Below, piece after piece: positions 1 through 64,000 of a stretch of DNA of 64,000 nucleotides. Source of the DNA: Acidimicrobiaceae bacterium. Lineage in GTDB: Bacteria > Actinomycetota > Acidimicrobiia > Acidimicrobiales > RAAP-2. The position numbers were made by a program, and so were the translations under genes. The notes below the pieces were generated by a model, which worked only from the letters and a program-made list of their open reading frames with translations, was not told where the DNA came from and ran no database searches. The DNA lies in contig PMFA01000026.1 of the NCBI GenBank assembly GCA_003155915.1, positions 1-64,000 on the forward strand. Direction: 5' to 3'. Each line of letters begins with the position of its first letter. Within the stretch, counting starts at the first letter, position 1.

Positions 1-214
1 GGTAGAGGCGTCGTCGTCCGTCCGCGCGGCACTTGACCAGGCCGACTTCGCTCAGCACCCGCAGGTGTTTTGAAACCTGAGGCTGGGAGATCGAGAGGTC
101 GTTCACGATCGCGCCGACGGCTTTCTCGCCCGTGACCAGCGCGTCCAAGATGTCGCGGCGGTGTGCCTCGGCAATTGCGTTGAAGACATCCGATGTCGTG
201 GCAGAGCGGGGCAC
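1..214 (-). CDS. ArsR-family winged-helix transcriptional regulator (3' end cut off)
   Basis: The visible 71 codons start at GTG 214 and run off the window edge. They encode an N-terminal helix with AEAHRRDILDAL and a helix-turn-helix with SISQPQVSKHLRVLSEVGLV followed by a basic wing (RADGRRRLY), typical of ArsR/SmtB repressors. No metal-binding Cys pair is visible in this part, so it may be one of the many non-metal ArsR members; the C-terminal half is missing. A TATGTT hexamer lies six bases before GTG and a TTGACA lies 18 bases further up, so the mRNA is probably leaderless. A perfect palindrome in this promoter suggests autoregulation. Confidence 0.85.
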   Translation of the reverse strand, partial: MPRSATTSDVFNAIAEAHRRDILDALVTGEKAVGAIVNDLSISQPQVSKHLRVLSEVGLVKCRADGRRRLY

Positions 215-220
215 GGTTCC

Positions 221-250
221 AACATATATGCCGGTATCGACATATGTCAA
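221..250 (-). promoter_or_regulatory. Promoter of the ArsR gene with overlapping palindromes
   Basis: On the minus strand TTGACA (250-245), an 18-base spacer and TATGTT (226-221) precede the GTG start at 214 by six bases. The spacer region holds the perfect 10-base palindrome GACATATGTC (239-248) and a second short palindrome CATATATG (223-230) over the -10. ArsR repressors bind AT-rich dyads of this sort, so autoregulation is a fair inference. Confidence 0.6.
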
Positions 251-340
251 GCATTCGTGTTCAATTCCAACGGCGAACCCTTTGTCTGGCGCCGATCTAC
301 GGCACCCGGCGGCCGGAAACCATGAGAGTTGACGAAACCG

Positions 341-1381
341 TTAGTGGAATCGACTGCGTTCTTTCATGAGCTCGCTCAATCGCCCATGTGGCAACCGATG
401 AACAGTGATGCCGTCGCGCCCGGTCATCGTGTCGGCCGCCACCATCGCATTGACGATGGCCTCTTCGGTCGCTTCGACGACCGCTTCATAGAACGGATCG
501 ATGTAGGTGAGCGAGATCACCTCGATCGTCGAGGCGAGCGGACCCAGGTCCTTCACGTCACACGCGGTGAGTGTTTCATTGGCGCTGGAGAATGCGAAGA
601 AGAGGTCGCCACTCGTGTGCTCGCCGAGGCCGCCATTTCGCGCGACGCCGAGTCCAACGCGCTGGGCCATCGCGTCGAGTTGCGTGGGAATCATCGGTGC
701 ATCAGTCGCCACCACCCCAATAATTGAACCGGCCCCTTCGGGCAAGACCGGCCCGGCCAGCGGCACTTCACGTTCTGAGATTGCCTCGCCGATTGGCACG
801 CCGAGAACGGACAGCCTTTTACGAGATCCGTGATTCGCTTGGACGAGAACTCCGACCGTGAAGGTCGAGCCGGCCACGTGGACGAGGCGCGACGCGGTGC
901 CAATTCCCCCTTTGAAACCGTGGCAAATCATGCCAGTCCCGGAGCCGACGTTCCCTTCGAGCACGCGACCGCCGGACGCACTTTCGATCGCGCTCACGAC
1001 GTGTTCGGGGTGAACGTGTTGGCCATTGATGTCGCTGAGTACACCGTCGTAGGTTTCGGCCACGACGGGAAGGCGCCAAAATACTTCGCCGCGATCTCGC
1101 TGTGATGCTTCCCACGCGATCAACGCGTCGCGTACGACGCCGACGCTGTGGGTATTAGTGAGCCCAATCAGTGAGGTCAACATCCCCGACTGTCGCACCC
1201 ACTCGAGGCCGGTCATTTCACCGTTGCCGTTGAGTCGATGCGATCCGGCGAACGCCGGACGCAGCCACATTGGCTCCGTTCGCGGGATGATCACCGTGAC
1301 GCCGGTTCGGACCGCGCCGCCAACCTCGGTTGGCCCGTCGCCCTCAATGAGTGTCGTGTGACCGACTCGCACGCCTCGCAC
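341..1381 (-). CDS. P1/DmpA-family (S58) N-terminal nucleophile aminopeptidase; 5' end doubtful
   Basis: The 346-residue product matches the DmpA/BapA family, which self-cleaves before a Ser that becomes the N-terminal nucleophile and then releases N-terminal residues from peptides or acts on beta-peptides. The cleavage site is visible as GAG-SIIGVVATDAPM with the predicted nucleophile Ser219 after Gly218; the upstream conserved block GNVGSGTGM...FKGGIGTASR is at 143-165. The GTG at 1381 was taken as start because it is the first NTG in frame. Yet the in-frame codons before it (back to about 1456) read like the normal family N terminus (RARDLGIAFTGSPGRWNAITD) and have no start codon. An ATG at 1469 is one base out of frame. 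Either a one-base indel, a non-canonical ATT/ATA start or a shortened protein is possible. Confidence 0.8.
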   Translation of the reverse strand: MRGVRVGHTTLIEGDGPTEVGGAVRTGVTVIIPRTEPMWLRPAFAGSHRLNGNGEMTGLEWVRQSGMLTSLIGLTNTHSVGVVRDALIAWEASQRDRGEVFWRLPVVAETYDGVLSDINGQHVHPEHVVSAIESASGGRVLEGNVGSGTGMICHGFKGGIGTASRLVHVAGSTFTVGVLVQANHGSRKRLSVLGVPIGEAISEREVPLAGPVLPEGAGSIIGVVATDAPMIPTQLDAMAQRVGLGVARNGGLGEHTSGDLFFAFSSANETLTACDVKDLGPLASTIEVISLTYIDPFYEAVVEATEEAIVNAMVAADTMTGRDGITVHRLPHGRLSELMKERSRFH

Positions 1382-1477
1382 GTCGGTAATCGCGTTCCAC
1401 CGTCCGGGGCTTCCGGTAAAGGCAATGCCTAGATCGCGAGCTCTTTTAGTGAAATCTTCTTCTATCCATCTTTCTTA

Positions 1478-1506
1478 TCACGCGACACTGATGTTTCGTC
1501 GCGTGA
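1478..1506. terminator. Inverted repeat between the methyltransferase and peptidase genes
   Basis: A perfect 9-base stem (TCACGCGAC / GTCGCGTGA) with an 11-base loop lies downstream of the minus-strand methyltransferase gene and just upstream of the peptidase reading frame. There is no T-run after either arm, so it could be a U-poor terminator or a 5' leader hairpin of the peptidase mRNA. Confidence 0.35.
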
Positions 1507-1657
1507 GCCAGAGGACCATACCGACGACAAGGTGAGATGTTGGTTCGAAGGTTCGCAATCCCTCATGTCAAGAGTTGAGGCGTCGTAGTTGTGACTTCGA
1601 ATTAAGCCAGTGACTGCGACACCGATCCAGCTTCGAACAGTCGAACAGTTTCGGGAG

Positions 1658-2467
1658 TCAACTCGGGGCGTGGGCGAGGATCGTGAACGACAGTGGAATG
1701 CGGGGACGACCCTCCGGTACGACGAACGAGCCCGACCCATTCTCCTCCAGCCAGGGGAATTGTTGAAATGCCGTCCAGTCGTGTTCGGTTAACGAATCGA
1801 GCACGAGACCGTGTCCAAGCAACGCCGCAACAATCTCGTCAATGGAATGGTTCCACTCGTAGGTTCTGATGGCGCTGAGTTCTTCGCCGTCGGTGTACGT
1901 AGAAGTGCTGTCAAAGATTTGGGGATCATCGGGGTCTTCGAAGTAGCCGTAGACGACACGCTCTCCGTCAGCGTCGAGACACGAAGCGAACGGATGAGTG
2001 TCGTGGAGATACAGCCGGCCCCCCGGAGCGAGGAGGTCCGCAACAATCCCGCCCCACGTAGCCACGTCCGGCAGCCAGCACAGCGACCCGAGGCTCACGT
2101 AGACGACGTCGAATCGCTTCCGTTGGAGCGCTTCGAGCGCGTCGTAGACATTTGCGCAAACGAAGGACGCGCGCTCGGACAGCCCTGCTCGTTCCGCGAG
2201 TGAGTTGGCTTCGTCAATGGCAGCGATGGAAAAGTCGAGACCAGTGACGTTTGTCCCGGCTATGGCCCAGCTCAACGTATCCATTCCGAAGTGACACTGC
2301 AGGTGTACGAGTGTTTTTCCGGCCAGGTCCCCTAGTGCTTCGACCTCTCGAGGTGGTGGTCCTGGTGCGTTGTGGAGCCAACCCTCTACGTCGTAGAACC
2401 GAGACTTCGCGTGCACGCTCACGCGGCTATTCCAATTCAGAAGGTTGGATTCGAGTTGAGGTTCCAT
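1658..2467 (-). CDS. Class I SAM-dependent methyltransferase
   Basis: A 269-residue soluble protein with the Rossmann-type motif I region LVHLQCHFGMDTLSWA (about 54-69), an acidic end of strand 2 (VTGLDFS) and the post-motif region FDVVYVSLGSLCWLPD. This is the fold of small-molecule or lipid/quinone methyltransferases, but the substrate cannot be read from the sequence. The ATG at 2467 has the hexamer TACTCT at 2479-2474, six bases upstream, and no purine-rich site, so the mRNA is likely leaderless. It diverges from the HExxH protein gene at 2656. Confidence 0.85.
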   Translation of the reverse strand: MEPQLESNLLNWNSRVSVHAKSRFYDVEGWLHNAPGPPPREVEALGDLAGKTLVHLQCHFGMDTLSWAIAGTNVTGLDFSIAAIDEANSLAERAGLSERASFVCANVYDALEALQRKRFDVVYVSLGSLCWLPDVATWGGIVADLLAPGGRLYLHDTHPFASCLDADGERVVYGYFEDPDDPQIFDSTSTYTDGEELSAIRTYEWNHSIDEIVAALLGHGLVLDSLTEHDWTAFQQFPWLEENGSGSFVVPEGRPRIPLSFTILAHAPS

Positions 2468-2655
2468 TCGTTCAGAGTACTTTCACCGAGGGAGGTCGAG
2501 AAAAACTGCACACCACCGTCACTCGTTCTCCACAGGCTCGTCGAACCTCGAGTGCGAGGTTGCTTTTCGGTCATGTCAGGTGTCGGGCACCACTGGTTCG
2601 TCGTGACGGCGCAACTCGACCAGTTGCGGCGCCACTGACCGCTAGGTTTTATCCG

Positions 2656-3525
2656 ATGGCGTTGGGATTCGGGCTGGCGCACTTAGACGGTTATCCGTTT
2701 GAGGTGCGTTACAGCCGTAGGTCACTGGTTCGCGCACGGGCCGCGGCTGACGTCGCGGCGAGCGCCTACGTCTACTTCAGTCGCCTGTTTTCTGGAGTCG
2801 AGCCCGACATCGCCGTCATCGTGGCCAGCGAGTCCGACTGGGAGAGCAGGCAGCCCTACGGGCTGCCGTTCTTCAATGATGACGATGATCAAATCCGTCC
2901 CGGCATCGTGGTGATGCCCGCCGGAAGCGGAGACTTCTGGATCGCAATCGGGGAGGACATTCGCAGGGCGTCGCCGCGTGGCTATACGAGGCTGCTTGCG
3001 ACCTACACCGACGGCACCGGTGGCTTGGATCTGCAGCCATTCTTCGATCTCGTGACGATCCATGAGCTCGGTCACGCGTTCGAAGTACTCGGCGATCTGA
3101 GGCTGCCGACTTTCTGGTTGGGTGAGATCTTCGCCAACCTGGCCCTCCACGCGTTCGTGGCAACGAAGCTGCCGGAAAGTCTCGACACACTGGAGGTGCT
3201 TTCCATCGTGGGAGCGCAGAGTAGGCGTCTGGGTGCTCGGATGCGCGCCGTTGGCTTCAGCACGCTGGAAGATCTCGAAGCCCACTACACGGGAGGTGAT
3301 GACCCGATGAGCGCGCTCAACTACGTGTGGTATCAGTATCGGTGGCAACGCCTCGCCGCAACGATGTTCGACGCCGATGGCGAAGAGGGACTGGTCCGCT
3401 TTTGGGACTGCTTTCGCGCAACCGATCGTTTCAGCTCCGGCGACGTCACGGCAGCGTCGCTGGCGCCGCTGCTGAGAACCGAGGTGAGCGAGACCCTCGG
3501 TCGAGCGGTCCACGATTGGCGATAG
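2656..3525 (+). CDS. Putative zinc metalloprotease-like protein (HExxH), family not recognised
   Basis: The 289-residue protein has a clear zinc-binding motif HELGH at 136-140 inside VTIHELGHAFEVLG, and an acidic residue 17 residues further on (E157 in FWLGEIFANL) that could be the third ligand as in gluzincins. No signal peptide or transmembrane segment is seen, and there is an acidic loop NDDDD at 74-78. A role in proteolysis is an inference from the motif only. The start was placed at ATG 2656 although the frame stays open further upstream: TAGGTT at 2643-2648 sits seven bases before this ATG, and the codons before it look non-coding. Confidence 0.7.
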   Translation: MALGFGLAHLDGYPFEVRYSRRSLVRARAAADVAASAYVYFSRLFSGVEPDIAVIVASESDWESRQPYGLPFFNDDDDQIRPGIVVMPAGSGDFWIAIGEDIRRASPRGYTRLLATYTDGTGGLDLQPFFDLVTIHELGHAFEVLGDLRLPTFWLGEIFANLALHAFVATKLPESLDTLEVLSIVGAQSRRLGARMRAVGFSTLEDLEAHYTGGDDPMSALNYVWYQYRWQRLAATMFDADGEEGLVRFWDCFRATDRFSSGDVTAASLAPLLRTEVSETLGRAVHDWR

Positions 3526-3692
3526 ACAGTGCGCCTCCACCGCTTCGTGCCGAATGGCATACGACGACCGCCAATCGGATGCCCAACGATGCAAACGTAC
3601 TCGCGCCGTCAGACTGAGCCGGCCGAAAGCAAGTCATTTCAGTCTCCAGTACACGCTGACGTCGCTCTTGTGTCGGGCCTGGTGCACGAGGA

Positions 3693-4307
3693 CTACGGCG
3701 ACGTAGCCCGTCCTCCATACGAAGTGACGAGTACTTGGGCGACGTGAAGCGCGTCGTTGTCTCGGACGTCTCTGGGCGTGGGGGGAAGAAGGTCATCCCA
3801 TATGGCGAAACAGGTGCCCCGCAGTTGAGCAAATCCTTCGGGGCGGGCAAAGAAGAAGACGTGGAGGTGCGCTCCACCATCACCCCATCTCGACACGTGC
3901 GCGCGCGCAACGTTCGGCAGCGATTCAATGGCCCGCGCGGTATGTACGATGAGCCGCCCGAACTCTGCGGCGAGGTCGTCAGGCAAATCGGTCAAGTCGT
4001 AGTGATCTTTCGGCAACAACATCATGACGAGGGGTGCCCCAGACGGCTCTGAGAACGTGATGAGCCGCCAGCGATCGTCCTGCCAGATTTCTCCTCGACC
4101 AATCGACGCACACGAGTCACAGGGAGAGCCATTTTCGCCGCGCCGAGACTGCTCGGGTATCACCGGTTTCTCGAGGGGAACGACTCGAAGACCGTCGGCT
4201 TCAAAGGGGAAGATCTCCCAGCCGGTGAGTCGTGACAGTGGCAAACGCCCATCGGCGTCGGTCGCGTTGAGAGCATTGGTGTAAAATTCGTTGGGCGTGA
4301 GCGGCAT
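3693..4307 (-). CDS. HIT-like nucleotide-binding protein (variant histidine triad)
   Basis: A 204-residue protein ending in a HIT-type segment GDGGAHLHVFFFARPEG. The canonical H-x-H-x-H triad is H147-L-H149-V-F151 here, so the middle nucleophilic His is kept and the third His is Phe. An N-terminal CDSC (63-66) could bind zinc, as in other long HIT/GalT-like proteins. Family members hydrolyse or transfer nucleotidyl groups; the substrate is unknown. The TACCAT hexamer at 4319-4314 is six bases upstream of ATG 4307, which supports this start and a leaderless mRNA. Confidence 0.65.
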   Translation of the reverse strand: MPLTPNEFYTNALNATDADGRLPLSRLTGWEIFPFEADGLRVVPLEKPVIPEQSRRGENGSPCDSCASIGRGEIWQDDRWRLITFSEPSGAPLVMMLLPKDHYDLTDLPDDLAAEFGRLIVHTARAIESLPNVARAHVSRWGDGGAHLHVFFFARPEGFAQLRGTCFAIWDDLLPPTPRDVRDNDALHVAQVLVTSYGGRATSP

Positions 4308-4458
4308 TGACGGATGGTACTGCGCTCCCTACAGCGTGATCACTCCGGCGCCAAGGTCTTGTATGACGAGCCGGTGGGCAATCTGCTAGTAATGGCACTC
4401 ACGGTGCCGACGACAGGGGAGTCGGTCTTCACCAACACCGACGATTGATGGGACGAAT

Positions 4459-4749
4459 ATGGAAAAGGTAACGCTTCTCTTCAAGTGCCAGCCAGGTATG
4501 GGGGCGACTCTATTGGCGGCGTTTACGACCGCACTTGTGGACACCCGCGCGTTCGACGGTTGTATCTCCGTTGAGACTTTGGTCGACGCCGACAACCCCG
4601 ACCAGATCATGCTGTTCGAGGAGTGGGATTCGAGGGGCCAACAAGAGAAATATCTGGCGTGGCGCGTCGAAACCGGAATGATTGAGATGCTCGCACCTGT
4701 GCTCTCGGAGCCGTTCGAGATGCACTACTACGAGGCGCATCCCGCCTAA
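4459..4749 (+). CDS. Antibiotic biosynthesis monooxygenase (ABM) domain protein
   Basis: A 96-residue single-domain protein with the ABM ferredoxin-like fold pattern: an N-terminal strand (KVTLLFKCQPG), a helix (LLAAFTTALVDTRAFDGC), then ISVETLVDADNPDQIMLFEEWDSRGQQEKYLAWR. Proteins of this type are cofactor-free oxygenases or, more often, small stress or quinone-related proteins of unknown substrate. A GGGA sequence lies about eight bases before the ATG. It stands alone between the HIT-like gene and the small membrane proteins. Confidence 0.75.
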   Translation: MEKVTLLFKCQPGMGATLLAAFTTALVDTRAFDGCISVETLVDADNPDQIMLFEEWDSRGQQEKYLAWRVETGMIEMLAPVLSEPFEMHYYEAHPA

Positions 4750-4809
4750 CGGTCTGTTCGGCAGTGGCATCGATCTCGGCGACAGGCCGCGCATCGTTAC
4801 TCTGACCAA

Positions 4810-5241
4810 ATGAAGAGAACGATCCTGGTCGTGGGGATACTGACGGGCTACTCGTGGGCGACCGCCGGCGTAGCGCCGTTCACCGCGTTCTCGTATTGTC
4901 TGGTCGCATTTCCGTGCGTGGCATTCGTCGCCGCCTACACACGAATGGGCGGGCTGTCAACCGATGACGTGAAAGTCAGAGAGTATTTTCAGAGAAGAGC
5001 CGGTGGCGCGACTCTTTCAACCGTCGCCCCCTGGATGGCCCTGCTGAGCGCAGCGGCAGCGCTGGAAATTGTCGGACTGATGCTCGGTGGCCGATCGACG
5101 AGTGTTCCTACATTGAGCACGACGGTCGATCATCTACTCGCTGAACGATGGGAACGTTGCCTCTTCTGTTTGGCATGGTTGCTCGCCGGAGCCTTCCCCC
5201 TGCATCGACTCTGGCAGCAATTCCGTACTGGAGAATCCTGA
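4810..5241 (+). CDS. Small integral membrane protein, function unknown
   Basis: The 143-residue product has about four hydrophobic segments: near residues 3-24, 28-45, 74-92 and 113-132. No enzymatic motif was seen. TACTCT at 4798-4803 lies exactly six bases before the ATG, so translation probably starts on a leaderless mRNA. The next gene starts one base after this stop codon, so the two membrane proteins are almost certainly co-translated and may form one complex. Confidence 0.7.
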   Translation: MKRTILVVGILTGYSWATAGVAPFTAFSYCLVAFPCVAFVAAYTRMGGLSTDDVKVREYFQRRAGGATLSTVAPWMALLSAAAALEIVGLMLGGRSTSVPTLSTTVDHLLAERWERCLFCLAWLLAGAFPLHRLWQQFRTGES

Positions 5242-5242
5242 G

Positions 5243-5449
5243 ATGCTGGCAACCGCACTCTGGTCGGTGCTGCTCGTCGCGGGTGTTCTTCTCGAGGTCC
5301 TCGGTCGGCTTCGCCCCAATCGGGTGTCTACCCTTAACCGAGCGGTGGCCATGATCGAACGCCGAGTCAGTGGGCGAGTAGTCCTGATCTTGCTATGGGC
5401 ACTCGTTGGGTTTCATTTGTTCGCCCGTTACACCATTCCGCACTCTTGA
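5243..5449 (+). CDS. Small two-segment membrane protein (DUF6186-like)
   Basis: A 68-residue product with two transmembrane segments (about 2-20 and 46-63) separated by a basic loop (RLRPNRVSTLNRAVAMIERRVSGR). The pattern resembles the short actinobacterial DUF6186 proteins, an assignment made from memory of the pattern and not tested. It follows the 143-residue membrane protein with one base between stop and start. Confidence 0.65.
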   Translation: MLATALWSVLLVAGVLLEVLGRLRPNRVSTLNRAVAMIERRVSGRVVLILLWALVGFHLFARYTIPHS

Positions 5450-5681
5450 TTGGTCCTCATTAGGCCCCAAAAACAGGAAACAGGCCTCGTGAGGTTCAAG
5501 TCCTAGACGCTACGGACATCTCTACGACCTCGGGCCATCAAAGTCGGCTCATTCCTCATGGGGTTGGATGTTGACTCCGCATTGCAGGGCCACGTTTCAC
5601 TCCGGCACCAAATTGCCATGCTCCAAAGCGCACCGAAAGTCGCATGGAGGCGAATGATGACGCGATGAAGTGACTTTAGAC

Positions 5682-5701
5682 CCCGATGTTTATTGGGTTT
5701 T
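5682..5701 (+). terminator. Possible weak terminator after the small membrane protein pair
   Basis: CCCGAT / ATTGGG (one G-T pair) with a GTTT loop, followed directly by TTTT. It is short but has the right order for an intrinsic terminator. Confidence 0.35.
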
Positions 5702-5717
5702 CCGAGATGCCGATTTT

Positions 5718-5723
5718 TAAGAT
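5718..5723 (+). promoter_or_regulatory. Probable -10 element for the first secreted-protein gene
   Basis: TAAGAT, with a TTGGGT 19 bases upstream at 5693-5698. Transcription would start near 5730, leaving a leader of about 30 bases that contains the ribosome site GGAAGGA just before ATG 5760. Confidence 0.45.
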
Positions 5724-5759
5724 ATGTACAAGACAAATCGCAAATCGGAAGGAATTTCT

Positions 5760-6407
5760 ATGAGGAATCTGAAGAACTCACTTAGGGCGGTTACTGAAGT
5801 ATCCGCCACTCGAAAGGTGATCGCGGTGGGCGCACTTTCCCTCGTGACCGCCTTCGGCGCCGCAATCCCCGCGGGAGCCGCTGCTTCGAACGCACCGACC
5901 CAAACGGCCCGTGTATCGCTGGCGAGTCACGTCGCGAAGAAGGTCACCAAGATCACGCACGTTGCCTTCAAGGGGTCCTACACCGGCACGATGGCACTGC
6001 TCTGGAGCAGCACCGGTGTCCAGGCGACGTCGGTCGTCGGCCACGGTACTGGAACCTACGCCGCCAACACGATGTCGGGCTTGGGCGGAGGCTCGGCCGC
6101 GAATACCTGTGACCCCTTCACCGGCTCGGGCAGTCTCACCGGCTCGAGTGGCCTGAAGCTCAGCGTGGTGTCGTCGTCCAAGACGCAGGCCTGCGCGGTT
6201 AACAGCGCGGCTCCGACACCCGTGACCGTAAACGGCGTCGCGAAGATCGTGAGTGGCACCGGCAAGTTCAAGGGCGCCTCGGGCACCTTGAGCTTCAAGG
6301 GTTCCTTCTCAATCCAGAAGACGACCGCGGGTTCGAGCGAGAACGATTCGTTCACCGCAACCCTCAGCGGCGTCGTCACCATCAAGACGATCACCACAGT
6401 CAAGTAG
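5760..6407 (+). CDS. Secreted protein, Gly/Ser/Thr-rich, function unknown
   Basis: The 215-residue product starts at ATG 5760, chosen over an in-frame ATG 36 bases upstream because GGAAGGA precedes it at good spacing. A long signal peptide (basic N region, hydrophobic VIAVGALSLVTAFGAAIP, AGA-AAS cleavage region near residue 40) directs export. The mature part is a beta-rich, low-complexity domain with repeats of G-T-G and S-G motifs and two Cys that may form a disulfide (TCDPFT and QACAV). No anchor is visible, so it is probably released or surface bound. It is followed after 31 bases by a second secreted protein gene. Confidence 0.75.
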   Translation: MRNLKNSLRAVTEVSATRKVIAVGALSLVTAFGAAIPAGAAASNAPTQTARVSLASHVAKKVTKITHVAFKGSYTGTMALLWSSTGVQATSVVGHGTGTYAANTMSGLGGGSAANTCDPFTGSGSLTGSSGLKLSVVSSSKTQACAVNSAAPTPVTVNGVAKIVSGTGKFKGASGTLSFKGSFSIQKTTAGSSENDSFTATLSGVVTIKTITTVK

Positions 6408-6438
6408 TAGTTAACACCTAAGCAAGAGGAGAATCAAT

Positions 6439-7347
6439 ATGAAGAGAATCATGTCAATGCTGGCCATAGGGTCTCTGGCCCTGGGCAGTGTCATCACGTT
6501 CGGGGTGGGATCAGCTTCGGCCGCCACCACGACACCGACCGTGGTGTTGACCGGCGCCAGTGGCACGTTCCCCGGATCGACTCCGCCGATCGTGGCAACG
6601 ACCAGCGTGGCCGGTGCAGTTTCGTTCACCTTGGGTGGAACCGCCATCGCCGGCTGTTCGTCAGTAGCGACGTCCACCGTTGCTCCCTTTATCGCGACGT
6701 GCACGTGGACTCCCGCTGCCGCGGGACCGGCCGCTTTGGGCGCATCATTCGTGCCCACTGACACCACCGACTACGCCAACGCCACGGCCACGACGTACAA
6801 CGTGGTCATCGCCGCACCGATCCAAGGCAACACTGGTCCGATCTCGTTCATCGTGGACACGGTCGGCACCGCGAACAATTGCGGGATCCAGTCACAATTT
6901 GTCGTCGGTGACGGAATCGTCTTCCGCGTTGCCGCGAATGACGCCGCTCTCGGTGGCGCCGCGCTGACCTCAGCGAACGTCAGCAGTGCGACCATTACCG
7001 TCAACGGCTACGCGACCACGGTTGCGCTGGCCTACGCCAACCACGGTGGCGCCGGCATGTGGACCGGTGTACTGCAAACGGGAACCGCAGCGGGCGACTA
7101 CAGCCCCACGGGTGCCATTCCTTACACCATCACCATGAACACCGTCGCCGTTCCGGCAGTGACCAAGAAGGTCACGGTCGTCACCCACAAGCGTGTCAAG
7201 GTCAGGGGTAAGTTCGTGACCCGCACGGTGCGCACGGTGAAGACCGTCGTCGTGACACCGGCAGTTGCCGGCGCCACAGGCACGTTCAGTCCCAGCGGCT
7301 CGCTGTCGGTGCTGACGTTGCTCGCGGCTCCCGTCACCCTGAAGTAA
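6439..7347 (+). CDS. Secreted Ig-like domain protein with a basic C-terminal stretch
   Basis: A 302-residue protein with a signal peptide (MKRIMSMLAIGSLALGSVIT ... ASA-ATT) and a strong AAGAGGAG ribosome site. The mature protein opens with a Big_3-like bacterial Ig repeat (TPTVVLTGASGTFPG...ATTSVAGAVSFTLGGTAIAGC) with paired Cys, then a second beta domain. Near residues 240-268 there is a strikingly basic Val/Thr/Lys stretch (KKVTVVTHKRVKVRGK). A cell-wall or polyanion contact is one possible role, by inference only. It is likely co-transcribed with the preceding secreted protein gene. Confidence 0.75.
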   Translation: MKRIMSMLAIGSLALGSVITFGVGSASAATTTPTVVLTGASGTFPGSTPPIVATTSVAGAVSFTLGGTAIAGCSSVATSTVAPFIATCTWTPAAAGPAALGASFVPTDTTDYANATATTYNVVIAAPIQGNTGPISFIVDTVGTANNCGIQSQFVVGDGIVFRVAANDAALGGAALTSANVSSATITVNGYATTVALAYANHGGAGMWTGVLQTGTAAGDYSPTGAIPYTITMNTVAVPAVTKKVTVVTHKRVKVRGKFVTRTVRTVKTVVVTPAVAGATGTFSPSGSLSVLTLLAAPVTLK

Positions 7348-7385
7348 CCAGCAGTCAGATTTACAGCAGTACGCAGTGTCCGTGT

Positions 7386-7428
7386 AGTCCCGAGTGAACG
7401 ATCCAGAATTCGGAGTTCACTCGGGACT
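7386..7428 (+). terminator. Strong inverted repeat between two secreted-protein genes
   Basis: A perfect 14-base stem (AGTCCCGAGTGAAC / GTTCACTCGGGACT) with a 15-base loop that can pair further (TCC/GGA). There is no T-run after it. Position between genes fits a U-poor terminator, an mRNA-stability hairpin or an attenuator setting the ratio of the flanking products. Confidence 0.55.
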
Positions 7429-7510
7429 CGCGGCATCCAAGCAGAAACCAAGGTCCAAAGACACATACCAAAGTCCTTACAAGGGCAGCGAGTGAAAGAA
7501 AGTAGAAACC

Positions 7511-9334
7511 ATGAAAGCGTCCCAACACAAGAGATCCCGTGGTGCGATCGCCGCACGGCTCGCGGCGGTCATCGTCATGCCGATTGCCTTGCTGGCAACG
7601 GTCAGTGGCGCCGCTACGGCCCCCCCGGTCAACCCGATTCAATTGACAGCACCGAGCGGACTTCCGGATACGGCGCTCCCTTTCAACGGGGTTAGCGCCG
7701 CGACCTTCACGGCGACATCTAACTTCCAGAAGCTCACGACCAGTCCAGACGCCGGCGTCACCGGTACACCATTCACGGTGAGCGGAACTGGTCTGACGCC
7801 CGACACGGCGCTGCAGCTGGTGTGGGGCACGAATACGGCCACGTGGAGCGTGGACGCGGAACCCTACACGGTCAACTACCTGGGGGCGGTCTACTCCCCG
7901 ACGTCCGCAAGTTCTCTGCTCAACAACAGCAACTCGATGTACGTGAATCTGGCGACGGTCACGACCGACGCCAGCGGCAACTTCACCCTTAAGACGACAG
8001 CACCGACGGACTTTGGAGGAAACCACGACATCTGGGCCGTCGCCGCGAGCGTCGGCGTCGCCAATGGTTCCTTCGACCTGTTGCGCACCATCACGATCTC
8101 ACCCAAGAGCGGGCCGGTCGGCACTCCGATCACCGTCACCTACACCTCGATGGACGCGAACGCCTACGGCGGTGGGGGATCGATCCTCTGGGACAATCAC
8201 TACGCCGGTGAGATCATGGGAAACTGGACTCGCGGCACTGCGAGTGTCACCATCCGCGCGGCGGGCTCGGTCGGCACCCACTACGTCCAGGTCGGTGACG
8301 CCATCAGTTTTCAGTACATGAACCCCATTCAGTCGCCGATCACCGATGACAACGGCGCAACACGCGCCTTCCAGGTCACTGCGGGCAACGTCCTGCCGAA
8401 GCCATCGATATCGTGGCCCACCAGTGTCACGACCAACGTGAGCGCCACCCAGCTGACGACCATGTACAACAGCGCTCTGGGCGCAAAGACCGACCAGCCG
8501 GCAGCCCTTGACCCCCTCAGTTCCGCGGTTGGAACGGTGTCACCGAGCAGTGGTCCCGTCGGGACGAAGACGACGCTCAACGTCACTGGTCTGCCCGCCT
8601 CAAGCACCGGCAGTGTCGAGGTCGACCTCGTCTCGGTCACCGGTAGCCGCGTCAACTGCACCGGTACGTGCTGGGGCTACACCTACACGTCCCTGGGCAG
8701 CGGTGTGGTCGCCAACGGATCGTTGAACCAGACGGTCACCATTCCGAACAACCCCGGTGTCAACACGCTCGGTGGCTGGCACGCCATCGTGCTCATCAAG
8801 GGCGCCATGGCCACCGACGGCGCCGGCAACCGCGTACCCGGCGTTGGCAGCCTCGTCGAGGTTCAAGTTCCCTTCTACGTGAAGGAGAGCATCATGCCCT
8901 TCTACAACAAGGCGGGCAAGTTGCTCTCGATGGGTACCGCGACCGCGAAGGACTCGGTAGCGCTCGCCACCGAAGTCGGTGGTCAAGTGGGAACCGGCTC
9001 CTACACCTTCAAGGAAGGTCAGGAGTTCACCGTCAGCATCTTGGGTGTCGGCTGGACGCAGCTCGACAACACCTTGGCCGTTGACTACGACAACAGCTAT
9101 ATCGGCTACGGCTGCGGATTCCACTCCAACGGGTACATGGCCGTCCACCTGACGGCTACCGGCGGCCCCGGCATCCACATCATCGACCTCTACCCGCTGC
9201 TGTACTCGGTGTCGCCGAACGAGGGCACCTACTACGGCATGGTGCCGCTGCTCTCAGGTAACCACGACGACCCGGGTCTCGCCCTCGGCTACCAGGTTCC
9301 GACGATCCACCTGGCTATTCGCATCGTCAAGTAA
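7511..9334 (+). CDS. Large secreted protein with three IPT/Ig-like modules
   Basis: The 607-residue product has a twin-basic signal peptide (KASQHKRSRGAIAARLAAVIVMPIALLATVSGAATA). Three modules begin with a shared motif: SPDAGVTGTPFTV near 78, SPKSGPVGTPITV near 197 and SPSSGPVGTKTTL near 344, typical of IPT/TIG-like extracellular beta-sandwiches. The C-terminal third contains two Cys (CTGTC) and a unique domain rich in Gly and Tyr. No enzyme motif, LPXTG or C-terminal anchor was seen. It lies third in the secreted-protein cluster and converges on the MMPL exporter gene. The ribosome site is weak (GAAAGTAGAAA). Confidence 0.75.
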   Translation: MKASQHKRSRGAIAARLAAVIVMPIALLATVSGAATAPPVNPIQLTAPSGLPDTALPFNGVSAATFTATSNFQKLTTSPDAGVTGTPFTVSGTGLTPDTALQLVWGTNTATWSVDAEPYTVNYLGAVYSPTSASSLLNNSNSMYVNLATVTTDASGNFTLKTTAPTDFGGNHDIWAVAASVGVANGSFDLLRTITISPKSGPVGTPITVTYTSMDANAYGGGGSILWDNHYAGEIMGNWTRGTASVTIRAAGSVGTHYVQVGDAISFQYMNPIQSPITDDNGATRAFQVTAGNVLPKPSISWPTSVTTNVSATQLTTMYNSALGAKTDQPAALDPLSSAVGTVSPSSGPVGTKTTLNVTGLPASSTGSVEVDLVSVTGSRVNCTGTCWGYTYTSLGSGVVANGSLNQTVTIPNNPGVNTLGGWHAIVLIKGAMATDGAGNRVPGVGSLVEVQVPFYVKESIMPFYNKAGKLLSMGTATAKDSVALATEVGGQVGTGSYTFKEGQEFTVSILGVGWTQLDNTLAVDYDNSYIGYGCGFHSNGYMAVHLTATGGPGIHIIDLYPLLYSVSPNEGTYYGMVPLLSGNHDDPGLALGYQVPTIHLAIRIVK

Positions 9335-9352
9335 TCGCTTCACCCACACGGC

Positions 9353-11509
9353 TCACTGCCCCGTCTCTTGAATCTCGAGGGACGGGGCAGTGACACGTAG
9401 AACCTTCTGCGCGCGAGTGGGCAGCCACCAGGTACGTGGCCCGAGCAAGGTCATGATGCTCGGCAGTAACAAACCGCGCACCAGTGTCGCGTCGACGAGG
9501 ACGCCGAACGCCAGCCCGATGCCCAGTTCCTGTAGTCCCGCGATGTGTCCGAGGACCAGTCCACTGAGTGCCGCGACCATGATCAGTGCGGCGCTCGTCA
9601 CCACGCCGCCGGTGTTGGAAAGACCTTCGATGATCGCGTCGTCATTCGTGGCCCCGTTGCGCCACGCCTCGCGCATACGACTCACGATGAAGACTTCGTA
9701 GTCCATCGAAAGCCCGAACAGCATCGCGAAGAGGAACACCGGCACCCAGCCTTCGATCTGGCTCACGTGATACGTGCCAAAGATCGGTGATCCGATCCCG
9801 AATCGAAAGACCGCGACAAGTACACCGTCGGCCACGCCGACGGACACGAGATCCAGCAGTATCGCAATGAGGGGCAGCACGAGTGATCGGAACGCGCGAG
9901 CCAGGACGAGGTACGCGAACACGAACGCCAACAGGACGATCCAGGGCAGAGCGCCGTAAACGCTATTAAGGAAGTCGACCCCCTGGGCCGGGGCCCCACC
10001 GACGAACACCTTCGTACCCGCCGGGAAGGTCATCGACGGGATCGTCGTATCGCGCAGGACGTTCACGAGATTCTGTGATCCCGCACTCCCGAAGTACTCA
10101 CGGCTGACCACCAGGATCTGTTCGTAGCGGCGCGACGAGTCGACGAAGGGCTTGGTGTGCCCAATGGCGACGATTCCGACTTCGGGGTTCTTCAGAATCA
10201 GTTTCGCCAGCGCCAATCGCTCGCGTGACGCGACGCCCGTCGCGGCACCGTGACTTCGACCGGTGTCGACGATAACCTCGATCGGTGTAATGGCACCGGG
10301 TCCGGCTCGGCCGCTCACGAGGGTGAGCGCCTTCGCCGCCTCAATGTTTTGCGGGATGGCGGTGACCGATCCGGGTGTCAACTGCATCCAGAAGATGGAG
10401 AACGTCGCACCTCCGAGAACGACCAGGGTCGTCACGAGAACCAGCAATGGACGTCGAATGACACCACGGGCGATGCGCGCCCAGAGTCCCGAGGAAACGT
10501 CTCTTCGAGCCATGAGTCCTCGAACGACCACCGGTCGAACCCCCCGGCGTCCTAGGAGTGACAGCAGGGCCGGTTGCAGGCTGAGCGCACACGCGAGGGA
10601 GAAGACCGGCACGACGAGGCCGGCCGCCCCGAGGGATTGCACGAACGGCACCGGCACGATGAGCAAGGTCGCTAGTCCGATCGCCACGGCGAACCCGGAG
10701 AACATGACTGCCTTTCCGGCGGTGTGCATGGTGGTGACGATTGCGTCGTCAACTTTCACGTTGTCGCGGCTGACTTCGGTTCGGAATCGATGAACGATGA
10801 ACAGCGAATAGTCGATCGCGAGCGCGAGGCCGATGAGTTCGACGACATTCGGGACGTAGAGGACCATGAGAAAGTGGTGGGCGAGGAGATAGACGACACT
10901 GAGTGTGCCGGCGATCGTCGCCCCGGCGACGAGAAAAGGTATGAGCGCCGCCCAGCAGATTCCCAGGACGGCGATGAGCAGCACGACGGCGAGAACGAGT
11001 GCGAGGGCCCCGCCCCGGCGAAGATCACCTTTTAGTACCGGTGTGATGTCGTGCTGGAGCGCCGGTGGTCCAGTCACGAGCGCGTTCGAGAGCCCCGTTT
11101 CTCGGAGCGCGCTACGCAATGCTCCGGTGGCGTTGGCCGCCTGGCCCAGGTTGAATGAAGTGTTGACGTTGGCGTAGAGCAAGCCACCCACGGCCCGTTC
11201 CTCACTCACGGTGCCCGTAGGTATCTTGGTCGCCGCAGTGCTGATCTTGGCCTCGAGCGCGGTGATCTCTGGGGAGGTCGCGTTGGTGAAGGGCACGACC
11301 ACGGTAAACGTCCCTTCGACGTTCTCATGGAAGTTGCGGATGAGAATCGCGTTCGCCTGCGCCGAGCTCGTTCCAGGAACGGTGAGCGATGTCGTCAGCA
11401 AATCGGTGAGATGCGATGTTGAGAACACCCCCAAGATGGTGATGACCACCCAGATTGCAATGACGATGACCCGTCGCTTGATGACCAAGCGAATCCAGCG
11501 TTCCAACAC
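9353..11509 (-). CDS. MMPL/RND-family membrane exporter
   Basis: A 718-residue membrane protein with two repeats of six transmembrane segments, each preceded by a large extracytoplasmic domain, as in actinobacterial MMPL proteins that export lipids or lipopeptides. Visible segments include VIAIWVVITILGVFS at the N terminus and typical SMDYEVFIVSRMREAW in the second repeat; the matching first-repeat motif is AIDYSLFIVHRFR. The start was moved from TTG 11524 to GTG 11509: TACGCT (11521-11516) sits six bases before this GTG, matching the leaderless pattern seen elsewhere. Its last codons form one arm of a long inverted repeat shared with the convergent secreted-protein gene. Confidence 0.88.
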   Translation of the reverse strand: MLERWIRLVIKRRVIVIAIWVVITILGVFSTSHLTDLLTTSLTVPGTSSAQANAILIRNFHENVEGTFTVVVPFTNATSPEITALEAKISTAATKIPTGTVSEERAVGGLLYANVNTSFNLGQAANATGALRSALRETGLSNALVTGPPALQHDITPVLKGDLRRGGALALVLAVVLLIAVLGICWAALIPFLVAGATIAGTLSVVYLLAHHFLMVLYVPNVVELIGLALAIDYSLFIVHRFRTEVSRDNVKVDDAIVTTMHTAGKAVMFSGFAVAIGLATLLIVPVPFVQSLGAAGLVVPVFSLACALSLQPALLSLLGRRGVRPVVVRGLMARRDVSSGLWARIARGVIRRPLLVLVTTLVVLGGATFSIFWMQLTPGSVTAIPQNIEAAKALTLVSGRAGPGAITPIEVIVDTGRSHGAATGVASRERLALAKLILKNPEVGIVAIGHTKPFVDSSRRYEQILVVSREYFGSAGSQNLVNVLRDTTIPSMTFPAGTKVFVGGAPAQGVDFLNSVYGALPWIVLLAFVFAYLVLARAFRSLVLPLIAILLDLVSVGVADGVLVAVFRFGIGSPIFGTYHVSQIEGWVPVFLFAMLFGLSMDYEVFIVSRMREAWRNGATNDDAIIEGLSNTGGVVTSAALIMVAALSGLVLGHIAGLQELGIGLAFGVLVDATLVRGLLLPSIMTLLGPRTWWLPTRAQKVLRVTAPSLEIQETGQ
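9354..9392. terminator. Bidirectional terminator hairpin inside the 3' end of the MMPL gene
   Basis: CACTGCCCCGTC (9354-9365) pairs perfectly with GACGGGGCAGTG (9381-9392) across a 15-base loop. The repeat lies between two converging genes, with one arm and loop coding for the last dozen residues of the MMPL protein. It has no T-run on either side. Confidence 0.6.
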
Positions 11510-12156
11510 ACTCGTAGCGTACAAGTTCGTACTCGCACTCCCTGGAACAGTTGGCGTCGAGCAGAGCCACGTCCTCAGAGCGAGGTCGCTCTATCGTGCC
11601 GTTGGCTCTTCGACCACCTTTCCGCTCCCGCACGGATCGGGCACCTCGTGCAAATCGCTCGACGCGAGAAAGCGTCACGCGCCCTTAGGTCGTCGAAACT
11701 GGTTGGGCGGGATACCCAAGGCAGTAATTCCGTCGCCGCTCGCGCACGCCATCGGTGCCGGAGTGTGGGTGGCCACCGTGGCTTCGGTCGCGCTCCTTGC
11801 TAATGCCGCGACGTATTTTTACCTCGAATACCGACTGTGGAACGCCTGGACCCCGGGCGTCATTGCGACATGAATCTCAGTTGAGCACGTCCTTCGACGG
11901 TGATGAGAAAGCACTGCGAATCACGGGAGGAATATTCGACGAGCGTGAAGTCAGGTTCCGCGCTATGAGCGAGGCAACAGCGACGGTTAGCGCTACGGCG
12001 ACGCAAGTCAAGACTTCGTGAGCGCTCCGGTGCTTCTTCGTGACTGAGAACCTTGAACTTGAAACCCTCAACATCTAGTTCAGCGCATCGGGCCAAGAAA
12101 TGACTGCAAAGTCTCACCGGGACGCGGCTCGTGTGAAGGCGGGGCAATAATGGGAC
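11510..12156. other. 647-base region without a confident gene
   Basis: It holds the promoter of the MMPL gene at one end and that of the acetyltransferase gene at the other. The only coding hint is a plus-strand frame ending at 11873 whose last 50 codons encode one hydrophobic segment (VWVATVASVALLANAATYFYLEY). It has no good start codon context (TTG 11703 is the best) and may be a decayed gene. Nothing else was recognised. Confidence 0.4.
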
Positions 12157-12816
12157 ATGGAAAATGAATTCTGGCCACTCTTTGACCTGCGAATACGTAC
12201 GTCACGCATTGAGATACGTCTTCCGAATGACAACGCTTTAGGGGATCTCGCGCGACTCGCCGCCAAAGGCATTCATGATCCTGTCGCAATGCCCTTTCTC
12301 TATCCGTGGACTGATGAGCCCTCACCACTGCTCGAGCGGGGCATGTTGAAGTGGGGATGGCGCCACCGGGCCGAATGGGCTTCGAACAACTGGACCTTCA
12401 ACGGTGCCGTGTTCGTGAATGGTGAAGTCGTGGGAGTCCAAAGTTTGATGGCCACTGACTTCGCGGCCCTGCGCGCGGTGAAGAGCGGATCATGGCTCGG
12501 CCTCGCGTACCAAGGTCAGGGAATCGGCAAGGAAATGCGCACTGCGATCCTCCATTTCGCCTTTGAAGCACTGGGCGCACTCGAAGCGCACAGTGGGGGA
12601 TTCATCGACAATGAGTCATCACTTAGAGTCTCGCGCGCGCTCGGCTACGAGGAGTGCGGCCGAAGGACCGTTCTTCGACGAGGCATTCCGACCGAACTAC
12701 TCGAAGTGCGACTCGATAAGTCACAATGGAATACGACGCCACACACGAAGGTCGAGATTTCGGGGCTTGACGATTGTCGGGATTTCTTTATCGCCCCAGA
12801 TTCGACAGTCAGTTAG
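12157..12816 (+). CDS. GNAT-family N-acetyltransferase
   Basis: A 219-residue protein with the acetyl-CoA binding region LGLAYQGQGIGKEMRTAIL (motif A Q/RxxGxG/A, QGQGIG) and the later strand-helix segment GFIDNESSLRVSRALGYEECGRR, the pattern of RimJ/RimL-like enzymes. The acceptor is unknown. The hexamer AATAAT at 12146-12151 is five bases before ATG, a near match to the leaderless promoter pattern. It is alone in its transcription unit. Confidence 0.8.
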   Translation: MENEFWPLFDLRIRTSRIEIRLPNDNALGDLARLAAKGIHDPVAMPFLYPWTDEPSPLLERGMLKWGWRHRAEWASNNWTFNGAVFVNGEVVGVQSLMATDFAALRAVKSGSWLGLAYQGQGIGKEMRTAILHFAFEALGALEAHSGGFIDNESSLRVSRALGYEECGRRTVLRRGIPTELLEVRLDKSQWNTTPHTKVEISGLDDCRDFFIAPDSTVS

Positions 12817-13132
12817 TAGTCCGTCACTACTCGACACGGGAAATGGTCTCGGCGTCGTCGCGTGCGGCGCATGTATGAACGTGACGCCGGAGGACTATCG
12901 AGAGATGGCCTACAACACATCGCCGACTTTGCTGGGAGGAATGTGGAGGACGAGCGAGTGTTCAGCTCACTGAAGAGTTCCGCTGAGCAGGTACGTCGAC
13001 GTGGCGCCCGGACGCAACGGCTGATCTCCTTCCGGTGAGGCAGGCAGCGACATCGTGAATGACGAACGCTCCCGAATGGCCGCGTCGTTGTTATCACGCC
13101 GGGAAAAGATCGCTCGTACGTAACATGACATC
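12817..13132. other. 316-base intergenic region between two acetyltransferase genes
   Basis: No coding region, tRNA or strong hairpin was recognised. The end contains the TAACAT promoter hexamer of the following leader reading frame. Confidence 0.4.
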
Positions 13133-13183
13133 ATGAGCACAGGATTATCGAGCCAGGGCGCGCAAGTTGGTCCCTTCGAATGA
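13133..13183 (+). CDS. Putative 16-codon leader peptide coupled to the downstream acetyltransferase
   Basis: ATG 13133 opens a frame for MSTGLSSQGAQVGPFE whose TGA (13181-13183) overlaps the ATG of the next gene (13180) as ATGA. TAACAT at 13121-13126 is exactly six bases before this ATG, while no such element or ribosome site precedes ATG 13180. A leaderless short frame delivering ribosomes to the acetyltransferase start explains both facts. The peptide has no obvious regulatory codons. Confidence 0.5.
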   Translation: MSTGLSSQGAQVGPFE

Positions 13184-13614
13184 CGATCGACCAAGATTCG
13201 AACTACCAAGTCGATGACGATTCATCGCGAATCGATGTCGACGTTGTCTGGGACTTCCTCTCGACGGAGGCGTATTGGAACACGTGGCGAAGCCGCCACG
13301 ACGTCGAACGTCAGTGGCGCGAGGCGTGGCGAGTAGTCGGCGTCTACGACGGGGCGAGCGGCGCCATGGTCGGCGGCGCTCGCGCAATATCCGATGGAGT
13401 GAGCGATGCGTACCTGGGTGACATGTTCGTGATCCCCGATCATCGCGGGCGAGGACTCTCGAAGCAACTGTTGAGGGTGATGGTTGAAGAGGGCCCCGGT
13501 CGCGACTTTCGGTGGATGTTGGTGACCAGTGACGCGCATGGTCTCTACGCTCAGTTTGGATTCGGTCCACCCGATGAACGCGTCATGATTCGTCCACCGA
13601 GAAATCGCCACTGA
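13180..13614 (+). CDS. GNAT-family N-acetyltransferase
   Basis: The 144-residue product carries the GNAT core: VVGVYDGASGAMVGGARAI, then YLGDMFVIPDHRGRGLSKQLLRVMV with the acetyl-CoA loop HRGRGL, and the C-terminal LYAQFGFGPP. This is the arrangement of small single-domain acetyltransferases; substrate unknown. Its start codon overlaps the stop of a 16-codon leader frame. It converges on the RDD-protein gene 35 bases away. Confidence 0.8.
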   Translation: MTIDQDSNYQVDDDSSRIDVDVVWDFLSTEAYWNTWRSRHDVERQWREAWRVVGVYDGASGAMVGGARAISDGVSDAYLGDMFVIPDHRGRGLSKQLLRVMVEEGPGRDFRWMLVTSDAHGLYAQFGFGPPDERVMIRPPRNRH

Positions 13615-13649
13615 CGGAAAGGTTTGTCTCTCCGAGCGCGGAACCAGAA

Positions 13650-14270
13650 CTACTTGGTTTTGATCACGACTGTCTGTCCGAACTTGTCGTGCAGTGTCTG
13701 ATTTCTCTTGTCCCACGCGACCCACAGAAGGTCGATGAGGTGCGGCAAGAGAAACACGAAGAAAATGAGTTCGGCGTGAAGCTCGCGATGCAATTGGGCA
13801 GTCGTGGGGTTGACGTAGCGGTACAAATGGTGGAAGGTCCCGAGGGCCAGTAGCGCAGTGTAGAAAATCGCTCGTTTCGCGGCGCGCGCGTAGGTAAGTG
13901 GGGTAGCGCCGTCTTGGTCAACGCACCGGACCGAAACGACTCGCATGCCTATCGTCTGGCCGCGACGGAGTCCGATGAGCAGTGAGTTGTAGAGAAAGGT
14001 GATCGCCGTCACCCCAATGACGTCGGTGGCGAAGCCGACGTGGTGGGCGCCGAGCGTCGCCCACCCGATGATCAACAACAGGATGTCGTCGATGAAAAAA
14101 CCGAGGAATCGTCGCCAGAATCCCGCCAGGGTGTAGCCGAACGGGGAGGACACGTCCGCGGTGAACTGGGGCGCGGGGTAGGAGTACACGCTCGACGTAG
14201 GAGAGCCACACGAAGCGCAGAACTGCTGACCCGGTACTTCTTGCGTGCCGCATGTGGGGCAAGACGCCAT
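13650..14270 (-). CDS. RDD-family membrane protein with N-terminal zinc ribbon
   Basis: A 206-residue protein starting with a double CxxC zinc ribbon (CPTCGTQEVPGQQFCASCG, residues 4-22), a Pro/Ser/Tyr linker, and an RDD domain from about residue 48 with GFWRRFLGFFIDDILLLI and three to four transmembrane segments. RDD proteins act as ion antiporters or in membrane homeostasis in some bacteria, otherwise the role is unknown. AGGAGAG lies seven bases before the ATG, so this gene uses an ordinary ribosome site. Confidence 0.8.
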   Translation of the reverse strand: MASCPTCGTQEVPGQQFCASCGSPTSSVYSYPAPQFTADVSSPFGYTLAGFWRRFLGFFIDDILLLIIGWATLGAHHVGFATDVIGVTAITFLYNSLLIGLRRGQTIGMRVVSVRCVDQDGATPLTYARAAKRAIFYTALLALGTFHHLYRYVNPTTAQLHRELHAELIFFVFLLPHLIDLLWVAWDKRNQTLHDKFGQTVVIKTK

Positions 14271-14377
14271 TTCAATCTCTCCTAGGTCTCTTCCGTGTGG
14301 CTCGTGGTCCTGTGCGGATCATTAGAACATTAGAGCCCAGGGCCTCGGCCGAGATTCGCCCGCGTGACGAAGTCGAC

Positions 14378-14824
14378 TCAGGACCGCTTCGTGGCGACGA
14401 ACACGGGGATGCGGCGTTCGGTCTTCAGCTGGTACTGCGCGTACGGTGGAAAGGCCGCCACGGCCCGTTCCCACCACGTGGCCCGCTCCTCGCCATCGAC
14501 TTCGCGAACCGACACCGTGAATGGTTCGGGCCCGTCTTGAATCGTGACCGACTCCGGGTCGGCTTTCAAGTTGTAGTACCAGACCGGATGGGTGGGTGCG
14601 CCGCCCTGGGAAGCTACGAGGGCGTATTCGCCGTCGTGCTCAACGCGCATGAGTGGTGTCTTTCGAATCACGCCGCTCTTGTTACCGCGGGTCGTCACGA
14701 TCACGACCGGCAATCCGGTGTCGCGTAGCGTATTGCCCTCCGTGCCGTCGGTGCGCTCGTACAACTCAACTTGGTCCCGCACCCATTCGGATGGACTTGG
14801 TTCGTATCGTCCCTCTAATGACAT
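14378..14824 (-). CDS. Ddn-like F420/deazaflavin-dependent nitroreductase family protein
   Basis: A 148-residue protein with the family signature VVIVTTRGNKSGVIRKTPLMRVEHDGEYALVASQGG and APTHPVWYYNLKADPESVTIQ, as in Mycobacterium Ddn, which reduces quinones or nitro compounds with F420H2. The start at 14824 was preferred to an upstream in-frame ATG because GAGGAA stands seven bases before it. A second member is encoded at 28391-28825. It lies divergent from the Nramp-like gene. Confidence 0.85.
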   Translation of the reverse strand: MSLEGRYEPSPSEWVRDQVELYERTDGTEGNTLRDTGLPVVIVTTRGNKSGVIRKTPLMRVEHDGEYALVASQGGAPTHPVWYYNLKADPESVTIQDGPEPFTVSVREVDGEERATWWERAVAAFPPYAQYQLKTERRIPVFVATKRS

Positions 14825-14955
14825 TGGCTGTTCCTCACGTGAATTGATCGAACTGTATAGCGACATCATCGTAAAGGTTGAAGGGCCGTCAGTGACGGCC
14901 CGATTACGCGAGAGTCACGTGGGGATGACCCAATAGGGTGTCCGGGGGAGCATGT

Positions 14956-16302
14956 GTGGGGACCGAACGAGCGAAGAAGGCGACGACGAGTAGGCGCCTC
15001 GGGCGAAGGAAGCCTTCGTCGTCGCGAATAAGTCTGCGGACGTACCTGGGCGCACTCGGGCCAGGACTGGTCACGGGGGCCTCGGACGATGATCCGTCCG
15101 GCATTGCGACCTACGCCCAGACCGGGGCGAAATTCGGGTTCTCAATGTTGTGGGTGGCGCTCTTCACGTTCCCGCTGATGGCCGCCGTGCAAGAGATCTG
15201 TGATCGTACGGCATTGGCGAGCGGGAAGGGACTGGGCGAACTGATCGTCGTTCGATTTGGACGGAGGTCGAAAGTCCTGATTTCGGTGCTGCTCGGGCTG
15301 CTGATACTGGCCAACGCGCTCAACATCGCAGCGGACTTGGTGGCGATCGGTGCCGGTATGCACTTATTGCACGCGGGACCGGAAGTCTTGTGGGCGTTGG
15401 TCGCCGGAGCTCTGCTGATCGCCCTCGTCGTTAGTGGCTCGTTCGAACTCACTGCGCGAGTACTGAAGATCTTTTGCTTGGCCCTCTTGGCCTACGTCGT
15501 CGTCCTATTTTCGATCAGCGTCCCGTGGGGATCGGTGCTGATCCACACGATCGTGCCCCACTTCGTTTTCTCGAAGGGCTACCTCGCGCTCTTGGTGGGC
15601 GTACTTGGCACCACGATCTCGCCGTATCTGTTCTTTTGGCAGAGCATGCACCGCATCGAAGACATGCGAGAAGAGACGGCTGGCGGGGAAAAGCCGATGG
15701 CGCTGAAGCTGCGATCCCGCGCGGGAGCCGCGAAAAAGTTGTCCACCAGTCGCTTTGACGTGTTCACGGGCATGGGCATCTCCAATGTCGTCATGTTCGC
15801 AATCATTGTCGCCACGGCCGCGACCATTGGCAGTCATGGTCACCATCCCACCATCGATTCACCGGCCCAGGCCGCCGCTGCGCTGAAACCAATCGCGGGT
15901 CGGATGGCCTCGTACATCTTTGCTTTCGGATTCATCGGTGCGGGAATGCTGGCCATTCCCGTCCTCGCGGGATCCGGTGCGGCTGGGCTGTCTGGAATGT
16001 TGGACCGACCCACGGGCTATTCGAGATCACCACTCAAGGCGCCATTCTTCTACATCCTCTGCGTAGTGGGCATGGGCGGAGGAATGACCTTCAGTCTGCT
16101 CTCGGTCAACCCGATCACGCTCTTGGTCTTCGTTGCGGTGATCAACGGTGTCGCGGCGGCCCCGTTTCTCGCGGTCACCATGCTCGTCTCATCCGATCGG
16201 CGAATAATGGGAACCTACGTCAACGGAAGACTCGCCCGGATACTTGGTTGGGGCACGGTGGCGTTGATGTCGATCGCTGCGGTGTTGTTGCTCGTGATCT
16301 GA
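14956..16302 (+). CDS. Nramp-superfamily divalent metal transporter, divergent clade
   Basis: About 448 residues with 11 hydrophobic segments. The first membrane segment carries GASDDDPSGIATYAQTGA in place of the canonical DPGN, and the sixth carries GTTISPYLFFWQS in place of the usual MPHN-type motif, so the metal-coordinating Asn and Met of classic Nramp proteins are absent. It belongs to the superfamily but its ion (Mn, Fe, Mg or other) cannot be assumed. GTG 14956 was chosen because GGGGGAG ends five bases upstream; an earlier in-frame GTG at 14938 lacks such a site. Confidence 0.8.
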   Translation: MGTERAKKATTSRRLGRRKPSSSRISLRTYLGALGPGLVTGASDDDPSGIATYAQTGAKFGFSMLWVALFTFPLMAAVQEICDRTALASGKGLGELIVVRFGRRSKVLISVLLGLLILANALNIAADLVAIGAGMHLLHAGPEVLWALVAGALLIALVVSGSFELTARVLKIFCLALLAYVVVLFSISVPWGSVLIHTIVPHFVFSKGYLALLVGVLGTTISPYLFFWQSMHRIEDMREETAGGEKPMALKLRSRAGAAKKLSTSRFDVFTGMGISNVVMFAIIVATAATIGSHGHHPTIDSPAQAAAALKPIAGRMASYIFAFGFIGAGMLAIPVLAGSGAAGLSGMLDRPTGYSRSPLKAPFFYILCVVGMGGGMTFSLLSVNPITLLVFVAVINGVAAAPFLAVTMLVSSDRRIMGTYVNGRLARILGWGTVALMSIAAVLLLVI

Positions 16303-16395
16303 TGTCCTCGAACCGGCGTCATCGTGATCGACGATCAGCTCAACCGGCGCTCAGTGCTCCGTTGTACAGTGAGGCGACGACGGAACGGGGGTGCC

Positions 16396-16836
16396 ATGGG
16401 ACTCAGGATTGCGCTGGCGACGACGGTGGAGGCGAGTCCCTCCGAGGTCTACGACGTACTGCGTTCCACGCAGGGTCAAAAGGGGTTTTGGACGTCGGAC
16501 TGTGATCTCGATGACCGACACGGTCGCTTCGGATTCGTCGAAGCGCCGGTCGACCTCAACGTCGCGATCTCTCTCGTGGCCAATGACCTTGTGAGAATGA
16601 AGGTCGAGACCGGCTTTCCTGGTTGGAATGGGTCATCCTGGGAGTGGGCGTTGAGTGCCCACCACGATGCTCCGAACCGGACTCACGTCCAATTCCGTCA
16701 CTATGATTTTGAGCCGGACTACGCGGAGTCGGACGTGGCCTACACCGCCCAGACGTGGGCGATGATCCTCGATCGACTCGCTCGCTTTCTCGAGAGTGGT
16801 CTTCCGGATCCGTTCTTCGCCAACGACGGTGCCTAG
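16396..16836 (+). CDS. SRPBCC/AHSA1-like ligand-binding domain protein
   Basis: A 146-residue protein with the START-like pattern: ALATTVEASPSEVYDVLRSTQGQKGFWTSDCDL at the N terminus, central antiparallel strands, and a long C-terminal helix (YTAQTWAMILDRLARFLESG). Such domains bind hydrophobic ligands or act in stress responses. ATG 16396 was chosen over an earlier in-frame ATG since GGGGG lies four to eight bases upstream. It precedes the acyl-CoA dehydrogenase gene by 93 bases and could share its transcript. Confidence 0.75.
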   Translation: MGLRIALATTVEASPSEVYDVLRSTQGQKGFWTSDCDLDDRHGRFGFVEAPVDLNVAISLVANDLVRMKVETGFPGWNGSSWEWALSAHHDAPNRTHVQFRHYDFEPDYAESDVAYTAQTWAMILDRLARFLESGLPDPFFANDGA

Positions 16837-16929
16837 CGCGAGCGCGTAGCCGCCAGCCGTGGCGTGGTGCTGCAAGAGTGCAACGCTATCCTCGACGTCA
16901 CCGCCGTCGCGCTCGAACGAAGGACTTCC

Positions 16930-18165
16930 ATGGCAATCGACTTCACTCTCGCTCCGGAACACGAAGAGATTCGCCTGCGCGTGCGCGAATTCGTCCAGGA
17001 CGCGATCATTCCGGCCGTGACACGGCCCGGGGCCGAAGTATTGGCGCTCTCTCGCCGTGACTACCTCGCCACCATCACGGGGCTGCGAGAACAGGCCAAG
17101 GCTCTCGGCCTCTGGCTGCCGCACATGCCCAAGGAGTGGGGCGGCATGGGACTGGGTCACGTGGAACTGGCGATGGTCCAAGCCGAAGCCGGTAAGACGC
17201 GAATTGGCCCCTGGGTGCTCAACTGCATGGCGCCGGACGAGGGAAACATGCACACGCTCCTCCACTGGGGCAACGACGATCAGAAGGAGCGCTACCTACG
17301 GCCGCTCTGTGACGGAGCGGTGATGTCGTGTTTCGCGATGACCGAACCCGAAGTGGCTGGCTCCGATCCGACGCTCATCCGAACGCACGCCGAAAGAGAT
17401 GGTGACGAATGGATCATCAACGGTCACAAGTGGTTCATCTCGAACGCCCGTCGTTCGCAGTTTGCCATCCTCATCGCCCGGACCGAACCGGACGTGCCGG
17501 AGGGTTCCTCGGGTGCGACCACGGCGTTTCTCGTCGACATCCCGTCGGAGGGCTGGAACGACGTGCGAGAAGTAGAAACGATGCACGGATCAACCGGCCA
17601 CAGTGAAATCGTCATCAAAGACCTGCGGGTGCGAGACGAACAGATTCTCGGTGGCCGGGGTAATGGGCATCGCCTCGGACAAGCCCGTCTCGGACCGGCC
17701 CGCTTGGCGCACTGCATGCGCTGGATCGCCCAGGCCGAAACGGCGCTCGACATGATGGTCGATCGCTCGATTCATCGTTATTCACACGGTTCGACTCTGG
17801 CGGAGAAACAGGGTGTCCAATGGATGATCGCCGATTCAGCGATGGAGCTCTATCAGTGCAAACTCATGGTGTTGCACACGGCCTACAAGATCGATCGTGG
17901 TGACGACTTTCGAACGGAGGTCTCGATGACCAAGCACTTCGTTGCCAATAGCCTCAATCGGATCATCGACCGGGCGATCCAGGTGCACGGCGCCCTCGGC
18001 TATTCGACGGACACGCCGTTGGCCTCGATGCTCCAACACGCTCGCTGGGCGCGCCTCGCCGACGGCGCCGACGAGATCCACCAGATGAGGATCGCGGAGC
18101 GGACCATTGCCGCCTTCAAAGACAGTGGTTCCACGTCGGTGGCGACGGGTGATTTGCCCATCTAA
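16930..18165 (+). CDS. Acyl-CoA dehydrogenase
   Basis: The 411-residue flavoprotein matches the family in length and order: N-terminal helical domain (APEHEEIRLRVREFVQDAIIP), the FAD-binding beta domain with CFAMTEPEVAGSDPTLIRT and WFISNARRSQFAILIARTEP, and the C-terminal helical domain with ARLAHCMRWIAQAETALDMM and IQVHGALGYSTDTPLASML. It oxidises an acyl-CoA and passes electrons to ETF; the chain-length is not evident. ATG 16930 follows an AAGGA. It is followed by a DUF2630 gene 72 bases later. Confidence 0.88.
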   Translation: MAIDFTLAPEHEEIRLRVREFVQDAIIPAVTRPGAEVLALSRRDYLATITGLREQAKALGLWLPHMPKEWGGMGLGHVELAMVQAEAGKTRIGPWVLNCMAPDEGNMHTLLHWGNDDQKERYLRPLCDGAVMSCFAMTEPEVAGSDPTLIRTHAERDGDEWIINGHKWFISNARRSQFAILIARTEPDVPEGSSGATTAFLVDIPSEGWNDVREVETMHGSTGHSEIVIKDLRVRDEQILGGRGNGHRLGQARLGPARLAHCMRWIAQAETALDMMVDRSIHRYSHGSTLAEKQGVQWMIADSAMELYQCKLMVLHTAYKIDRGDDFRTEVSMTKHFVANSLNRIIDRAIQVHGALGYSTDTPLASMLQHARWARLADGADEIHQMRIAERTIAAFKDSGSTSVATGDLPI

Positions 18166-18237
18166 TGAAGTGAGTACATTCGCTGTAGGCCACTGCGGAC
18201 CCAGACGGTGGTCGGAAATCGATTTGGAAGGATCATC

Positions 18238-18465
18238 GTGGTTGACGAAGATATCTATCAACGGATCAATACCCTGGTGGACGAGGAAAAGGTGCTGCGC
18301 GAACACGAGACGCCCGAAGACGTCACTCGCCTCGCGCTCATCGAAGAAACGCTCGACCAGTGTTGGGATCTGCTGCGCCAACGTCGTGCGCTGCGTGAAT
18401 TCGGGCGCGATCCCGAAAAGGCGGAGGTCCGCGACGTCGACACCGTGGAGCGATACGAGCAGTAG
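18238..18465 (+). CDS. DUF2630 family protein
   Basis: A 75-residue, highly charged, helical protein (DIYQRINTLVDEEKVLRE ... LDQCWDLLRQRRALREFGRDP) matching the small actinobacterial DUF2630 family, which has no known function. GTG 18238 was preferred over an upstream in-frame GTG because GGAAGGA sits six bases before it. A hairpin between this gene and the convergent gene ends both transcripts. Confidence 0.8.
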   Translation: MVDEDIYQRINTLVDEEKVLREHETPEDVTRLALIEETLDQCWDLLRQRRALREFGRDPEKAEVRDVDTVERYEQ

Positions 18466-18487
18466 CGCGTTCGTCGTGAATCACCTG

Positions 18488-18533
18488 CCGACGTCGAAGT
18501 GAAACCAGCCCTACGTATGGGTGGCGACGTCGG
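18488..18533. terminator. Bidirectional terminator between converging genes
   Basis: CCGACGTCG (18488-18496) pairs with CGACGTCGG (18525-18533); the 28-base loop can form additional pairs around CCC/GGG. It fills the space between the DUF2630 stop and the stop of the minus-strand gene at 18536. Confidence 0.5.
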
Positions 18534-18535
18534 GA

Positions 18536-18925
18536 CTACCCGACAAATTTCTTGAGGTCAGCGATGATCTTGTCTTCCACTTCCAGGCTCCACAACGAGT
18601 CCGCGACGTCGATGGGGAGGAAGAGGTCGGACAGCAAGAGCGTTTCGGCGGCGGCGACGCCAAGATTCTGCAGCCACTTGCTGATGCCGAATCGCACGGT
18701 GAAGTCGCTCGGTAATCCGCTGATAGTGATCGTGAAGGCCCGCTCGGCGGCGACGATGTCGCGGAGAAAGCCGCCCTTGGTTGCTTGAATGACTGTTCCT
18801 TGATCACCGGGAGGCGAGGTCTGGACGGTGAAGCCGTCGGCCTTCAAGTACTGCGTGAGGTGTGACTCGAGTTCGGTTAAATTCGTGCCCTTACCCTCAA
18901 AGTGTTCTGACTTATCTCCGAGCAT
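18536..18925 (-). CDS. Conserved-looking hypothetical protein
   Basis: A 129-residue soluble protein with a strong AGGAGGG ribosome site. The N-terminal half (LTELESHLTQYLKADGFTVQ ... GTVIQATKGGFLRDIVAAERAFTITISGLPSDFTVRFGISKW) resembles small sensor or lipid-binding domains with alternating strands and helices; the C-terminal helix is acidic (LEVEDKIIADLKKFVG). No family was recognised. It converges with the DUF2630 gene. Confidence 0.65.
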   Translation of the reverse strand: MLGDKSEHFEGKGTNLTELESHLTQYLKADGFTVQTSPPGDQGTVIQATKGGFLRDIVAAERAFTITISGLPSDFTVRFGISKWLQNLGVAAAETLLLSDLFLPIDVADSLWSLEVEDKIIADLKKFVG

Positions 18926-19031
18926 GATGCCCTCCTAAAATGGTGCGTGGTCTGACCCTATGGGTGCCGCGTCGAAGTGCATCGCGATTATTCAGAAATT
19001 CTTACGAAGCGCGTGATGGAAGTTCACGACG

Positions 19032-20198
19032 TTAACGAACGTTCCCCACGACTCGCTCGAAGAGCTGACCGACTTCTTTGGTCGAGAATTCCATCGTCGC
19101 GTCGCCGACGTTGAATTCGAAGCGCTGCAGATTCGGGCCCTCCGTGTCGTACGCGCGACCAAACATCCAGATACCGTCCTTTCGCGCGATGTCAACCATT
19201 CGCGAGGTGATCGTGTCGCACGGGCCACTCACGCGAACGTGCATCATCGGGCTCTGCACCGGGTAGGGAAGCACCTCGAGGTCGTCGATTCGTTGAAGGA
19301 CCCGCGCGATCTGACGCGCACGCTCGTAGTAGCTGGTGAATTGGTCGCCACGAAGACGCAACGCACTGAGCGCCGAGGCGGCGTAGGGCCAGAGTCCGAA
19401 GGCGCGTCCCCCGTGGCGAATCCGCCAAAGTTTCAGTTCCTCGATGGTCGCGGTGTCGCCGGCCACACAGCAGCCGGCGATCGCACCGAGTCCCTTGTAG
19501 AACGAGACGTACACGGTGTCAAAGAGGTCAGCGATGTCGAGTAGTGACTTTGAAGCGGTGGACGCGTAGAAGGGCACCGCCTCCCAAAGACGCGCGCCGT
19601 CCATGTGCGCGGCGGCGTCGTGATCCCGAGCCCACTGAACTTGGGCGACCAGTTCGTCCCACTCGGGGAGGGTGCCGCCGAGGTCGCGCTGGGGCAGTTC
19701 GAGCACGAGCGCGGCGACGGGCTCAGCGATTGTCGTGAGCTGCGCGGACGTCAGAGGCGTATTCGCGGGGCCGCACGTTACGGCCACGAGACCGTGGAGA
19801 CGCTCGTAGGCCCGTTCCTCTCGAACGTCGAGATGACACTTCGGATGAAACATGATGCCGGTGCGGTGGCGTCGGTCGGCGTGGATCCGCAAGACCGACT
19901 GTTGGGCCATGGTGCCGGTGATCATGAACAGGGCTGATTCCTTGCCGAGACGACGGGCCACCTCGTGTTCGAGCTCCTCGACGACACCGCCGCTCCCGTA
20001 GAGGTCGATCTGCGTGTCGACGGGAATGGTTGCTAAGAGCGACGCCGCGTCGCGACGACCGCTGCCGGTCAAGAAGCGTGTGCAGCGTCGTTGGATCTCA
20101 CGCAACTCCTCGGGCGTTGGAGGCACACTCGGGGATCGTCGTGGCGCCCGGGGTGCCGGTGGCACCATCGACGCTTTCTTCTGCGGGGAAGTGGACAC
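19032..20198 (-). CDS. Threonine aldolase / beta-eliminating lyase family PLP enzyme
   Basis: A 388-residue fold-type I PLP enzyme. Visible are the cofactor-contacting HMDGARLWEA (Asp200) and the Schiff-base lysine in VSFYKGLGAIAG (Lys235), plus the N-terminal glycine-rich turn LYGSGGVVEELEHEV. The low-specificity L-threonine aldolase group cleaves beta-hydroxy amino acids to glycine and an aldehyde; SFYK instead of the usual LSKG makes the exact substrate uncertain. GTG 20198 is preceded by TATCGT (20211-20206) at seven bases, so the mRNA is probably leaderless. An N-terminal extension of about 25 residues is Pro/Arg-rich. Confidence 0.8.
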   Translation of the reverse strand: MSTSPQKKASMVPPAPRAPRRSPSVPPTPEELREIQRRCTRFLTGSGRRDAASLLATIPVDTQIDLYGSGGVVEELEHEVARRLGKESALFMITGTMAQQSVLRIHADRRHRTGIMFHPKCHLDVREERAYERLHGLVAVTCGPANTPLTSAQLTTIAEPVAALVLELPQRDLGGTLPEWDELVAQVQWARDHDAAAHMDGARLWEAVPFYASTASKSLLDIADLFDTVYVSFYKGLGAIAGCCVAGDTATIEELKLWRIRHGGRAFGLWPYAASALSALRLRGDQFTSYYERARQIARVLQRIDDLEVLPYPVQSPMMHVRVSGPCDTITSRMVDIARKDGIWMFGRAYDTEGPNLQRFEFNVGDATMEFSTKEVGQLFERVVGNVR

Positions 20199-20290
20199 CT
20201 ACGTGACGATACTCACCGTCATTTTTGCGTTGCTGGCCCGAAGTGGGGGATTGGGTCTGAACGCACGGTCCGGGATGGCGGCGGCTGCGG

Positions 20291-20794
20291 TTATTCGCCG
20301 ATCTGTCCTTCGACCAACTCGGCATAGATATCGAGATGGCCGAGGTGCCGGGCGTACTCCAGCACAAGGTGAAACAGGACTCGTTCGAGCGTCGCGGGTT
20401 CCTCGCCACTCCATCGCGGTCCCGGCAGGCCGAGGTCATCGAGGTCATGACGTTGAACGATTTCGGCACTCTGGATTCCGCGACTCCGCAGCGCGCCGAC
20501 GAGCGAATCGAGGGTGTCCTCGGGAGCGACGTACCAACGATCACCGAGATGGTCGCCCCAGGGCTCGTCCACACCTTGTCCTTCGAAGCCCCATTCGAGC
20601 CAGCGCATCTCGACGTACGTCAGATGCTTGACGAGTTCCAGCGCGGTCCAATCGGTGGGGACCACGCTCACGATCAGAGCGTCCAGGGGGAGTGACGTGA
20701 CTTTCTCGATGACGCGATCGCGACAGTAGTCGAGGTACATCAAGAAGACCTCGTTGCGCGCGAGGGCCGCACCGGTCGGAGAAGGAAAGTTCAT
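20291..20794 (-). CDS. DinB/DUF664-family protein
   Basis: A 167-residue four-helix protein with the family pattern: an early helix (FLMYLDYCRDRVIEKVTSLP), TALELVKHLTYVEMRWLEWGF with a potential metal-binding His, and the C-terminal LFHLVLEYARHLGHLDIYAEL holding two more His. Actinobacterial relatives are mycothiol-dependent transferases or of unknown role. TAAAGT (20806-20801) lies six bases before ATG 20794. A second member of the family is encoded at 22873-23406. Confidence 0.8.
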   Translation of the reverse strand: MNFPSPTGAALARNEVFLMYLDYCRDRVIEKVTSLPLDALIVSVVPTDWTALELVKHLTYVEMRWLEWGFEGQGVDEPWGDHLGDRWYVAPEDTLDSLVGALRSRGIQSAEIVQRHDLDDLGLPGPRWSGEEPATLERVLFHLVLEYARHLGHLDIYAELVEGQIGE

Positions 20795-20887
20795 GGCCCA
20801 ACTTTAAGTCTCGATTCCCTGAACCGCGAGGCGAGGCGTACGCGAGTACCGAGTTCCGCGTAGGTGCGATGCCGTAACGTTGCACTT

Positions 20888-21139
20888 ATGGGGAGTTCGA
20901 AGAAGCGTCGCCGGGTCGACACCACCCCGGTGGAATCAGACAGCGACTGGACACCACCGGTGATGTGGCCCGAACCCGGGAGCGGCTTTGAGGCCGACCC
21001 TTTCAGTCCGGCGGGCATATCCCAACAGATATGGCACGCCACGGCGAGAAGGCCACGGAGTCGCACCGGGCTGTGGATCGTGCGAGTTGTCTGCGTACTC
21101 ATCGCGTTGGCGTTTATCGCCGCTCAAGTCGCCCACTGA
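20888..21139 (+). CDS. Small tail-anchored membrane protein
   Basis: An 83-residue protein with a basic N terminus (GSSKKRRRVD), an acidic/Pro-rich middle and one C-terminal hydrophobic segment (LWIVRVVCVLIALAFIAAQVAH). No family recognised. TAACGT (20875-20880) lies seven bases upstream of ATG 20888, which fits a leaderless mRNA and this start rather than the in-frame ATG 24 bases earlier. Confidence 0.6.
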   Translation: MGSSKKRRRVDTTPVESDSDWTPPVMWPEPGSGFEADPFSPAGISQQIWHATARRPRSRTGLWIVRVVCVLIALAFIAAQVAH

Positions 21140-21184
21140 CGCAGTGCACATCCTCATTGGTTCCGGCGTCCCCTAGTCTTGGGT

Positions 21185-22198
21185 GTGCGCATCCTCGCTC
21201 GAAAAGAGGTCCGACCTCGTTCGCTTATTTCGTGGTCCGTAGGCGTCGTGGTCGTGACCTTATTGGTCCTCTCATCGCTGGGTGTCTTTTCGTCAACGAA
21301 GGCACCGAAGGAGACGGTGGTGTCGTCGATCACTTCATCGCGATACGGCTCGGTCCTCGTAGTCGGGGGCAATGCGAGCAGCGGGTTGCACAACTTCCCG
21401 CTCTACGAATTCAGTGGCGACGTCGGCCACCACTTCGGCTGCGCGACGAACAAGATCGTGGCTTACGACCTCGGCGCAAAAGAGAGCGTGCCCCTCACCT
21501 GTACTGGACCGGAGGGAGATCTGCTCGCGGACGTCAGTTCCGACGATTGGCCGGCGTTTACGACCAAGGGTTCGCCGGTTGCCGGTCACGGAGTCGACGC
21601 GAAGTTGCTGGGAACGGTTCTTCGCCCCGGCATCGGCAAGCAGATCACCTACGCCGGTCATCCGCTGTACCTGTTTGACCCCTCGTCACAACCGTTCGTT
21701 CCCCAAGGTGAGAATCTCATGGAGACCGTGAAGCCGCTCCCGCCGTGGCACGGGTACTGGGACTTGGTCTCGGCCCGCACCGGGGCACTGTCACCGGGCG
21801 TTGCGACACTCGAGGTCGAAACGCTGCCCAGTGGGAATAGCTCGCTCGCGGCGAAAGAGGATGGCAATGTCGACCCGATCAAGGTAACCCTGTATTCCGG
21901 AATGGTCACGTTCGGTGACGCGAAGTGTGGCGGGAAGTGCCTAGCAGCGTGGACCCCATTTCTCACGAGCGCCTCACCGCGACTTGGTCCGGGTGTGAAC
22001 CGCGCACTCGTGGGCATCGTTCGAAGAGCTGATGGCAACTTTCAAGTCACGTACGACCATCGACCGCTCTATCTCTACAACCGAGAGATCATCCGCCTGA
22101 GCTCGAGCGACCGACTCACAAAGAGTGGTTCGACGGGAAACGGTGCCGGGGAGCGTGGCCCGAGCGGCGTTATGTCAGTCGTGGTCGCGTCGAACTGA
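21185..22198 (+). CDS. Membrane-anchored protein with PF03640-type secreted repeats
   Basis: A 337-residue protein with an N-terminal membrane segment (ISWSVGVVVVTLLVLSSLGVF) and an extracellular region. Repeats of the type known as secreted repeat of unknown function are visible: ITYAGHPLYLFDPSSQPF and FQVTYDHRPLYLYNREII, with the associated KCGGKCLAAWTPFL and two more Cys in the first half. Family members are lipoproteins or surface proteins, sometimes linked to redox or haem functions, but unproved. GTG 21185 follows TAGTCT (21174-21179) by five bases; a TTG two codons earlier is the alternative. Confidence 0.75.
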   Translation: MRILARKEVRPRSLISWSVGVVVVTLLVLSSLGVFSSTKAPKETVVSSITSSRYGSVLVVGGNASSGLHNFPLYEFSGDVGHHFGCATNKIVAYDLGAKESVPLTCTGPEGDLLADVSSDDWPAFTTKGSPVAGHGVDAKLLGTVLRPGIGKQITYAGHPLYLFDPSSQPFVPQGENLMETVKPLPPWHGYWDLVSARTGALSPGVATLEVETLPSGNSSLAAKEDGNVDPIKVTLYSGMVTFGDAKCGGKCLAAWTPFLTSASPRLGPGVNRALVGIVRRADGNFQVTYDHRPLYLYNREIIRLSSSDRLTKSGSTGNGAGERGPSGVMSVVVASN

Positions 22199-22296
22199 CA
22201 CCGAGTGCCCGAAGGCATGATGGACGAGACGGGAGTGGGTTGGCATACTCTTGGACGACACGATTCTGGCGAATGAACGTTTGACGGGAGCACGCA

Positions 22297-22815
22297 TTGA
22301 CTGATCCCAAGACATCGGTGGATCCCCGATTTAGCGAAGACGGCGCCGAGCCGACTTCGTGGGTCGACACGCGCGACGCGATTGCCTCAGCTGAGCTCTT
22401 TTGGATTTCCACGGTCCGTACTGACGGGCGACCCCACGTCACGCCGCTCGTTGCCGTGTGGATCGATGACTCCTTGTTCTTCACTACCGGACCCGAAGAA
22501 CAAAAGGGCGTGAATCTGTCGCACAACAATCACGTGACCCTCACCACGGGCCGCAACGATTGGGATAAGGGTCTCGACGTCGTGGTCGAAGGCGTGGCGA
22601 ACCGAGTGAAATCCCAGGAGGAACTCGTTCGCGTCGCCGAAGCGTGGACGCACAAGTGGGACGGTCGTTGGAATTACGCCGTCGGCATCGACTGCTTTCA
22701 TCATCGCGATGGCGAAAAGGTCCTCGACGGCGAAGTGTTCGTCTTCAAGGTCACTCCGCAGAAGGTTCTCGCCTTCACCAAAGGGACATTCAGTCATACG
22801 CGTCACCAGTTCTGA
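22297..22815 (+). CDS. PPOX-class flavin/F420-binding oxidoreductase
   Basis: A 172-residue split-barrel protein: IASAELFWISTVRTDGRPHVTPLVAVWIDDSLFFTTGPEEQKGVNLSHNNHVTLTTGRN is the hallmark of pyridoxamine-phosphate-oxidase-like proteins that bind FMN, F420 or haem-like ligands. The actinobacterial members with this pattern are mostly F420-binding. TTG 22297 is the likely start, since GGGAG ends six bases upstream; TACTCT at 22246-22251 may be the -10. Confidence 0.8.
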   Translation: MTDPKTSVDPRFSEDGAEPTSWVDTRDAIASAELFWISTVRTDGRPHVTPLVAVWIDDSLFFTTGPEEQKGVNLSHNNHVTLTTGRNDWDKGLDVVVEGVANRVKSQEELVRVAEAWTHKWDGRWNYAVGIDCFHHRDGEKVLDGEVFVFKVTPQKVLAFTKGTFSHTRHQF

Positions 22816-22841
22816 AGTCATCCGAGGTTGACCCCGATAGG

Positions 22842-22880
22842 AACGTCACACGGCGTTGGTAACGTCACTTGAGTGACGTT
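22842..22880 (+). promoter_or_regulatory. Palindromic operator over the start of the second DinB-like gene
   Basis: Bases 22861-22880 read AACGTCACT-TG-AGTGACGTT, a 9-2-9 perfect inverted repeat. A direct copy of AACGTCAC occurs 19 bases upstream at 22842-22849. The palindrome covers the probable -10 (TAACGT, 22860-22865) and the GTG start (22873), an ideal place for a repressor. Confidence 0.6.
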
Positions 22881-23406
22881 CTCCTGGCCGGCCAACATCC
22901 CAGCGCGCGTCGAGCCGGATCGTCTCACTGAGGAAAAGCTGGCGTTGGACGAGTGGGTGGATTTTCATCGCGCCACGCTGTTGATGAAATGTGATGGGCT
23001 CTCGTTCGACCAGCTCACAATGAGATCGGTCGAACCTTCGGAACTGACGTTGCTCGGCTTGGTCCGGCACATGAGCGAAGTTGAACGCGGCTGGTTCCGC
23101 CGCCACGCCGCTCGAGAGAATGTTGACTTCTACTGCTGCACCAATGATGATCCGGACGCCGACTTGCTCGGAGTCGATTCGGCCGATGCGTCGGTGGATC
23201 TGGCACATTTCGTTGAAGAGTGTCGACTGAGCCGTGGGGCCACGGCGAACCTGTCACTCGATGAGGTCGTGCCGAGTCGCGGAGATCATCCCGAGCGAAC
23301 GAGGAATGTTCGGTGGATCTATCTTCACATGATTGAAGAGTACGCACGCCACAATGGCCACGCCGATCTGATCCGAGAGCGCATCGACGGAGCGACTGGC
23401 GACTAA
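22873..23406 (+). CDS. DinB/DUF664-family protein
   Basis: A 177-residue protein with the family layout: LALDEWVDFHRATLLMKCDGLSFDQLTMRSV, LTLLGLVRHMSEVERGWFRRHAA with the first metal-type His, and the C-terminal WIYLHMIEEYARHNGHADLIRERIDGATGD. Role likely thiol transfer or detoxification by analogy with characterised members. GTG 22873 is seven bases after TAACGT and sits inside a perfect palindrome, so expression is likely controlled by a repressor. Confidence 0.8.
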   Translation: MTFSWPANIPARVEPDRLTEEKLALDEWVDFHRATLLMKCDGLSFDQLTMRSVEPSELTLLGLVRHMSEVERGWFRRHAARENVDFYCCTNDDPDADLLGVDSADASVDLAHFVEECRLSRGATANLSLDEVVPSRGDHPERTRNVRWIYLHMIEEYARHNGHADLIRERIDGATGD

Positions 23407-23475
23407 GTCGTGGCGAGGGCCATGTGTTGTCGTCGTGTCCGCGGACAAAATGATTGACGGCGTTACGCTGCAATG

Positions 23476-23823
23476 ATGTTTGAAGTCTCTAACGAACGAT
23501 TCGAGGAACTCGCCGCGGAGGCGGTATCGGGTTTGCCCGAATCGCTGTCATCGCGGATGGACAATGTCGCCATCATTGTCGAAGACGAAGCCCGCGGTCG
23601 CAACCTCTTTGGACTGTACGAGGGCATCCCCTTGACTCGACGTGGATTCTCCAGCTACAACGCGGTCATGCCCGATCGAATCACGCTGTACCAAAAGACG
23701 ATCTGCCGGGTGTGCGCCAACGAGGACGACGTCAGGGCGCAGGTCCGAAAGACCGTGATCCACGAAATAGCTCATCATTTCGGCATTAGTGACCCACGAC
23801 TCGACGAACTGGGCTGGGCGTAA
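23476..23823 (+). CDS. Metallopeptidase family protein (DUF1025-like minimal HExxH)
   Basis: A 115-residue single-domain protein with HEIAHHFGISDPRLDELGW at 96-114, the zinc motif and trailing acidic segment of the minimal bacterial metallopeptidases sometimes placed near recX/ruv genes. A proteolytic role is assumed from the family; it has not been shown for most members. Two adjacent ATG codons exist; the second (23476) lies six bases after TACGCT (23464-23469) and was chosen on that ground. Confidence 0.8.
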   Translation: MFEVSNERFEELAAEAVSGLPESLSSRMDNVAIIVEDEARGRNLFGLYEGIPLTRRGFSSYNAVMPDRITLYQKTICRVCANEDDVRAQVRKTVIHEIAHHFGISDPRLDELGWA

Positions 23824-23894
23824 CTCGTTCGCCAGCGCCGCCACCGCTCCAGTGTGGCACCGTGCGAATACGACGCCGATTGTTCGACCCGACG

Positions 23895-24485
23895 CTAAGT
23901 CGGCTTCTTCGGGCCGAAGCTCACGAGGCTCTGGAACTCACTGGGAATGACTTCGGGATAACTGCCTTCGAGAAAGGCGCCCAGGACAGATCCCTTTCGA
24001 ACGATGACGTAGTCGTAGTGGAGGGTGCCTCGCGCGTCCGAGATCGCCATGGCGTAGGCTGCGCTCGCGTTGCCGTAGTGCGCGAAGCTCATCGTCCCCA
24101 CCGAACCGGTGATCGGCAGGCCGTCGAAGAGTCCGGTGAGGACGTGGCACGCGTTGATGTGCGCGATGATCTTCTTATACGCACTCTTGGTGTTCGAATA
24201 CGTCGCAATCTTTTCGTCGAAGCGGGGCAACTCGTCAACCGTTCCGAGGTAGTAGGCCTGAGCCGATCGAATCTGTGTGACCCCCGTGGGTTCGAGCAAC
24301 CCGCGAACGCAACCGACGCCGTCGCTCGTGATGCTTGACGCAGTCCAGCCCGCCGGCATCTGACTCGAATTCAGTAACTCGGACGACAGTTTTGCCTGGG
24401 AGATGGTCGCCGCTGAACTCGCGAGCACTGGCCAAAGCGCAGTCGCGGCGACGAGCGCGCCGATGGATACGAGTGCGCGCCTCAC
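23895..24485 (-). CDS. Secreted protein of unknown function
   Basis: A 196-residue protein with a signal peptide (MRRALVSIGALVAATALWPVLASSAAT) and a mature domain with two Cys (GVGCVRG and INACHVL), resembling PknH-type sensor or lipoprotein LpqN-like extracellular folds in size and strand pattern; this similarity is tentative. GTG 24485 has a GGGGG about six bases upstream. It converges on the metallopeptidase gene. Confidence 0.65.
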   Translation of the reverse strand: MRRALVSIGALVAATALWPVLASSAATISQAKLSSELLNSSQMPAGWTASSITSDGVGCVRGLLEPTGVTQIRSAQAYYLGTVDELPRFDEKIATYSNTKSAYKKIIAHINACHVLTGLFDGLPITGSVGTMSFAHYGNASAAYAMAISDARGTLHYDYVIVRKGSVLGAFLEGSYPEVIPSEFQSLVSFGPKKPT

Positions 24486-24544
24486 GCCAACCCCCAGTCC
24501 CGTCCGATGTCAGACCCGACAGAACCTACTGTTCGAAGCGTCGG

Positions 24545-24573
24545 TTGACAACCCGGGCGCCGGACCAAAGAAT
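24545..24573 (+). promoter_or_regulatory. Consensus-like promoter of the MmcQ/YjbR gene
   Basis: TTGACA (24545-24550), a 17-base spacer and AAGAAT (24568-24573), one of the few spots in the window with a full -35 at ideal spacing. The nearest start codons are TTG 24579 and ATG 24582, so the transcript has little or no leader. Confidence 0.6.
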
Positions 24574-24581
24574 GGTCATTG

Positions 24582-25019
24582 ATGGTGAACATGCGCGACG
24601 TCGAAAGAGTGGCCCTTTCTATGCCGGAAGCCAAGAAAGAGCTCCGCGATGACGATCGTCCGGCGTTCGTCGTCGACGGTAAACTCTTCTGCTTCCACCG
24701 CACGAAGCGGCGCGACGCCGTCGATCCGACCACGGGCGAACGTCTCGGTGACGTCTTAGCTCTGCGAGTCGCCGACGAGGAAATGAAGTCAATGTGGCTG
24801 GCCGAACGTCCGGGCGTCTACTTCACCACCGATCATTTCGATGGTCACCCTTGGATCCTCTTGCGCATCCCGTCACTCGCCGACGTTGAGCCGGATGAGC
24901 TCTTCGAACTGGTGTCGGACGCCTGGCTCGCACGGGCGCCCAAACGATTGATAAAGAGTTGGCTGGAGAACCAGGGACTGGGCGGCCAAGAGGACTCAGC
25001 AGTGCGTAGGGGTGACTAG
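24582..25019 (+). CDS. MmcQ/YjbR-like DNA-binding-fold protein
   Basis: A 145-residue protein with the CyaY-like fold pattern of the family: MRDVERVALSMPEAKKELRDDDRPAFVVDGKLFCFHR, then ALRVADEEMKSMWLAERPGVYFTTDHFDGHPWILLRIP and the C-terminal LFELVSDAWLARAPKRLIKSW. The fold is known, its cellular role is not. Starts at TTG 24579 or ATG 24591 are also possible. The alpha/beta hydrolase gene follows after 12 bases, so the two are probably one operon. Confidence 0.75.
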   Translation: MVNMRDVERVALSMPEAKKELRDDDRPAFVVDGKLFCFHRTKRRDAVDPTTGERLGDVLALRVADEEMKSMWLAERPGVYFTTDHFDGHPWILLRIPSLADVEPDELFELVSDAWLARAPKRLIKSWLENQGLGGQEDSAVRRGD

Positions 25020-25031
25020 TAGGGGGCATGG

Positions 25032-25781
25032 ATGCAGCACTTCACCACGTTCGACAACCTTGATCTTGCGTACCTGGCCCTGGGCGAAGGCGAGCCCGTC
25101 ATACTGCTTCACGGATTCGCGGCGGATCACTCGTCAAACTGGGTGGCCACCGGCGTCGTGGACAGCCTCGTCGAGGCCGGTCGACGCGTGTTCGCCCCTG
25201 ACGCGCGCGGCCACGGGGAGTCGGCGAAGCCGCACGACCCCGGCGCGTACGCGAACGACGCAATGGTTCGCGATATTCAGTCGCTGATGGATTACGCGTC
25301 GCTCGAACCGGTCGACGTCGTGGGCTATTCGATGGGCGCCATCGTGGCCGGTCGTCTCGCGCCACGTGATCCTCGAGTTCGTTCACTCGTTCTCGGCGGC
25401 GTCGGTGGTGAGTGGGGCGGCGACCAGCGACCACTGGGCACGGAGCCCATTGCCGACGCGCTGGAGACCGAGAGTCCGGACGATATTGAGAGCCCGCTCG
25501 CCGCGGCCTTTCGGCGGTTCGCCGACAGCACCGGCGCCGACCGGTTCGCGCTGGCGGCCCACACGAGGTCGCGTAATGGAGAGACGACGAACGTGGAATC
25601 GATCACGGTACCGACGTTGATACTCGCCGGCGACGCTGATCAATTGGCCGGATCTCCCGAAGAACTGGCGAATCGTATTCCCGGGGCCACGTTTCAGATA
25701 CTGCAGGGCAATCACCTGAGCGCGGTGCGCGATCCTCGGTTCACTCAGTCGATCGTGACGTTCGTGAACTCGATGTCATAG
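25032..25781 (+). CDS. Alpha/beta-fold hydrolase
   Basis: A 249-residue protein with the oxyanion segment ILLHGFAAD (24-32), the nucleophile elbow VVGYSMGA (Ser100), the acidic-residue strand PTLILAGDADQLAG and the catalytic His in LQGNHLSAVRDP. The substrate is unknown. AGGGGG ends five bases before ATG 25032. Its end overlaps the converging hypothetical gene by six bases. Confidence 0.85.
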   Translation: MQHFTTFDNLDLAYLALGEGEPVILLHGFAADHSSNWVATGVVDSLVEAGRRVFAPDARGHGESAKPHDPGAYANDAMVRDIQSLMDYASLEPVDVVGYSMGAIVAGRLAPRDPRVRSLVLGGVGGEWGGDQRPLGTEPIADALETESPDDIESPLAAAFRRFADSTGADRFALAAHTRSRNGETTNVESITVPTLILAGDADQLAGSPEELANRIPGATFQILQGNHLSAVRDPRFTQSIVTFVNSMS

Positions 25782-26246
25782 TGAAACACCATCTCGGGAG
25801 GGGAATTGGCTCAGTGTCCACTTGCCCGTGAATTCGTAGTCACACAGCGACTCCGTGAGCGAGCACATGACCGTAAGGACCTGTTCGGCCGATGTGGCGA
25901 CGGGGACTTCGAGGAGTAATCCCCGGGTGTTGTGGTCTTGACGGACCGTAAAGGGCGCGCCGGCCAACATCGAGGTGATTCGTTCACTGCCGAGACGACT
26001 TCGCGAGTGCAAGACACCGAGGGTGGAAGGCTGCGCGACGCCGTGACGGGGGGCGGTGGTCACGAAAGTGGCGACCGTCACACCCTTATTGAGCCGTAGG
26101 CCGAAGTAGTTCACCTTCATGTCGGGAACCTCCTCTTCGACATTGGGTGAGACGTTGCACCACCCTCGTCCGTCGCCAACCGCGCCGATGGCCGCGAGTG
26201 CGGCCCTTCGATCGTCCGAGAAGGTGATCACCGTGGGAATGCTCAT
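25776..26246 (-). CDS. Hypothetical protein
   Basis: A 156-residue protein without recognised domains; it has a mixed alpha/beta look with NKGVTVATFVTTAPRHGV and two Cys-rich spots (MCSLTESLCDYEF). ATG 26246 (MSIPTVITFSDDRRAALAAIG) was taken because codons upstream in the open frame lie antisense to the ABC permease gene and read as noise. It may be the last gene of the ABC-2 exporter operon, 29 bases after the permease stop. Confidence 0.55.
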   Translation of the reverse strand: MSIPTVITFSDDRRAALAAIGAVGDGRGWCNVSPNVEEEVPDMKVNYFGLRLNKGVTVATFVTTAPRHGVAQPSTLGVLHSRSRLGSERITSMLAGAPFTVRQDHNTRGLLLEVPVATSAEQVLTVMCSLTESLCDYEFTGKWTLSQFPSRDGVSL

Positions 26247-26275
26247 TGGAACGCCTTGGTTGAGATCACGATGAC

Positions 26276-27004
26276 CTAGATCCTCTTCGTGTCGCGCTGG
26301 TACACGCGAACGGCGAGGACGGAAAGCACGAGCGACCACGCCGCGACGACGACCCACGCTTCCAAGGGCCAGCCGCCACCGACGAGCGCCGTCTTGCCGG
26401 CCTGGACCAGCCAGTAGGAAGGAAGGCACTTCACGACGTCGAAGAGAAAACCGCTCGTGACCAGAGGGCCGTACGCGCCACCGAGCAGTGCGAAGAGTGA
26501 CGTCACACCGCCAATTGCCGGTCCGAGGGAGTCCAGCTTGAGCAAGTGACCGAACATGATTCCCATGACGGCAAAGGGAACCAGTCCCACCAATAGAAGC
26601 CCAATCATGACGAGCCACTGGGTCACGTCGAGTCGCACGCCAATAAGCGACCCGGCGGCGAACAGCACGATCATGCTCAAGAGCGCCATCATGTAGCCAC
26701 AGAAGATCTTGGCGCTGAAGTACGACCACGTGGGCAGGGGCGTGACGCGCAACTGCCTCGTCCAGCCGACGGCGCGCTCGGCCGCAATACGCGCCCCGCT
26801 CGAGATCACCGCGACCATCGATCCCCACGCGATCATGCCCGTCATCCAATAGAGGGGAAGAGAGACGCCGTCCTCGATCACGCCCTTGTGCGGACCGGCG
26901 ACGGCTAAGAACAGCACCAGGGGAAAGGCCAAGGAGAACAACAAGAATCGCCGGTTGCGCCAGGTGCGCAGCACTTCGTAGCGCAGATAGGTCATTTCGA
27001 TCAC
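26276..27004 (-). CDS. ABC-2 type transporter permease
   Basis: A 242-residue protein with six hydrophobic segments (FLLFSLAFPLVLFLAV, VSLPLYWMTGMIAWGSMVAVISSG, YMMALLSMIVLFAAG, WLVMIGLLLVGLVPFAVMGIMFG and two more) and the ABC-2 motif around AAERAVGWTRQLRVTPLP. The ATG overlaps the stop of the upstream ATPase gene by four bases. Together they form a minimal DrrAB-type exporter; the cargo is unknown. Confidence 0.85.
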   Translation of the reverse strand: MIEMTYLRYEVLRTWRNRRFLLFSLAFPLVLFLAVAGPHKGVIEDGVSLPLYWMTGMIAWGSMVAVISSGARIAAERAVGWTRQLRVTPLPTWSYFSAKIFCGYMMALLSMIVLFAAGSLIGVRLDVTQWLVMIGLLLVGLVPFAVMGIMFGHLLKLDSLGPAIGGVTSLFALLGGAYGPLVTSGFLFDVVKCLPSYWLVQAGKTALVGGGWPLEAWVVVAAWSLVLSVLAVRVYQRDTKRI

Positions 27005-27927
27005 GGCGCCGCCTCGTCGGGGTCGAGCGTCAATTCCAGAAAGGCCTCTTCCAGTCCCGCGCCGCGCACCTCGATGTCGCGAACCTGAGGAAAGGCCGTC
27101 AAGAGATCGCGCAACGTGGCGTCAGAGTCGGAGCAATTCAGCGTGACCGCGTCGCCCTTGCGATCGACCGTGGTCACTCCGCGCAACGCTTGGAGCGACG
27201 TCAGATCAACATCGGGCAGCGTGGCACGAATAATGCGACCGCCGACCGTCGCTTTGATCTCGGTGGGCGCACCGTCGGCGACGATGCGCCCGTGGGACAT
27301 CAGCACGATGCGATCGGCGTAGGCGTCGGCCTCCTCGAGATAGTGCGTGGCGAAGATCACGGTCTTGCCTCGAGCGGCGAAGGCGCGCATGGCGCTCCAG
27401 AAATCCCGACGACCCTCGACGTCCAGTGCCACCGTGGGCTCATCGAGCACTAGGAGTTCGGCATCCGCGACCAGCGCGATAGCGAATCGAACACGTTGGG
27501 TCTCACCCCCGGAGAGCTTTCGAGTTTGACGTTCCGCAAAGTCCTCAGCGCCCGAGATCCGAAGCGCCTCTTCGACGTCGAGGGGAGCCGGATAGATCGC
27601 GGCCATCATCGTGACCAGTTCGCGGACCGACAAGTACTCAATGAGCTGTCCGGTCTGGGTCATCGCGCCGATCATTCCGGCCTTCACCGCGTCGCGGGGG
27701 GAGCGACCAAAAAGTGAGACCGTGCCGGCGTCGGGTTGTGTGAGCCCAATCAGCATGTCGATCGTCGTGGTCTTGCCGGCGCCATTGGGACCGAGAAGAG
27801 CGACGGTCGAACTTCGCGCCAACTTGAGGTTGATGCCGCGCACCGCGCGCACGACCCCGAAGGACTTGGTCAGTCCACTCGCCACGATGGTGTCGTGGGA
27901 CGTCTCGCCTCGCGGGGCATCAGTCAC
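27001..27927 (-). CDS. ABC transporter ATP-binding protein (DrrA-like)
   Basis: A 308-residue ATPase with Walker A GPNGAGKT (46-53), signature LSGGETQ (138-144), Walker B LLVLDEPT (Asp162, Glu163) and the switch His in IFATHYLEEAD. The C-terminal 80 residues form the accessory domain usual for drug/lipid exporters. It drives the permease encoded immediately downstream. GTG 27927 has neither a ribosome site nor the leaderless hexamer, so the start is uncertain by a few codons. Confidence 0.88.
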   Translation of the reverse strand: MTDAPRGETSHDTIVASGLTKSFGVVRAVRGINLKLARSSTVALLGPNGAGKTTTIDMLIGLTQPDAGTVSLFGRSPRDAVKAGMIGAMTQTGQLIEYLSVRELVTMMAAIYPAPLDVEEALRISGAEDFAERQTRKLSGGETQRVRFAIALVADAELLVLDEPTVALDVEGRRDFWSAMRAFAARGKTVIFATHYLEEADAYADRIVLMSHGRIVADGAPTEIKATVGGRIIRATLPDVDLTSLQALRGVTTVDRKGDAVTLNCSDSDATLRDLLTAFPQVRDIEVRGAGLEEAFLELTLDPDEAAP

Positions 27928-28057
27928 GGGAGTGTCGGGATTTGATCGCAGGTATTCACAAAAAGTAGTCCAACCAGCGTTGCGTTCCGAAATGAATGGC
28001 GAGAATCAGCGTTCGTAGTACCCCGATAATGTGACGTTCTCACGATATGTTGAGTCC

Positions 28058-28381
28058 ATGGTCAAGCGACTCTTCGAACTTCTCGGACTCCTGACGATAG
28101 CGGCCGGGGTGTACTTCGTCGTCATTGAGCGCACCAAGGTGAACGTGTGCAACGCGACGGCAGGAAAGTACGTCGGCTTCGGCGTGACCCCGGCGTGCCA
28201 GCGCGTGGTCTACGCCTACTTCGGTGGTTTCATACTGATGGCCGTGGGCGCCATGGTCCTCGTATTCGGCATCCTCGCGACCCGAAAGGCCGCTAAGAAG
28301 CGTCTGAGCGTGAAGAAGCCCTCGCTCGCCTCACAGTATCAATTGATGGATCCCAAGACCGGACGCACGCCCAAGTCCTAG
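28058..28381 (+). CDS. Two-segment membrane protein, function unknown
   Basis: A 107-residue protein with transmembrane segments at about 5-22 and 50-73, a loop with two Cys between them (VNVCNATAG, TPACQR) that would face outside, and a basic cytoplasmic tail. TATGTT (28046-28051) lies six bases before ATG 28058, which decides the start against an earlier in-frame ATG. Confidence 0.65.
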   Translation: MVKRLFELLGLLTIAAGVYFVVIERTKVNVCNATAGKYVGFGVTPACQRVVYAYFGGFILMAVGAMVLVFGILATRKAAKKRLSVKKPSLASQYQLMDPKTGRTPKS

Positions 28382-28390
28382 CGCGGCCGT

Positions 28391-28825
28391 CTAGCTCTTT
28401 GGTACGAGCTCGACCACCGGGATCTTTCGCGTCGTCTTCAATTCGTACTCGGCGAAGTTGGCAAATCGTTCGGCTTGGATCGGGTAGATGCGATCACGCT
28501 CTGCCAGCGAGACCGGGCTCGCGGTCGCCTCGTAGGTCTCGGTGCCCGCTTCGACCGTGACGTCGGGATTCGCGATGAGGTTGTGATACCAGTCGGGATG
28601 CGTCGGAGCTCCGGCGTACGAAGCGAAGATGTAGCGCTTGCCCTCGTAATCGAGGTACATCATTGGATTGATTCGCTGCTGACCGGACTTCGCACCCTTG
28701 GTGTGCAACAGCAGTACTGGCGCACCCTCGAACTGACCACCGACGACACCATCGTTCGAGCGAAATTCCTCGATGACGGTGCTGTTCCAATCGTTGACTG
28801 CCTTTGTAGCTTCGTCGTCGCTCAC
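28391..28825 (-). CDS. Ddn-like F420/deazaflavin-dependent nitroreductase family protein
   Basis: A 144-residue protein with APVLLLHTKGAKSGQQRINPMMYLDYEGKRYIFASYAGAPTHPDWYHNLIANPDVTVE, the signature of the Ddn family, sharing its layout with the protein at 14378-14824. It probably reduces quinones or xenobiotics with F420H2. GTG 28825 has AAAGGAG nine bases upstream. It ends ten bases from the converging membrane-protein gene. Confidence 0.85.
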   Translation of the reverse strand: MSDDEATKAVNDWNSTVIEEFRSNDGVVGGQFEGAPVLLLHTKGAKSGQQRINPMMYLDYEGKRYIFASYAGAPTHPDWYHNLIANPDVTVEAGTETYEATASPVSLAERDRIYPIQAERFANFAEYELKTTRKIPVVELVPKS

Positions 28826-28880
28826 GACATTCTCCTTTTCGCTGTGTTAAGCAGAGCGTAGACGCTCGCCAGAGTGCACC

Positions 28881-31364
28881 TTACGAGGCCTTCGCGCGAA
28901 GTAGGACTTCAGTCTCAGCAGCGTCGAGCGGCATCCCCAGGTGATAGCCCTGGGCGAAGGTGCACTGAAGCTCACGCAGCGCCGGGACCTGTTCGGGCGA
29001 CTCGACGCCTTCGGCGATCGCGGTCAAGCCCAACGTGTGGGCCAGTTGGACAATGGCCGGCGCGAGACTTGGTCGACCGTCGAGCGCCGTGATGTTGGCG
29101 ACGAACGAGCGATCGACCTTCAAAATGTCGATGGGCAACTGTTCGAGGTGGGAAAACGAAGAAAAGCCCGTGCCGAAGTCGTCGACGGCGATGCTCAAAC
29201 CAAGCGACTTGAGTGACTGGAGATTGCGGATCGTCGCCTCCACGTCGCGCAGCAGGGCGCTCTCGGTGATTTCCAGAATCAGATGCTTCGGCTCAAAGCC
29301 CGTCTCGAGCAACGAGAGGCTGACACTCTCACGGATGGAACCATCTGAGATCTCACGCGCGGAAAGATTCACGCTCATCAGGAGTCCCGCCGGGGCGAGA
29401 CCGAGGCTCTGCCAACGGCGCGCTTGGCTGCAGGCCTCGGTCAACACGAATCGATCGATGTTGTGGATGAATCCAATCTCTTCGGCGAAGGGGATGAAGG
29501 ACAGCGGCTGTAAAAGACCCCGCGTGGGATGTTGCCAGCGAACCAGCGCTTCAAATCCGACGATGTTCCCCGAATCGAGGTCGATTATCGGCTGATAATG
29601 CACGCGCAGTTCTTCAGAGAGAACCGCTCGTCGAAGGTCGGTTTCGAGTTCGAGTCGTGTGACGACTGCGACGTGCATCTGGTCCTGGAACTCCTCGATG
29701 CGGTCCTTGCCCTGCGACTTGGCGAGATTCATCGCGAGGTCGGCGTTGCGTAGAAGTTGGTTGCCGGAATGACCCTTGATGCCGAATGTGATGCCCATAC
29801 TCACCGTGGGCGCGAGTTCTTGACCGGCGATGACGACCGGTTCGCGAAGGGTCTTCATGAGTCGTGCGGCCATGTGCATGACTTCTTCGCGGTTCGGCGC
29901 GTCCTCGATGAGAACCGCAAACTCGTCACCGCCGAGTCGTGCGGCCGTGTCAGACTTTCGAAGACTCGTCATCAGGTTCGAGGCGACGACGCCCAGCAAT
30001 TCGTCCCCGGCCGCGTGTCCGAGGCTGTCGTTAATCATCTTGAAGTTGTCCAGGTCCAAGAACAAAACGGCTACGTATTTTTCACTTCGTTCAGAACGTG
30101 CGAGCGCTTGATTGACGCGGTCTTGGAAGAGAGCTCGGTTGGCCAGACCCGTGAGGGCGTCGTGGAAGGCCAGATGGTCCAGATCGTTTTCGAGACGCTT
30201 CTGTTCGGTGACATCGCTGAAACTCCACACTCGACCGACCACGTCGCCGGATACGTACTGCGGTTTCGAGAGTCGTTGGAACACACGACCGTCGACGAAC
30301 TCGAGCGTGTCGTTGCTCTCCGCGTCGGGCCGGGCGTACAGATCCTCAACACCGGACACGAATACTCGCGGGTCCACGAGTTGATTGGCCACGAAGTCGA
30401 TCAGCCGGCGATCGTCTCGGGCGGCGACGAGGTTGGTCGGCAGTCGCCACATCTCGGCGAACTGGCTATTGAAGCTCGTGATGGTTCGATCGGCACTGAC
30501 AACGAGAAGCCCGTCGCCGGTCGACTCCAGGGTGGCGTTGAGCAACGAAGAGGTCTCGCGAAGTTCGCGAACGGTGTTTCTCAGTTCCATCTCGGCGGCG
30601 ACGCGTGCCGAGACGTCGTGGGCCGTGACGACGAGTCCGCCGACCGTGGGGTCATCGACGAGGCTGACGATGGAGAGTTCGAACGAGATCATCTCCTCGC
30701 CACCGCGGCGCAGTAGTCGTAGTGCCTGTACTACGGGGTGCGTCGCGCTGGAATCGCGTAGTGCGCTTTCAATCGCCACGCGAAGCGCCGGACGATCCGC
30801 CGCCGCCACGATGTTCGCGAGAGGCTGGCGCTCGACGGCTTCGGGGTCGTGTCCCAGAATCCGTGTCATTGCACCGGAAACTGATTCAACGTCACCGACG
30901 GGGGAGACGTACATCATGATCGTCGTCGCGTTGTGAACCAGGGAACGGAATCGGGCCACGTTGTCACGCGCCATTTCGAATCGTCGACGATCCGTCAGGT
31001 CACGAATGCTGAAGAGAACCGCGCCCTTTGCAAACCAGGGCACCGGAGTACCGATCAATTCGATCAGCCTCCAATCGTCGCCAATCTTGACTCGGATCTC
31101 GAGGGGACTGCCGACGCTCTTGGTCTGGACTGACTCGAGCGAACGCAGAACAATCTCGAGGTCGTCGGGGTGCACGAGGTCAAGGCCGGACATGCCGACC
31201 GCCGACTCCAGCGTTCGACCGAAGAGGTCCACGGCCAGGTCGTTGGCCCACAGGAGGTTGCCCAGCCCGTCGAGGACGACGACGATCTCCGGGAACGAGT
31301 TCAGTAATCGGGCCAGCCTGCGGTCGCCGACCGTCATCGCACCCCGCGCGTGCGAAAGCGACAT
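28881..31364 (-). CDS. Triple-PAS GGDEF-EAL cyclic-di-GMP enzyme
   Basis: An 827-residue cytoplasmic protein with three PAS-like domains (about 17-125, 135-260 and 275-390), a GGDEF domain (motif 478-482, with the inhibitory RxxD at 469-472) and an EAL domain (EAL at 605-607). Both active sites look intact, so it could make and break cyclic di-GMP, with PAS inputs choosing the direction. No membrane segment is present. The start is uncertain: ATG 31364 has no ribosome site, while an internal ATG nine codons in (31337) follows GGGGTG. It is divergent from a second PAS-GGDEF-EAL gene. Confidence 0.88.
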   Translation of the reverse strand: MSLSHARGAMTVGDRRLARLLNSFPEIVVVLDGLGNLLWANDLAVDLFGRTLESAVGMSGLDLVHPDDLEIVLRSLESVQTKSVGSPLEIRVKIGDDWRLIELIGTPVPWFAKGAVLFSIRDLTDRRRFEMARDNVARFRSLVHNATTIMMYVSPVGDVESVSGAMTRILGHDPEAVERQPLANIVAAADRPALRVAIESALRDSSATHPVVQALRLLRRGGEEMISFELSIVSLVDDPTVGGLVVTAHDVSARVAAEMELRNTVRELRETSSLLNATLESTGDGLLVVSADRTITSFNSQFAEMWRLPTNLVAARDDRRLIDFVANQLVDPRVFVSGVEDLYARPDAESNDTLEFVDGRVFQRLSKPQYVSGDVVGRVWSFSDVTEQKRLENDLDHLAFHDALTGLANRALFQDRVNQALARSERSEKYVAVLFLDLDNFKMINDSLGHAAGDELLGVVASNLMTSLRKSDTAARLGGDEFAVLIEDAPNREEVMHMAARLMKTLREPVVIAGQELAPTVSMGITFGIKGHSGNQLLRNADLAMNLAKSQGKDRIEEFQDQMHVAVVTRLELETDLRRAVLSEELRVHYQPIIDLDSGNIVGFEALVRWQHPTRGLLQPLSFIPFAEEIGFIHNIDRFVLTEACSQARRWQSLGLAPAGLLMSVNLSAREISDGSIRESVSLSLLETGFEPKHLILEITESALLRDVEATIRNLQSLKSLGLSIAVDDFGTGFSSFSHLEQLPIDILKVDRSFVANITALDGRPSLAPAIVQLAHTLGLTAIAEGVESPEQVPALRELQCTFAQGYHLGMPLDAAETEVLLRAKAS

Positions 31365-31749
31365 AGCGAAACTCGACGTCGAATGGTCACGTCAATGAGG
31401 CCAGAGTCGATTTTCATTCCTTGAACCGTAACGCAGCGAACTTCAGATTCGGCGCACCTTCGAGGTCTGATTCTCGCAACGGAGAGCTCGCGTTTTCCTG
31501 TGCACAACACTGCCGACAACCTGTGCCAAATGGGGCCAGAATTTGCATCGCCCTCGATGGCGCACCATTCGTACGGAGTTGCGCGGCGGTGTCAATGTAC
31601 GCGGTGAGCAAATGAGCCAAGGGCGTTCGCTTGACTGAACGAGTACGGCTTCGACGCGCGACTAAGGGCCGAGCAGCGTGGACGGAGTTTTGAGTCATTG
31701 TTGACAACTTGTTGACAATCACTCTGGTGCTACGCCCTAGCGTCACTTC
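31365..31749. other. 385-base divergent intergenic region between two GGDEF-EAL genes
   Basis: No gene is supported here. The right end carries the control region of the plus-strand gene (tandem GTTGACAA repeats and TAGCGT). The left end holds the promoter of the minus-strand gene, which was not located. Confidence 0.5.
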
Positions 31750-31754
31750 GTGAC
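31698..31754 (+). promoter_or_regulatory. Tandem repeat operator and start region of the GGDEF-EAL gene
   Basis: The 10-mer TTGTTGACAA occurs at 31698-31707 and again at 31709-31718, an 11-base period that places both copies on one DNA face; each contains the dyad GTTG-A-CAA(C). Downstream TAGCGT (31738-31743) lies six bases before GTG 31750, and GTCAC-TTC-GTGAC (31742-31754) forms a small palindrome over the start codon. Confidence 0.5.
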
Positions 31755-33927
31755 CGATCTCTCCGAACGTCCTCGCGCCACGAGTCGCATCGAAAAAGTA
31801 CGGTCCGTTCACGTGTCGTCGAGCCTTTCGACGTTCGAGGGAGAGTCAGCGTCGTTCCATTCTGCGCACCCGCCCTCGTGGAATGTTCTCCTCGAGGCGT
31901 TGCCGGAGGCGACGGCGCTTTTGGATGGCCGCGGTGTCGTCCACTATGTCAACGGCCTACTCACGGCGTTGACCGGCTACGAACCAGTGGAGCTCATTGG
32001 TCACGATGTCAAGCTTCTGTTACCGGAAAGGCTCCGCGAGCGGCTGCTTCGCGCCCGTCGCGAACGACCACCGGCGGCCGTGGCCTCGATTTGGAACGAC
32101 GAGGACTTGACGATCCTTCGACGCGACGGGATAGAGATTCCGGTGGAAGTCTCGCGCTCACCCTTCGCCCTGGACGAGGGTTCGTGGGTGGTCGTGGCGA
32201 TTCACGACGTGCACACGCAGCGCGCGAACGAGCAGGCTCGCGCCGACGCGGAGCTTCGATTTCGCGTCGCCTTCGAGAACAACATGGCCCCCATGACCTT
32301 CGCAGACGCCAATGACCGAATCATTGCGGTCAACGACGCCATGTGCGAGATGGTCGGCTTTACGAAAGAGGAGTTGCTCGGCTGTGACTCCACGCCGTTC
32401 ACGTTTCCCGACGACGTGGGTATCACCGAGAGCACCCACCAGCGACTTATCTCGGGTGAGATGGAGCAGGAACGCTACGTAAAGCGCTACCTGCGAAAGG
32501 ACGGCCGCGTCATCGACGTCGAGGTGTCGCGCTCTCCCGCCCGTGACGCCGACGGCAAGATCCTTTATTTCGTATTCTCCGAGCGCGACATCACCGAAGA
32601 GCGCGCGCTCGCGGCGCAACTTTCGCATCAGGCGCTCCACGACCCGCTTACCGGTCTCGCCAACCGGGCCCTCTTCGAGGACCGGCTCGCTCAGGCCCAC
32701 GGGCGAGTGATCCGCCAGGGCGGCATGGGCGCAGTACTTTTGATCGATCTTGATGACTTCAAAGGCGTCAATGACACCCACGGACACTTCGTCGGCGACC
32801 AGCTGTTGACGGCGATTGCCAACCGACTCGGACTCGTCACGCGCACGGCTGACACGCTGTGTCGCTTCGGGGGCGACGAATTCCTGTATCTGGCCGAGGG
32901 TCTCGAATCACCGAAGGAGGCCGAGGTCCTCGCCGAGCGACTGATCAAGGTCATCGCCGAGCCCTACAACATCGCCGGCTTTCTGATCGAGCAACGAGCG
33001 AGCATAGGAATCGTCATCTGGGATTCGACGTGCACCAGTTTCTCCGAGACGATTCAGAACGTGGACGCCGCGCTCTACGAAGCGAAGCGAAACCTTCGGG
33101 GTCACCACGTGGTCTTCACTCCGACGATGCACCAACGCGCGGTGAGCCGTTTCTCCCTGGTCCAAGAGCTGCGCCAGGCCTTCAACGCCGGCGACCTCGT
33201 GATGCACTACCAGCCGATTGCCGATCTCACCACCAGTCAGGTCGTCGGGTTCGAGGCGTTGATGCGCTGGAATCACCCCGATCGGGGGTGGGTGCCGCCC
33301 AATGACTTCATCCCACTCGCGGAACAGAGTGACCTCATACTCGAGCTCGGCTCGTTCGCGTTGCGTCAGTCCATCCTCGAAGCGAGCAAGTGGGCGTCCG
33401 AAGACCCGTCGTCTCGTCGTCCGTACGTGACGGTCAATCTTTCGGCACATCAGTTTCTCGATCCCGGACTCGTACCGACCATCAAGGAACTCTTGGCGGA
33501 AAGTGCACTCCCTCCCGACAACCTCGTCCTGGAGATCACCGAGAGCGTGGCATTGATTGACATCGCCGAGACCATGAGCGTCCTCGAGCACTTGGGCAAT
33601 TTGGGCGTCGGCATCGCGCTCGACGATTTCGGAACCGGCTTTTCATCACTGTCGTACCTCGCGAGACTCAGTCCTCGGATCATCAAGATCGACCAGTCGT
33701 TTGTGCGACCGGTCGACGATTCGCTTCGCAACGACACGCTGCTCGAGACAATCATCTCGTTGGGGCGCAAACTCGATATGACCATGCTCGCCGAAGGCAT
33801 TGAAACCGAGCCACAGTTCCGTCGGCTTCGCCGGTTGGGATGCGAGCTCGGACAGGGTTATCTCTTTTCGCCAGCCGTGCCAAATCACGAAGTCGAGGCC
33901 ATGGTCGGTCAGATCTTTGCAAGCTGA
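31750..33927 (+). CDS. Double-PAS GGDEF-EAL cyclic-di-GMP enzyme
   Basis: A 725-residue protein: PAS 1 (about 45-158), PAS 2 (about 165-285), GGDEF (motif 374-378, inhibitory RTAD at 365-368) and EAL (502-504) with conserved ENMxAP-like FENNMAPM, LAEGIET and DDFGTGFSSLSYL. Both catalytic sites appear intact. It is a close paralogue of the 693-residue protein encoded at 36793-38874 (same domain order, many identical stretches), so a local duplication is likely. GTG 31750 was chosen by the TAGCGT hexamer six bases upstream. Confidence 0.9.
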   Translation: MTDLSERPRATSRIEKVRSVHVSSSLSTFEGESASFHSAHPPSWNVLLEALPEATALLDGRGVVHYVNGLLTALTGYEPVELIGHDVKLLLPERLRERLLRARRERPPAAVASIWNDEDLTILRRDGIEIPVEVSRSPFALDEGSWVVVAIHDVHTQRANEQARADAELRFRVAFENNMAPMTFADANDRIIAVNDAMCEMVGFTKEELLGCDSTPFTFPDDVGITESTHQRLISGEMEQERYVKRYLRKDGRVIDVEVSRSPARDADGKILYFVFSERDITEERALAAQLSHQALHDPLTGLANRALFEDRLAQAHGRVIRQGGMGAVLLIDLDDFKGVNDTHGHFVGDQLLTAIANRLGLVTRTADTLCRFGGDEFLYLAEGLESPKEAEVLAERLIKVIAEPYNIAGFLIEQRASIGIVIWDSTCTSFSETIQNVDAALYEAKRNLRGHHVVFTPTMHQRAVSRFSLVQELRQAFNAGDLVMHYQPIADLTTSQVVGFEALMRWNHPDRGWVPPNDFIPLAEQSDLILELGSFALRQSILEASKWASEDPSSRRPYVTVNLSAHQFLDPGLVPTIKELLAESALPPDNLVLEITESVALIDIAETMSVLEHLGNLGVGIALDDFGTGFSSLSYLARLSPRIIKIDQSFVRPVDDSLRNDTLLETIISLGRKLDMTMLAEGIETEPQFRRLRRLGCELGQGYLFSPAVPNHEVEAMVGQIFAS

Positions 33928-33948
33928 CCGCTAAACACGTCGGCGTCC

Positions 33949-33978
33949 TTGGCTGGTCCGAGGTCGTCGGTTTAGAAT
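33949..33978 (+). promoter_or_regulatory. Promoter of the LLM oxidoreductase gene
   Basis: TTGGCT (33949-33954), an 18-base spacer and TAGAAT (33973-33978), followed after six bases by ATG 33985. One of the clearest leaderless promoters in the window, sitting right after the preceding stop codon. Confidence 0.6.
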
Positions 33979-33984
33979 TCGACC

Positions 33985-34992
33985 ATGTTGATAGACGGCG
34001 GTCTTTCGTTCCGAAGTGACGACGTGGGCGCCGAGGCTCGTGAACTCGAACTCGCGGGCTACGACGGAGCCTGGTCCGCCGAGACCGGACACGACCCACT
34101 GTTGATTGTCGCCGGCGCGGCCACGGCTACGACGACGTTGGAACTCGGTACCGGAATCGTCGTGGCCTTCGCGCGAAGTCCCATGATCACCGCCACCATG
34201 GCCAATGACGTGCAGCTGCTTTCGCGGGGCCGACTGCTCCTCGGCTTGGGTTCGCAGATCAAACCGCACATCGAGAAGCGCTACTCGATGCCCTGGTCGC
34301 ATCCGGCTCCTCGAATGCGCGAGTACGTCTTGGCGATGCGGGCTATTTGGGCGTGTTGGAATGAGGGCGCCGCGCTTAACTTTCGTGGTGAGTACTACCG
34401 CCACACGCTGATGTCGCCCTTCTTCAATCCCGGTCCGAACCCGTACGGCGCACCCAAGGTGTACCTGGCCGCGGTCGGTGAACTGATGACCGAAGTCGCC
34501 GGCGAAGTCGCCGACGGTCTTTTGGTCCACCCCTTCACGACCGAGCGCTATATCCGCGAGGTCACGTTGCCGGCACTGGAGCGCGGGCTGGCGAAATCCG
34601 GGCGCGACACGAAGGACTTTCCCATATCCTTCTCCGGCCTGGTCGCGACGGGCGACACGGATGAGGAGCTCGCCGACGCGACGCGAAAGGTCCGGGGTCA
34701 AATTGCCTTCTACGGTTCGACGCCGGCCTATCGTGGCGTCCTCGAGTTGCACGGATGGGGCGAACTGCAGAGCGAACTGAACGCCCTTTCCAAGACGGGG
34801 GAGTGGGAGAAGATGGGCGAACTGATCGAGGACGACGTGCTCAATGCTTTCAGTATCGTCGCCGAACCGAAGGACGTGGGCGGCGTCGTTCGCGCGAGGC
34901 TCAACGACGTCATAAGTCGCTTCAGCATTTACGCGCCCTACGCGCTGAGCGACGACGTTCGTCAAGCGATCGTGAGCGGGCTTCGCTCGTAG
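33985..34992 (+). CDS. Luciferase-like (LLM) F420-dependent oxidoreductase
   Basis: A 335-residue TIM-barrel protein with the family pattern: DDVGAEARELELAGYDGAWSAETGHDPLL, TTLELGTGIVVAFARSPMITA, LGLGSQIKPHIEKRYSMPWSHPAPRMREYV and the C-terminal FYGSTPAYRGVLELHGWGEL. Such enzymes use F420 or FMN; actinobacterial ones of this length (TIGR03617-like) are predicted to be F420-dependent with unknown substrate. A long open frame on the opposite strand is an artefact of codon bias. Confidence 0.85.
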   Translation: MLIDGGLSFRSDDVGAEARELELAGYDGAWSAETGHDPLLIVAGAATATTTLELGTGIVVAFARSPMITATMANDVQLLSRGRLLLGLGSQIKPHIEKRYSMPWSHPAPRMREYVLAMRAIWACWNEGAALNFRGEYYRHTLMSPFFNPGPNPYGAPKVYLAAVGELMTEVAGEVADGLLVHPFTTERYIREVTLPALERGLAKSGRDTKDFPISFSGLVATGDTDEELADATRKVRGQIAFYGSTPAYRGVLELHGWGELQSELNALSKTGEWEKMGELIEDDVLNAFSIVAEPKDVGGVVRARLNDVISRFSIYAPYALSDDVRQAIVSGLRS

Positions 34993-35069
34993 ATGACGAG
35001 ACGCGGCGGTGACGATTTGTCAGTCGGGGAATCCTCAGTTTTCACCTAACGCAAAACTAAGGTCGAGAG

Positions 35070-36287
35070 GTGAGCTGGAACGAGGAGCCGTGGTCGTGGG
35101 AACCGACCCAAGACATCCTTGATTATTTGGGCTTCGCCGGCGTCGAGACAACACGAGACCAATTGGCGCGACTTCATCGTCGTCGTTTGATCGGCGAACC
35201 GTTCCACGACCAGAACGGTGGACGTAGTTCGCTGGCGCGCTACCCGGCCGGTACGGCGGAGCGGATGCTTCGAATCTCGCAATTGCGTTCGGGCACGAAG
35301 CAGCTGGACGAGTTGGCGTGGCGTCTTTGGTGGGAGGGTTTCGACGTCGAACCCGACCTCATACGCACCTACCTCTTGAAGCGAGCGACTCGTTGGGACG
35401 AGCAACTTCGAGAGATGCGCATGGTCGCCGGTGACGTCCAGGAAGACGACAAGGGTGAGCGCGACGTGCTGGAAGAGGTCTTCTTCGAGCACTTGAAGGT
35501 GGGTCCGGCGATGGTGTCGGCGCGAAAACGTCTCGGGCGAGGGTCCGAACTCTACGCCGAGTTTTCGGCCCTGCTTATTGACCTGATGCACGGCGACCTC
35601 TCGTCACTCGATCGAATCGACGCCGGGCTCTTCGAGCGCGACGCGACCAGCGCGGACCACGTACTCGTCGAAGAGTCACGACGGGCCGGCGAAGTGGCCC
35701 TGGCGGCGATGCAGGCCAGCATGGACACGCCTTTCATCCAGTTGGTCGCCTCGTTGGATGATAAGGAGATCGCCAACGCCCGGCCGGTGGCCCTGCGTCT
35801 ACAGGGACTGATTTCCAACGTCGGCAGCATCGTGCAAGAGGTTTTCGGCGGATCCGGTCACGGTCGCGACAATGTGGGGAAAAGCCTGATCACAATGGCC
35901 GAGAACTCAGAGGATCAAGTCCTCGCGTTGTTGTTGACCTCTTCGTTCTTGAAAGACGACCGTGTTCGAGAGGCGCTGCCCGAAATGACGCCGGTGCCGA
36001 CGACACCCGCCGCCATCTCCTTCTTGGATTTTCTGCGCTTGCGTTATCTCGCGATTGAGGTTCCGGGCTTCGTGGTGTTGTTGGCACCGGCGCTGGTTCG
36101 AGAAGCATTCGCGACACCCGAGGGCGCCGAGCGCTGGCACGCGAGGTTTGACGAGTATTGGCTGAGCCACTTCTTAGAACTACAAGAGGCGATGGCCCTT
36201 CGCCCGGACTTGTTCGCCGAAGAACCACTCGAACCGGACGAAGAAATCAAAATTGAAGTCGAAGCTAAAAAAAAAAATCTAAAATGA
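35070..36287 (+). CDS. MerR-type helix-turn-helix protein with long C-terminal domain
   Basis: A 405-residue protein. The N-terminal 75 residues resemble a MerR-like winged helix (ILDYLGFAGVETTRDQLARLHRRRLI ... SSLARYPAGTAERMLRISQLR). The rest is helical, acidic and not recognised (KATRWDEQLREMRMVAGDV; LARALVREAF-like segments), perhaps an effector or oligomer domain. The gene ends in an 11-A run (36267-36277) coding for AKKKNLK. TAAGGT (35058-35063) sits six bases before GTG 35070. A perfect hairpin follows the stop. Confidence 0.6.
   Translation: MSWNEEPWSWEPTQDILDYLGFAGVETTRDQLARLHRRRLIGEPFHDQNGGRSSLARYPAGTAERMLRISQLRSGTKQLDELAWRLWWEGFDVEPDLIRTYLLKRATRWDEQLREMRMVAGDVQEDDKGERDVLEEVFFEHLKVGPAMVSARKRLGRGSELYAEFSALLIDLMHGDLSSLDRIDAGLFERDATSADHVLVEESRRAGEVALAAMQASMDTPFIQLVASLDDKEIANARPVALRLQGLISNVGSIVQEVFGGSGHGRDNVGKSLITMAENSEDQVLALLLTSSFLKDDRVREALPEMTPVPTTPAAISFLDFLRLRYLAIEVPGFVVLLAPALVREAFATPEGAERWHARFDEYWLSHFLELQEAMALRPDLFAEEPLEPDEEIKIEVEAKKKNLK
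36267..36277 (+). repeat. 11-A homopolymer at the 3' end of the MerR-like gene
   Basis: By far the longest A run noticed in this GC-rich window. With 11 A the frame ends KKKNLK-stop; loss of one A would end the protein at once (KKKI-stop) and gain of one A would read on past the stop. Confidence 0.7.
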
Positions 36288-36298
36288 GGTTCTGGAGG

Positions 36299-36322
36299 GG
36301 TGAATGCAGTCGTGCATTCACC
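36299..36322 (+). terminator. Terminator-like hairpin after the MerR-like gene
   Basis: GGTGAATGCA pairs perfectly with TGCATTCACC across a GTCG tetraloop, twelve bases after the stop codon. There is no T-run following on the plus strand; read from the minus strand a T-run lies 21 bases beyond it. Confidence 0.55.
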
Positions 36323-36453
36323 GACTGGCGGGGGCTCAATTTTGGAGTCGGGCCGGGCGCGTGGCTCATTGAGGACGCTCGAATCGACCATTCGATCGAA
36401 GAGCTGCTCTCGGCGTGAGGGCCCCGCTACGTGCGTAACGTGGGGCGAGGTTT

Positions 36454-36687
36454 CTAGATTCTTCCGAGCTCGTCGGTCGTATTGTGTACTCGCTCGTGAC
36501 AGGCCTTGCACAGGAACTGGCAGTTCGAGAGCTCATCGGCACCCCCGGCGCTCAAGGATTTCTTGTGGTGAAACTCCTTGGCGGGGAGTCGGCAATGTCC
36601 GTAGTGGGGACACCCACTGGCGGTGCACTCACAAGTACCGCGAGCGCGCTGCCGGGCCAGACGCTGAACTGATTCCGGAAACGTCAC
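36454..36687 (-). CDS. Small HNH endonuclease domain protein
   Basis: A 77-residue protein made up of little more than an HNH nuclease: the Cys pairs C19/C21 and C26 and CKAC (60-63) frame a zinc site, with FHHKKSLSAGGADELSNCQFLCKACHERVH providing the His40/His41, Asn55 and terminal His. Stand-alone short HNH proteins occur in mobile elements, in defence loci and as housekeeping genes of unknown role. GTG 36687 is preceded by AAAGGAGG, the best ribosome site in the window. Confidence 0.8.
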   Translation of the reverse strand: MTFPESVQRLARQRARGTCECTASGCPHYGHCRLPAKEFHHKKSLSAGGADELSNCQFLCKACHERVHNTTDELGRI

Positions 36688-36792
36688 ATGCCCCTCCTTT
36701 GAAGTCCCGATTCTTCGCCTGGCGCGACTAGGAGATACAGCGTAGTGGCCTCGCGGATTCGCTCACGTGCACATCTCGTTGCGGGTGAATCA

Positions 36793-38874
36793 CTAGAACG
36801 AGAATGATGTTCCCACCAACGCCGCCGCTTCACTGAAGGGCACGGCTCGGGAGAAGAGAAATCCTTGACCCAAGGAGCAGTGCAGCCCGCGAAGCGTCTC
36901 GAGTTGATCTTGGGTCTCGATCCCTTCGGCGAGCATCGTCATTCCGAGGTTGTGTCCGAGCGACACAATGGTCTCGAGTAGTCGGTCGCTGTGGATGCTG
37001 GAGATCGCCGGGCGCACAAAGGACTGATCGACCTTGATAATCATGGGGTTCAACAAAGCGAGATACGAGAGCGAGGAGAAGCCCGTGCCGAAGTCGTCCA
37101 GCGCCACGCCGATGCCGAGGGTCGTCAACTGTTCGATCATCTGAAGCGTGTCGGCGACTTCTATCAGGGCCACGCCTTCGGTGATTTCGAGTATGAGACG
37201 GTCGGCCGGCAACGAGCAGAGGTCCAACTCCCTTTTCACCAGGGCCAGCAGGCCCGGGTCGTGGAACTGACGCGCCGAAAGGTTGACTGAGACGTAGGGC
37301 TCGGAGAGTGAGTCCTTGGAGCGTCCCCATTCGCTCGCCGCGAGAATCGACTCGTGGAGAGCGAACGCACCGAGTTCCAAGATGAGGTCGCTCCCTTCGG
37401 CGAGCGGTATGAAGTCACTGGGCGGTACCCAACCTCGCTCCGCGTGATACCAACGCATCAATGCTTCAAAACCCACTACTTCATTGGTGGAGAGTCGAAC
37501 AATGGGCTGGTAGTGCATCGCCAGGTCGCCTGACGCCACCGCCTGTCGCAATTCTTGGACGATGGAGAAGCGATTCACCGCCTGGTGGTGCATCCCGGGG
37601 ACGTACACGAAGTGGCGACCCTTGCCGAGTCGCTTGGCTTCGTAGAGCGCCACGTCGGCGTCGCGCAAGACGTCCGACACCTCGACGTTCGAAGAGTTCC
37701 ACACGACCACCCCGAGACTGGCGCGCTGCTCGAGGTTTAGTCCGCCAACGGCGAAGGGTTCGTCGAGTGAGCGCAGATAGCGATTGGCGATGAGCTCGGC
37801 CTCATCGGATCCGGAGATCCCTTCGGCGAGGTAGAGAAACTCATCGCCCCCGAAACGACAGAGCGTGTCGGTCGTTCGGGTGACGGCTTCGAGGCGTCGG
37901 GCCACCGCTTCCAAGAGTTGGTCTCCCACGAGGTGGCCGTACGTGTCGTTCACGCCCTTGAAGTCATCGAGGTCCAACAGCAAGAGAGCGCCGTGACCAC
38001 CCTGGCGCATGATTCGTGAATGCGCTTGGGCGAGTCGATCGTCGAGGAGCGCTCGATTCGCGAGGCCGGTCAGCGGATCATGAAGCGCCTGATGGGAAAG
38101 CTGGGCCGTGAGCATGCGCTCTTCGGTGATGTCGCGTTCGGAAATTATGAAATACAGCGTCTTGCCGGTCTTGTCACGGGCGGGGGACTTCGAGACTTCA
38201 GCGATGATCGTGCGACCGTCGCGGTGGAGGTAGCGCTTCACGTATCGCGCTTGGCGAATCTCACCGTGGAGGAAACGTGAGTGGGACGATTCGGCGATGC
38301 CCACGTCATCGGGATAGGTGAAGGGTTTGGAGTCAAAGCCGATGAGTTCGTTCCTCGTGCGGCCAATCATCGAGCAAAAGGCGTCGTTCGTCGCGATGAT
38401 GCGGTCGTCGAGGTCGGTGAAGACCATCGGTGCCATGTTGTCCTCAAAGGCGAGACGGAAGTGCTGTTCGGCCTCGGCGCGGGCCTGCTCCGCGGCGCGC
38501 TGGGCACTGTTGTCGCGAATCGAACCGACGGTCCAACGATGGCCGTCGACCGTGAGCGACGAGAGCGCGAAGTCAACTGAACGCTCGGTGCCGTCCTTGC
38601 ACAGCACCGTCAGTTCTCGATCGTTCCAGATGATCCGGGTGTCTGGATCTTGCGCGTACTGTCGTCGCGCCTCTCCCTCCATCGGACGCAGAACCGGAGG
38701 AATCAGCATCTGGACGTTCTGTCCCACGAGCTCGTCGTGCGTGTAGCCGGTGAGATAGGCAAGCTCGGCGTTGGCGTAGTGCATGACGCCGTGGACGTCG
38801 ATGAGGGCCGTCCCGTCGGGCAGCGCCTCGAGGAGATCCTGCCACGAGATCGACAGGTCCTCGGGCGTACTCAC
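36793..38874 (-). CDS. Double-PAS GGDEF-EAL cyclic-di-GMP enzyme
   Basis: A 693-residue paralogue of the protein at 31750-33927: PAS 1 (about 11-125), PAS 2 (about 135-252), GGDEF (motif 342-346, RTTD at 333-336) and EAL (470-472), with DDFGTGFSSLSYLALLNP and LAEGIETQDQ intact. The shared block HQALHDPLTGLANRAL shows the close relation. It lacks the 35-residue N-terminal extension of its paralogue. A perfect 12-base inverted repeat lies six bases upstream of GTG 38874 and probably controls it. Confidence 0.9.
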   Translation of the reverse strand: MSTPEDLSISWQDLLEALPDGTALIDVHGVMHYANAELAYLTGYTHDELVGQNVQMLIPPVLRPMEGEARRQYAQDPDTRIIWNDRELTVLCKDGTERSVDFALSSLTVDGHRWTVGSIRDNSAQRAAEQARAEAEQHFRLAFEDNMAPMVFTDLDDRIIATNDAFCSMIGRTRNELIGFDSKPFTYPDDVGIAESSHSRFLHGEIRQARYVKRYLHRDGRTIIAEVSKSPARDKTGKTLYFIISERDITEERMLTAQLSHQALHDPLTGLANRALLDDRLAQAHSRIMRQGGHGALLLLDLDDFKGVNDTYGHLVGDQLLEAVARRLEAVTRTTDTLCRFGGDEFLYLAEGISGSDEAELIANRYLRSLDEPFAVGGLNLEQRASLGVVVWNSSNVEVSDVLRDADVALYEAKRLGKGRHFVYVPGMHHQAVNRFSIVQELRQAVASGDLAMHYQPIVRLSTNEVVGFEALMRWYHAERGWVPPSDFIPLAEGSDLILELGAFALHESILAASEWGRSKDSLSEPYVSVNLSARQFHDPGLLALVKRELDLCSLPADRLILEITEGVALIEVADTLQMIEQLTTLGIGVALDDFGTGFSSLSYLALLNPMIIKVDQSFVRPAISSIHSDRLLETIVSLGHNLGMTMLAEGIETQDQLETLRGLHCSLGQGFLFSRAVPFSEAAALVGTSFSF

Positions 38875-38880
38875 TTCGCT

Positions 38881-38907
38881 TCAGCGCTCATCCGAGATGA
38901 GCGCTGA
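38881..38907 (-). promoter_or_regulatory. Perfect 12-3-12 palindrome just upstream of a GGDEF-EAL gene
   Basis: TCAGCGCTCATC (38881-38892) and GATGAGCGCTGA (38896-38907) flank CGA. The repeat ends six bases before the GTG start, where a ribosome site would normally be. It could be a repressor operator or an mRNA hairpin that hides the start codon; TTTAAT at 38915-38910 is a candidate -10. Confidence 0.6.
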
Positions 38908-39017
38908 CGATTAAACCTTGCATTAGTTGAATGATGGCACAGTCCGTCGAAAAACAAGGCATTTCACGCACCGTCACTGGCTCACACGTGTATTGATTCC
39001 ACGCCGCCACACGGAAT

Positions 39018-39371
39018 TTACGAAGGTTTGTCCTCGGGGTGTTCCGCCACCCATTCGGCGTCTGATCCCATTCCCGGGTGATCCTTGACCCACTGCGCGT
39101 GGTGGGGATTGTTGGGATCGAGGAGGTCGTCGGAAACGTCAGCCGCAAACTCATCATGGGAGATTTCCTCGGTCTCGAGCTCCGGTGTGGGGATCCCGAC
39201 TTCCGGCAACACGCCGGGACCGGGGCGCACGCCCCCGCCCTGGTAACCGTCGCCGGGCTGGAGGTTCGGATCCGGCGCGTAACTTATCCCTCGTGAGTCG
39301 GACTTGCGACGGATCAGTACAGCTCCAATAAACAGAACGACTAGAACAATCACCACAATCGCGTAGATCAT
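39018..39371 (-). CDS. Single-pass membrane protein with acidic tail
   Basis: A 117-residue protein with one N-terminal membrane segment (YAIVVIVLVVLFIGAVLI), a basic stop-transfer (RRKSD), a Pro/Gly linker (GGGVRPGPGVLPEVGIPTPE) and an acidic tail ending in two similar repeats, AQWVKDHPGMG and AEWVAEHPEDK. The repeat with conserved Trp could be a docking motif. Family not recognised. GAGG lies eight bases before the ATG. Confidence 0.6.
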   Translation of the reverse strand: MIYAIVVIVLVVLFIGAVLIRRKSDSRGISYAPDPNLQPGDGYQGGGVRPGPGVLPEVGIPTPELETEEISHDEFAADVSDDLLDPNNPHHAQWVKDHPGMGSDAEWVAEHPEDKPS

Positions 39372-39529
39372 CTGACGAACCTCGTTTCAGTTGTCACCAG
39401 TTCAACGGTGGCGTGTCGTCGCTCCGTACGTAACGAGCATACCGAGCCAAGGAAGCTTCGAACCTGGTCACCCCAGATGAGCCGGGCCGCGAACGCGACC
39501 ATTGTTACTACCATTGAGCCACGAGGTGA

Positions 39530-40334
39530 ATGGTGTCCCAACTACTCTTTACGGCCTTCAGTAACCGAGCTGACGCGGTTCAACTCGCCCAAGAGGCCGG
39601 GCGACAGCTGCACGACGAGGGCGTCACGACGCGCCTGCACCTTCTTGACGTGGACGCCACACCCGACGTCGACGCGTCGACGCTCGTGGTGAGCCTGGGC
39701 GGAGACGGAACGTTTCTCAAGTCCGCTCGGCTCGCCCATGCGCTGGGCGCGAGGGTGCTCGCGGTCAACCTGGGCCGACTGGGGTTCCTCCTGAATGTTC
39801 CGTCGAACGAAGTTGTCGCCGACGCGAAGTTCGCTCTTTCGGGCGACGACGTGGTCGAACGATTGGCCCTCCTGATTTCGGTCTCCGGCACGAACTTGGA
39901 GGAGTTCGCGCTCAACGAAGTCGTCGTCGAACGGGCGCACGCCGGGCACATGGTGCGAGTGAAGACGTTCGTCGATGACGACGAGTTCCTCACGTACTCC
40001 GCGGACGGCGTCATGGTCGCCACGCCGACGGGCAGCACCGGCTACAACTTCTCGGCCGGCGGGCCGGTCGTCGAAGCGACGTTGCCCGTGATGATTTTGA
40101 CGCCGGTGGCGCCGCACTTCACGATTGACCGTTCGATCGTCGTCGCCGACGACAAGGTGATTCGTCTCGTCGCCCAAGACAAACCGGCCATCATCGTCGC
40201 CGACGGACAAGACATTGGCTCGCTCGACGCTGGTCAGTTCGTCGAAGTGCGCAAGAGCCCTTCGCCGGTTCGCGTCGTCGCCACGCGCAGCTTCGATCTC
40301 GCGTCGCGCCTCCACGAGGGCCTTCGAGAGGGTC

Positions 40335-40342
<8 letters not shown>
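39530..40342 (+). CDS. nadK: NAD kinase
   Basis: The 270-residue enzyme phosphorylates NAD to NADP in the cytoplasm. Visible are the catalytic GGDGTFLKSARLA (GGDG at 57-60), NLGRLGFLLNV, the NE-type LNEVVVERA and DGVMVATPTGSTGYNFSAGGPVV. Length is normal. AGGTGA precedes the adjacent ATG/GTG pair; GTG 39533 is an equal candidate for the start. The stop overlaps the recN start by eight bases, as in many actinobacteria where the two are neighbours. Confidence 0.95.
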
Positions 40343-44166
<3,824 letters not shown>

Positions 44167-44180
<14 letters not shown>

Positions 44181-45072
44181 GCAGTACCTGACGGAGTATC
44201 TGCAGTGGCTGACGATCGAAAAAGGTCGCAGTCGCGCAACCATCGAGGCCTATCGTCGAGACCTGACGAAACTCCTCGAGTCGATGAAAGACGCCGGCAC
44301 GGAACTCGACGACCTTCGCGAACGTGACCTCGAGCGCTACTGCAATCAGTTGCGTCGCCAAAAGCGCGCCGAGACCTCGATCGCACGAACGGTCGCGTCG
44401 ATTCGTGGATGGTTCGCGTACCTCGTGGTGGAGGGCTACCTGGCCAGTGACCCCAGTGTTCGGTTGAAGGGTGGTCGACGCGGTCGTTCACTGCCCAAGC
44501 CGTTGGCCGAGGACGAGGTCACGGCGTTGCTCGATTCCATTCCCGATGCCACGCCCAGTGACCTTCGTGATCGAGCTCTGCTCGAACTGCTCTACGGCAC
44601 CGGTGCTCGTGTCTCAGAAGTCGTCGGTATCGGTCTGGGGGACCTCGATTTCGATGAGCAACTGATCCTCGTGACCGGCAAAGGTTCCAAACAGCGTCTG
44701 GTGCCCATGGGCGCTGCGTTGACCGTGGCGCTGCGTGATTATCTCGAACCACGTGGTCGCGGCTCTTTCCCCGACGCGAGAAAGGACTCGCGACTGTTCT
44801 TGAACGCGCGCGGCGGAGCGCTGAGTCGACAGGGCGTGGACCTGATCATCGACAAACGGGCCCTGCCCGTCGGCATTGAACGATCGCGTATCAGCGCACA
44901 CGTCTTTCGCCATAGCTGCGCGACGCACATGTTGGCCCACGGAGCCGATATTCGTGTCGTACAGGAGCTTCTCGGACACGTTTCCATCTCCACGACGCAG
45001 ATCTACACCGCAGTAGCGGTAACGTCACTGAAGCGCGAATACCACAACGCGCACCCCCGAGCGCACGACTAG
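44167..45072 (+). CDS. xerD: Tyrosine recombinase XerD-type
   Basis: About 301 residues: N-terminal SAM-like core-binding domain (LTEYLQWLTIEKGRSRATIEAYRRDL) and catalytic domain with Arg148 (GTGARVSE), Lys173 (GKGSKQR), His245-x-x-Arg248 (SAHVFRHSCATHML), His271 (LGHVSIS) and the nucleophile Tyr280. It resolves chromosome dimers at dif together with a XerC-type partner. TTG 44167 was chosen because GGAA precedes it by five bases and it overlaps the NUDIX end by only 14; GTG 44152 is the alternative. Location next to pyrG-NUDIX supports XerD over XerC. Confidence 0.9.
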
Positions 45073-45084
45073 ACGAAAGCCGCG

Positions 45085-45723
45085 ATGTTCCACACCTATT
45101 ACTTCTACATAGCCTTGTTGCCGTCGATCATCCTGCACGAGGTGAGCCACGGGTGGGTGGCGAACTTCTTCGGTGATCCGACGGCGAAGAACGCGAAGCG
45201 GCTGTCGCTCAATCCGATGCGCCACATCGATCCCTTCGGCACGATTCTTTTGCCCGCGTTGCTGATTCTTGTGGGTTTTCCTCCGTTCGGCTACGCGAGA
45301 CCAGTGCCGGTGAACACGTCGCGGCTCCGCAAACCGCGACAGCAATCGCTCTACGTGTCGCTCGCGGGGCCCTTCGTCAACATCATCTTGTCCGGCATCG
45401 GACTCTTGTTGTGCGATTTGGCCGTCTCGAACCAGTTCGGTACCTTGGTGGTGACGAACGACCCGCTCTTCAACGTGGGACTGGCCCTGGGAATTTCCAA
45501 CCTGCTGCTCGCGGCGTTCAACTTGTTGCCAATTCCGCCGCTCGACGGTTCAGCGATCATTGAACGATTCGTGCCGAATCGACATCTGGGCAGTTACTAC
45601 CACTTGAGGGCTCGGGCGCTGCCGATCGTTCTGGCATTCGTGATCTTGAGCGAATACGTGTTTCACTTCGGTAGCAACGCGTTGGGCAATCTGGAAATCT
45701 GGTGGCAAAACCTGATCAGATGA
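45085..45723 (+). CDS. Site-2-protease (M50) family membrane protein
   Basis: A 212-residue membrane protease of the short M50 group with the zinc motif HEVSH at 18-22 in the first membrane segment, SLAGPFVNIILS in the middle and NLLPIPPLDGS with the zinc ligand Asp154. Five or six transmembrane segments. Such proteases cut within membranes; the substrate is unknown. It follows xerD by 12 bases. Its last eight bases overlap the end of the converging trpS. Confidence 0.9.
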   Translation: MFHTYYFYIALLPSIILHEVSHGWVANFFGDPTAKNAKRLSLNPMRHIDPFGTILLPALLILVGFPPFGYARPVPVNTSRLRKPRQQSLYVSLAGPFVNIILSGIGLLLCDLAVSNQFGTLVVTNDPLFNVGLALGISNLLLAAFNLLPIPPLDGSAIIERFVPNRHLGSYYHLRARALPIVLAFVILSEYVFHFGSNALGNLEIWWQNLIR

Positions 45724-46684
45724 GGCCAATTGCCTGGGCCGCGCGACGGTACACCTCACCGGCGACGGCGCTCGCCTTCACGGCGCCGCGCGCGACCACG
45801 GCGCGCAGTTCAACCGGATCGGCCAATAGTTCGTCGTAACGCTTGTGAATCGGCTCGAGAGATTCGATGATCAGTGCGGCGAGGTCCTTCTTCAGATCGC
45901 CGTAGCGCGTGTAACGCTCGGCGACCGCCTGAGGCGTGTCGTTGCTGAAACTTGAATAGATCTCCAACAGGTTGGTGATGCCCGGCTTCTTCTCCCAGTC
46001 GTAGCGAACCTCGCCGTCGGTGTCGGTGACCGCCTTCTTGATCTTCTTGTCGATCTCATCGGCCGAATCGGTGACGAAGATCGAACCCATCGGGCTCGAG
46101 ATCGACTTGGACATCTTTCGCGTGGGCTCTTGTAAGTCCATCACGCGCGCCGCGACCTTCGGCTGCACGCCGACCGGCACCACGAAGGTGGGTCCGTATC
46201 GATTGTTGAAGCGCTCCGCGATCACTCGCGTCAACTCGAGGTGCTGGCGCTGGTCGTCGCCGACCGGGACCTCGGCCGTCTCGTAGAGCAAGATGTCCCC
46301 GGCCATCAGGACCGGGTACGTCAAGAGCCCGACACGGTAGCCCGTCTTGCGCGACGCCTTCTCCTTGAACTGCGTCATACGACTGAGTTCGCCGTAGGTG
46401 GCGACGCATTCGAGAATCCAGTTCATCTGGGCGTGGTACGGGACCTCACTTTGCAAGAAGATCGTGCACACGTCGGGGTCGAGTCCGGCCGCCAGGTACG
46501 TGGCGATGAGATCGAACGATTGACTGCGCAACGTCGCCGGTTCAATTTCGAGCGTCAGGGCGTGTAGGTCGACGACGCAGTAGAAGGCGTCAGGGCTCTG
46601 CGCCTCGACCCACTGCTTCAGAGCACCGAGGTAGTTACCAATGTGCAACGTGCCCGACGGCTGCATGCCCGAGAGAACTCTCAT
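45716..46684 (-). CDS. trpS: Tryptophan--tRNA ligase
   Basis: A 322-residue class I aminoacyl-tRNA synthetase of the normal bacterial length: GTLHIGNYLGAL (HIGH-type motif at 14-17), VGDDQRQHLELTRVIAERFN and KMSKS (190-194). It charges tRNA-Trp. ATG 46684 has TAGAAT (46696-46691) exactly six bases upstream, so it is leaderless. The gene lies inverted inside an otherwise conserved plus-strand order and diverges from scpA. Confidence 0.96.
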   Translation of the reverse strand: MRVLSGMQPSGTLHIGNYLGALKQWVEAQSPDAFYCVVDLHALTLEIEPATLRSQSFDLIATYLAAGLDPDVCTIFLQSEVPYHAQMNWILECVATYGELSRMTQFKEKASRKTGYRVGLLTYPVLMAGDILLYETAEVPVGDDQRQHLELTRVIAERFNNRYGPTFVVPVGVQPKVAARVMDLQEPTRKMSKSISSPMGSIFVTDSADEIDKKIKKAVTDTDGEVRYDWEKKPGITNLLEIYSSFSNDTPQAVAERYTRYGDLKKDLAALIIESLEPIHKRYDELLADPVELRAVVARGAVKASAVAGEVYRRAAQAIGLI

Positions 46685-46690
46685 CGCGCA

Positions 46691-46728
46691 ATTCTACGTG
46701 ACCAGAGTTCGCGCTTAGGAAGTAAGGT
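46691..46728. promoter_or_regulatory. Compact divergent promoters of trpS and scpA
   Basis: On the minus strand TAGAAT (46696-46691) serves trpS; on the plus strand TAAGGT (46723-46728) serves scpA. Each is six bases from its start codon. The two -10 elements are only 26 bases apart, so polymerases at one must hinder the other. No TTGACA-like -35 is present. Confidence 0.55.
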
Positions 46729-46734
46729 TTGGTC

Positions 46735-47511
46735 GTGACCTTCGTCGTGACGACGCCGTCTTTCAGCGGCCCCGTGGAGCTGCTCCTCCAACTGATTTCC
46801 AGTCACGACGTCGACGTCCTTGATGTCCCGCTCGGTCCGATCGTCGACGCCTTCGTCGCCGTCTTGCGTGACGAAGCGGTCACCATTGAGGTCGAGGACC
46901 TTTCGGAGTTCCTCCTCATCGCCTCGATCCTGCTCGAGATGAAGAGTCGAAGCCTCCTGCCCGGTCGTGATGACACGGAGCCGGACGAGGAGTTTGTCGG
47001 CTGGGAGGAACGTGACGTCCTCCTAGCGAGACTTCTGGAGCTGCGAACCTACGCGGCGCTCTCTGACGCGTTCGTCTCGCTCCTGGAGCGAGCCGCGCGG
47101 GCTTATCCGCGTCTGCGCGGCATCGACGAGGGCTTCGTGGTCGTCCCACCGGACCTGCTCGCCGGCGTGACGACGGCAATTCTCGCCGGCGCCTATCTGC
47201 GCGGCATTGAGGAGAAGCCGGTCCCCGTGCTGCGCCTCAACCACGTCACCGTTGACGCCGTCTCGGTTGCCGAGACCGTGGTGTCGCTCTCCCAGCGTCT
47301 GCCGTCGATGGGCGCGTTGTCGTTCCGCGCGCTGACCGAGTCCTTGGGGAGTCGGATCGAAATCATCGTGCACTTCTTGGCGCTCCTCGAGTTGTGCAAG
47401 CTCGGCTTGGTTGAACTCGGTCAGGGTTCGACGTTCGGGGACGTCCAGATCTCGTGGATCGACGAAGGATCAGATCTCGACATCGGAAGGGTTGACGTCT
47501 ATGAGGGATGA
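46735..47511 (+). CDS. scpA: Segregation and condensation protein A
   Basis: The 258-residue kleisin binds SMC and ScpB to condense and separate chromosomes. Visible are the N-terminal FSGPVELLLQLISSHDVDVLDVPLGPIVDAFV, ISSILLEMKSR-like IASILLEMKSRSLLPG and the C-terminal winged helix FLALLELCKLGLVELGQ. GTG 46735 (MTFVVTTPSFSG) was chosen since TAAGGT is six bases upstream; a TTG two codons earlier is less likely. Overlaps scpB by 11 bases. Confidence 0.94.
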   Translation: MTFVVTTPSFSGPVELLLQLISSHDVDVLDVPLGPIVDAFVAVLRDEAVTIEVEDLSEFLLIASILLEMKSRSLLPGRDDTEPDEEFVGWEERDVLLARLLELRTYAALSDAFVSLLERAARAYPRLRGIDEGFVVVPPDLLAGVTTAILAGAYLRGIEEKPVPVLRLNHVTVDAVSVAETVVSLSQRLPSMGALSFRALTESLGSRIEIIVHFLALLELCKLGLVELGQGSTFGDVQISWIDEGSDLDIGRVDVYEG

Positions 47512-48091
47512 GCACTCGCTCGAGCAGATTCTCGAAGCCATGTTGACGGTGGCGCTGGAACCCATATCGGCCGAGGAGTTGGCCGACGTCGTCGAAACCG
47601 ACGCCGCGGACGTGACGACGACCCTGCGCCGGCTCCGTGGCGAATTTCTCGAGGAACGACGAGGCTTCCAACTCGCGGAATTAGCGAGCGGTTGGGTGAT
47701 GCAGTCCTCTCCGGAGGTGGCGTCGTGGGTCGCGAAGTTCGCCAGCCGCGACGTGTCGCACCGACTTAGCTCCGCCGCGCTCGAGACGCTCGCCATCATC
47801 GCCTATCGACAGCCGATCTCGCGCGCCCAGATCACCGCGCTTCGCGGCGTGAACGTTGACGGCGTGTGTCGACTCCTCGAGCAGCGCCAGTACATCGAAG
47901 AAAAAGGTCGCGCCGGGGGACCGGGCCAACCCATCCTCTATGGCACGACCGAACTCTTCCTCGACCGGATGGGTCTGGCCGCACTCGAAGACCTGCCACC
48001 GATCGAAGAGTTCATGCCCCCGATCGAGACGGCCAATCGACTGGTCGAAGAGATGGGCTTCGACGTCGACGAAAGTTCCGAGGTCTCGTAG
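47501..48091 (+). CDS. scpB: Segregation and condensation protein B
   Basis: A 196-residue protein with two winged-helix domains: LEQILEAMLTVALEPISAEELADVVE, LRGEFLEERRGFQLAELASGWVMQSS and SSAALETLAIIAYRQPISRAQITALRGVNVDGVCRLLEQRQYIEEKGRAGGPGQPILYGTT. It binds the ScpA-SMC complex. ATG 47501 lies within the scpA end, so the pair is translationally coupled. The rluB start follows its stop directly. Confidence 0.94.
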   Translation: MRDEHSLEQILEAMLTVALEPISAEELADVVETDAADVTTTLRRLRGEFLEERRGFQLAELASGWVMQSSPEVASWVAKFASRDVSHRLSSAALETLAIIAYRQPISRAQITALRGVNVDGVCRLLEQRQYIEEKGRAGGPGQPILYGTTELFLDRMGLAALEDLPPIEEFMPPIETANRLVEEMGFDVDESSEVS

Positions 48092-48832
48092 TTGGACGAC
48101 GGCGAGCGCCTGCAAAAGACCCTCGCGCGTGCGGGATTCGGATCACGTCGGTCCTGTGAGATCCTCATCAGCGAAGGACGGGTGACAATCGACGGTCGCG
48201 TCGCCGAACTCGGCAACCGGGTCGATCCCGACCGCCAGGTCATCTGCGTCGACGGATCGTTGGCGCCGACGGCCCAGAACACCGTGTACTTCCTCTTGAA
48301 CAAGCCCGACGGCGTCGTGACCACGGCGTCGGATCCGCACGGTCGCCCGACCGTCTTGGAGCTCGTGGAGAGTCCGGTGCGGATATTTCCCGTCGGTCGC
48401 CTCGACATGAACACCGAGGGGCTCTTGATCCTCACCAACGACGGGCGACTGGCCCATCTGCTCACCCATCCGAGTTCGGGGATCCCCAAGGAGTACCTGG
48501 CGCGCGTTGAGGGCGACCCCTCGCCGGCGGCGATTCGGCGCCTGCGTGACGGCGTCGAGTTAGAAGACGGCGTGACCAGTCCGGCCCAAGTCAGTCGGGT
48601 CAGTGAAGGACTCTTGCGTATTGTCATCCACGAGGGCCGCAATCGTCAGGTCCGTCGGATGTGCGCCGCGGTCGGTCACGACGTGACCCGGCTGGTTCGC
48701 ACACGCATCGGTCCGATCCAAGACGCCACCTTGTCACCCGGCTCGTCGCGACAACTCTCGCTGGCCGAAGTGCGCCGACTGATGGAGGCCGTTGGGATGA
48801 GTGACGCAATCGCCTCTACGATGCCTACATGA
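48092..48832 (+). CDS. rluB: Ribosomal large subunit pseudouridine synthase (RluB/RsuA family)
   Basis: A 246-residue enzyme with an N-terminal S4 RNA-binding domain (RLQKTLARAGFGSRRSCEILISEGRV) and the catalytic domain with GRLDMNTEGLLILTNDG (Asp105) and the late motif EGRNRQVRRMCAAVGHDVTRLVR. Position after scpB matches the actinobacterial and Bacillus order, where it modifies 23S rRNA. It starts at TTG 48092, immediately after the scpB stop, and its stop overlaps aroH as ATGA. Confidence 0.9.
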   Translation: MDDGERLQKTLARAGFGSRRSCEILISEGRVTIDGRVAELGNRVDPDRQVICVDGSLAPTAQNTVYFLLNKPDGVVTTASDPHGRPTVLELVESPVRIFPVGRLDMNTEGLLILTNDGRLAHLLTHPSSGIPKEYLARVEGDPSPAAIRRLRDGVELEDGVTSPAQVSRVSEGLLRIVIHEGRNRQVRRMCAAVGHDVTRLVRTRIGPIQDATLSPGSSRQLSLAEVRRLMEAVGMSDAIASTMPT

Positions 48833-49200
48833 GATCGGCACAATTACGGGGCCTGCGCGGCGCCACGACGTGTGACGAGGACACGCCGGCGGCGATTGAG
48901 GACGCCACGCAGGAGCTATTGCGAGCGATGATGGACCGAAACGAGTTGGCCCACGACGACGTCGTCAGCGTGATCTTCACCACGACGCGCGACCTGACGT
49001 CGACCTTCCCGGCGACCGCGGCGCGCGGCATCGGCTTCGGCGACATCCCCCTGCTCTGCGCCAGCGAGATTGACGTGCCCGGATCGATGCCGAGGTGCAT
49101 ACGAATCCTGATTCACCTCTATACGACCAGGCCCCGAAGCGATCTTCGACACGTCTACCTTCGAAACGCTCAGGGCCTGCGTGATGACCTCCCCGAATAG
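48829..49200 (+). CDS. aroH: Chorismate mutase, AroH type
   Basis: A 123-residue trimeric-fold chorismate mutase: QLRGLRGATTCDEDTPAAIEDATQELL (with the Arg of RGATT), VVSVIFTTTRDLTSTFPATAAR, and the C-terminal CIRILIHLYTTRPRSDLRHVYL. It converts chorismate to prephenate, the substrate of the next gene product. The start overlaps the rluB stop and its end overlaps tyrA by 20 bases. Confidence 0.93.
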   Translation: MRSAQLRGLRGATTCDEDTPAAIEDATQELLRAMMDRNELAHDDVVSVIFTTTRDLTSTFPATAARGIGFGDIPLLCASEIDVPGSMPRCIRILIHLYTTRPRSDLRHVYLRNAQGLRDDLPE

Positions 49201-50257
49201 TCGCCACGCGCACGTCGTCGGTCTCGGCTTGATCGGCGCGTCGGTGGCGCTCGCACTCACGGAGACCGGCTGGTCCGTGACGGGCCGGGACAGTGACGCC
49301 GCGACGGTGGCCGCCGCGATCAACGGCGGCGTCGTGACCGGTACAGATCCGTCACCCGACGTCGAATTGGTCGTCATCGCGACGCCGGCGGGAATCGTGG
49401 CGCGACTGGCGAGTGAGATCCTGGCGCACGTGACGAATCCCGAAGTCGTCGTCACCGACGTGGCCGGCGTGAAGGGTTCGATCGTGGCGGCCGTCACCGA
49501 CCAGCGATTCCTCGGTGGTCACCCCATGGCCGGTTCGGAGTTGCGCGGACTTGCCGGTGCGCGCGCCGACCTCTTTCGCGGTTCCACGTGGGTCCTCACG
49601 CCGACCGATCAAACTTCACCCTCCACCTACAGCACGCTGCACGGCATCTTGCGCGAGATCGGCGCCAACGTCGTCGCGGTCAGTGCCGAGGACCACGACC
49701 GATTGGTCGCCATCGCCAGCCACGTCCCGCACCTGTTGGCCGGCTCCCTGATGAACGAGGCCAGCCAGGTCGCCGAGCAAGACGCCGTCTTGTTGCAACT
49801 CGCGGCCGGAGGTTTTCGCGACATGACCAGGATCGCCGCCGGTGATCCGGGGATCTGGCCCGACATCCTCTTTGAGAATCGCGACGCCGTCGTCCAAAGC
49901 CTCGAGGCCCTCGAAGGACGACTCCAGAGCCTTCGAGCGGCGTTGCTCGATGACGAACGCGACGTCATCCTGGAGAGCCTGTTGAGCGCCGCGAGTGCGC
50001 GCCGACAGCTACCTGGTCGCGCTCTGAGCACCGAGGACCTGGCCTATCTGAGGGTGAAGGTGAGTGACGAACCGGGAGTCCTCGCTCGCGTGACGAGATC
50101 GGCGTCGGAGCTGGCGGTCAACATCTACGACATCGAAATCGCCCACGGCATCGAGGGAACGGGCGGCACGCTGCTGCTCGCCGTCGACGCCCAACAGTCC
50201 CAGATGTTCACTGAAGCGCTCTCGGCGCTCGGCTTTCAAGTAGCGCTCGAACAGTGA
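49181..50257 (+). CDS. tyrA: Prephenate dehydrogenase with C-terminal ACT domain
   Basis: A 358-residue enzyme of tyrosine synthesis: NAD-binding VVGLGLIGASVALALTETG (GxGxxG at 14-19), VTDVAGVKG, GGHPMAGSELRGLAGARADLF and the His-containing SAEDHDRLVAIASHVPHLLAG. From about residue 290 an ACT domain (LRVKVSDEPGVLARVTRSASELAVNIYDIEI) suggests feedback by an aromatic amino acid. The frame opens with GTG-ATG (49181/49184), inside aroH; either can be the start. Confidence 0.93.
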   Translation: MMTSPNSRHAHVVGLGLIGASVALALTETGWSVTGRDSDAATVAAAINGGVVTGTDPSPDVELVVIATPAGIVARLASEILAHVTNPEVVVTDVAGVKGSIVAAVTDQRFLGGHPMAGSELRGLAGARADLFRGSTWVLTPTDQTSPSTYSTLHGILREIGANVVAVSAEDHDRLVAIASHVPHLLAGSLMNEASQVAEQDAVLLQLAAGGFRDMTRIAAGDPGIWPDILFENRDAVVQSLEALEGRLQSLRAALLDDERDVILESLLSAASARRQLPGRALSTEDLAYLRVKVSDEPGVLARVTRSASELAVNIYDIEIAHGIEGTGGTLLLAVDAQQSQMFTEALSALGFQVALEQ

Positions 50258-51534
50258 GTACCGCGAACGTCGAACACTTCGAGCGGCTGCGCGGCAGCGT
50301 TCGGGTGCCGGGCGACAAGAGCACCTCACACCGAGCCCTCATGGTGAGTGCCCTGGCCGAGGGCGAAAGCACCATTCGAGGACTCTCACCCGGATTGGAC
50401 GTGGCCGCGACCGCACAGATTATGGAACAGCTCGGCGCGACGCGGAGCGTCCGCGACGACGTCGTCACGATCGTCGGGCCCTCCGGGGGCCTTCACGCCA
50501 GTGATGACGCCCTGGACTGTGGCAACTCCGGCACCACGATGCGACTGGTGTCGGGGGTCGTGAGCGCGCTGCCCGGAGAGCACCGGCTCATCGGTGACGC
50601 TTCATTGTCCCAGCGCCCGATGGACCGTGTCGCCGAGCCGTTGACGCTGATGGGTGCCCGAATCGAAGGTCAGGGACCGCGCCTCAGTGCCCCCTTGCGT
50701 GTCGTCGGCACGGACGTCCTTCGCGGCATCGCCTACGACGTGCCGATGGCGAGCGCACAAGTCAAGTCCGCGATCCTCTTCGCCGCGCTGGCCGCCAACT
50801 CCCCAACGACTGTGGTGGAGCACGTGCGCACGCGACCTACGACCGAAGAGATGTTCTCACGGGCCGGCGTGTCGGTCGTGAGCATCGAGAGCGGCGACGG
50901 TCGCAGCGTCACGATTCAACCCGGGCGGCCCCTCGCGAGGAATTGGCTGGTACCGGGTGATCCGTCACAGGCCGCGTTCTTCGCGGTGCTCGGGTGCATC
51001 CATCCCGACGCCGACATCGAGGTCCTGGACATCGACAACGCCCGAGAACGCGTCGGGTACCTCGGTGTTCTCCAACGGATGGGGGCCACCATGACGTTGC
51101 AGACTCGTGACGCCATGACGACGCTCACCGTGCGTAGCTCGCAGTTGGCGGCCACCGAGGTTCACGCGCGCGAGATCCCGTCAGTCGACGAAGTGCCGGT
51201 CTTGGTTGTCGCCGCGGCCGCGGCTGAGGGCTTGAGCAGCTTTCGTGACGTCGGAGAACTTCGCGTCAAGGAGTCCGATCGCTTCGAGGGGTCGTTGGCG
51301 TTGGCGACGAAACTCGGCTGTCGTGCGTGGTCCGAAGGCGACGACCTGTTCGTCGAGGGTCTCGGAAGCGCGACGCGCTTCTCGAGCTTCGAAGTCGACG
51401 CGGGCCTCGATCACCGAATGGTGATGGCCAGTGCCGTGGCGGGATGTGCCGGCGAGGGCTGTTCGATCGGCGCGGCCGACACGGTCGCGTCGAGCTACCC
51501 AAATTTCTTCGACGACCTCGAGCGACTGGCGTGA
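50254..51534 (+). CDS. aroA: 3-phosphoshikimate 1-carboxyvinyltransferase (EPSP synthase)
   Basis: A 426-residue enzyme joining shikimate-3-phosphate and PEP. Visible are LRGSVRVPGDKSTSHRALM, LDCGNSGTTMRLVSGVVSA with the PEP-contacting Gly, GDASLSQRPMDRVAEPL, and the C-terminal ELRVKESDRFEGSLALATKLG and GLDHRMVMASAVAGC. Length is normal. GTG 50254 overlaps the tyrA stop and its own stop overlaps the cmk start, each as GTGA. Confidence 0.95.
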   Translation: MSTANVEHFERLRGSVRVPGDKSTSHRALMVSALAEGESTIRGLSPGLDVAATAQIMEQLGATRSVRDDVVTIVGPSGGLHASDDALDCGNSGTTMRLVSGVVSALPGEHRLIGDASLSQRPMDRVAEPLTLMGARIEGQGPRLSAPLRVVGTDVLRGIAYDVPMASAQVKSAILFAALAANSPTTVVEHVRTRPTTEEMFSRAGVSVVSIESGDGRSVTIQPGRPLARNWLVPGDPSQAAFFAVLGCIHPDADIEVLDIDNARERVGYLGVLQRMGATMTLQTRDAMTTLTVRSSQLAATEVHAREIPSVDEVPVLVVAAAAAEGLSSFRDVGELRVKESDRFEGSLALATKLGCRAWSEGDDLFVEGLGSATRFSSFEVDAGLDHRMVMASAVAGCAGEGCSIGAADTVASSYPNFFDDLERLA

Positions 51535-52160
51535 GCGACCTCGTCATCGCTATTGACGGTCCGGCCGGTTCAGGCAAGTCCACCGTGGCCCGAGCGGTGG
51601 CCGCGCTGCTCGGGTGGTCGTTCCTCGACACGGGCGCCATGTATCGCGCGGTCACGTGCGAGGCGATCTTTCGAGGTATCGACGTCCACGACGAGGCGGC
51701 CGTCGCGGCCGTGGCCGACAGCGTGACGCTCACGACGCTGCCGCGCGTGAGCGTCAACGGGCGCGACGTGGAAGACGAGATTCGTAGCGACGAGATCAAC
51801 GAAGCGGTGTCCGTCGTCGCGGCCAATCCCGAGGTTCGCGCGTCCATGGTGGCGCGACAACGAGAACTGGCCGCCGCCCAGCCCCTGGGCACCGTCGTCG
51901 AGGGACGCGACATCGCGACGGTGGTCTTTCCTCACGCCCCGGTCAAGATATTCCTCACCGCCTCGCTCGAGGAACGGGCGCGTCGCCGCGGCGACGAGGG
52001 CGAGGTCTCCGTGGCCCGACGTGACGAGGCCGACTCCACCCGAGTCGCCTCGCCGCTACGTCAGGCTGACGACGCTCTCGTGCTAGACACGACAGGTCGA
52101 GACGTCGAGGACGTCGCCCAGGAGATAGTTCAATGGCTGAAACACAACCTCTCGAACTGA
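51531..52160 (+). CDS. cmk: Cytidylate kinase
   Basis: A 209-residue kinase with P-loop DGPAGSGKST near residue 9, FLDTGAMYRAVT, EGRDIATVVFPHAPVKIFLTAS and the closing helix RDVEDVAQEIVQWL. It makes CDP from CMP. GTG 51531 overlaps the aroA TGA; codons upstream in frame belong to aroA. The last 28 bases overlap plsC. In Mycobacterium cmk is followed directly by der, whereas here plsC and several other genes intervene. Confidence 0.95.
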   Translation: MSDLVIAIDGPAGSGKSTVARAVAALLGWSFLDTGAMYRAVTCEAIFRGIDVHDEAAVAAVADSVTLTTLPRVSVNGRDVEDEIRSDEINEAVSVVAANPEVRASMVARQRELAAAQPLGTVVEGRDIATVVFPHAPVKIFLTASLEERARRRGDEGEVSVARRDEADSTRVASPLRQADDALVLDTTGRDVEDVAQEIVQWLKHNLSN

Positions 52161-52792
52161 GCGAAGAACGTACCTTCACGTATCGCCTCTGCGCCGGGCT
52201 GGTCCAGGTCCTCTCGAAGGTGCTCTTTCGGCCGAGCGTCGTCGGGGCCGAAAACATACCGCTCGAGGGACCGGTCATCATCGCGCCGATTCACCGCTCC
52301 AACGTTGACTTCGCGCTGACCCTGTTCATCTCCAAGCGCAAGGTGTTCTTCATGGCCAAGGATTCGCTCTTTCGCGTGCCGCTGCTCGGACCGCTGATTG
52401 CCCATCTCGGAGCGTTCCCGATTCGCCGCGGAGCGGCCGACCGCGAGTCGATGGCGCACTCCGAAGCCGTGTTGCGCCAGGGTCACGCGCTGGTGCTCTT
52501 TCCCGAAGGGACGCGCAAGGAGGGACTTGCGGTGGCTCCGTTGCACGACGGCGCCATGTTCGTCGCGGCGCGAACCGGCGCCAAGGTGGTGCCGGTCGGC
52601 ATCGGCGGCAGCGATCGGGCGATGCCCAAGGGCGCCAAGCTCCCACGTCCGTTGAAGATCACGATCGTCGTTGGTGCCCCCATCGACCCGCCGTCATCCG
52701 AGGGCCGTGTCACTCGTTCGGCGCTCAGTGCCAAAAGCGAGGAACTACGCGCGGCCTTGGAGAAGGTGTATCTCCAGAGCCTGCGCGGCTGA
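52133..52792 (+). CDS. plsC: 1-acyl-sn-glycerol-3-phosphate acyltransferase
   Basis: A 219-residue membrane-associated enzyme with the HX4D motif in PIHRSNVDF (His54, Asp59), the glycerol-phosphate contact FPEGTRKEG and VPVGIGGSDRAMPKG. It turns lysophosphatidate into phosphatidate. It is coupled to cmk by a 28-base overlap, an arrangement also known from other bacteria where plsC follows cmk. Last gene of the scpA operon. Confidence 0.92.
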   Translation: MAETQPLELSEERTFTYRLCAGLVQVLSKVLFRPSVVGAENIPLEGPVIIAPIHRSNVDFALTLFISKRKVFFMAKDSLFRVPLLGPLIAHLGAFPIRRGAADRESMAHSEAVLRQGHALVLFPEGTRKEGLAVAPLHDGAMFVAARTGAKVVPVGIGGSDRAMPKGAKLPRPLKITIVVGAPIDPPSSEGRVTRSALSAKSEELRAALEKVYLQSLRG

Positions 52793-52849
52793 CGGCGCTC
52801 GACCTCGCGAGTGCGACAAACCGCGACCGAAGCGACGTAGGATTCGTGT

Positions 52850-52984
52850 ATGAAGAGTCCGCAAGGAAGAGAAGCCAAGAAGCCCAAGAAGGCAAAAGTG
52901 AAGACGCCGCCTCGCGTGTTCGACGACGCCGCTCGAAAGAGTTTCACGGTCCCGAAAACTGAGCCCGACGCCGGTTCGAATTAG
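52850..52984 (+). CDS. 44-residue basic protein
   Basis: A short frame (MKSPQGREAKKPKKAKVKTP ... KSFTVPKTEPDAGSN) rich in Lys and Pro. TAGGAT (52838-52843) is exactly six bases before ATG 52850, as for the other leaderless genes here. Its TAG shares the four bases TTAG with the converging glycosyltransferase stop, the same interlocked ending as at 58398-58401. Both facts support a real gene. The composition suggests a nucleic-acid or ribosome-binding peptide, by inference only. Confidence 0.6.
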   Translation: MKSPQGREAKKPKKAKVKTPPRVFDDAARKSFTVPKTEPDAGSN

Positions 52985-53781
52985 CGCTCGCGCCACCAGG
53001 TGCCGAAGACCACGCGGGCGTAGCGGAACCCGTAGGTCCACGTGGCGCCCTTTTTTGTCTCGCCCGACACGCGCGGGTACCACTCGGTCGGCACTTCGCT
53101 GACGCGCCAGCCGCGCTTCAAGCAGGTGATGAGCAACTCCGAGGTTTGATACTGCTGCTGGCGCAGGCGGTCAACCACGTCGGCCAGCATCGTCACGCGT
53201 AGCGCCCGGTACCCGGTTGAGGTGTCGGTGATGTGCGAATTCGTCATTCGATTCATGATGAAGGAGAAGAATCGCACGCCCAGTTTGCGAACCTTGTCGG
53301 TAGTCTTGTCGACCCCGAGGACCCGACTGCCGAGGACGAAGTCCGACGTGTCGGCGAGCAGGGGAGCGAGGATCTGGGGAATCTCCGAGGGGTCGTTCTG
53401 TCCGTCCGCGTCGAGGGTCACCACGTACTTCACGTCGTGGTTCACGCAGTAGCGATAGGTCACTTGCAGGGCGACGCCGTGGCCGAGGTTGACCGGGAAC
53501 TCGATCACCACGACGCCCGGAAAGGACCTCGCGATCTCCGCGGTCCGGTCGTCGCCCCCGTCGACGACCACGACCGTCGTGTAGGGCTCGCCGTTGACCG
53601 AGACCGGCATCTTCTCGAGGACGTGGGCGATGTTGCCCTCTTCTTCGTAGGCGCAGACCGAGGCCACGATGGCCTCGGGAGTGAAGCCGGGCCGTTCGGT
53701 CTCGAGCCGGGCGAGCGCCTGGGCGATGGCGTAGGCGCGAAGACGCGTCGAGCGCCGTTGCTCTAGATCATCGTTGACCAT
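52981..53781 (-). CDS. Family 2 glycosyltransferase (polyprenyl-phosphate type)
   Basis: A 266-residue protein with the GT2 fold: IVASVCAYEEEGNIAHVLEKMP, TTVVVVDGGDDRTAEIARSF, NLGHGVALQVTYRYCV and the metal-binding VVTLDADGQND (DAD at 124-126), then FVLGSRVL. No membrane segment, so it resembles soluble dolichol-phosphate mannosyltransferase-like enzymes that charge a lipid carrier on the inner membrane face. ATG 53781 has AAGGAG before it. It lies downstream of ispH on the same strand, which supplies the isoprenoid pathway, but 164 bases separate them. Confidence 0.85.
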   Translation of the reverse strand: MVNDDLEQRRSTRLRAYAIAQALARLETERPGFTPEAIVASVCAYEEEGNIAHVLEKMPVSVNGEPYTTVVVVDGGDDRTAEIARSFPGVVVIEFPVNLGHGVALQVTYRYCVNHDVKYVVTLDADGQNDPSEIPQILAPLLADTSDFVLGSRVLGVDKTTDKVRKLGVRFFSFIMNRMTNSHITDTSTGYRALRVTMLADVVDRLRQQQYQTSELLITCLKRGWRVSEVPTEWYPRVSGETKKGATWTYGFRYARVVFGTWWRER

Positions 53782-53945
53782 CGTTCTCCTTCAAGGGTTC
53801 GGTCTCGGCGAGTGGGCCCATCAGTGTGCGCTCGACACGACCGACGGACGTCATGGCGACGGTGACGTAGCGGGCGCGACACGCCAGTGACGCGAGAAAA
53901 AACTCACTGGTAGATACTAATCGGGGCGCCGACGGCGACCAGGTT

Positions 53946-54983
53946 CTAGCGATTCGCGGCCGACAGCACTTCGGCGGCGGTGAAGCGACGATCCGCCTCG
54001 CCGTCGAAACTCGACGCGGCGGGCGTGCCGAGCGCCAGGTCCAGCAACGCCGAGAGGGTCTTGAGCATCTCGCGCAGTTCCGGGGGTGGTGGGAAGTACT
54101 CGTCTTCGACTGTGACCGACGTGATGGTCACTCCTTCGGTGGGGTTCAGTGCGTCGAGCACTTCATTGACCAGTGACTCGGGGGCCGACGCTCCGGCGGT
54201 GACCGCCACGGTGCCGCGCAGGTCATCGGGCAACTCGAAGGCGCCGTTGACCCTCAGCACCCTCGCACAGCCCACGGCCTCGGCGACTTTGGTGAGCGCC
54301 ACCGTGTTCGACGAGTTCGCCGAGCCGATCACGATGACCGCGTCGGCTTCGGCGGCGATCGTGCGGAGCGCGGCTTGGCGGTTGGTGGTCGCGAAACAGA
54401 GATCGCTGCGATTGGGCATCCAGATGTCCGGGAACTTCGCCTCGGCGTACTCTCTGAGGTCCTGCCACTCGTCCAGGCTGAGTGTGGTCTGGCTGAGCAG
54501 GGCGAAGGGGCCGGCGAACGTGCCGAGGGCGTCGATGTCCTCGGTGGACTCGATCAGGTGGACCGACTGGGGTGCCACGGCCATTGTCCCCACGGCCTCT
54601 TCATGGCCCTGATGGCCGACGTAGAGCACGGTGTAGCCCTTTCGAGCTCGGACTTTCAACTCGTGGTGGACCTTCGTGACGAGCGGGCACACGGCATCAA
54701 TCACCGTGCCACCGGACTGTCGGGCGGCCTCGATCACTTCGGGTGGCGAACCGTGCGCGCTCAACATCACCGGCGCCCCGGGCGGCACCAGCGTGACGTC
54801 GTCGATGAACACGACGCCGAGAGATTTGAAGTAGTCCACGACGAACTGGTTGTGAACGATCTCGTGGTAGCAAAAGACCGGTGGGGCGAAGACCCGCGTC
54901 ATCCAATCGAGCGCCTTGATGGCCTTCTCGACGCCGGCACAGAACCCCCGTGGGGCCGCGAGCACAACCTTATCCACGTTCAC
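53946..54983 (-). CDS. ispH: 4-hydroxy-3-methylbut-2-enyl diphosphate reductase
   Basis: A 345-residue iron-sulfur enzyme giving IPP and DMAPP in the MEP pathway. The three cluster cysteines are visible: Cys15 (APRGFCAGV), Cys98 (VIDAVCPLV) and Cys195 (DLCFATTN), with the substrate residues in HGSPPE, HQGHEE and SQTTLSLDEW. GTG 54983 was chosen: it gives the normal N terminus and TAGGCT (54996-54991) stands seven bases upstream. The frame is open further up but reads antisense of the next gene. Divergent from the radical SAM gene. Confidence 0.95.
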   Translation of the reverse strand: MNVDKVVLAAPRGFCAGVEKAIKALDWMTRVFAPPVFCYHEIVHNQFVVDYFKSLGVVFIDDVTLVPPGAPVMLSAHGSPPEVIEAARQSGGTVIDAVCPLVTKVHHELKVRARKGYTVLYVGHQGHEEAVGTMAVAPQSVHLIESTEDIDALGTFAGPFALLSQTTLSLDEWQDLREYAEAKFPDIWMPNRSDLCFATTNRQAALRTIAAEADAVIVIGSANSSNTVALTKVAEAVGCARVLRVNGAFELPDDLRGTVAVTAGASAPESLVNEVLDALNPTEGVTITSVTVEDEYFPPPPELREMLKTLSALLDLALGTPAASSFDGEADRRFTAAEVLSAANR

Positions 54984-54990
54984 GAAATCC

Positions 54991-55026
54991 AGCCTAGTAA
55001 TGACGAATTGGGATTCCTCGTAGGCT
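54991..55026. promoter_or_regulatory. Divergent leaderless promoters of ispH and the radical SAM gene
   Basis: The same hexamer TAGGCT occurs on the minus strand (54996-54991, seven bases before the ispH GTG) and on the plus strand (55021-55026, six bases before GTG 55033). Only 24 bases separate them, so the two promoters share their upstream DNA. This ties expression of an Fe-S enzyme to a predicted Fe-S radical enzyme. Confidence 0.6.
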
Positions 55027-55032
55027 GGACGG

Positions 55033-56406
55033 GTGTCGGGCGCCCGAATCTCCTCAATTTCCATGGATTCACCGGCCTCGAGCGTGGATTTGGCCGTCGG
55101 CGACGAATTGGTGAGTGTGAACGGCCGCGAGCCGAGTGACATCATCGAATACCAACAACTGATCGACGGCGAGAGCGTCACCTTGGTCATCCGCCGCGAG
55201 GGCGATGACCTGGCTCGCAAGGTCACGATCACCAAGACCGAGGGGCAGCCGCTCGGTCTCAGCATCGACTCGGCGGTCTTTGACCGGATCCGCACCTGTG
55301 ACAACCACTGTTCGTTCTGCTTTATCTACCAGCTCCCCAAGGGCATGCGCCGCTCGCTCTACGTGAAGGACGACGATTTTCGCCTCTCCTTCCTCTACGG
55401 CAACTACACGACGTTGACGCGCTTCACCGAATTCGACCTGGAGCGGGTTCTCGACGAGGGGCTCTCGCCGCTCTACGTTTCGATTCATACGACGGATCCC
55501 GAACTGCGCGCCGAGATGCTGCGCAACCCGCGTGGCGCGACGAGCCTTCGCTGGTTGAAGGAGCTGCTTCGCGAGGGCATTGAGGTGCACGCCCAAGTCG
55601 TTGTCTGTCCGGGGGTGAATGACGCACAACACCTGGAGCGCACGTTGCACGACGTCATCTCGCTCTATCCGGAGTTGGCGTCGGTTGCGTTGGTGCCGGT
55701 CGGTGTCAGCGCCTTCTCCGACGAAGCCACCATGCGTTCGCACACGCTCGAAGAAGCTCGAGCGGTCGTCGAACTCGCCGAACATTTTCAGTCGCTCACG
55801 CTCGAGATCCTCGGGCGCGTCAACGTGTTCGCGAGCGACGAGTTCTACCTCGTCGCCGGCGCGACGCCACCGTCGGCCACGAAGTTCGAAAGCCTGGACC
55901 AGGCGGAGAACGGCATCGGACTCGTCGCGGCCTTCGTCCAGAGTTTCGTCGAGCAAACGCCCATGGACAAGCTCGGCACCGGTTTCTTCCAGTCCGTGGA
56001 CGGGGCGCCCGCGCTGGGGTACCGCGCGCCACGCGGCGGCGACGGCAACGTGCAACAGGGTGACGACGTGCTCGTCGTGACCGGCGAGTACGCCGCGCCG
56101 ATCCTTCGCCAGATGTTCGACGTGGAGGGATTTTCCGACGTGAGAATCCTCGCGGTCGAGAATCGATTCTTCGGCGGCAATATCAAGGTCGCCGGACTGC
56201 TGACCGGGCAGGACCTCATCGACGCCCTCGCCGGGGTCACGCCCGAGACCGTGATCCTGGTGCCCGACGTCTGCCTCTCCGAAGGGAGGTTCCTCGACGG
56301 GCTCGATCTCGAGGACCTCGGACGCTCGGTCACGGTCGTGCCGACGACGGGTCAGGACCTTCGTGCGGCGTTGACGTCGGTGCGGTCCCAGCGGGTGAGC
56401 GCGTGA
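55033..56406 (+). CDS. PDZ-radical SAM-DUF512 protein
   Basis: A 457-residue protein with an N-terminal PDZ-like segment (ISMDSPASSVDLAVGDELVSVNGREPSD, about 7-65), a radical-SAM cluster motif CDNHCSFC (Cys89, Cys93, Cys96), a TIM-barrel-like region and the C-terminal DUF512 domain from about residue 285 (TGEYAAPILRQM ... ENRFFGGNIKVAGLLTGQDLIDAL, VPDVCLSEGRFLDGL). The family (TIGR03279-like) is widespread in clostridia, cyanobacteria and actinobacteria and often next to der; its reaction is unknown. GTG 55033 follows TAGGCT by six bases. The stop overlaps der by four. Confidence 0.88.
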   Translation: MSGARISSISMDSPASSVDLAVGDELVSVNGREPSDIIEYQQLIDGESVTLVIRREGDDLARKVTITKTEGQPLGLSIDSAVFDRIRTCDNHCSFCFIYQLPKGMRRSLYVKDDDFRLSFLYGNYTTLTRFTEFDLERVLDEGLSPLYVSIHTTDPELRAEMLRNPRGATSLRWLKELLREGIEVHAQVVVCPGVNDAQHLERTLHDVISLYPELASVALVPVGVSAFSDEATMRSHTLEEARAVVELAEHFQSLTLEILGRVNVFASDEFYLVAGATPPSATKFESLDQAENGIGLVAAFVQSFVEQTPMDKLGTGFFQSVDGAPALGYRAPRGGDGNVQQGDDVLVVTGEYAAPILRQMFDVEGFSDVRILAVENRFFGGNIKVAGLLTGQDLIDALAGVTPETVILVPDVCLSEGRFLDGLDLEDLGRSVTVVPTTGQDLRAALTSVRSQRVSA

Positions 56407-57695
56407 AACCGCAAGTTGTGATCGTGGGCCGACCGAACGTCGGCAAGAGTTCGCTCGTGAACCGTCTCGCGGGCAAGCGCGTCACCGTGGTCGAAGAGCA
56501 CCGCGGCGTGACGCGTGACCGCAAGGCGGTCGAAGTCGAATGGGGCGGACTTAGCTTCGACGTCGTCGACACCGGAGGGTGGCTGGAAGCCGGCGACTCG
56601 CTCGAGGCCAAGGTCTCCAAGCAGGCTGAAGCAGCGCTCGCGACCGCCGACCTGGTGCTGTTGGTGGTGGACGTGACGACGGGAATGGTCGACGAGGACA
56701 CGCACGCCGCTCGGTGGGCGCTGCGTAGCGGTCGTCCGGTGTTGCTCGTGGTCAACAAGGTCGATGACGCCCAGCACGAAGCCGCCAGCTGGGAGTTCCT
56801 GGGACTGGGCGCGGGCGATCCGCACACGGTGAGCGCCCAGCACGGGCGCGGCACCGGCGATTTACTCGACGTCATCGTGGCCCGACTCGAAGAAAATCGG
56901 ATCGTCGAAGAGATCGCCGAAGCCGACGACGACGGCGCCCTGCGCGTCGCCATCGTGGGACGACCGAACGTCGGTAAATCCACGTTGTTCAACCAACTCA
57001 TTGGTGAGGAGCGTTCGGTCGTGCACGACCTGCCAGGTACGACGCGTGACGCCATCGACACGTTGGTCTCGACCGACGTGGGGCTGATTCGATTCATCGA
57101 CACCGCCGGGATGCGACGACGCGCGAAAACCGAAGCGGGACTCGAGACCTACGCCGTGCTGCGCAGCCTGGACGCGCTCGACCGCTCCGACATCGCCATC
57201 CTCGTCATCGACGCCACCGTCGGCGCTACCGGTCAGGATCAGCGTTTGGCCGAGCGAATCTCCGCGGCCGGTTGTCCCTCGTTGGTCGTACTGAACAAGT
57301 GGGAGCTCGTGGCGATCGACGAGCGCGACGCGGTACTCGCGACGGTGGGCGAGAAGTTGGCGTTCCTCGGCGACGCACCGGTGATGAAGACGACCGCCAC
57401 TTCGGGTAAGGGCGTGCACCGGATCCTGCCGGCGCTCGCGATCGCGGCCGCGGACTACCAAAAGCGAGTGCCGACGGGCGCTCTCAACCGCGCCATTCGC
57501 GACCTGCAGGTAAAGCAGCCGGCGCCCACGGGCAAGATCCGCTACGCCGTTCAGGGGGCGACGGAGCCACCGACCTTCACGCTGTTCATTGCCGGACGCC
57601 TGCCCCAGACGTACCTGCGTTACGTCGAACGATCGCTCCGCGAGCGATTCTCCCTCGGCTCGCAGCCACTTCGAGTACGCGTTCGGATTGAATAG
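56403..57695 (+). CDS. der: Ribosome biogenesis GTPase Der (EngA)
   Basis: A 430-residue protein with tandem GTPase domains: first P-loop GRPNVGKS at 9-16, second at 186-193, switch motifs DTGGW and DTAGM, NKVD and NKWE base motifs, and the C-terminal KH-like domain (TGALNRAIRDLQVKQPAPTGKIRYAVQGATEPPTFTLFIAG). It acts in assembly of the 50S subunit. GTG 56403 overlaps the DUF512 gene stop, so both are co-translated. Confidence 0.96.
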   Translation: MKPQVVIVGRPNVGKSSLVNRLAGKRVTVVEEHRGVTRDRKAVEVEWGGLSFDVVDTGGWLEAGDSLEAKVSKQAEAALATADLVLLVVDVTTGMVDEDTHAARWALRSGRPVLLVVNKVDDAQHEAASWEFLGLGAGDPHTVSAQHGRGTGDLLDVIVARLEENRIVEEIAEADDDGALRVAIVGRPNVGKSTLFNQLIGEERSVVHDLPGTTRDAIDTLVSTDVGLIRFIDTAGMRRRAKTEAGLETYAVLRSLDALDRSDIAILVIDATVGATGQDQRLAERISAAGCPSLVVLNKWELVAIDERDAVLATVGEKLAFLGDAPVMKTTATSGKGVHRILPALAIAAADYQKRVPTGALNRAIRDLQVKQPAPTGKIRYAVQGATEPPTFTLFIAGRLPQTYLRYVERSLRERFSLGSQPLRVRVRIE

Positions 57696-57877
57696 TGACG
57701 AAGTGGTGCGAGCAGTGCGACCGCCCCGTCGAGGGTGACACCTGCGAGATCTGTGGCGAGACGGTCGAAGCTCCGATTCGCCAGCCGATCCCGTGGCGCT
57801 GGCGTTTTTTCATCGTGGTGACGATCATCTACGTCATCTGGCGGATCTATCAGTTAATTTCGTGGCTGAGCCACTAG
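57695..57877 (+). CDS. 60-residue zinc-ribbon membrane peptide
   Basis: GTG 57695 begins in the last base of the der stop codon. The product has an N-terminal zinc ribbon (CEQCDRPVEGDTCEICGE, residues 5-22) and one C-terminal membrane segment (RWRFFIVVTIIYVIWRIYQLI). It may be a small adaptor that brings a partner to the membrane; no function is known. The coupling to der makes a role with Der or the ribosome conceivable. Confidence 0.75.
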   Translation: MTKWCEQCDRPVEGDTCEICGETVEAPIRQPIPWRWRFFIVVTIIYVIWRIYQLISWLSH

Positions 57878-57885
57878 GAGAAACC

Positions 57886-58401
57886 ATGCCCCTCTACGCC
57901 CTTGGAAACCGGACGCCGTCGATACACCCCGACGCATTCGTCCACCCCGACGCCGTCGTCATTGGCGACGTGCGCATTGGCGCGGACTCTTCGGTGTGGC
58001 CGAGTGCGGTGCTGCGAGGGGACTACGGCACGATCATCGTCGGTGAGCGCACTTCGATTCAAGACGGCGCGATCATCCACGCGGTCGACGCGTACCCGAC
58101 GGTCATCGGTGATGACTGTGTCGTGGGTCACCTCGCGCACTTAGAGGGCTGCGTGATCGAGGACCGCGCTCTCGTCGGCAGCGGCGCCATTGTGTTGCAC
58201 CAGGCGACGGTCCACAGTGGCGCCACGGTCGGCGCCGGCGCGGTGGTGCGAAACCGCATTGACGTGCCGGCGAACGCTCTGGCCGTCGGCGTTCCGGCGG
58301 TGATCAAATTGGATTCGAGTGGCGAAGACAGCATCGTCGAAAACGCCGCGTCCTACGTCGCCAACGCTCGGTGGTACAAGAAGGACCTGCGAGCGCTTTA
58401 G
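57886..58401 (+). CDS. Gamma-carbonic-anhydrase-like hexapeptide-repeat protein
   Basis: A 171-residue left-handed beta-helix protein with hexapeptide repeats (VVIGDVRIGADSSVWPSAVLRGDYG ... IVGERTSIQDGAIIH) as in the YrdA/PaaY group. Candidate zinc ligands are His65 and His82; the usual third His in a LHGC motif is replaced: the segment reads GHLAHLEGC, leaving His85 as the alternative. Activity as a carbonic anhydrase is therefore uncertain. TAGGAG precedes ATG 57886. Its TAG overlaps the converging trpD TAA in TTAG. Confidence 0.85.
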   Translation: MPLYALGNRTPSIHPDAFVHPDAVVIGDVRIGADSSVWPSAVLRGDYGTIIVGERTSIQDGAIIHAVDAYPTVIGDDCVVGHLAHLEGCVIEDRALVGSGAIVLHQATVHSGATVGAGAVVRNRIDVPANALAVGVPAVIKLDSSGEDSIVENAASYVANARWYKKDLRAL

Positions 58402-59417
58402 GAGTTCGAGAGTTCGACCAGGCGCTCGAGCGCGACGCCGGCGCGACCCTCGTTCACGCTGGACGCGGCCAGTTCGAATCCCTCGATCAACGTCGTGGCC
58501 CGTCCGGCGACGATCAGGGCCAGTGCGGCGTTCGCGCACACGACGTCAAAGACCGGTCCCGGCTGGGCGGCCAAGAATCCCCGCGCCACCTCGACGTTGT
58601 GGGTGATGTCGCCGCCTCGGATGTCGGACGCCGAGTGGCGTAGACCCAAGACGGCTCCCGCGTCCAAGCGCTGGACGTCGACACCCTCCGGCGTAATGAC
58701 GTGCAGGGTCGACGAGGCGCCGAGGGAGAGTTCGTCGAGTCCGTCGTCGGCGTTCACCATGATGGCGTGATCGATGCCCCGAGCGACCAGCACCTGGGTC
58801 ATCGCGTTGAGCAGATGAGCCTGTGAGACACCGATCAAGGTCCGACGTACGAGGGCCGGATTCGCCAACGGTCCCAGAACGTTGAAGATCGTTCGAAAGC
58901 CCAGCGCGCGTCGAATCGGCGTCAGGTAGCCCAGCCCGTGATGGAACGTCGGGGCGAACATGAAGCCGATGCCGGCGCCCGCGACGCAGGCCCGAACGAT
59001 CTCCTCGGGGGCGTCGAGTCGCACGCCGAGGGCTTCGAGCAGGTCCGCGGAGCCGACCGACGACGAGGCGGCGCGGTTGCCGTGTTTCGCGACGGGAACG
59101 CCGCACCCGGCTACCGTCAAGGCGGCCATCGTCGAGATGTTGACGGTGTGGAGCTGGTCGCCGCCGGTGCCGACAATGTCCATGGCGTCCGGGCCGATTG
59201 CGAATGTCGACGCCGCCTCGATCATCGCGTCGATGAATCCCGTCATCTCGTCGGCCGTCTCCCCTTTCGCCGTGAGGGCCGTCAAGAAGCTCGCGATCAA
59301 GACACCTTCTACCTGACCCTCCAGGATCTCGACGAGGGCCGCTCGGGCTTGCGCGCGTTCGAGGTCGGTGCCGCGCACGAGTGGATTCAAGACGTCATTC
59401 GAGAACGTTCCGGGCAT
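58398..59417 (-). CDS. trpD: Anthranilate phosphoribosyltransferase
   Basis: A 339-residue enzyme of tryptophan synthesis: DIVGTGGDQLHTVNIST (GTGGD at 83-87), VAKHGNRAASSSVGSADLLEALG, FMFAPTFHHGL, TIFNVLGPLANPA and VNADDGLDELSLGA. It attaches PRPP to anthranilate. ATG 59417 (MPGTFSNDVLNPLV) gives the normal N terminus, but no ribosome site or hexamer precedes it, so the start is less sure. It is divergent from trpC. Confidence 0.93.
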   Translation of the reverse strand: MPGTFSNDVLNPLVRGTDLERAQARAALVEILEGQVEGVLIASFLTALTAKGETADEMTGFIDAMIEAASTFAIGPDAMDIVGTGGDQLHTVNISTMAALTVAGCGVPVAKHGNRAASSSVGSADLLEALGVRLDAPEEIVRACVAGAGIGFMFAPTFHHGLGYLTPIRRALGFRTIFNVLGPLANPALVRRTLIGVSQAHLLNAMTQVLVARGIDHAIMVNADDGLDELSLGASSTLHVITPEGVDVQRLDAGAVLGLRHSASDIRGGDITHNVEVARGFLAAQPGPVFDVVCANAALALIVAGRATTLIEGFELAASSVNEGRAGVALERLVELSNS

Positions 59418-59465
59418 CAGTGGGCTCGCGCACGAGGGCGTGACATACGCACAAGTTACTCGTGA

Positions 59466-59493
59466 AGGAGAACGCTCCTGGCACAACTACCAT
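59466..59493 (+). promoter_or_regulatory. Control region between trpD and trpCFBA
   Basis: TACCAT (59488-59493) is six bases upstream of the trpC ATG. The dyad AGGAG-AACG-CTCCT (59466-59479) lies where the -35 of this promoter would be and between the divergent trp genes, a fitting place for a shared regulator. Confidence 0.45.
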
Positions 59494-59499
59494 TTTGTG

Positions 59500-60294
59500 A
59501 TGGCGACGTACCTCGACGAGATCCTTCACCACCATCGAGCCCGCGTCGCGGCCGACGAACGCGATTGGCGAGAGCGGGTGGGCGACGTCCACGAGCCGGT
59601 CCCCTCGATGCTCGCGGCCCTCGCCGATTCCGCCAATGGCAACGTCAAGGTGATCGCCGAGGTGAAGCGTCGCTCGCCGAGTAAAGGTTGGCTGCACGAG
59701 AGCCTCGACGTCGCACAGACCGCGCGCTTGTACGCCGACGGGGGAGCGACCGCCATCTCGGTCTTGACCGACGCCGAGCACTTCGCCGGTTCCCTCGAGG
59801 ATCTCGACGCGGTGCGACGCGCCGTGAGCCTGCCGCTACTGCGCAAAGACTTCACGGTCAGCGCCAACGACGTCCTCGACGCCGCCGACGCGGGGGCGAG
59901 TGCCGTTCTCTTGATCGTGGCGGCACTCAGTGACGAAGAGCTCGAAGAGTTCATCGCCGTGACGCACGACGCGGGTCTGGACGCGCTCGTGGAAGTCCAC
60001 GACGGCGACGAGGCGAAACGCGCCCTCGACTGCGGTGCGCGGATTGTCGGAGTCAATCAGCGCAACCTCCACACCTTCGAAGTCGATCGCGACAATGCCG
60101 CGCGGGTCATGGCCTCGTTACCCACTTCCGTCGTGACGGTCTGTGAATCGGGGCTCGGCTCCGCCGACGACGTCGCGCGTGCCGCGGACGCCGGCTTCGA
60201 CGCCGTCTTGGTAGGTGAGGCCTTCGTCACCGCGCCCGACATCGCCCAAACGGTTCGCGCATTCTCATCGGTGCCAACGGTGAAACGTGACTGA
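59500..60294 (+). CDS. trpC: Indole-3-glycerol phosphate synthase
   Basis: A 264-residue TIM-barrel enzyme: YLDEILHHHRARVAADE at the start, VIAEVKRRSPSKGWL with the catalytic Lys, ISVLTDAEHFAGSLEDL, LLRKDFTVSANDVLDAADAGASAVLLI, GVNQRNLHTFEVD and VCESGLGSADDVARAADAGFDAVLVGEAF. It closes the indole ring. ATG 59500 has TACCAT six bases upstream. First gene of trpCFBA; overlaps trpF by eight bases. Confidence 0.95.
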   Translation: MATYLDEILHHHRARVAADERDWRERVGDVHEPVPSMLAALADSANGNVKVIAEVKRRSPSKGWLHESLDVAQTARLYADGGATAISVLTDAEHFAGSLEDLDAVRRAVSLPLLRKDFTVSANDVLDAADAGASAVLLIVAALSDEELEEFIAVTHDAGLDALVEVHDGDEAKRALDCGARIVGVNQRNLHTFEVDRDNAARVMASLPTSVVTVCESGLGSADDVARAADAGFDAVLVGEAFVTAPDIAQTVRAFSSVPTVKRD

Positions 60295-60928
60295 TTTCGA
60301 CACGCCGTTTCTGGTCAAGATCTGTGGCCTCACCACGCTGAGTGACGCCAACGCCGCCATCGACGCCGGCGCGAACGCCGTGGGCCTGATCCTCGCGAGC
60401 TCGCCGCGACAACTCACGCTCGACCGAGCGTTGGCCATCGCCGAAGCGACGAGAGGCAGAGTGCTGCGAACGCTGGTCTTTCGCGACGACGACGACGAGT
60501 TCATTCTTCGCGCCCAGGACCTCATCGACGCCGACGCCGTACAGATTCACGGACCGCTCAGCGATGAATTGCGCGGACGGTTGCGCGAGCGAGAGGTTCG
60601 GGTGATCAAGGCCCTATCGATCGCGAGTGACGAGTTCTACGAATTCAACGACGCCACGGTGGACGCCGTGTTGGTCGACGGCGCGACCCCCGGAAGTGGA
60701 GAGGGCCACTCGTGGGAGGCGTTGTCCGAACGATCCTTTGGCGTACCCGTGATCGGCGCCGGGGGACTTAGCGACGCGAATGTCGCGAGCGTCATTCGAC
60801 AGACCCACGTCTGGGGCGTCGACAGCGCCAGCGGCGTCGAGTCGTCCCCCGGGGTGAAGGACCGTGAACTGATGAATCACTTCGTCGCCAGTGCCGTGGG
60901 AGCCTTTGAGGATCGTGTCGCGTCGTGA
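60287..60928 (+). CDS. trpF: Phosphoribosylanthranilate isomerase
   Basis: A 213-residue TIM-barrel with FLVKICGLTTLSDANAAIDAGANAVGLI (catalytic Cys13), QIHGPLSDEL and the Asp in DAVLVDGATPGSGEGHSWEAL, ending GLSDANVASVIRQTHVWGVDSASGVESSPGVKD. It performs the step before TrpC. Many actinobacteria lack this gene and use the bifunctional PriA instead, so its presence in the operon is informative. GTG 60287 lies inside the trpC end. Confidence 0.94.
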   Translation: MTDFDTPFLVKICGLTTLSDANAAIDAGANAVGLILASSPRQLTLDRALAIAEATRGRVLRTLVFRDDDDEFILRAQDLIDADAVQIHGPLSDELRGRLREREVRVIKALSIASDEFYEFNDATVDAVLVDGATPGSGEGHSWEALSERSFGVPVIGAGGLSDANVASVIRQTHVWGVDSASGVESSPGVKDRELMNHFVASAVGAFEDRVAS

Positions 60929-62109
60929 GCGGTAACGGAACCCACATGGCCGAACCGGACGACCGCGGACGATTCGGTGACTTCGGAGGACGATTCGTCC
61001 CCGAGGCGCTCATGCCCGCCTGTCTCGAACTCGAAGCTGCCTTCGCCGAGGCGTGGAGCGACGCTGAGTTCGTCAGTGAGTATCACACCGTTTTGAAGGA
61101 GTTCGCCGGACGACCGACACCCGTCACGCCCCTGACTCGCCTCGGCGATCACCTGGGTCTGCGGATATTCGCCAAACGCGAGGATCTTGCGCACACCGGC
61201 TCGCACAAGATCAACAACGTCATCGGACAGACACTTCTGACCAAACGGATGGGCAAGCGCCGAGTCATCGCCGAGACCGGCGCGGGTCAGCACGGCGTCG
61301 CCACCGCGACCGCGGCCGCGCGACTCGGACTCGAGTGCACCGTCTTTATGGGCGAGGTTGACACGGAGCGTCAGATCTTGAACGTCTTTCGAATGGAGTT
61401 GCTCGGTTCTCGGGTGGTTCCCGTGACGTCGGGCAGCCGCACGCTAAAAGACGCCGTGAACGAAGCGATGCGCGAATGGGTCACGTGCGTGGCGGACACG
61501 CACTACTGCATCGGTTCGGTGATGGGACCGCATCCCTTCCCCTGGATGGTGCGTGAGTTCCAGAGCATCATCGGACAAGAAGCGGCGCGTCAGCTCGTGG
61601 ACCTTGGGGTCGGCGCTCCGGACATCGTCATCGCGTGCGTCGGTGGCGGCTCGAATGCCGCCGGCGTCTTCGCGGGATTCGCCAACACTCCGGCACGATT
61701 GGTCGGCATCGAGGCGGCCGGGGGATCGGCCGTGGGTAGTGGTTCGCCGGGCGTGCTGCACGGCATGCGCTCGCTCTTGATGCAAGACGAGTTCGGGCAG
61801 ATCGAGGAGGCCCATTCAATTTCGGCCGGACTGGACTATCCCGGGATCGGACCCGAACACGCCTACCTCGCCGAGTCGGGACGGGCCGAGTACTACGCCA
61901 TCGGCGACGAGGACGTCATCCCCGCCCTGCGACTGCTGAGCGAAATGGAGGGCATCATTCCGGCCCTCGAGACCGCCCACGCCGTCGCCTGGATGGCGAA
62001 AGAAGCGGGACACGCCATCCCCACGGGCTCGACGGTTCTGTTGAATCTCTCCGGTCGCGGCGACAAGGACGTGGCCCAAGTTCAAGCGATATTGCGCGGC
62101 GAGCCGTGA
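60925..62109 (+). CDS. trpB: Tryptophan synthase beta chain
   Basis: A 394-residue PLP enzyme with FGDFGGRFVPEALMPACLELE, the cofactor lysine Lys95 in HTGSHKINNVIGQ, GAGQHGVATATAAARLGLECTVFMG and the phosphate loop GGGSNA. It condenses indole with serine. The layout with TrpA-interacting N terminus indicates the TrpB1 type. GTG 60925 overlaps the trpF stop, its stop overlaps trpA. Confidence 0.97.
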   Translation: MSGNGTHMAEPDDRGRFGDFGGRFVPEALMPACLELEAAFAEAWSDAEFVSEYHTVLKEFAGRPTPVTPLTRLGDHLGLRIFAKREDLAHTGSHKINNVIGQTLLTKRMGKRRVIAETGAGQHGVATATAAARLGLECTVFMGEVDTERQILNVFRMELLGSRVVPVTSGSRTLKDAVNEAMREWVTCVADTHYCIGSVMGPHPFPWMVREFQSIIGQEAARQLVDLGVGAPDIVIACVGGGSNAAGVFAGFANTPARLVGIEAAGGSAVGSGSPGVLHGMRSLLMQDEFGQIEEAHSISAGLDYPGIGPEHAYLAESGRAEYYAIGDEDVIPALRLLSEMEGIIPALETAHAVAWMAKEAGHAIPTGSTVLLNLSGRGDKDVAQVQAILRGEP

Positions 62110-62876
62110 AGAGTCTCGAGCGCGACCTTCGCGCTCTGCGCGACGCCGGAAGAAAGCTACTGGTGCCGTACTTCATGGGCGGTCTGAGCGAGAACTGGAC
62201 CGAGTATGTCCAAGCGGCGGTTCTCGCCGGTGCCGACGCCGTCGAGATCGGCATCCCGTTCTCTGATCCGATGATGGACGGTCCGGTGATCCAAGAGGCC
62301 GCGCTGCGGGCCCTGGCTCGAGGCACCACGTTGGATTCAATCTGTGACGACCTCGTTCGTCTCGACACCACCGTGCCGCTGATCGCCATGACGTACTACA
62401 ACATCGTGTTGCACTACGGGCTCGAGCGCTCCGCCGGAAAATTTTCTTCGAGTGGTATACGAGGAGCGATCATCCCCGACCTCGCCCTGGAAGAGACGGA
62501 GCCGTGGATCGCCGCCTGTGACAGTTCGGACGTGGCGACGGTGCTACTCGTCGCGCCCTCAACGCCCCTCGAACGCGTCGCGCGGCTCGCGGCGGTCACC
62601 CAAGGATTCGCCTACGCGTCGGCGCGCATGGCCGTTACCGGTAGGGCCGAGGGTGGCGGCGAGGGCGAACGCGTTGTACGCTCAATCCGACGTACGAGTG
62701 ACGCGCCGGCGCTCATCGGCATCGGCATCGCCACTGCCGATCAGGCCAAACAAGCCGCCGACGTGAGCGACGGCGTGATCGTGGGCTCGGCGCTGGTTCA
62801 GGTGATTCTCGACGGCGGCCTCGCGTCAGACGTTGAGGCATTTATCCGAGGATTTCGCGGCGCCATCGACGGATGA
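62106..62876 (+). CDS. trpA: Tryptophan synthase alpha chain
   Basis: A 256-residue TIM-barrel: LVPYFMGGLSENWTEYVQAAV, the catalytic Glu47 and Asp58 in VEIGIPFSDPMMDGPVIQ, IAMTYYNIVLHYGLE, GAIIPDLALEET and GIGIATADQAKQAADVSDGVIVGSALV. It splits indole-3-glycerol phosphate and passes indole to TrpB. Last gene of trpCFBA; no clear terminator was seen after it. Confidence 0.96.
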   Translation: MKSLERDLRALRDAGRKLLVPYFMGGLSENWTEYVQAAVLAGADAVEIGIPFSDPMMDGPVIQEAALRALARGTTLDSICDDLVRLDTTVPLIAMTYYNIVLHYGLERSAGKFSSSGIRGAIIPDLALEETEPWIAACDSSDVATVLLVAPSTPLERVARLAAVTQGFAYASARMAVTGRAEGGGEGERVVRSIRRTSDAPALIGIGIATADQAKQAADVSDGVIVGSALVQVILDGGLASDVEAFIRGFRGAIDG

Positions 62877-62971
62877 GTCACTAACTATATTTTGCATTTA
62901 ATTCTTGCGCACCGAGTACTCCGCCTACTCGCCAGTAATGCACCGGGAATTCTCGCGAGTGCCTTAGTCCT

Positions 62972-62987
62972 TGTGAACCTCTTCACG
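62972..62987 (+). promoter_or_regulatory. CRP/GlxR-type binding site upstream of the acetate transporter gene
   Basis: TGTGA-ACCTCT-TCACG matches the TGTGA-N6-TCACA consensus of CRP/GlxR proteins at nine of ten positions. A weak -10 (TTTAAT, 63031-63036) without a -35 follows; a transcript start near 63042 would put the site centre at about -62, a classic activator position. In corynebacteria GlxR regulates acetate use, which fits the genes downstream. Confidence 0.55.
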
Positions 62988-63088
62988 AAGTTAACGGGAT
63001 TCTATCCGTCACGCTCATCGTTAAGTGATGTTTAATCTCAGTAGCCGTCAACCCGACGGTGGAAGCAATCCTATTTGGGGGGAATTAC

Positions 63089-63664
63089 ATGGAACAGAGA
63101 GTTGCGGACCCCGGTCCGCTCGGACTCGCCGGTTTCGCTATGACCACGTTTTTGCTGAGCCTGTTCAACGTCGGACTCTTTAAGTTCGGTGGGACGAGCA
63201 GTGCTGCTATTAGTGGTGCCATCTCATTGGCATTCATCTACGGTGGCGCCGCGCAGTTCGCGGCCGGTATGTGGGAGTTCGTGCGAAAGAACACTTTTGG
63301 GGCACTCGCGTTTACGTCGTACGGTGCGTTTTGGATTGGTGTGTACTTCTTCATCAACTTCCAGGGCGGACTCGCGGTCAAGGGCGCCCTTGGACTGTAC
63401 CTGCTGCCCTGGATCCTCTTCACGGCGTACATGACAATTGCCGCCATGAAGACCAACATGGCAGTCCTGCTGGTCTTCATCGCCCTGACGTTGGCCTTCT
63501 TGTTCCTCACCATTGGAGCATGGGGCGGCGGTCACACGGACATGACCAAGATTGGTGGATGGCTCGGCATAATCACCGCGCTCCTCGCGTGGTACGCGTC
63601 GGCCGCTGGCGTAATCAACGAAACTCACGGAAAGGTTGTGCTACCGGTCGGTCCTTTGGGCTAA
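63089..63664 (+). CDS. satP: Acetate uptake transporter (GPR1/FUN34/YaaH, SatP-like)
   Basis: A 191-residue membrane protein with six segments and the family signature near the N terminus, DPGPLGLAGFAMTTFLLS (Asp in place of the usual Asn), plus GGAAQFAAGMWEFVRKNTFGALAFTSYGAFWIG. It imports acetate or succinate with protons. ATG 63089 was chosen over an in-frame GTG 30 bases upstream because GGGGGGA lies immediately before it. The acetyl-CoA synthetase gene follows, so uptake and activation of acetate are adjacent. Confidence 0.9.
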   Translation: MEQRVADPGPLGLAGFAMTTFLLSLFNVGLFKFGGTSSAAISGAISLAFIYGGAAQFAAGMWEFVRKNTFGALAFTSYGAFWIGVYFFINFQGGLAVKGALGLYLLPWILFTAYMTIAAMKTNMAVLLVFIALTLAFLFLTIGAWGGGHTDMTKIGGWLGIITALLAWYASAAGVINETHGKVVLPVGPLG

Positions 63665-63701
63665 CCTCGGTGTCACTGGTGGCTTGCCACCGGACCCAAC
63701 C

Positions 63702-63741
63702 GCCAACAGCGCCCCAGCCACCAGGCTCGGGCGCTGTTGGC
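63702..63741 (+). terminator. Strong hairpin between satP and acs
   Basis: GCCAACAGCGCCC pairs perfectly with GGGCGCTGTTGGC; the 14-base loop contains a further AGCC-ACCA-GGCT stem. No T-run follows. It probably ends or attenuates the satP transcript before acs. Confidence 0.65.
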
Positions 63742-63843
63742 ATACTGGGCCGATAGAGCACTACTCTCGGCTTCAGACTCACTAACGACCGCACGTTTCA
63801 TTCGCTCGACGCAACTACATCGACATCACAGCAAGGGAAGAAC

Positions 63844-64000
63844 ATGACTGAAGCAAAACTCGAAGCATGGCTTGAAGAGACACGCAGTTTCGCGCCGACC
63901 GCTGAATTCTCCAAACAGGCCAACGCGCAACCTTCTATTTACGCTGACGCTGCTGCCGATCCAGTCGCGTGGTGGCGCACGCAAGCCGATCGCTTGGCGT
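63844..64000 (+). CDS. acsA: Acetyl-CoA synthetase, N-terminal fragment (runs off window)
   Basis: The 52 visible codons (MTEAKLEAWLEETRSFAPTA, then FSKQANAQPSIYADAAADPVAWWRTQADRLA) match the N-terminal ACAS_N region of acetyl-CoA synthetase, with the F-x-P...F...AN...Y...DP..WW pattern. The enzyme activates acetate with ATP and CoA. AGGGAAG lies before ATG 63844. The assignment is supported by the acetate transporter gene just upstream; the catalytic part is outside the window. Confidence 0.8.
   Translation, partial: MTEAKLEAWLEETRSFAPTAEFSKQANAQPSIYADAAADPVAWWRTQADRLA

Follow-up and report, generated by a model that had tools for sequence, protein, structure and literature searches.

In the window, which is the whole 64-kb stretch of DNA analyzed, a gene for a PDZ-radical SAM-DUF512 enzyme lies between ispH and der. 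The features of the locus were as follows.

49181-52792, plus strand: tyrA-aroA-cmk-plsC, upstream remnant of an ancestral operon (Pfam).
53949-54983, minus strand: ispH, the divergent neighbor, likely start GTG at 54983-54981 (TIGR00216, Pfam).
54991-54996, minus strand: TAGGCT, putative leaderless -10 element of ispH, 7 nt before the GTG.
55021-55026, plus strand: TAGGCT, putative leaderless -10 element of the DUF512 gene, 6 nt before the GTG.
55033-56406, plus strand: PDZ-radical SAM-DUF512 enzyme, 457 aa (Pfam and NCBIfam; profile and fold matches to 9CG1).
55297-55320, plus strand: Fe-S cluster loop, Cys89-x3-Cys93-x2-Cys96 (aligned to Cys87, Cys91 and Cys94 of 9CG1).
55369-55377, plus strand: DDD motif, Asp113-115, the middle Asp corresponding to Asp112 of 9CG1 (sequence alignment).
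55693-56337, plus strand: DUF512 domain, cobalamin-binding by homology (Thr350 and Leu389 aligned to Thr323 and Leu366 of 9CG1).
56403-57695, plus strand: der (engA), ribosome assembly GTPase (TIGR03594).
57695-57877, plus strand: 60-aa peptide, a Cys4 zinc ribbon at the N-terminus and a membrane segment at the C-terminus (from the sequence).

The DUF512 gene starts with GTG at 55033 and stops with TGA at 56404-56406, and der runs from GTG at 56403 to TAG at 57693-57695, so that the two genes share the 4 nt GTGA, the four-base overlap that an earlier note on this DNA had described. The overlap of der with a 60-residue zinc-ribbon membrane peptide was confirmed as well, the peptide (start GTG at 57695, stop TAG at 57875-57877) having only 1 nt in common with der. 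Der matched TIGR03594 at 461.8 bits (cut-off 306.7) and contained MMR_HSR1 in two stretches and KH_dom-like in Pfam, and IspH matched TIGR00216 at 242.7 bits (cut-off 187.85).

In the enzyme, PDZ_6 (residues 6-55), Radical_SAM_2 (68-218) and DUF512 (221-434) were detected in that order, each above its Pfam cut-off. The profile match to 9CG1, csDUF512 of Clostridium sporogenes, had an E value of 3.4e-135, and the AlphaFold2 model (mean pLDDT 79.8) matched the 9cg1 fold with an E value of 1.6e-36, TM scores of 0.73/0.75 and 31% identity over the structural alignment. Both proteins have the same domain order, cluster Cys, DDD motif and overall fold, as well as the Phe beside the cluster and the Thr and Leu cobalamin contacts, although csDUF512 belongs to another phylum and cobalamin binding in the window protein is predicted from homology. 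In 9CG1, Cys87, Cys91, Cys94 and Asp112 are the cluster ligands, the Thr contacts the dimethylbenzimidazole tail of cobalamin and the Leu stands at its lower axial position (PMC11659888). All cofactor residues checked against 9CG1 were kept in the window protein, and Cys89, Cys93, Cys96, Asp113-115, Thr350 and Leu389 were invariant in an alignment of 14 sequences. DUF512 binds cobalamin, both cobalamin binding and methylcobalamin formation having been demonstrated for four relatives; the chemistry published in 2024 converts SAM to methylcobalamin and SAH, and SAM to 5'-deoxyadenosine, and some 6000 DUF512 proteins are enzymes to which no substrate has been assigned (PMC11659888). The statement that this family has no assigned reaction therefore held for the substrate, none being in print, and not for the cofactors, which are known from that work. 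By homology, the window protein is a predicted class-2 cobalamin-dependent radical SAM enzyme.

Further sequence and fold matches were 9CG2 and Mmp10, the methyl-coenzyme M reductase arginine methyltransferase (7QBS; foldseek E about 1e-11). Mmp10 shares the radical SAM core and a C-terminal DUF512-like cobalamin domain but is without a PDZ domain, and the window protein scored 49.8 bits against the Mmp10 model TIGR03278, under the equivalog cut-off of 350. Family similarity to TIGR03279 (cyano_FeS_chp) reached 318.9 bits, yet was also under the equivalog cut-off (574.7). Mmp10 methylates an arginine, and to our knowledge its substrate, methyl-coenzyme M reductase, is not to be expected in the window genome. 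We know of no other characterized DUF512-related enzyme than Mmp10, which acts on protein. As for cofactor supply, four B12-binding domains above cut-off in the window genome speak for a cobalamin-dependent enzyme; against it, the draft (95.65% complete) gave no match for CobS, so that cobalamin may have to be salvaged. CobS was present in 11/32 DUF512-positive and 4/28 DUF512-negative genomes of the class, a distribution that does not establish self-made cobalamin as a requirement.

The upstream order tyrA-aroA-cmk-plsC was identical in L105. At the 56 fetched Actinomycetota loci, ispH was the commonest upstream neighbor of the DUF512 gene (45 loci, 27 co-directional and 18 divergent), and plsC, plsY and gpsA recurred nearby. 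The divergent arrangement of ispH pointed out in the earlier note is real, and it reflects an inversion inside an ancestral order, tyrA–aroA–cmk–plsC–ispH–DUF512–der, with all genes co-directional. The wider operon also has lipid and isoprenoid genes, a mixed context which counts against a reading in terms of translation. The frequency of ispH and the recurrence of plsC, plsY and gpsA could point to a lipid or isoprenoid as the molecule modified, but no such neighbor was as constant as der, and the PDZ domain and the relationship to Mmp10 point to protein, which makes this quite improbable.

The back-to-back promoters with an identical TAGGCT were also present: TAGGCTGGA occurred once per strand in the window, at 55021-55029 on the plus and 54996-54988 on the minus strand, facing both genes. 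Back-to-back TANNNT-start elements were found between ispH and DUF512 at 43 of 61 divergent Acidimicrobiia loci; the average over Markov resamples was 0.22 of 61. In the window, TANNNT stood 5-8 nt before the start of 11 of the 48 main ORFs (at least 150 aa), the mean at eight control spacings being 3.0. TAGGCT is thus a putative general leaderless -10 type of this lineage, and no private signature of the ispH/DUF512 pair.

Gene neighborhoods were sampled in 246 Actinomycetota, 149 Bacillota and 101 Chloroflexota genomes. A same-strand der followed the DUF512 match within 600 nt at 89/91 Actinomycetota and 63/63 Bacillota evaluable loci, and within 300 nt at 85/91 and 63/63, respectively. With starts set by rule, the median gap between enzyme and der was 8 nt in Actinomycetota (n=90) and -4 nt in Bacillota (n=62). 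The survey of der neighborhoods proposed in the earlier note thus found the adjacency far beyond the window genome, and because it is so widely conserved, the concern that it might be peculiar to this genome fell away. Exceptions were found: der was beside the DUF512 gene at none of 29 Chloroflexota loci (in G432 it lies about 3.4 kb downstream on one contig), it was also missing next to the gene at L089, L098, L099, L106 and L110, and it was 914 nt away at L094. One relative lay immediately 3' of an EF-P gene. In the enzyme tree, the 21 Chloroflexota rows and the 12 PDZ-less rows were each set apart by a well-supported branch, a placement that is in line with mainly vertical descent of the enzyme. 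The PDZ-less rows form one actinobacterial family (12 full rows) with ispH upstream and der downstream in 12/12, so the PDZ domain is not always needed. The DUF512-der pairing is real, old and previously reported.

It was considered whether the enzyme is a passive passenger of an old mixed-function operon, with a function unrelated to ribosomes. Aromatic, nucleotide, lipid, isoprenoid and ribosome genes are mixed in this operon. Most of the relatives read that lack the enzyme still have der directly behind ispH or facing it; several further Actinomycetota without DUF512 have, as judged by eye, der behind cmk or plsC, and in Chloroflexota the upstream neighbors persist without der (IspH 4 and PlsC 4 of 21 evaluable). 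However, the DUF512-der pair outlasts the rest of the operon, der-plsY linkage being looser in the fetched subsets (21/57 in Actinomycetota, 25/33 in Bacillota), and the passenger explanation was judged unlikely.

The zinc-ribbon peptide was found only in Acidimicrobiia among the genomes compared, and Pfam gave a sub-threshold DZR match only. In 60 genomes of the class, counted by hand and compared by Fisher test, the full peptide was present in 28/32 DUF512-positive and 1/28 DUF512-negative genomes; a membrane-only form was counted in 2/32 and 10/28, and no peptide match was obtained in 2/32 and 17/28, respectively. In G143, which is without DUF512, the zinc-ribbon peptide still follows der, and in nine DUF512-less genomes a ribbon-less membrane segment remains downstream of der. 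These cases weakened the earlier proposal that the peptide is an adaptor of the enzyme; its survey recovered a conserved Acidimicrobiia family after der, which occurs without DUF512 too. A Der+IspH tree of 91 rows (FastTree; L335 and L346 dropped for want of Der), outside which most of the 17 no-match genomes fall, was read by eye as showing about three losses of the ribbon and five of the enzyme. Ribbon and enzyme were lost on the same tip branch in only two cases, both on long branches. In a 13-row ribbon-less clade, the enzyme was kept in two members read as membrane-only, four more enzyme-bearing members being unread. The peptides make up a genuine family of the Acidimicrobiia that goes with der, their zinc ribbon varying loosely in step with DUF512. 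The idea of ribbon and DUF512 as one module was not retained, the tie being suggestive only.

A paralogue with the order radical SAM–PDZ–DUF512 was located behind tsaD, one of the t6A tRNA-modification genes, at 18/18 Bacillota loci read, often with a GNAT acetyltransferase, probably rimI, in the same operon. The actinobacterial form was next to tsaD at 0/2 loci, and at L371 it adjoins a methylmalonyl-CoA mutase gene. The modification hn6A is t6A with a C-methylated threonyl group, and the position behind tsaD made the paralogue a candidate hn6A synthase. PF04459 matched in 2 of 14 named control genomes, and no match was obtained in M. jannaschii, M. acetivorans or T. maritima, whose names are assumed to come from the same 14-genome set. 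All three are named as hn6A makers in the accessible parts of PMC10702137 and PMC6313347, and this role was rejected for the PF04459 family as detected here; PMC7668247 and PMC7694415 contributed no deciding point. PF04459 does occur in Synechococcus elongatus. The tsaD link, together with Der being a large-subunit assembly factor, would also fit the same chemistry on RNA, either 23S rRNA or tRNA. We regard an RNA target as doubtful: PDZ domains usually bind protein tails, Pfam detected no RNA-binding domain in the window protein beyond PDZ, radical SAM and DUF512, and the related Mmp10 acts on protein. The probable rimI in the tsaD operon also makes the tsaD link less specific to RNA.

Because the enzyme gene is constantly beside der, and at short distance, in two phyla, Der itself was considered as the substrate. 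After removal of Der matches under 380 codons (275/284 kept), 239 sequences from enzyme-bearing genomes (138+80+21) were compared with 30 from enzyme-lacking genomes (11+10+9) in three phyla, and columns were sought in which a single residue reached at least 90% in every enzyme-bearing group but no more than 80% in one or more of the enzyme-lacking groups. Such columns numbered 14 of 436, with a lowest value of 64%, and none of the 436 separated the two sets in all three phyla, a comparison that an invariant target residue would escape. In addition, Der C-termini varied, were for the most part charged and did not resemble the usual PDZ ligands. With neither a column marking the enzyme throughout nor a PDZ-like tail, Der was rejected as the substrate and is a highly improbable one.

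The earlier note had named the locus as the best candidate in the window for an undescribed functional module. The position of a PDZ-Fe-S family beside engA/der and gpsA and the translation hypothesis were, however, published by Muley et al. in 2019 (PMC6411480), and the cofactor chemistry in 2024 (PMC11659888). Compared with the accessible part of Muley et al. (PMC6411480), the gene pair and hypothesis here are identical, and the counted samples, exceptions, PDZ-less clade, promoter pair and zinc-ribbon peptide go beyond it. According to the accessible text of PMC12548448, the C. difficile DUF512 protein was scored essential by Tn-seq, for which polarity onto der could be an alternative cause. 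The accessible literature on the slr2030-slr2031 site reports no phenotype for loss of slr2030 (Slr2030); there the insertion lies between the genes, or the site is written as replaced (PMC6058365). Text matches to DUF512 in PMC10434189 and PMC7775120 were discarded as other DUF numbers, such as 5123, 5124 and 5129.

The best reading, an Fe-S enzyme linked to translation or the assembly of ribosomes, is in line with the earlier note. We tentatively propose, with a probability of about 45%, a cobalamin-dependent radical SAM C-methylase of the translation apparatus, whose most probable client is a protein of the ribosome or an assembly factor. The PDZ groove would hold the C-terminal tail of the client, a 5'-deoxyadenosyl radical would abstract hydrogen from an unactivated carbon, and methylcobalamin would supply the methyl group, as in Mmp10. 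The enzyme may meet this client during the work of Der on the large subunit, and the coupling of the genes would let enzyme and GTPase be made together. In Acidimicrobiia the small zinc-ribbon membrane peptide is usually encoded in the same region. With the near-constant der link in two phyla, the separate t6A link of the paralogue and a set of clades from which the enzyme or its PDZ domain has gone, the idea of a translation substrate can be tested directly by comparing modification profiles.

More speculatively, and on balance unlikely, the family may comprise two branches of B12-dependent radical methylases, a PDZ-first branch with der and 50S assembly, in which the zinc-ribbon peptide would be a partner in Acidimicrobiia, and a radical-SAM-first branch with tsaD and rimI. 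If so, a B12-dependent carbon methylation not seen so far would be part of ribosome or tRNA maturation in many anaerobes and actinobacteria. Confirmation of a translation substrate would connect vitamin B12 with the maturation of ribosomes or of tRNA.

The enzyme, der and ispH assignments at the window locus were confirmed by Pfam and NCBIfam, with the small peptide as the exception, and the arrangement of these four genes observed in the earlier note was found to be correct. The genome itself is a 2.52-Mb draft, placed in class Acidimicrobiia through its named relatives, of which Acidimicrobiaceae bog_634 is nearest (protein identity 78%).

Genes of the window locus
GTG 55033 to TGA 56406, plus strand: PDZ-radical SAM-DUF512 enzyme (sequence; Pfam and NCBIfam)
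GTG 56403 to TAG 57695, plus strand: der, ribosome assembly GTPase (sequence; Pfam and NCBIfam)
GTG 57695 to TAG 57877, plus strand: 60-residue peptide (sequence; zinc-ribbon match below threshold)
Likely start 54983, opposite to the enzyme gene: ispH (Pfam and NCBIfam)

DUF512 was present in 93 of 246 Actinomycetota, 118 of 149 Bacillota and 40 of 101 Chloroflexota genomes, and some of the 118 also carried a paralogue. Neighbourhoods were collected for all Actinomycetota loci except the window's own (92), for 65 of the 118 in Bacillota (the best 30 and 35 from further down, 17 of these among the lowest) and for the best 30 of 40 in Chloroflexota. Counting only loci with sufficient flank, and taking der to follow when it was co-directional and no more than 600 nt past the point where the DUF512 match ends, der followed in 89/91 Actinomycetota and 63/63 Bacillota loci, yet in 0/29 evaluable Chloroflexota loci among the best 30 of 40; the adjacency is therefore conserved beyond the window genome. 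The distance was 300 nt or less in 85/91 and 63/63 loci, respectively, and the two actinobacterial exceptions had der 1.7 kb and 0.6 kb downstream, the second with a short DUF512 match. Among the best 80 of 593 confirmed named loci, ranked by similarity, der followed in 50/50 evaluable Acidimicrobiia-like loci and 20/26 others. Linkage of der to plsY was looser (21/57 Actinomycetota and 25/33 Bacillota, fetched subsets). Some Chloroflexota still had cmk, plsC or ispH upstream of DUF512, with glmS-like or GAF-HD genes downstream, and in one (G432) der lay about 3.4 kb downstream. Two single loci differed in their neighbours: an elongation factor P gene was directly upstream of the enzyme in a UBP17 genome (L099:8407-10299), and in an Oscillospiraceae genome (L089:7879-10308) DUF512 was away from der, with a yceD gene (large-subunit rRNA accumulation) upstream. 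The proposal that this was an undescribed functional module was not upheld, since a 2019 study already places a PDZ Fe-S family next to engA (der) and gpsA and proposes a role in translation (PMC6411480).

In the locus L105, with tyrA, aroA, cmk, plsY and gpsA assigned by Pfam, all genes ran in one direction as tyrA, aroA, cmk, plsC, ispH, DUF512, der, plsY and gpsA, one other gene separating aroA from cmk. The window kept this order, but with ispH and a glycosyltransferase inverted and the small peptide in the place of plsY. In most enzyme-lacking relatives read, ispH directly preceded or faced der. The enzyme gene tree (158 of 268 proteins, midpoint root) mostly agreed with taxonomy, although Bacillota needed three changes and Actinomycetota did not form one clade; this is in line with an ancient gene passed on mostly by vertical descent and lost in places. 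Between ispH and DUF512, TANNNT elements facing both ways were found in 43/61 divergent loci versus 0.22 expected, TAGCCT and TAGGCT being commonest. In the window, TANNNT stood 5-8 nt ahead of the start codon in 11/48 main ORFs, compared with a mean of 3.0 at eight control spacings. We infer that the transcripts are leaderless.

A Cys4-membrane protein was encoded downstream of der in 46/60 Acidimicrobiia loci that included der with a flank of 400 nt or more (12/72 lacked one or the other and were dropped), within 35 nt of the der stop in 25 loci and 298-3656 nt past it in the rest. Four Cys, Trp34, Tyr46 and Arg50 were invariant in an alignment of 22 sequences. At 1e-7 the peptide profile matched at least 16 of 198 Actinomycetota genomes, all Acidimicrobiia among the matches listed, with up to 30 candidates scored per genome, so that weak members outside this class could be missed. 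Across 60 Acidimicrobiia genomes, the full peptide occurred in 28/32 with the enzyme versus 1/28 without it. A membrane-only form was encoded downstream of der in nine of the genomes that lacked the enzyme and whose der was read, and one further genome, with no der in its stretch, also had it. The small membrane protein is encoded at 57695-57877 in the window and also in L333, L334 and L336-L343; the zinc ribbon was absent in 10/11 enzyme-lacking genomes having a homologue. Because the tree holds few independent ribbon/enzyme events, a functional tie of the ribbon to the enzyme is no more than a possibility; the peptide is tied to der at least as strongly as to the enzyme.

In one actinobacterial family, 12 proteins began immediately ahead of the cluster Cys and had no PDZ, forming one side of a tree branch (SH-aLRT 100).

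DUF512 enzymes without PDZ
L030, L031, L172, L179, L199, L200, L203-L205, L211, L213, L217

In all 12, ispH still closely precedes the gene and der closely follows it, and therefore PDZ is dispensable in this lineage. L005 and L007, whose reading frames hold only the PDZ end, were counted as PDZ-bearing.

A second, weak DUF512 match was detected in many Bacillota among the matches listed. This paralogue has the order radical SAM, PDZ, DUF512 and about 450-600 residues or more (three proteins read); in L271 its DUF512 scored 24.0 bits, just below the cut-off of 25.

Paralogue loci
L353:4999-6345: example, one in each of L353-L370
L269, L270: further loci

The 20 loci fetched (18 Bacillota, 2 actinobacterial) were hand-picked from the matches listed and non-random. 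In 18/18 Bacillota loci (L353-L370; neighbours in L353 checked by Pfam) tsaD lay upstream on the same strand at 28-1883 nt, the L357 copy being a fragment where the contig ends; 13 of these loci also showed tsaE, and 15 a GNAT gene that its context suggests is rimI. No tsaD was near the paralogue in the two actinobacterial loci. In one of these two, a divergent paralogue was directly downstream of a methylmalonyl-CoA mutase gene (L371:2359-6381). Scans of three proteins gave no named NCBIfam family above cut-off among the matches listed, and none of the papers listed by our literature search mentioned tsaD, radical SAM and PDZ together.

The class of the window enzyme is settled by homology. 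A profile of 14 relatives matched the C. sporogenes DUF512 structure 9CG1 at E 3.4e-135, which was also the top structure match (E 1.6e-36) of an AlphaFold2 model (14-row alignment, mean pLDDT 79.8), followed by P. furiosus 9CG2 and the arginine methyltransferase Mmp10. By alignment with 9CG1, Cys89/93/96 occupy the positions of its cluster Cys and Asp113-115 that of its DDD motif, while Phe97 corresponds to its Phe between cluster and cobalamin, and Thr350 and Leu389 to its cobalamin-holding Thr and Leu. Four DUF512 proteins are reported to bind cobalamin, cleave SAM and form methylcobalamin and SAH, with the substrate not identified (PMC11659888). In the draft genome of the window, four B12-binding domains passed the cut-off and no CobS match was found, so that the organism probably salvages cobalamin. 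The C. difficile homologue is essential in a Tn-seq listing (PMC12548448), and a 2025 review describes the roles of DUF512 proteins as still unknown (PMC13331322). A target in translation is the best reading for the enzyme, and a protein client is slightly favoured.
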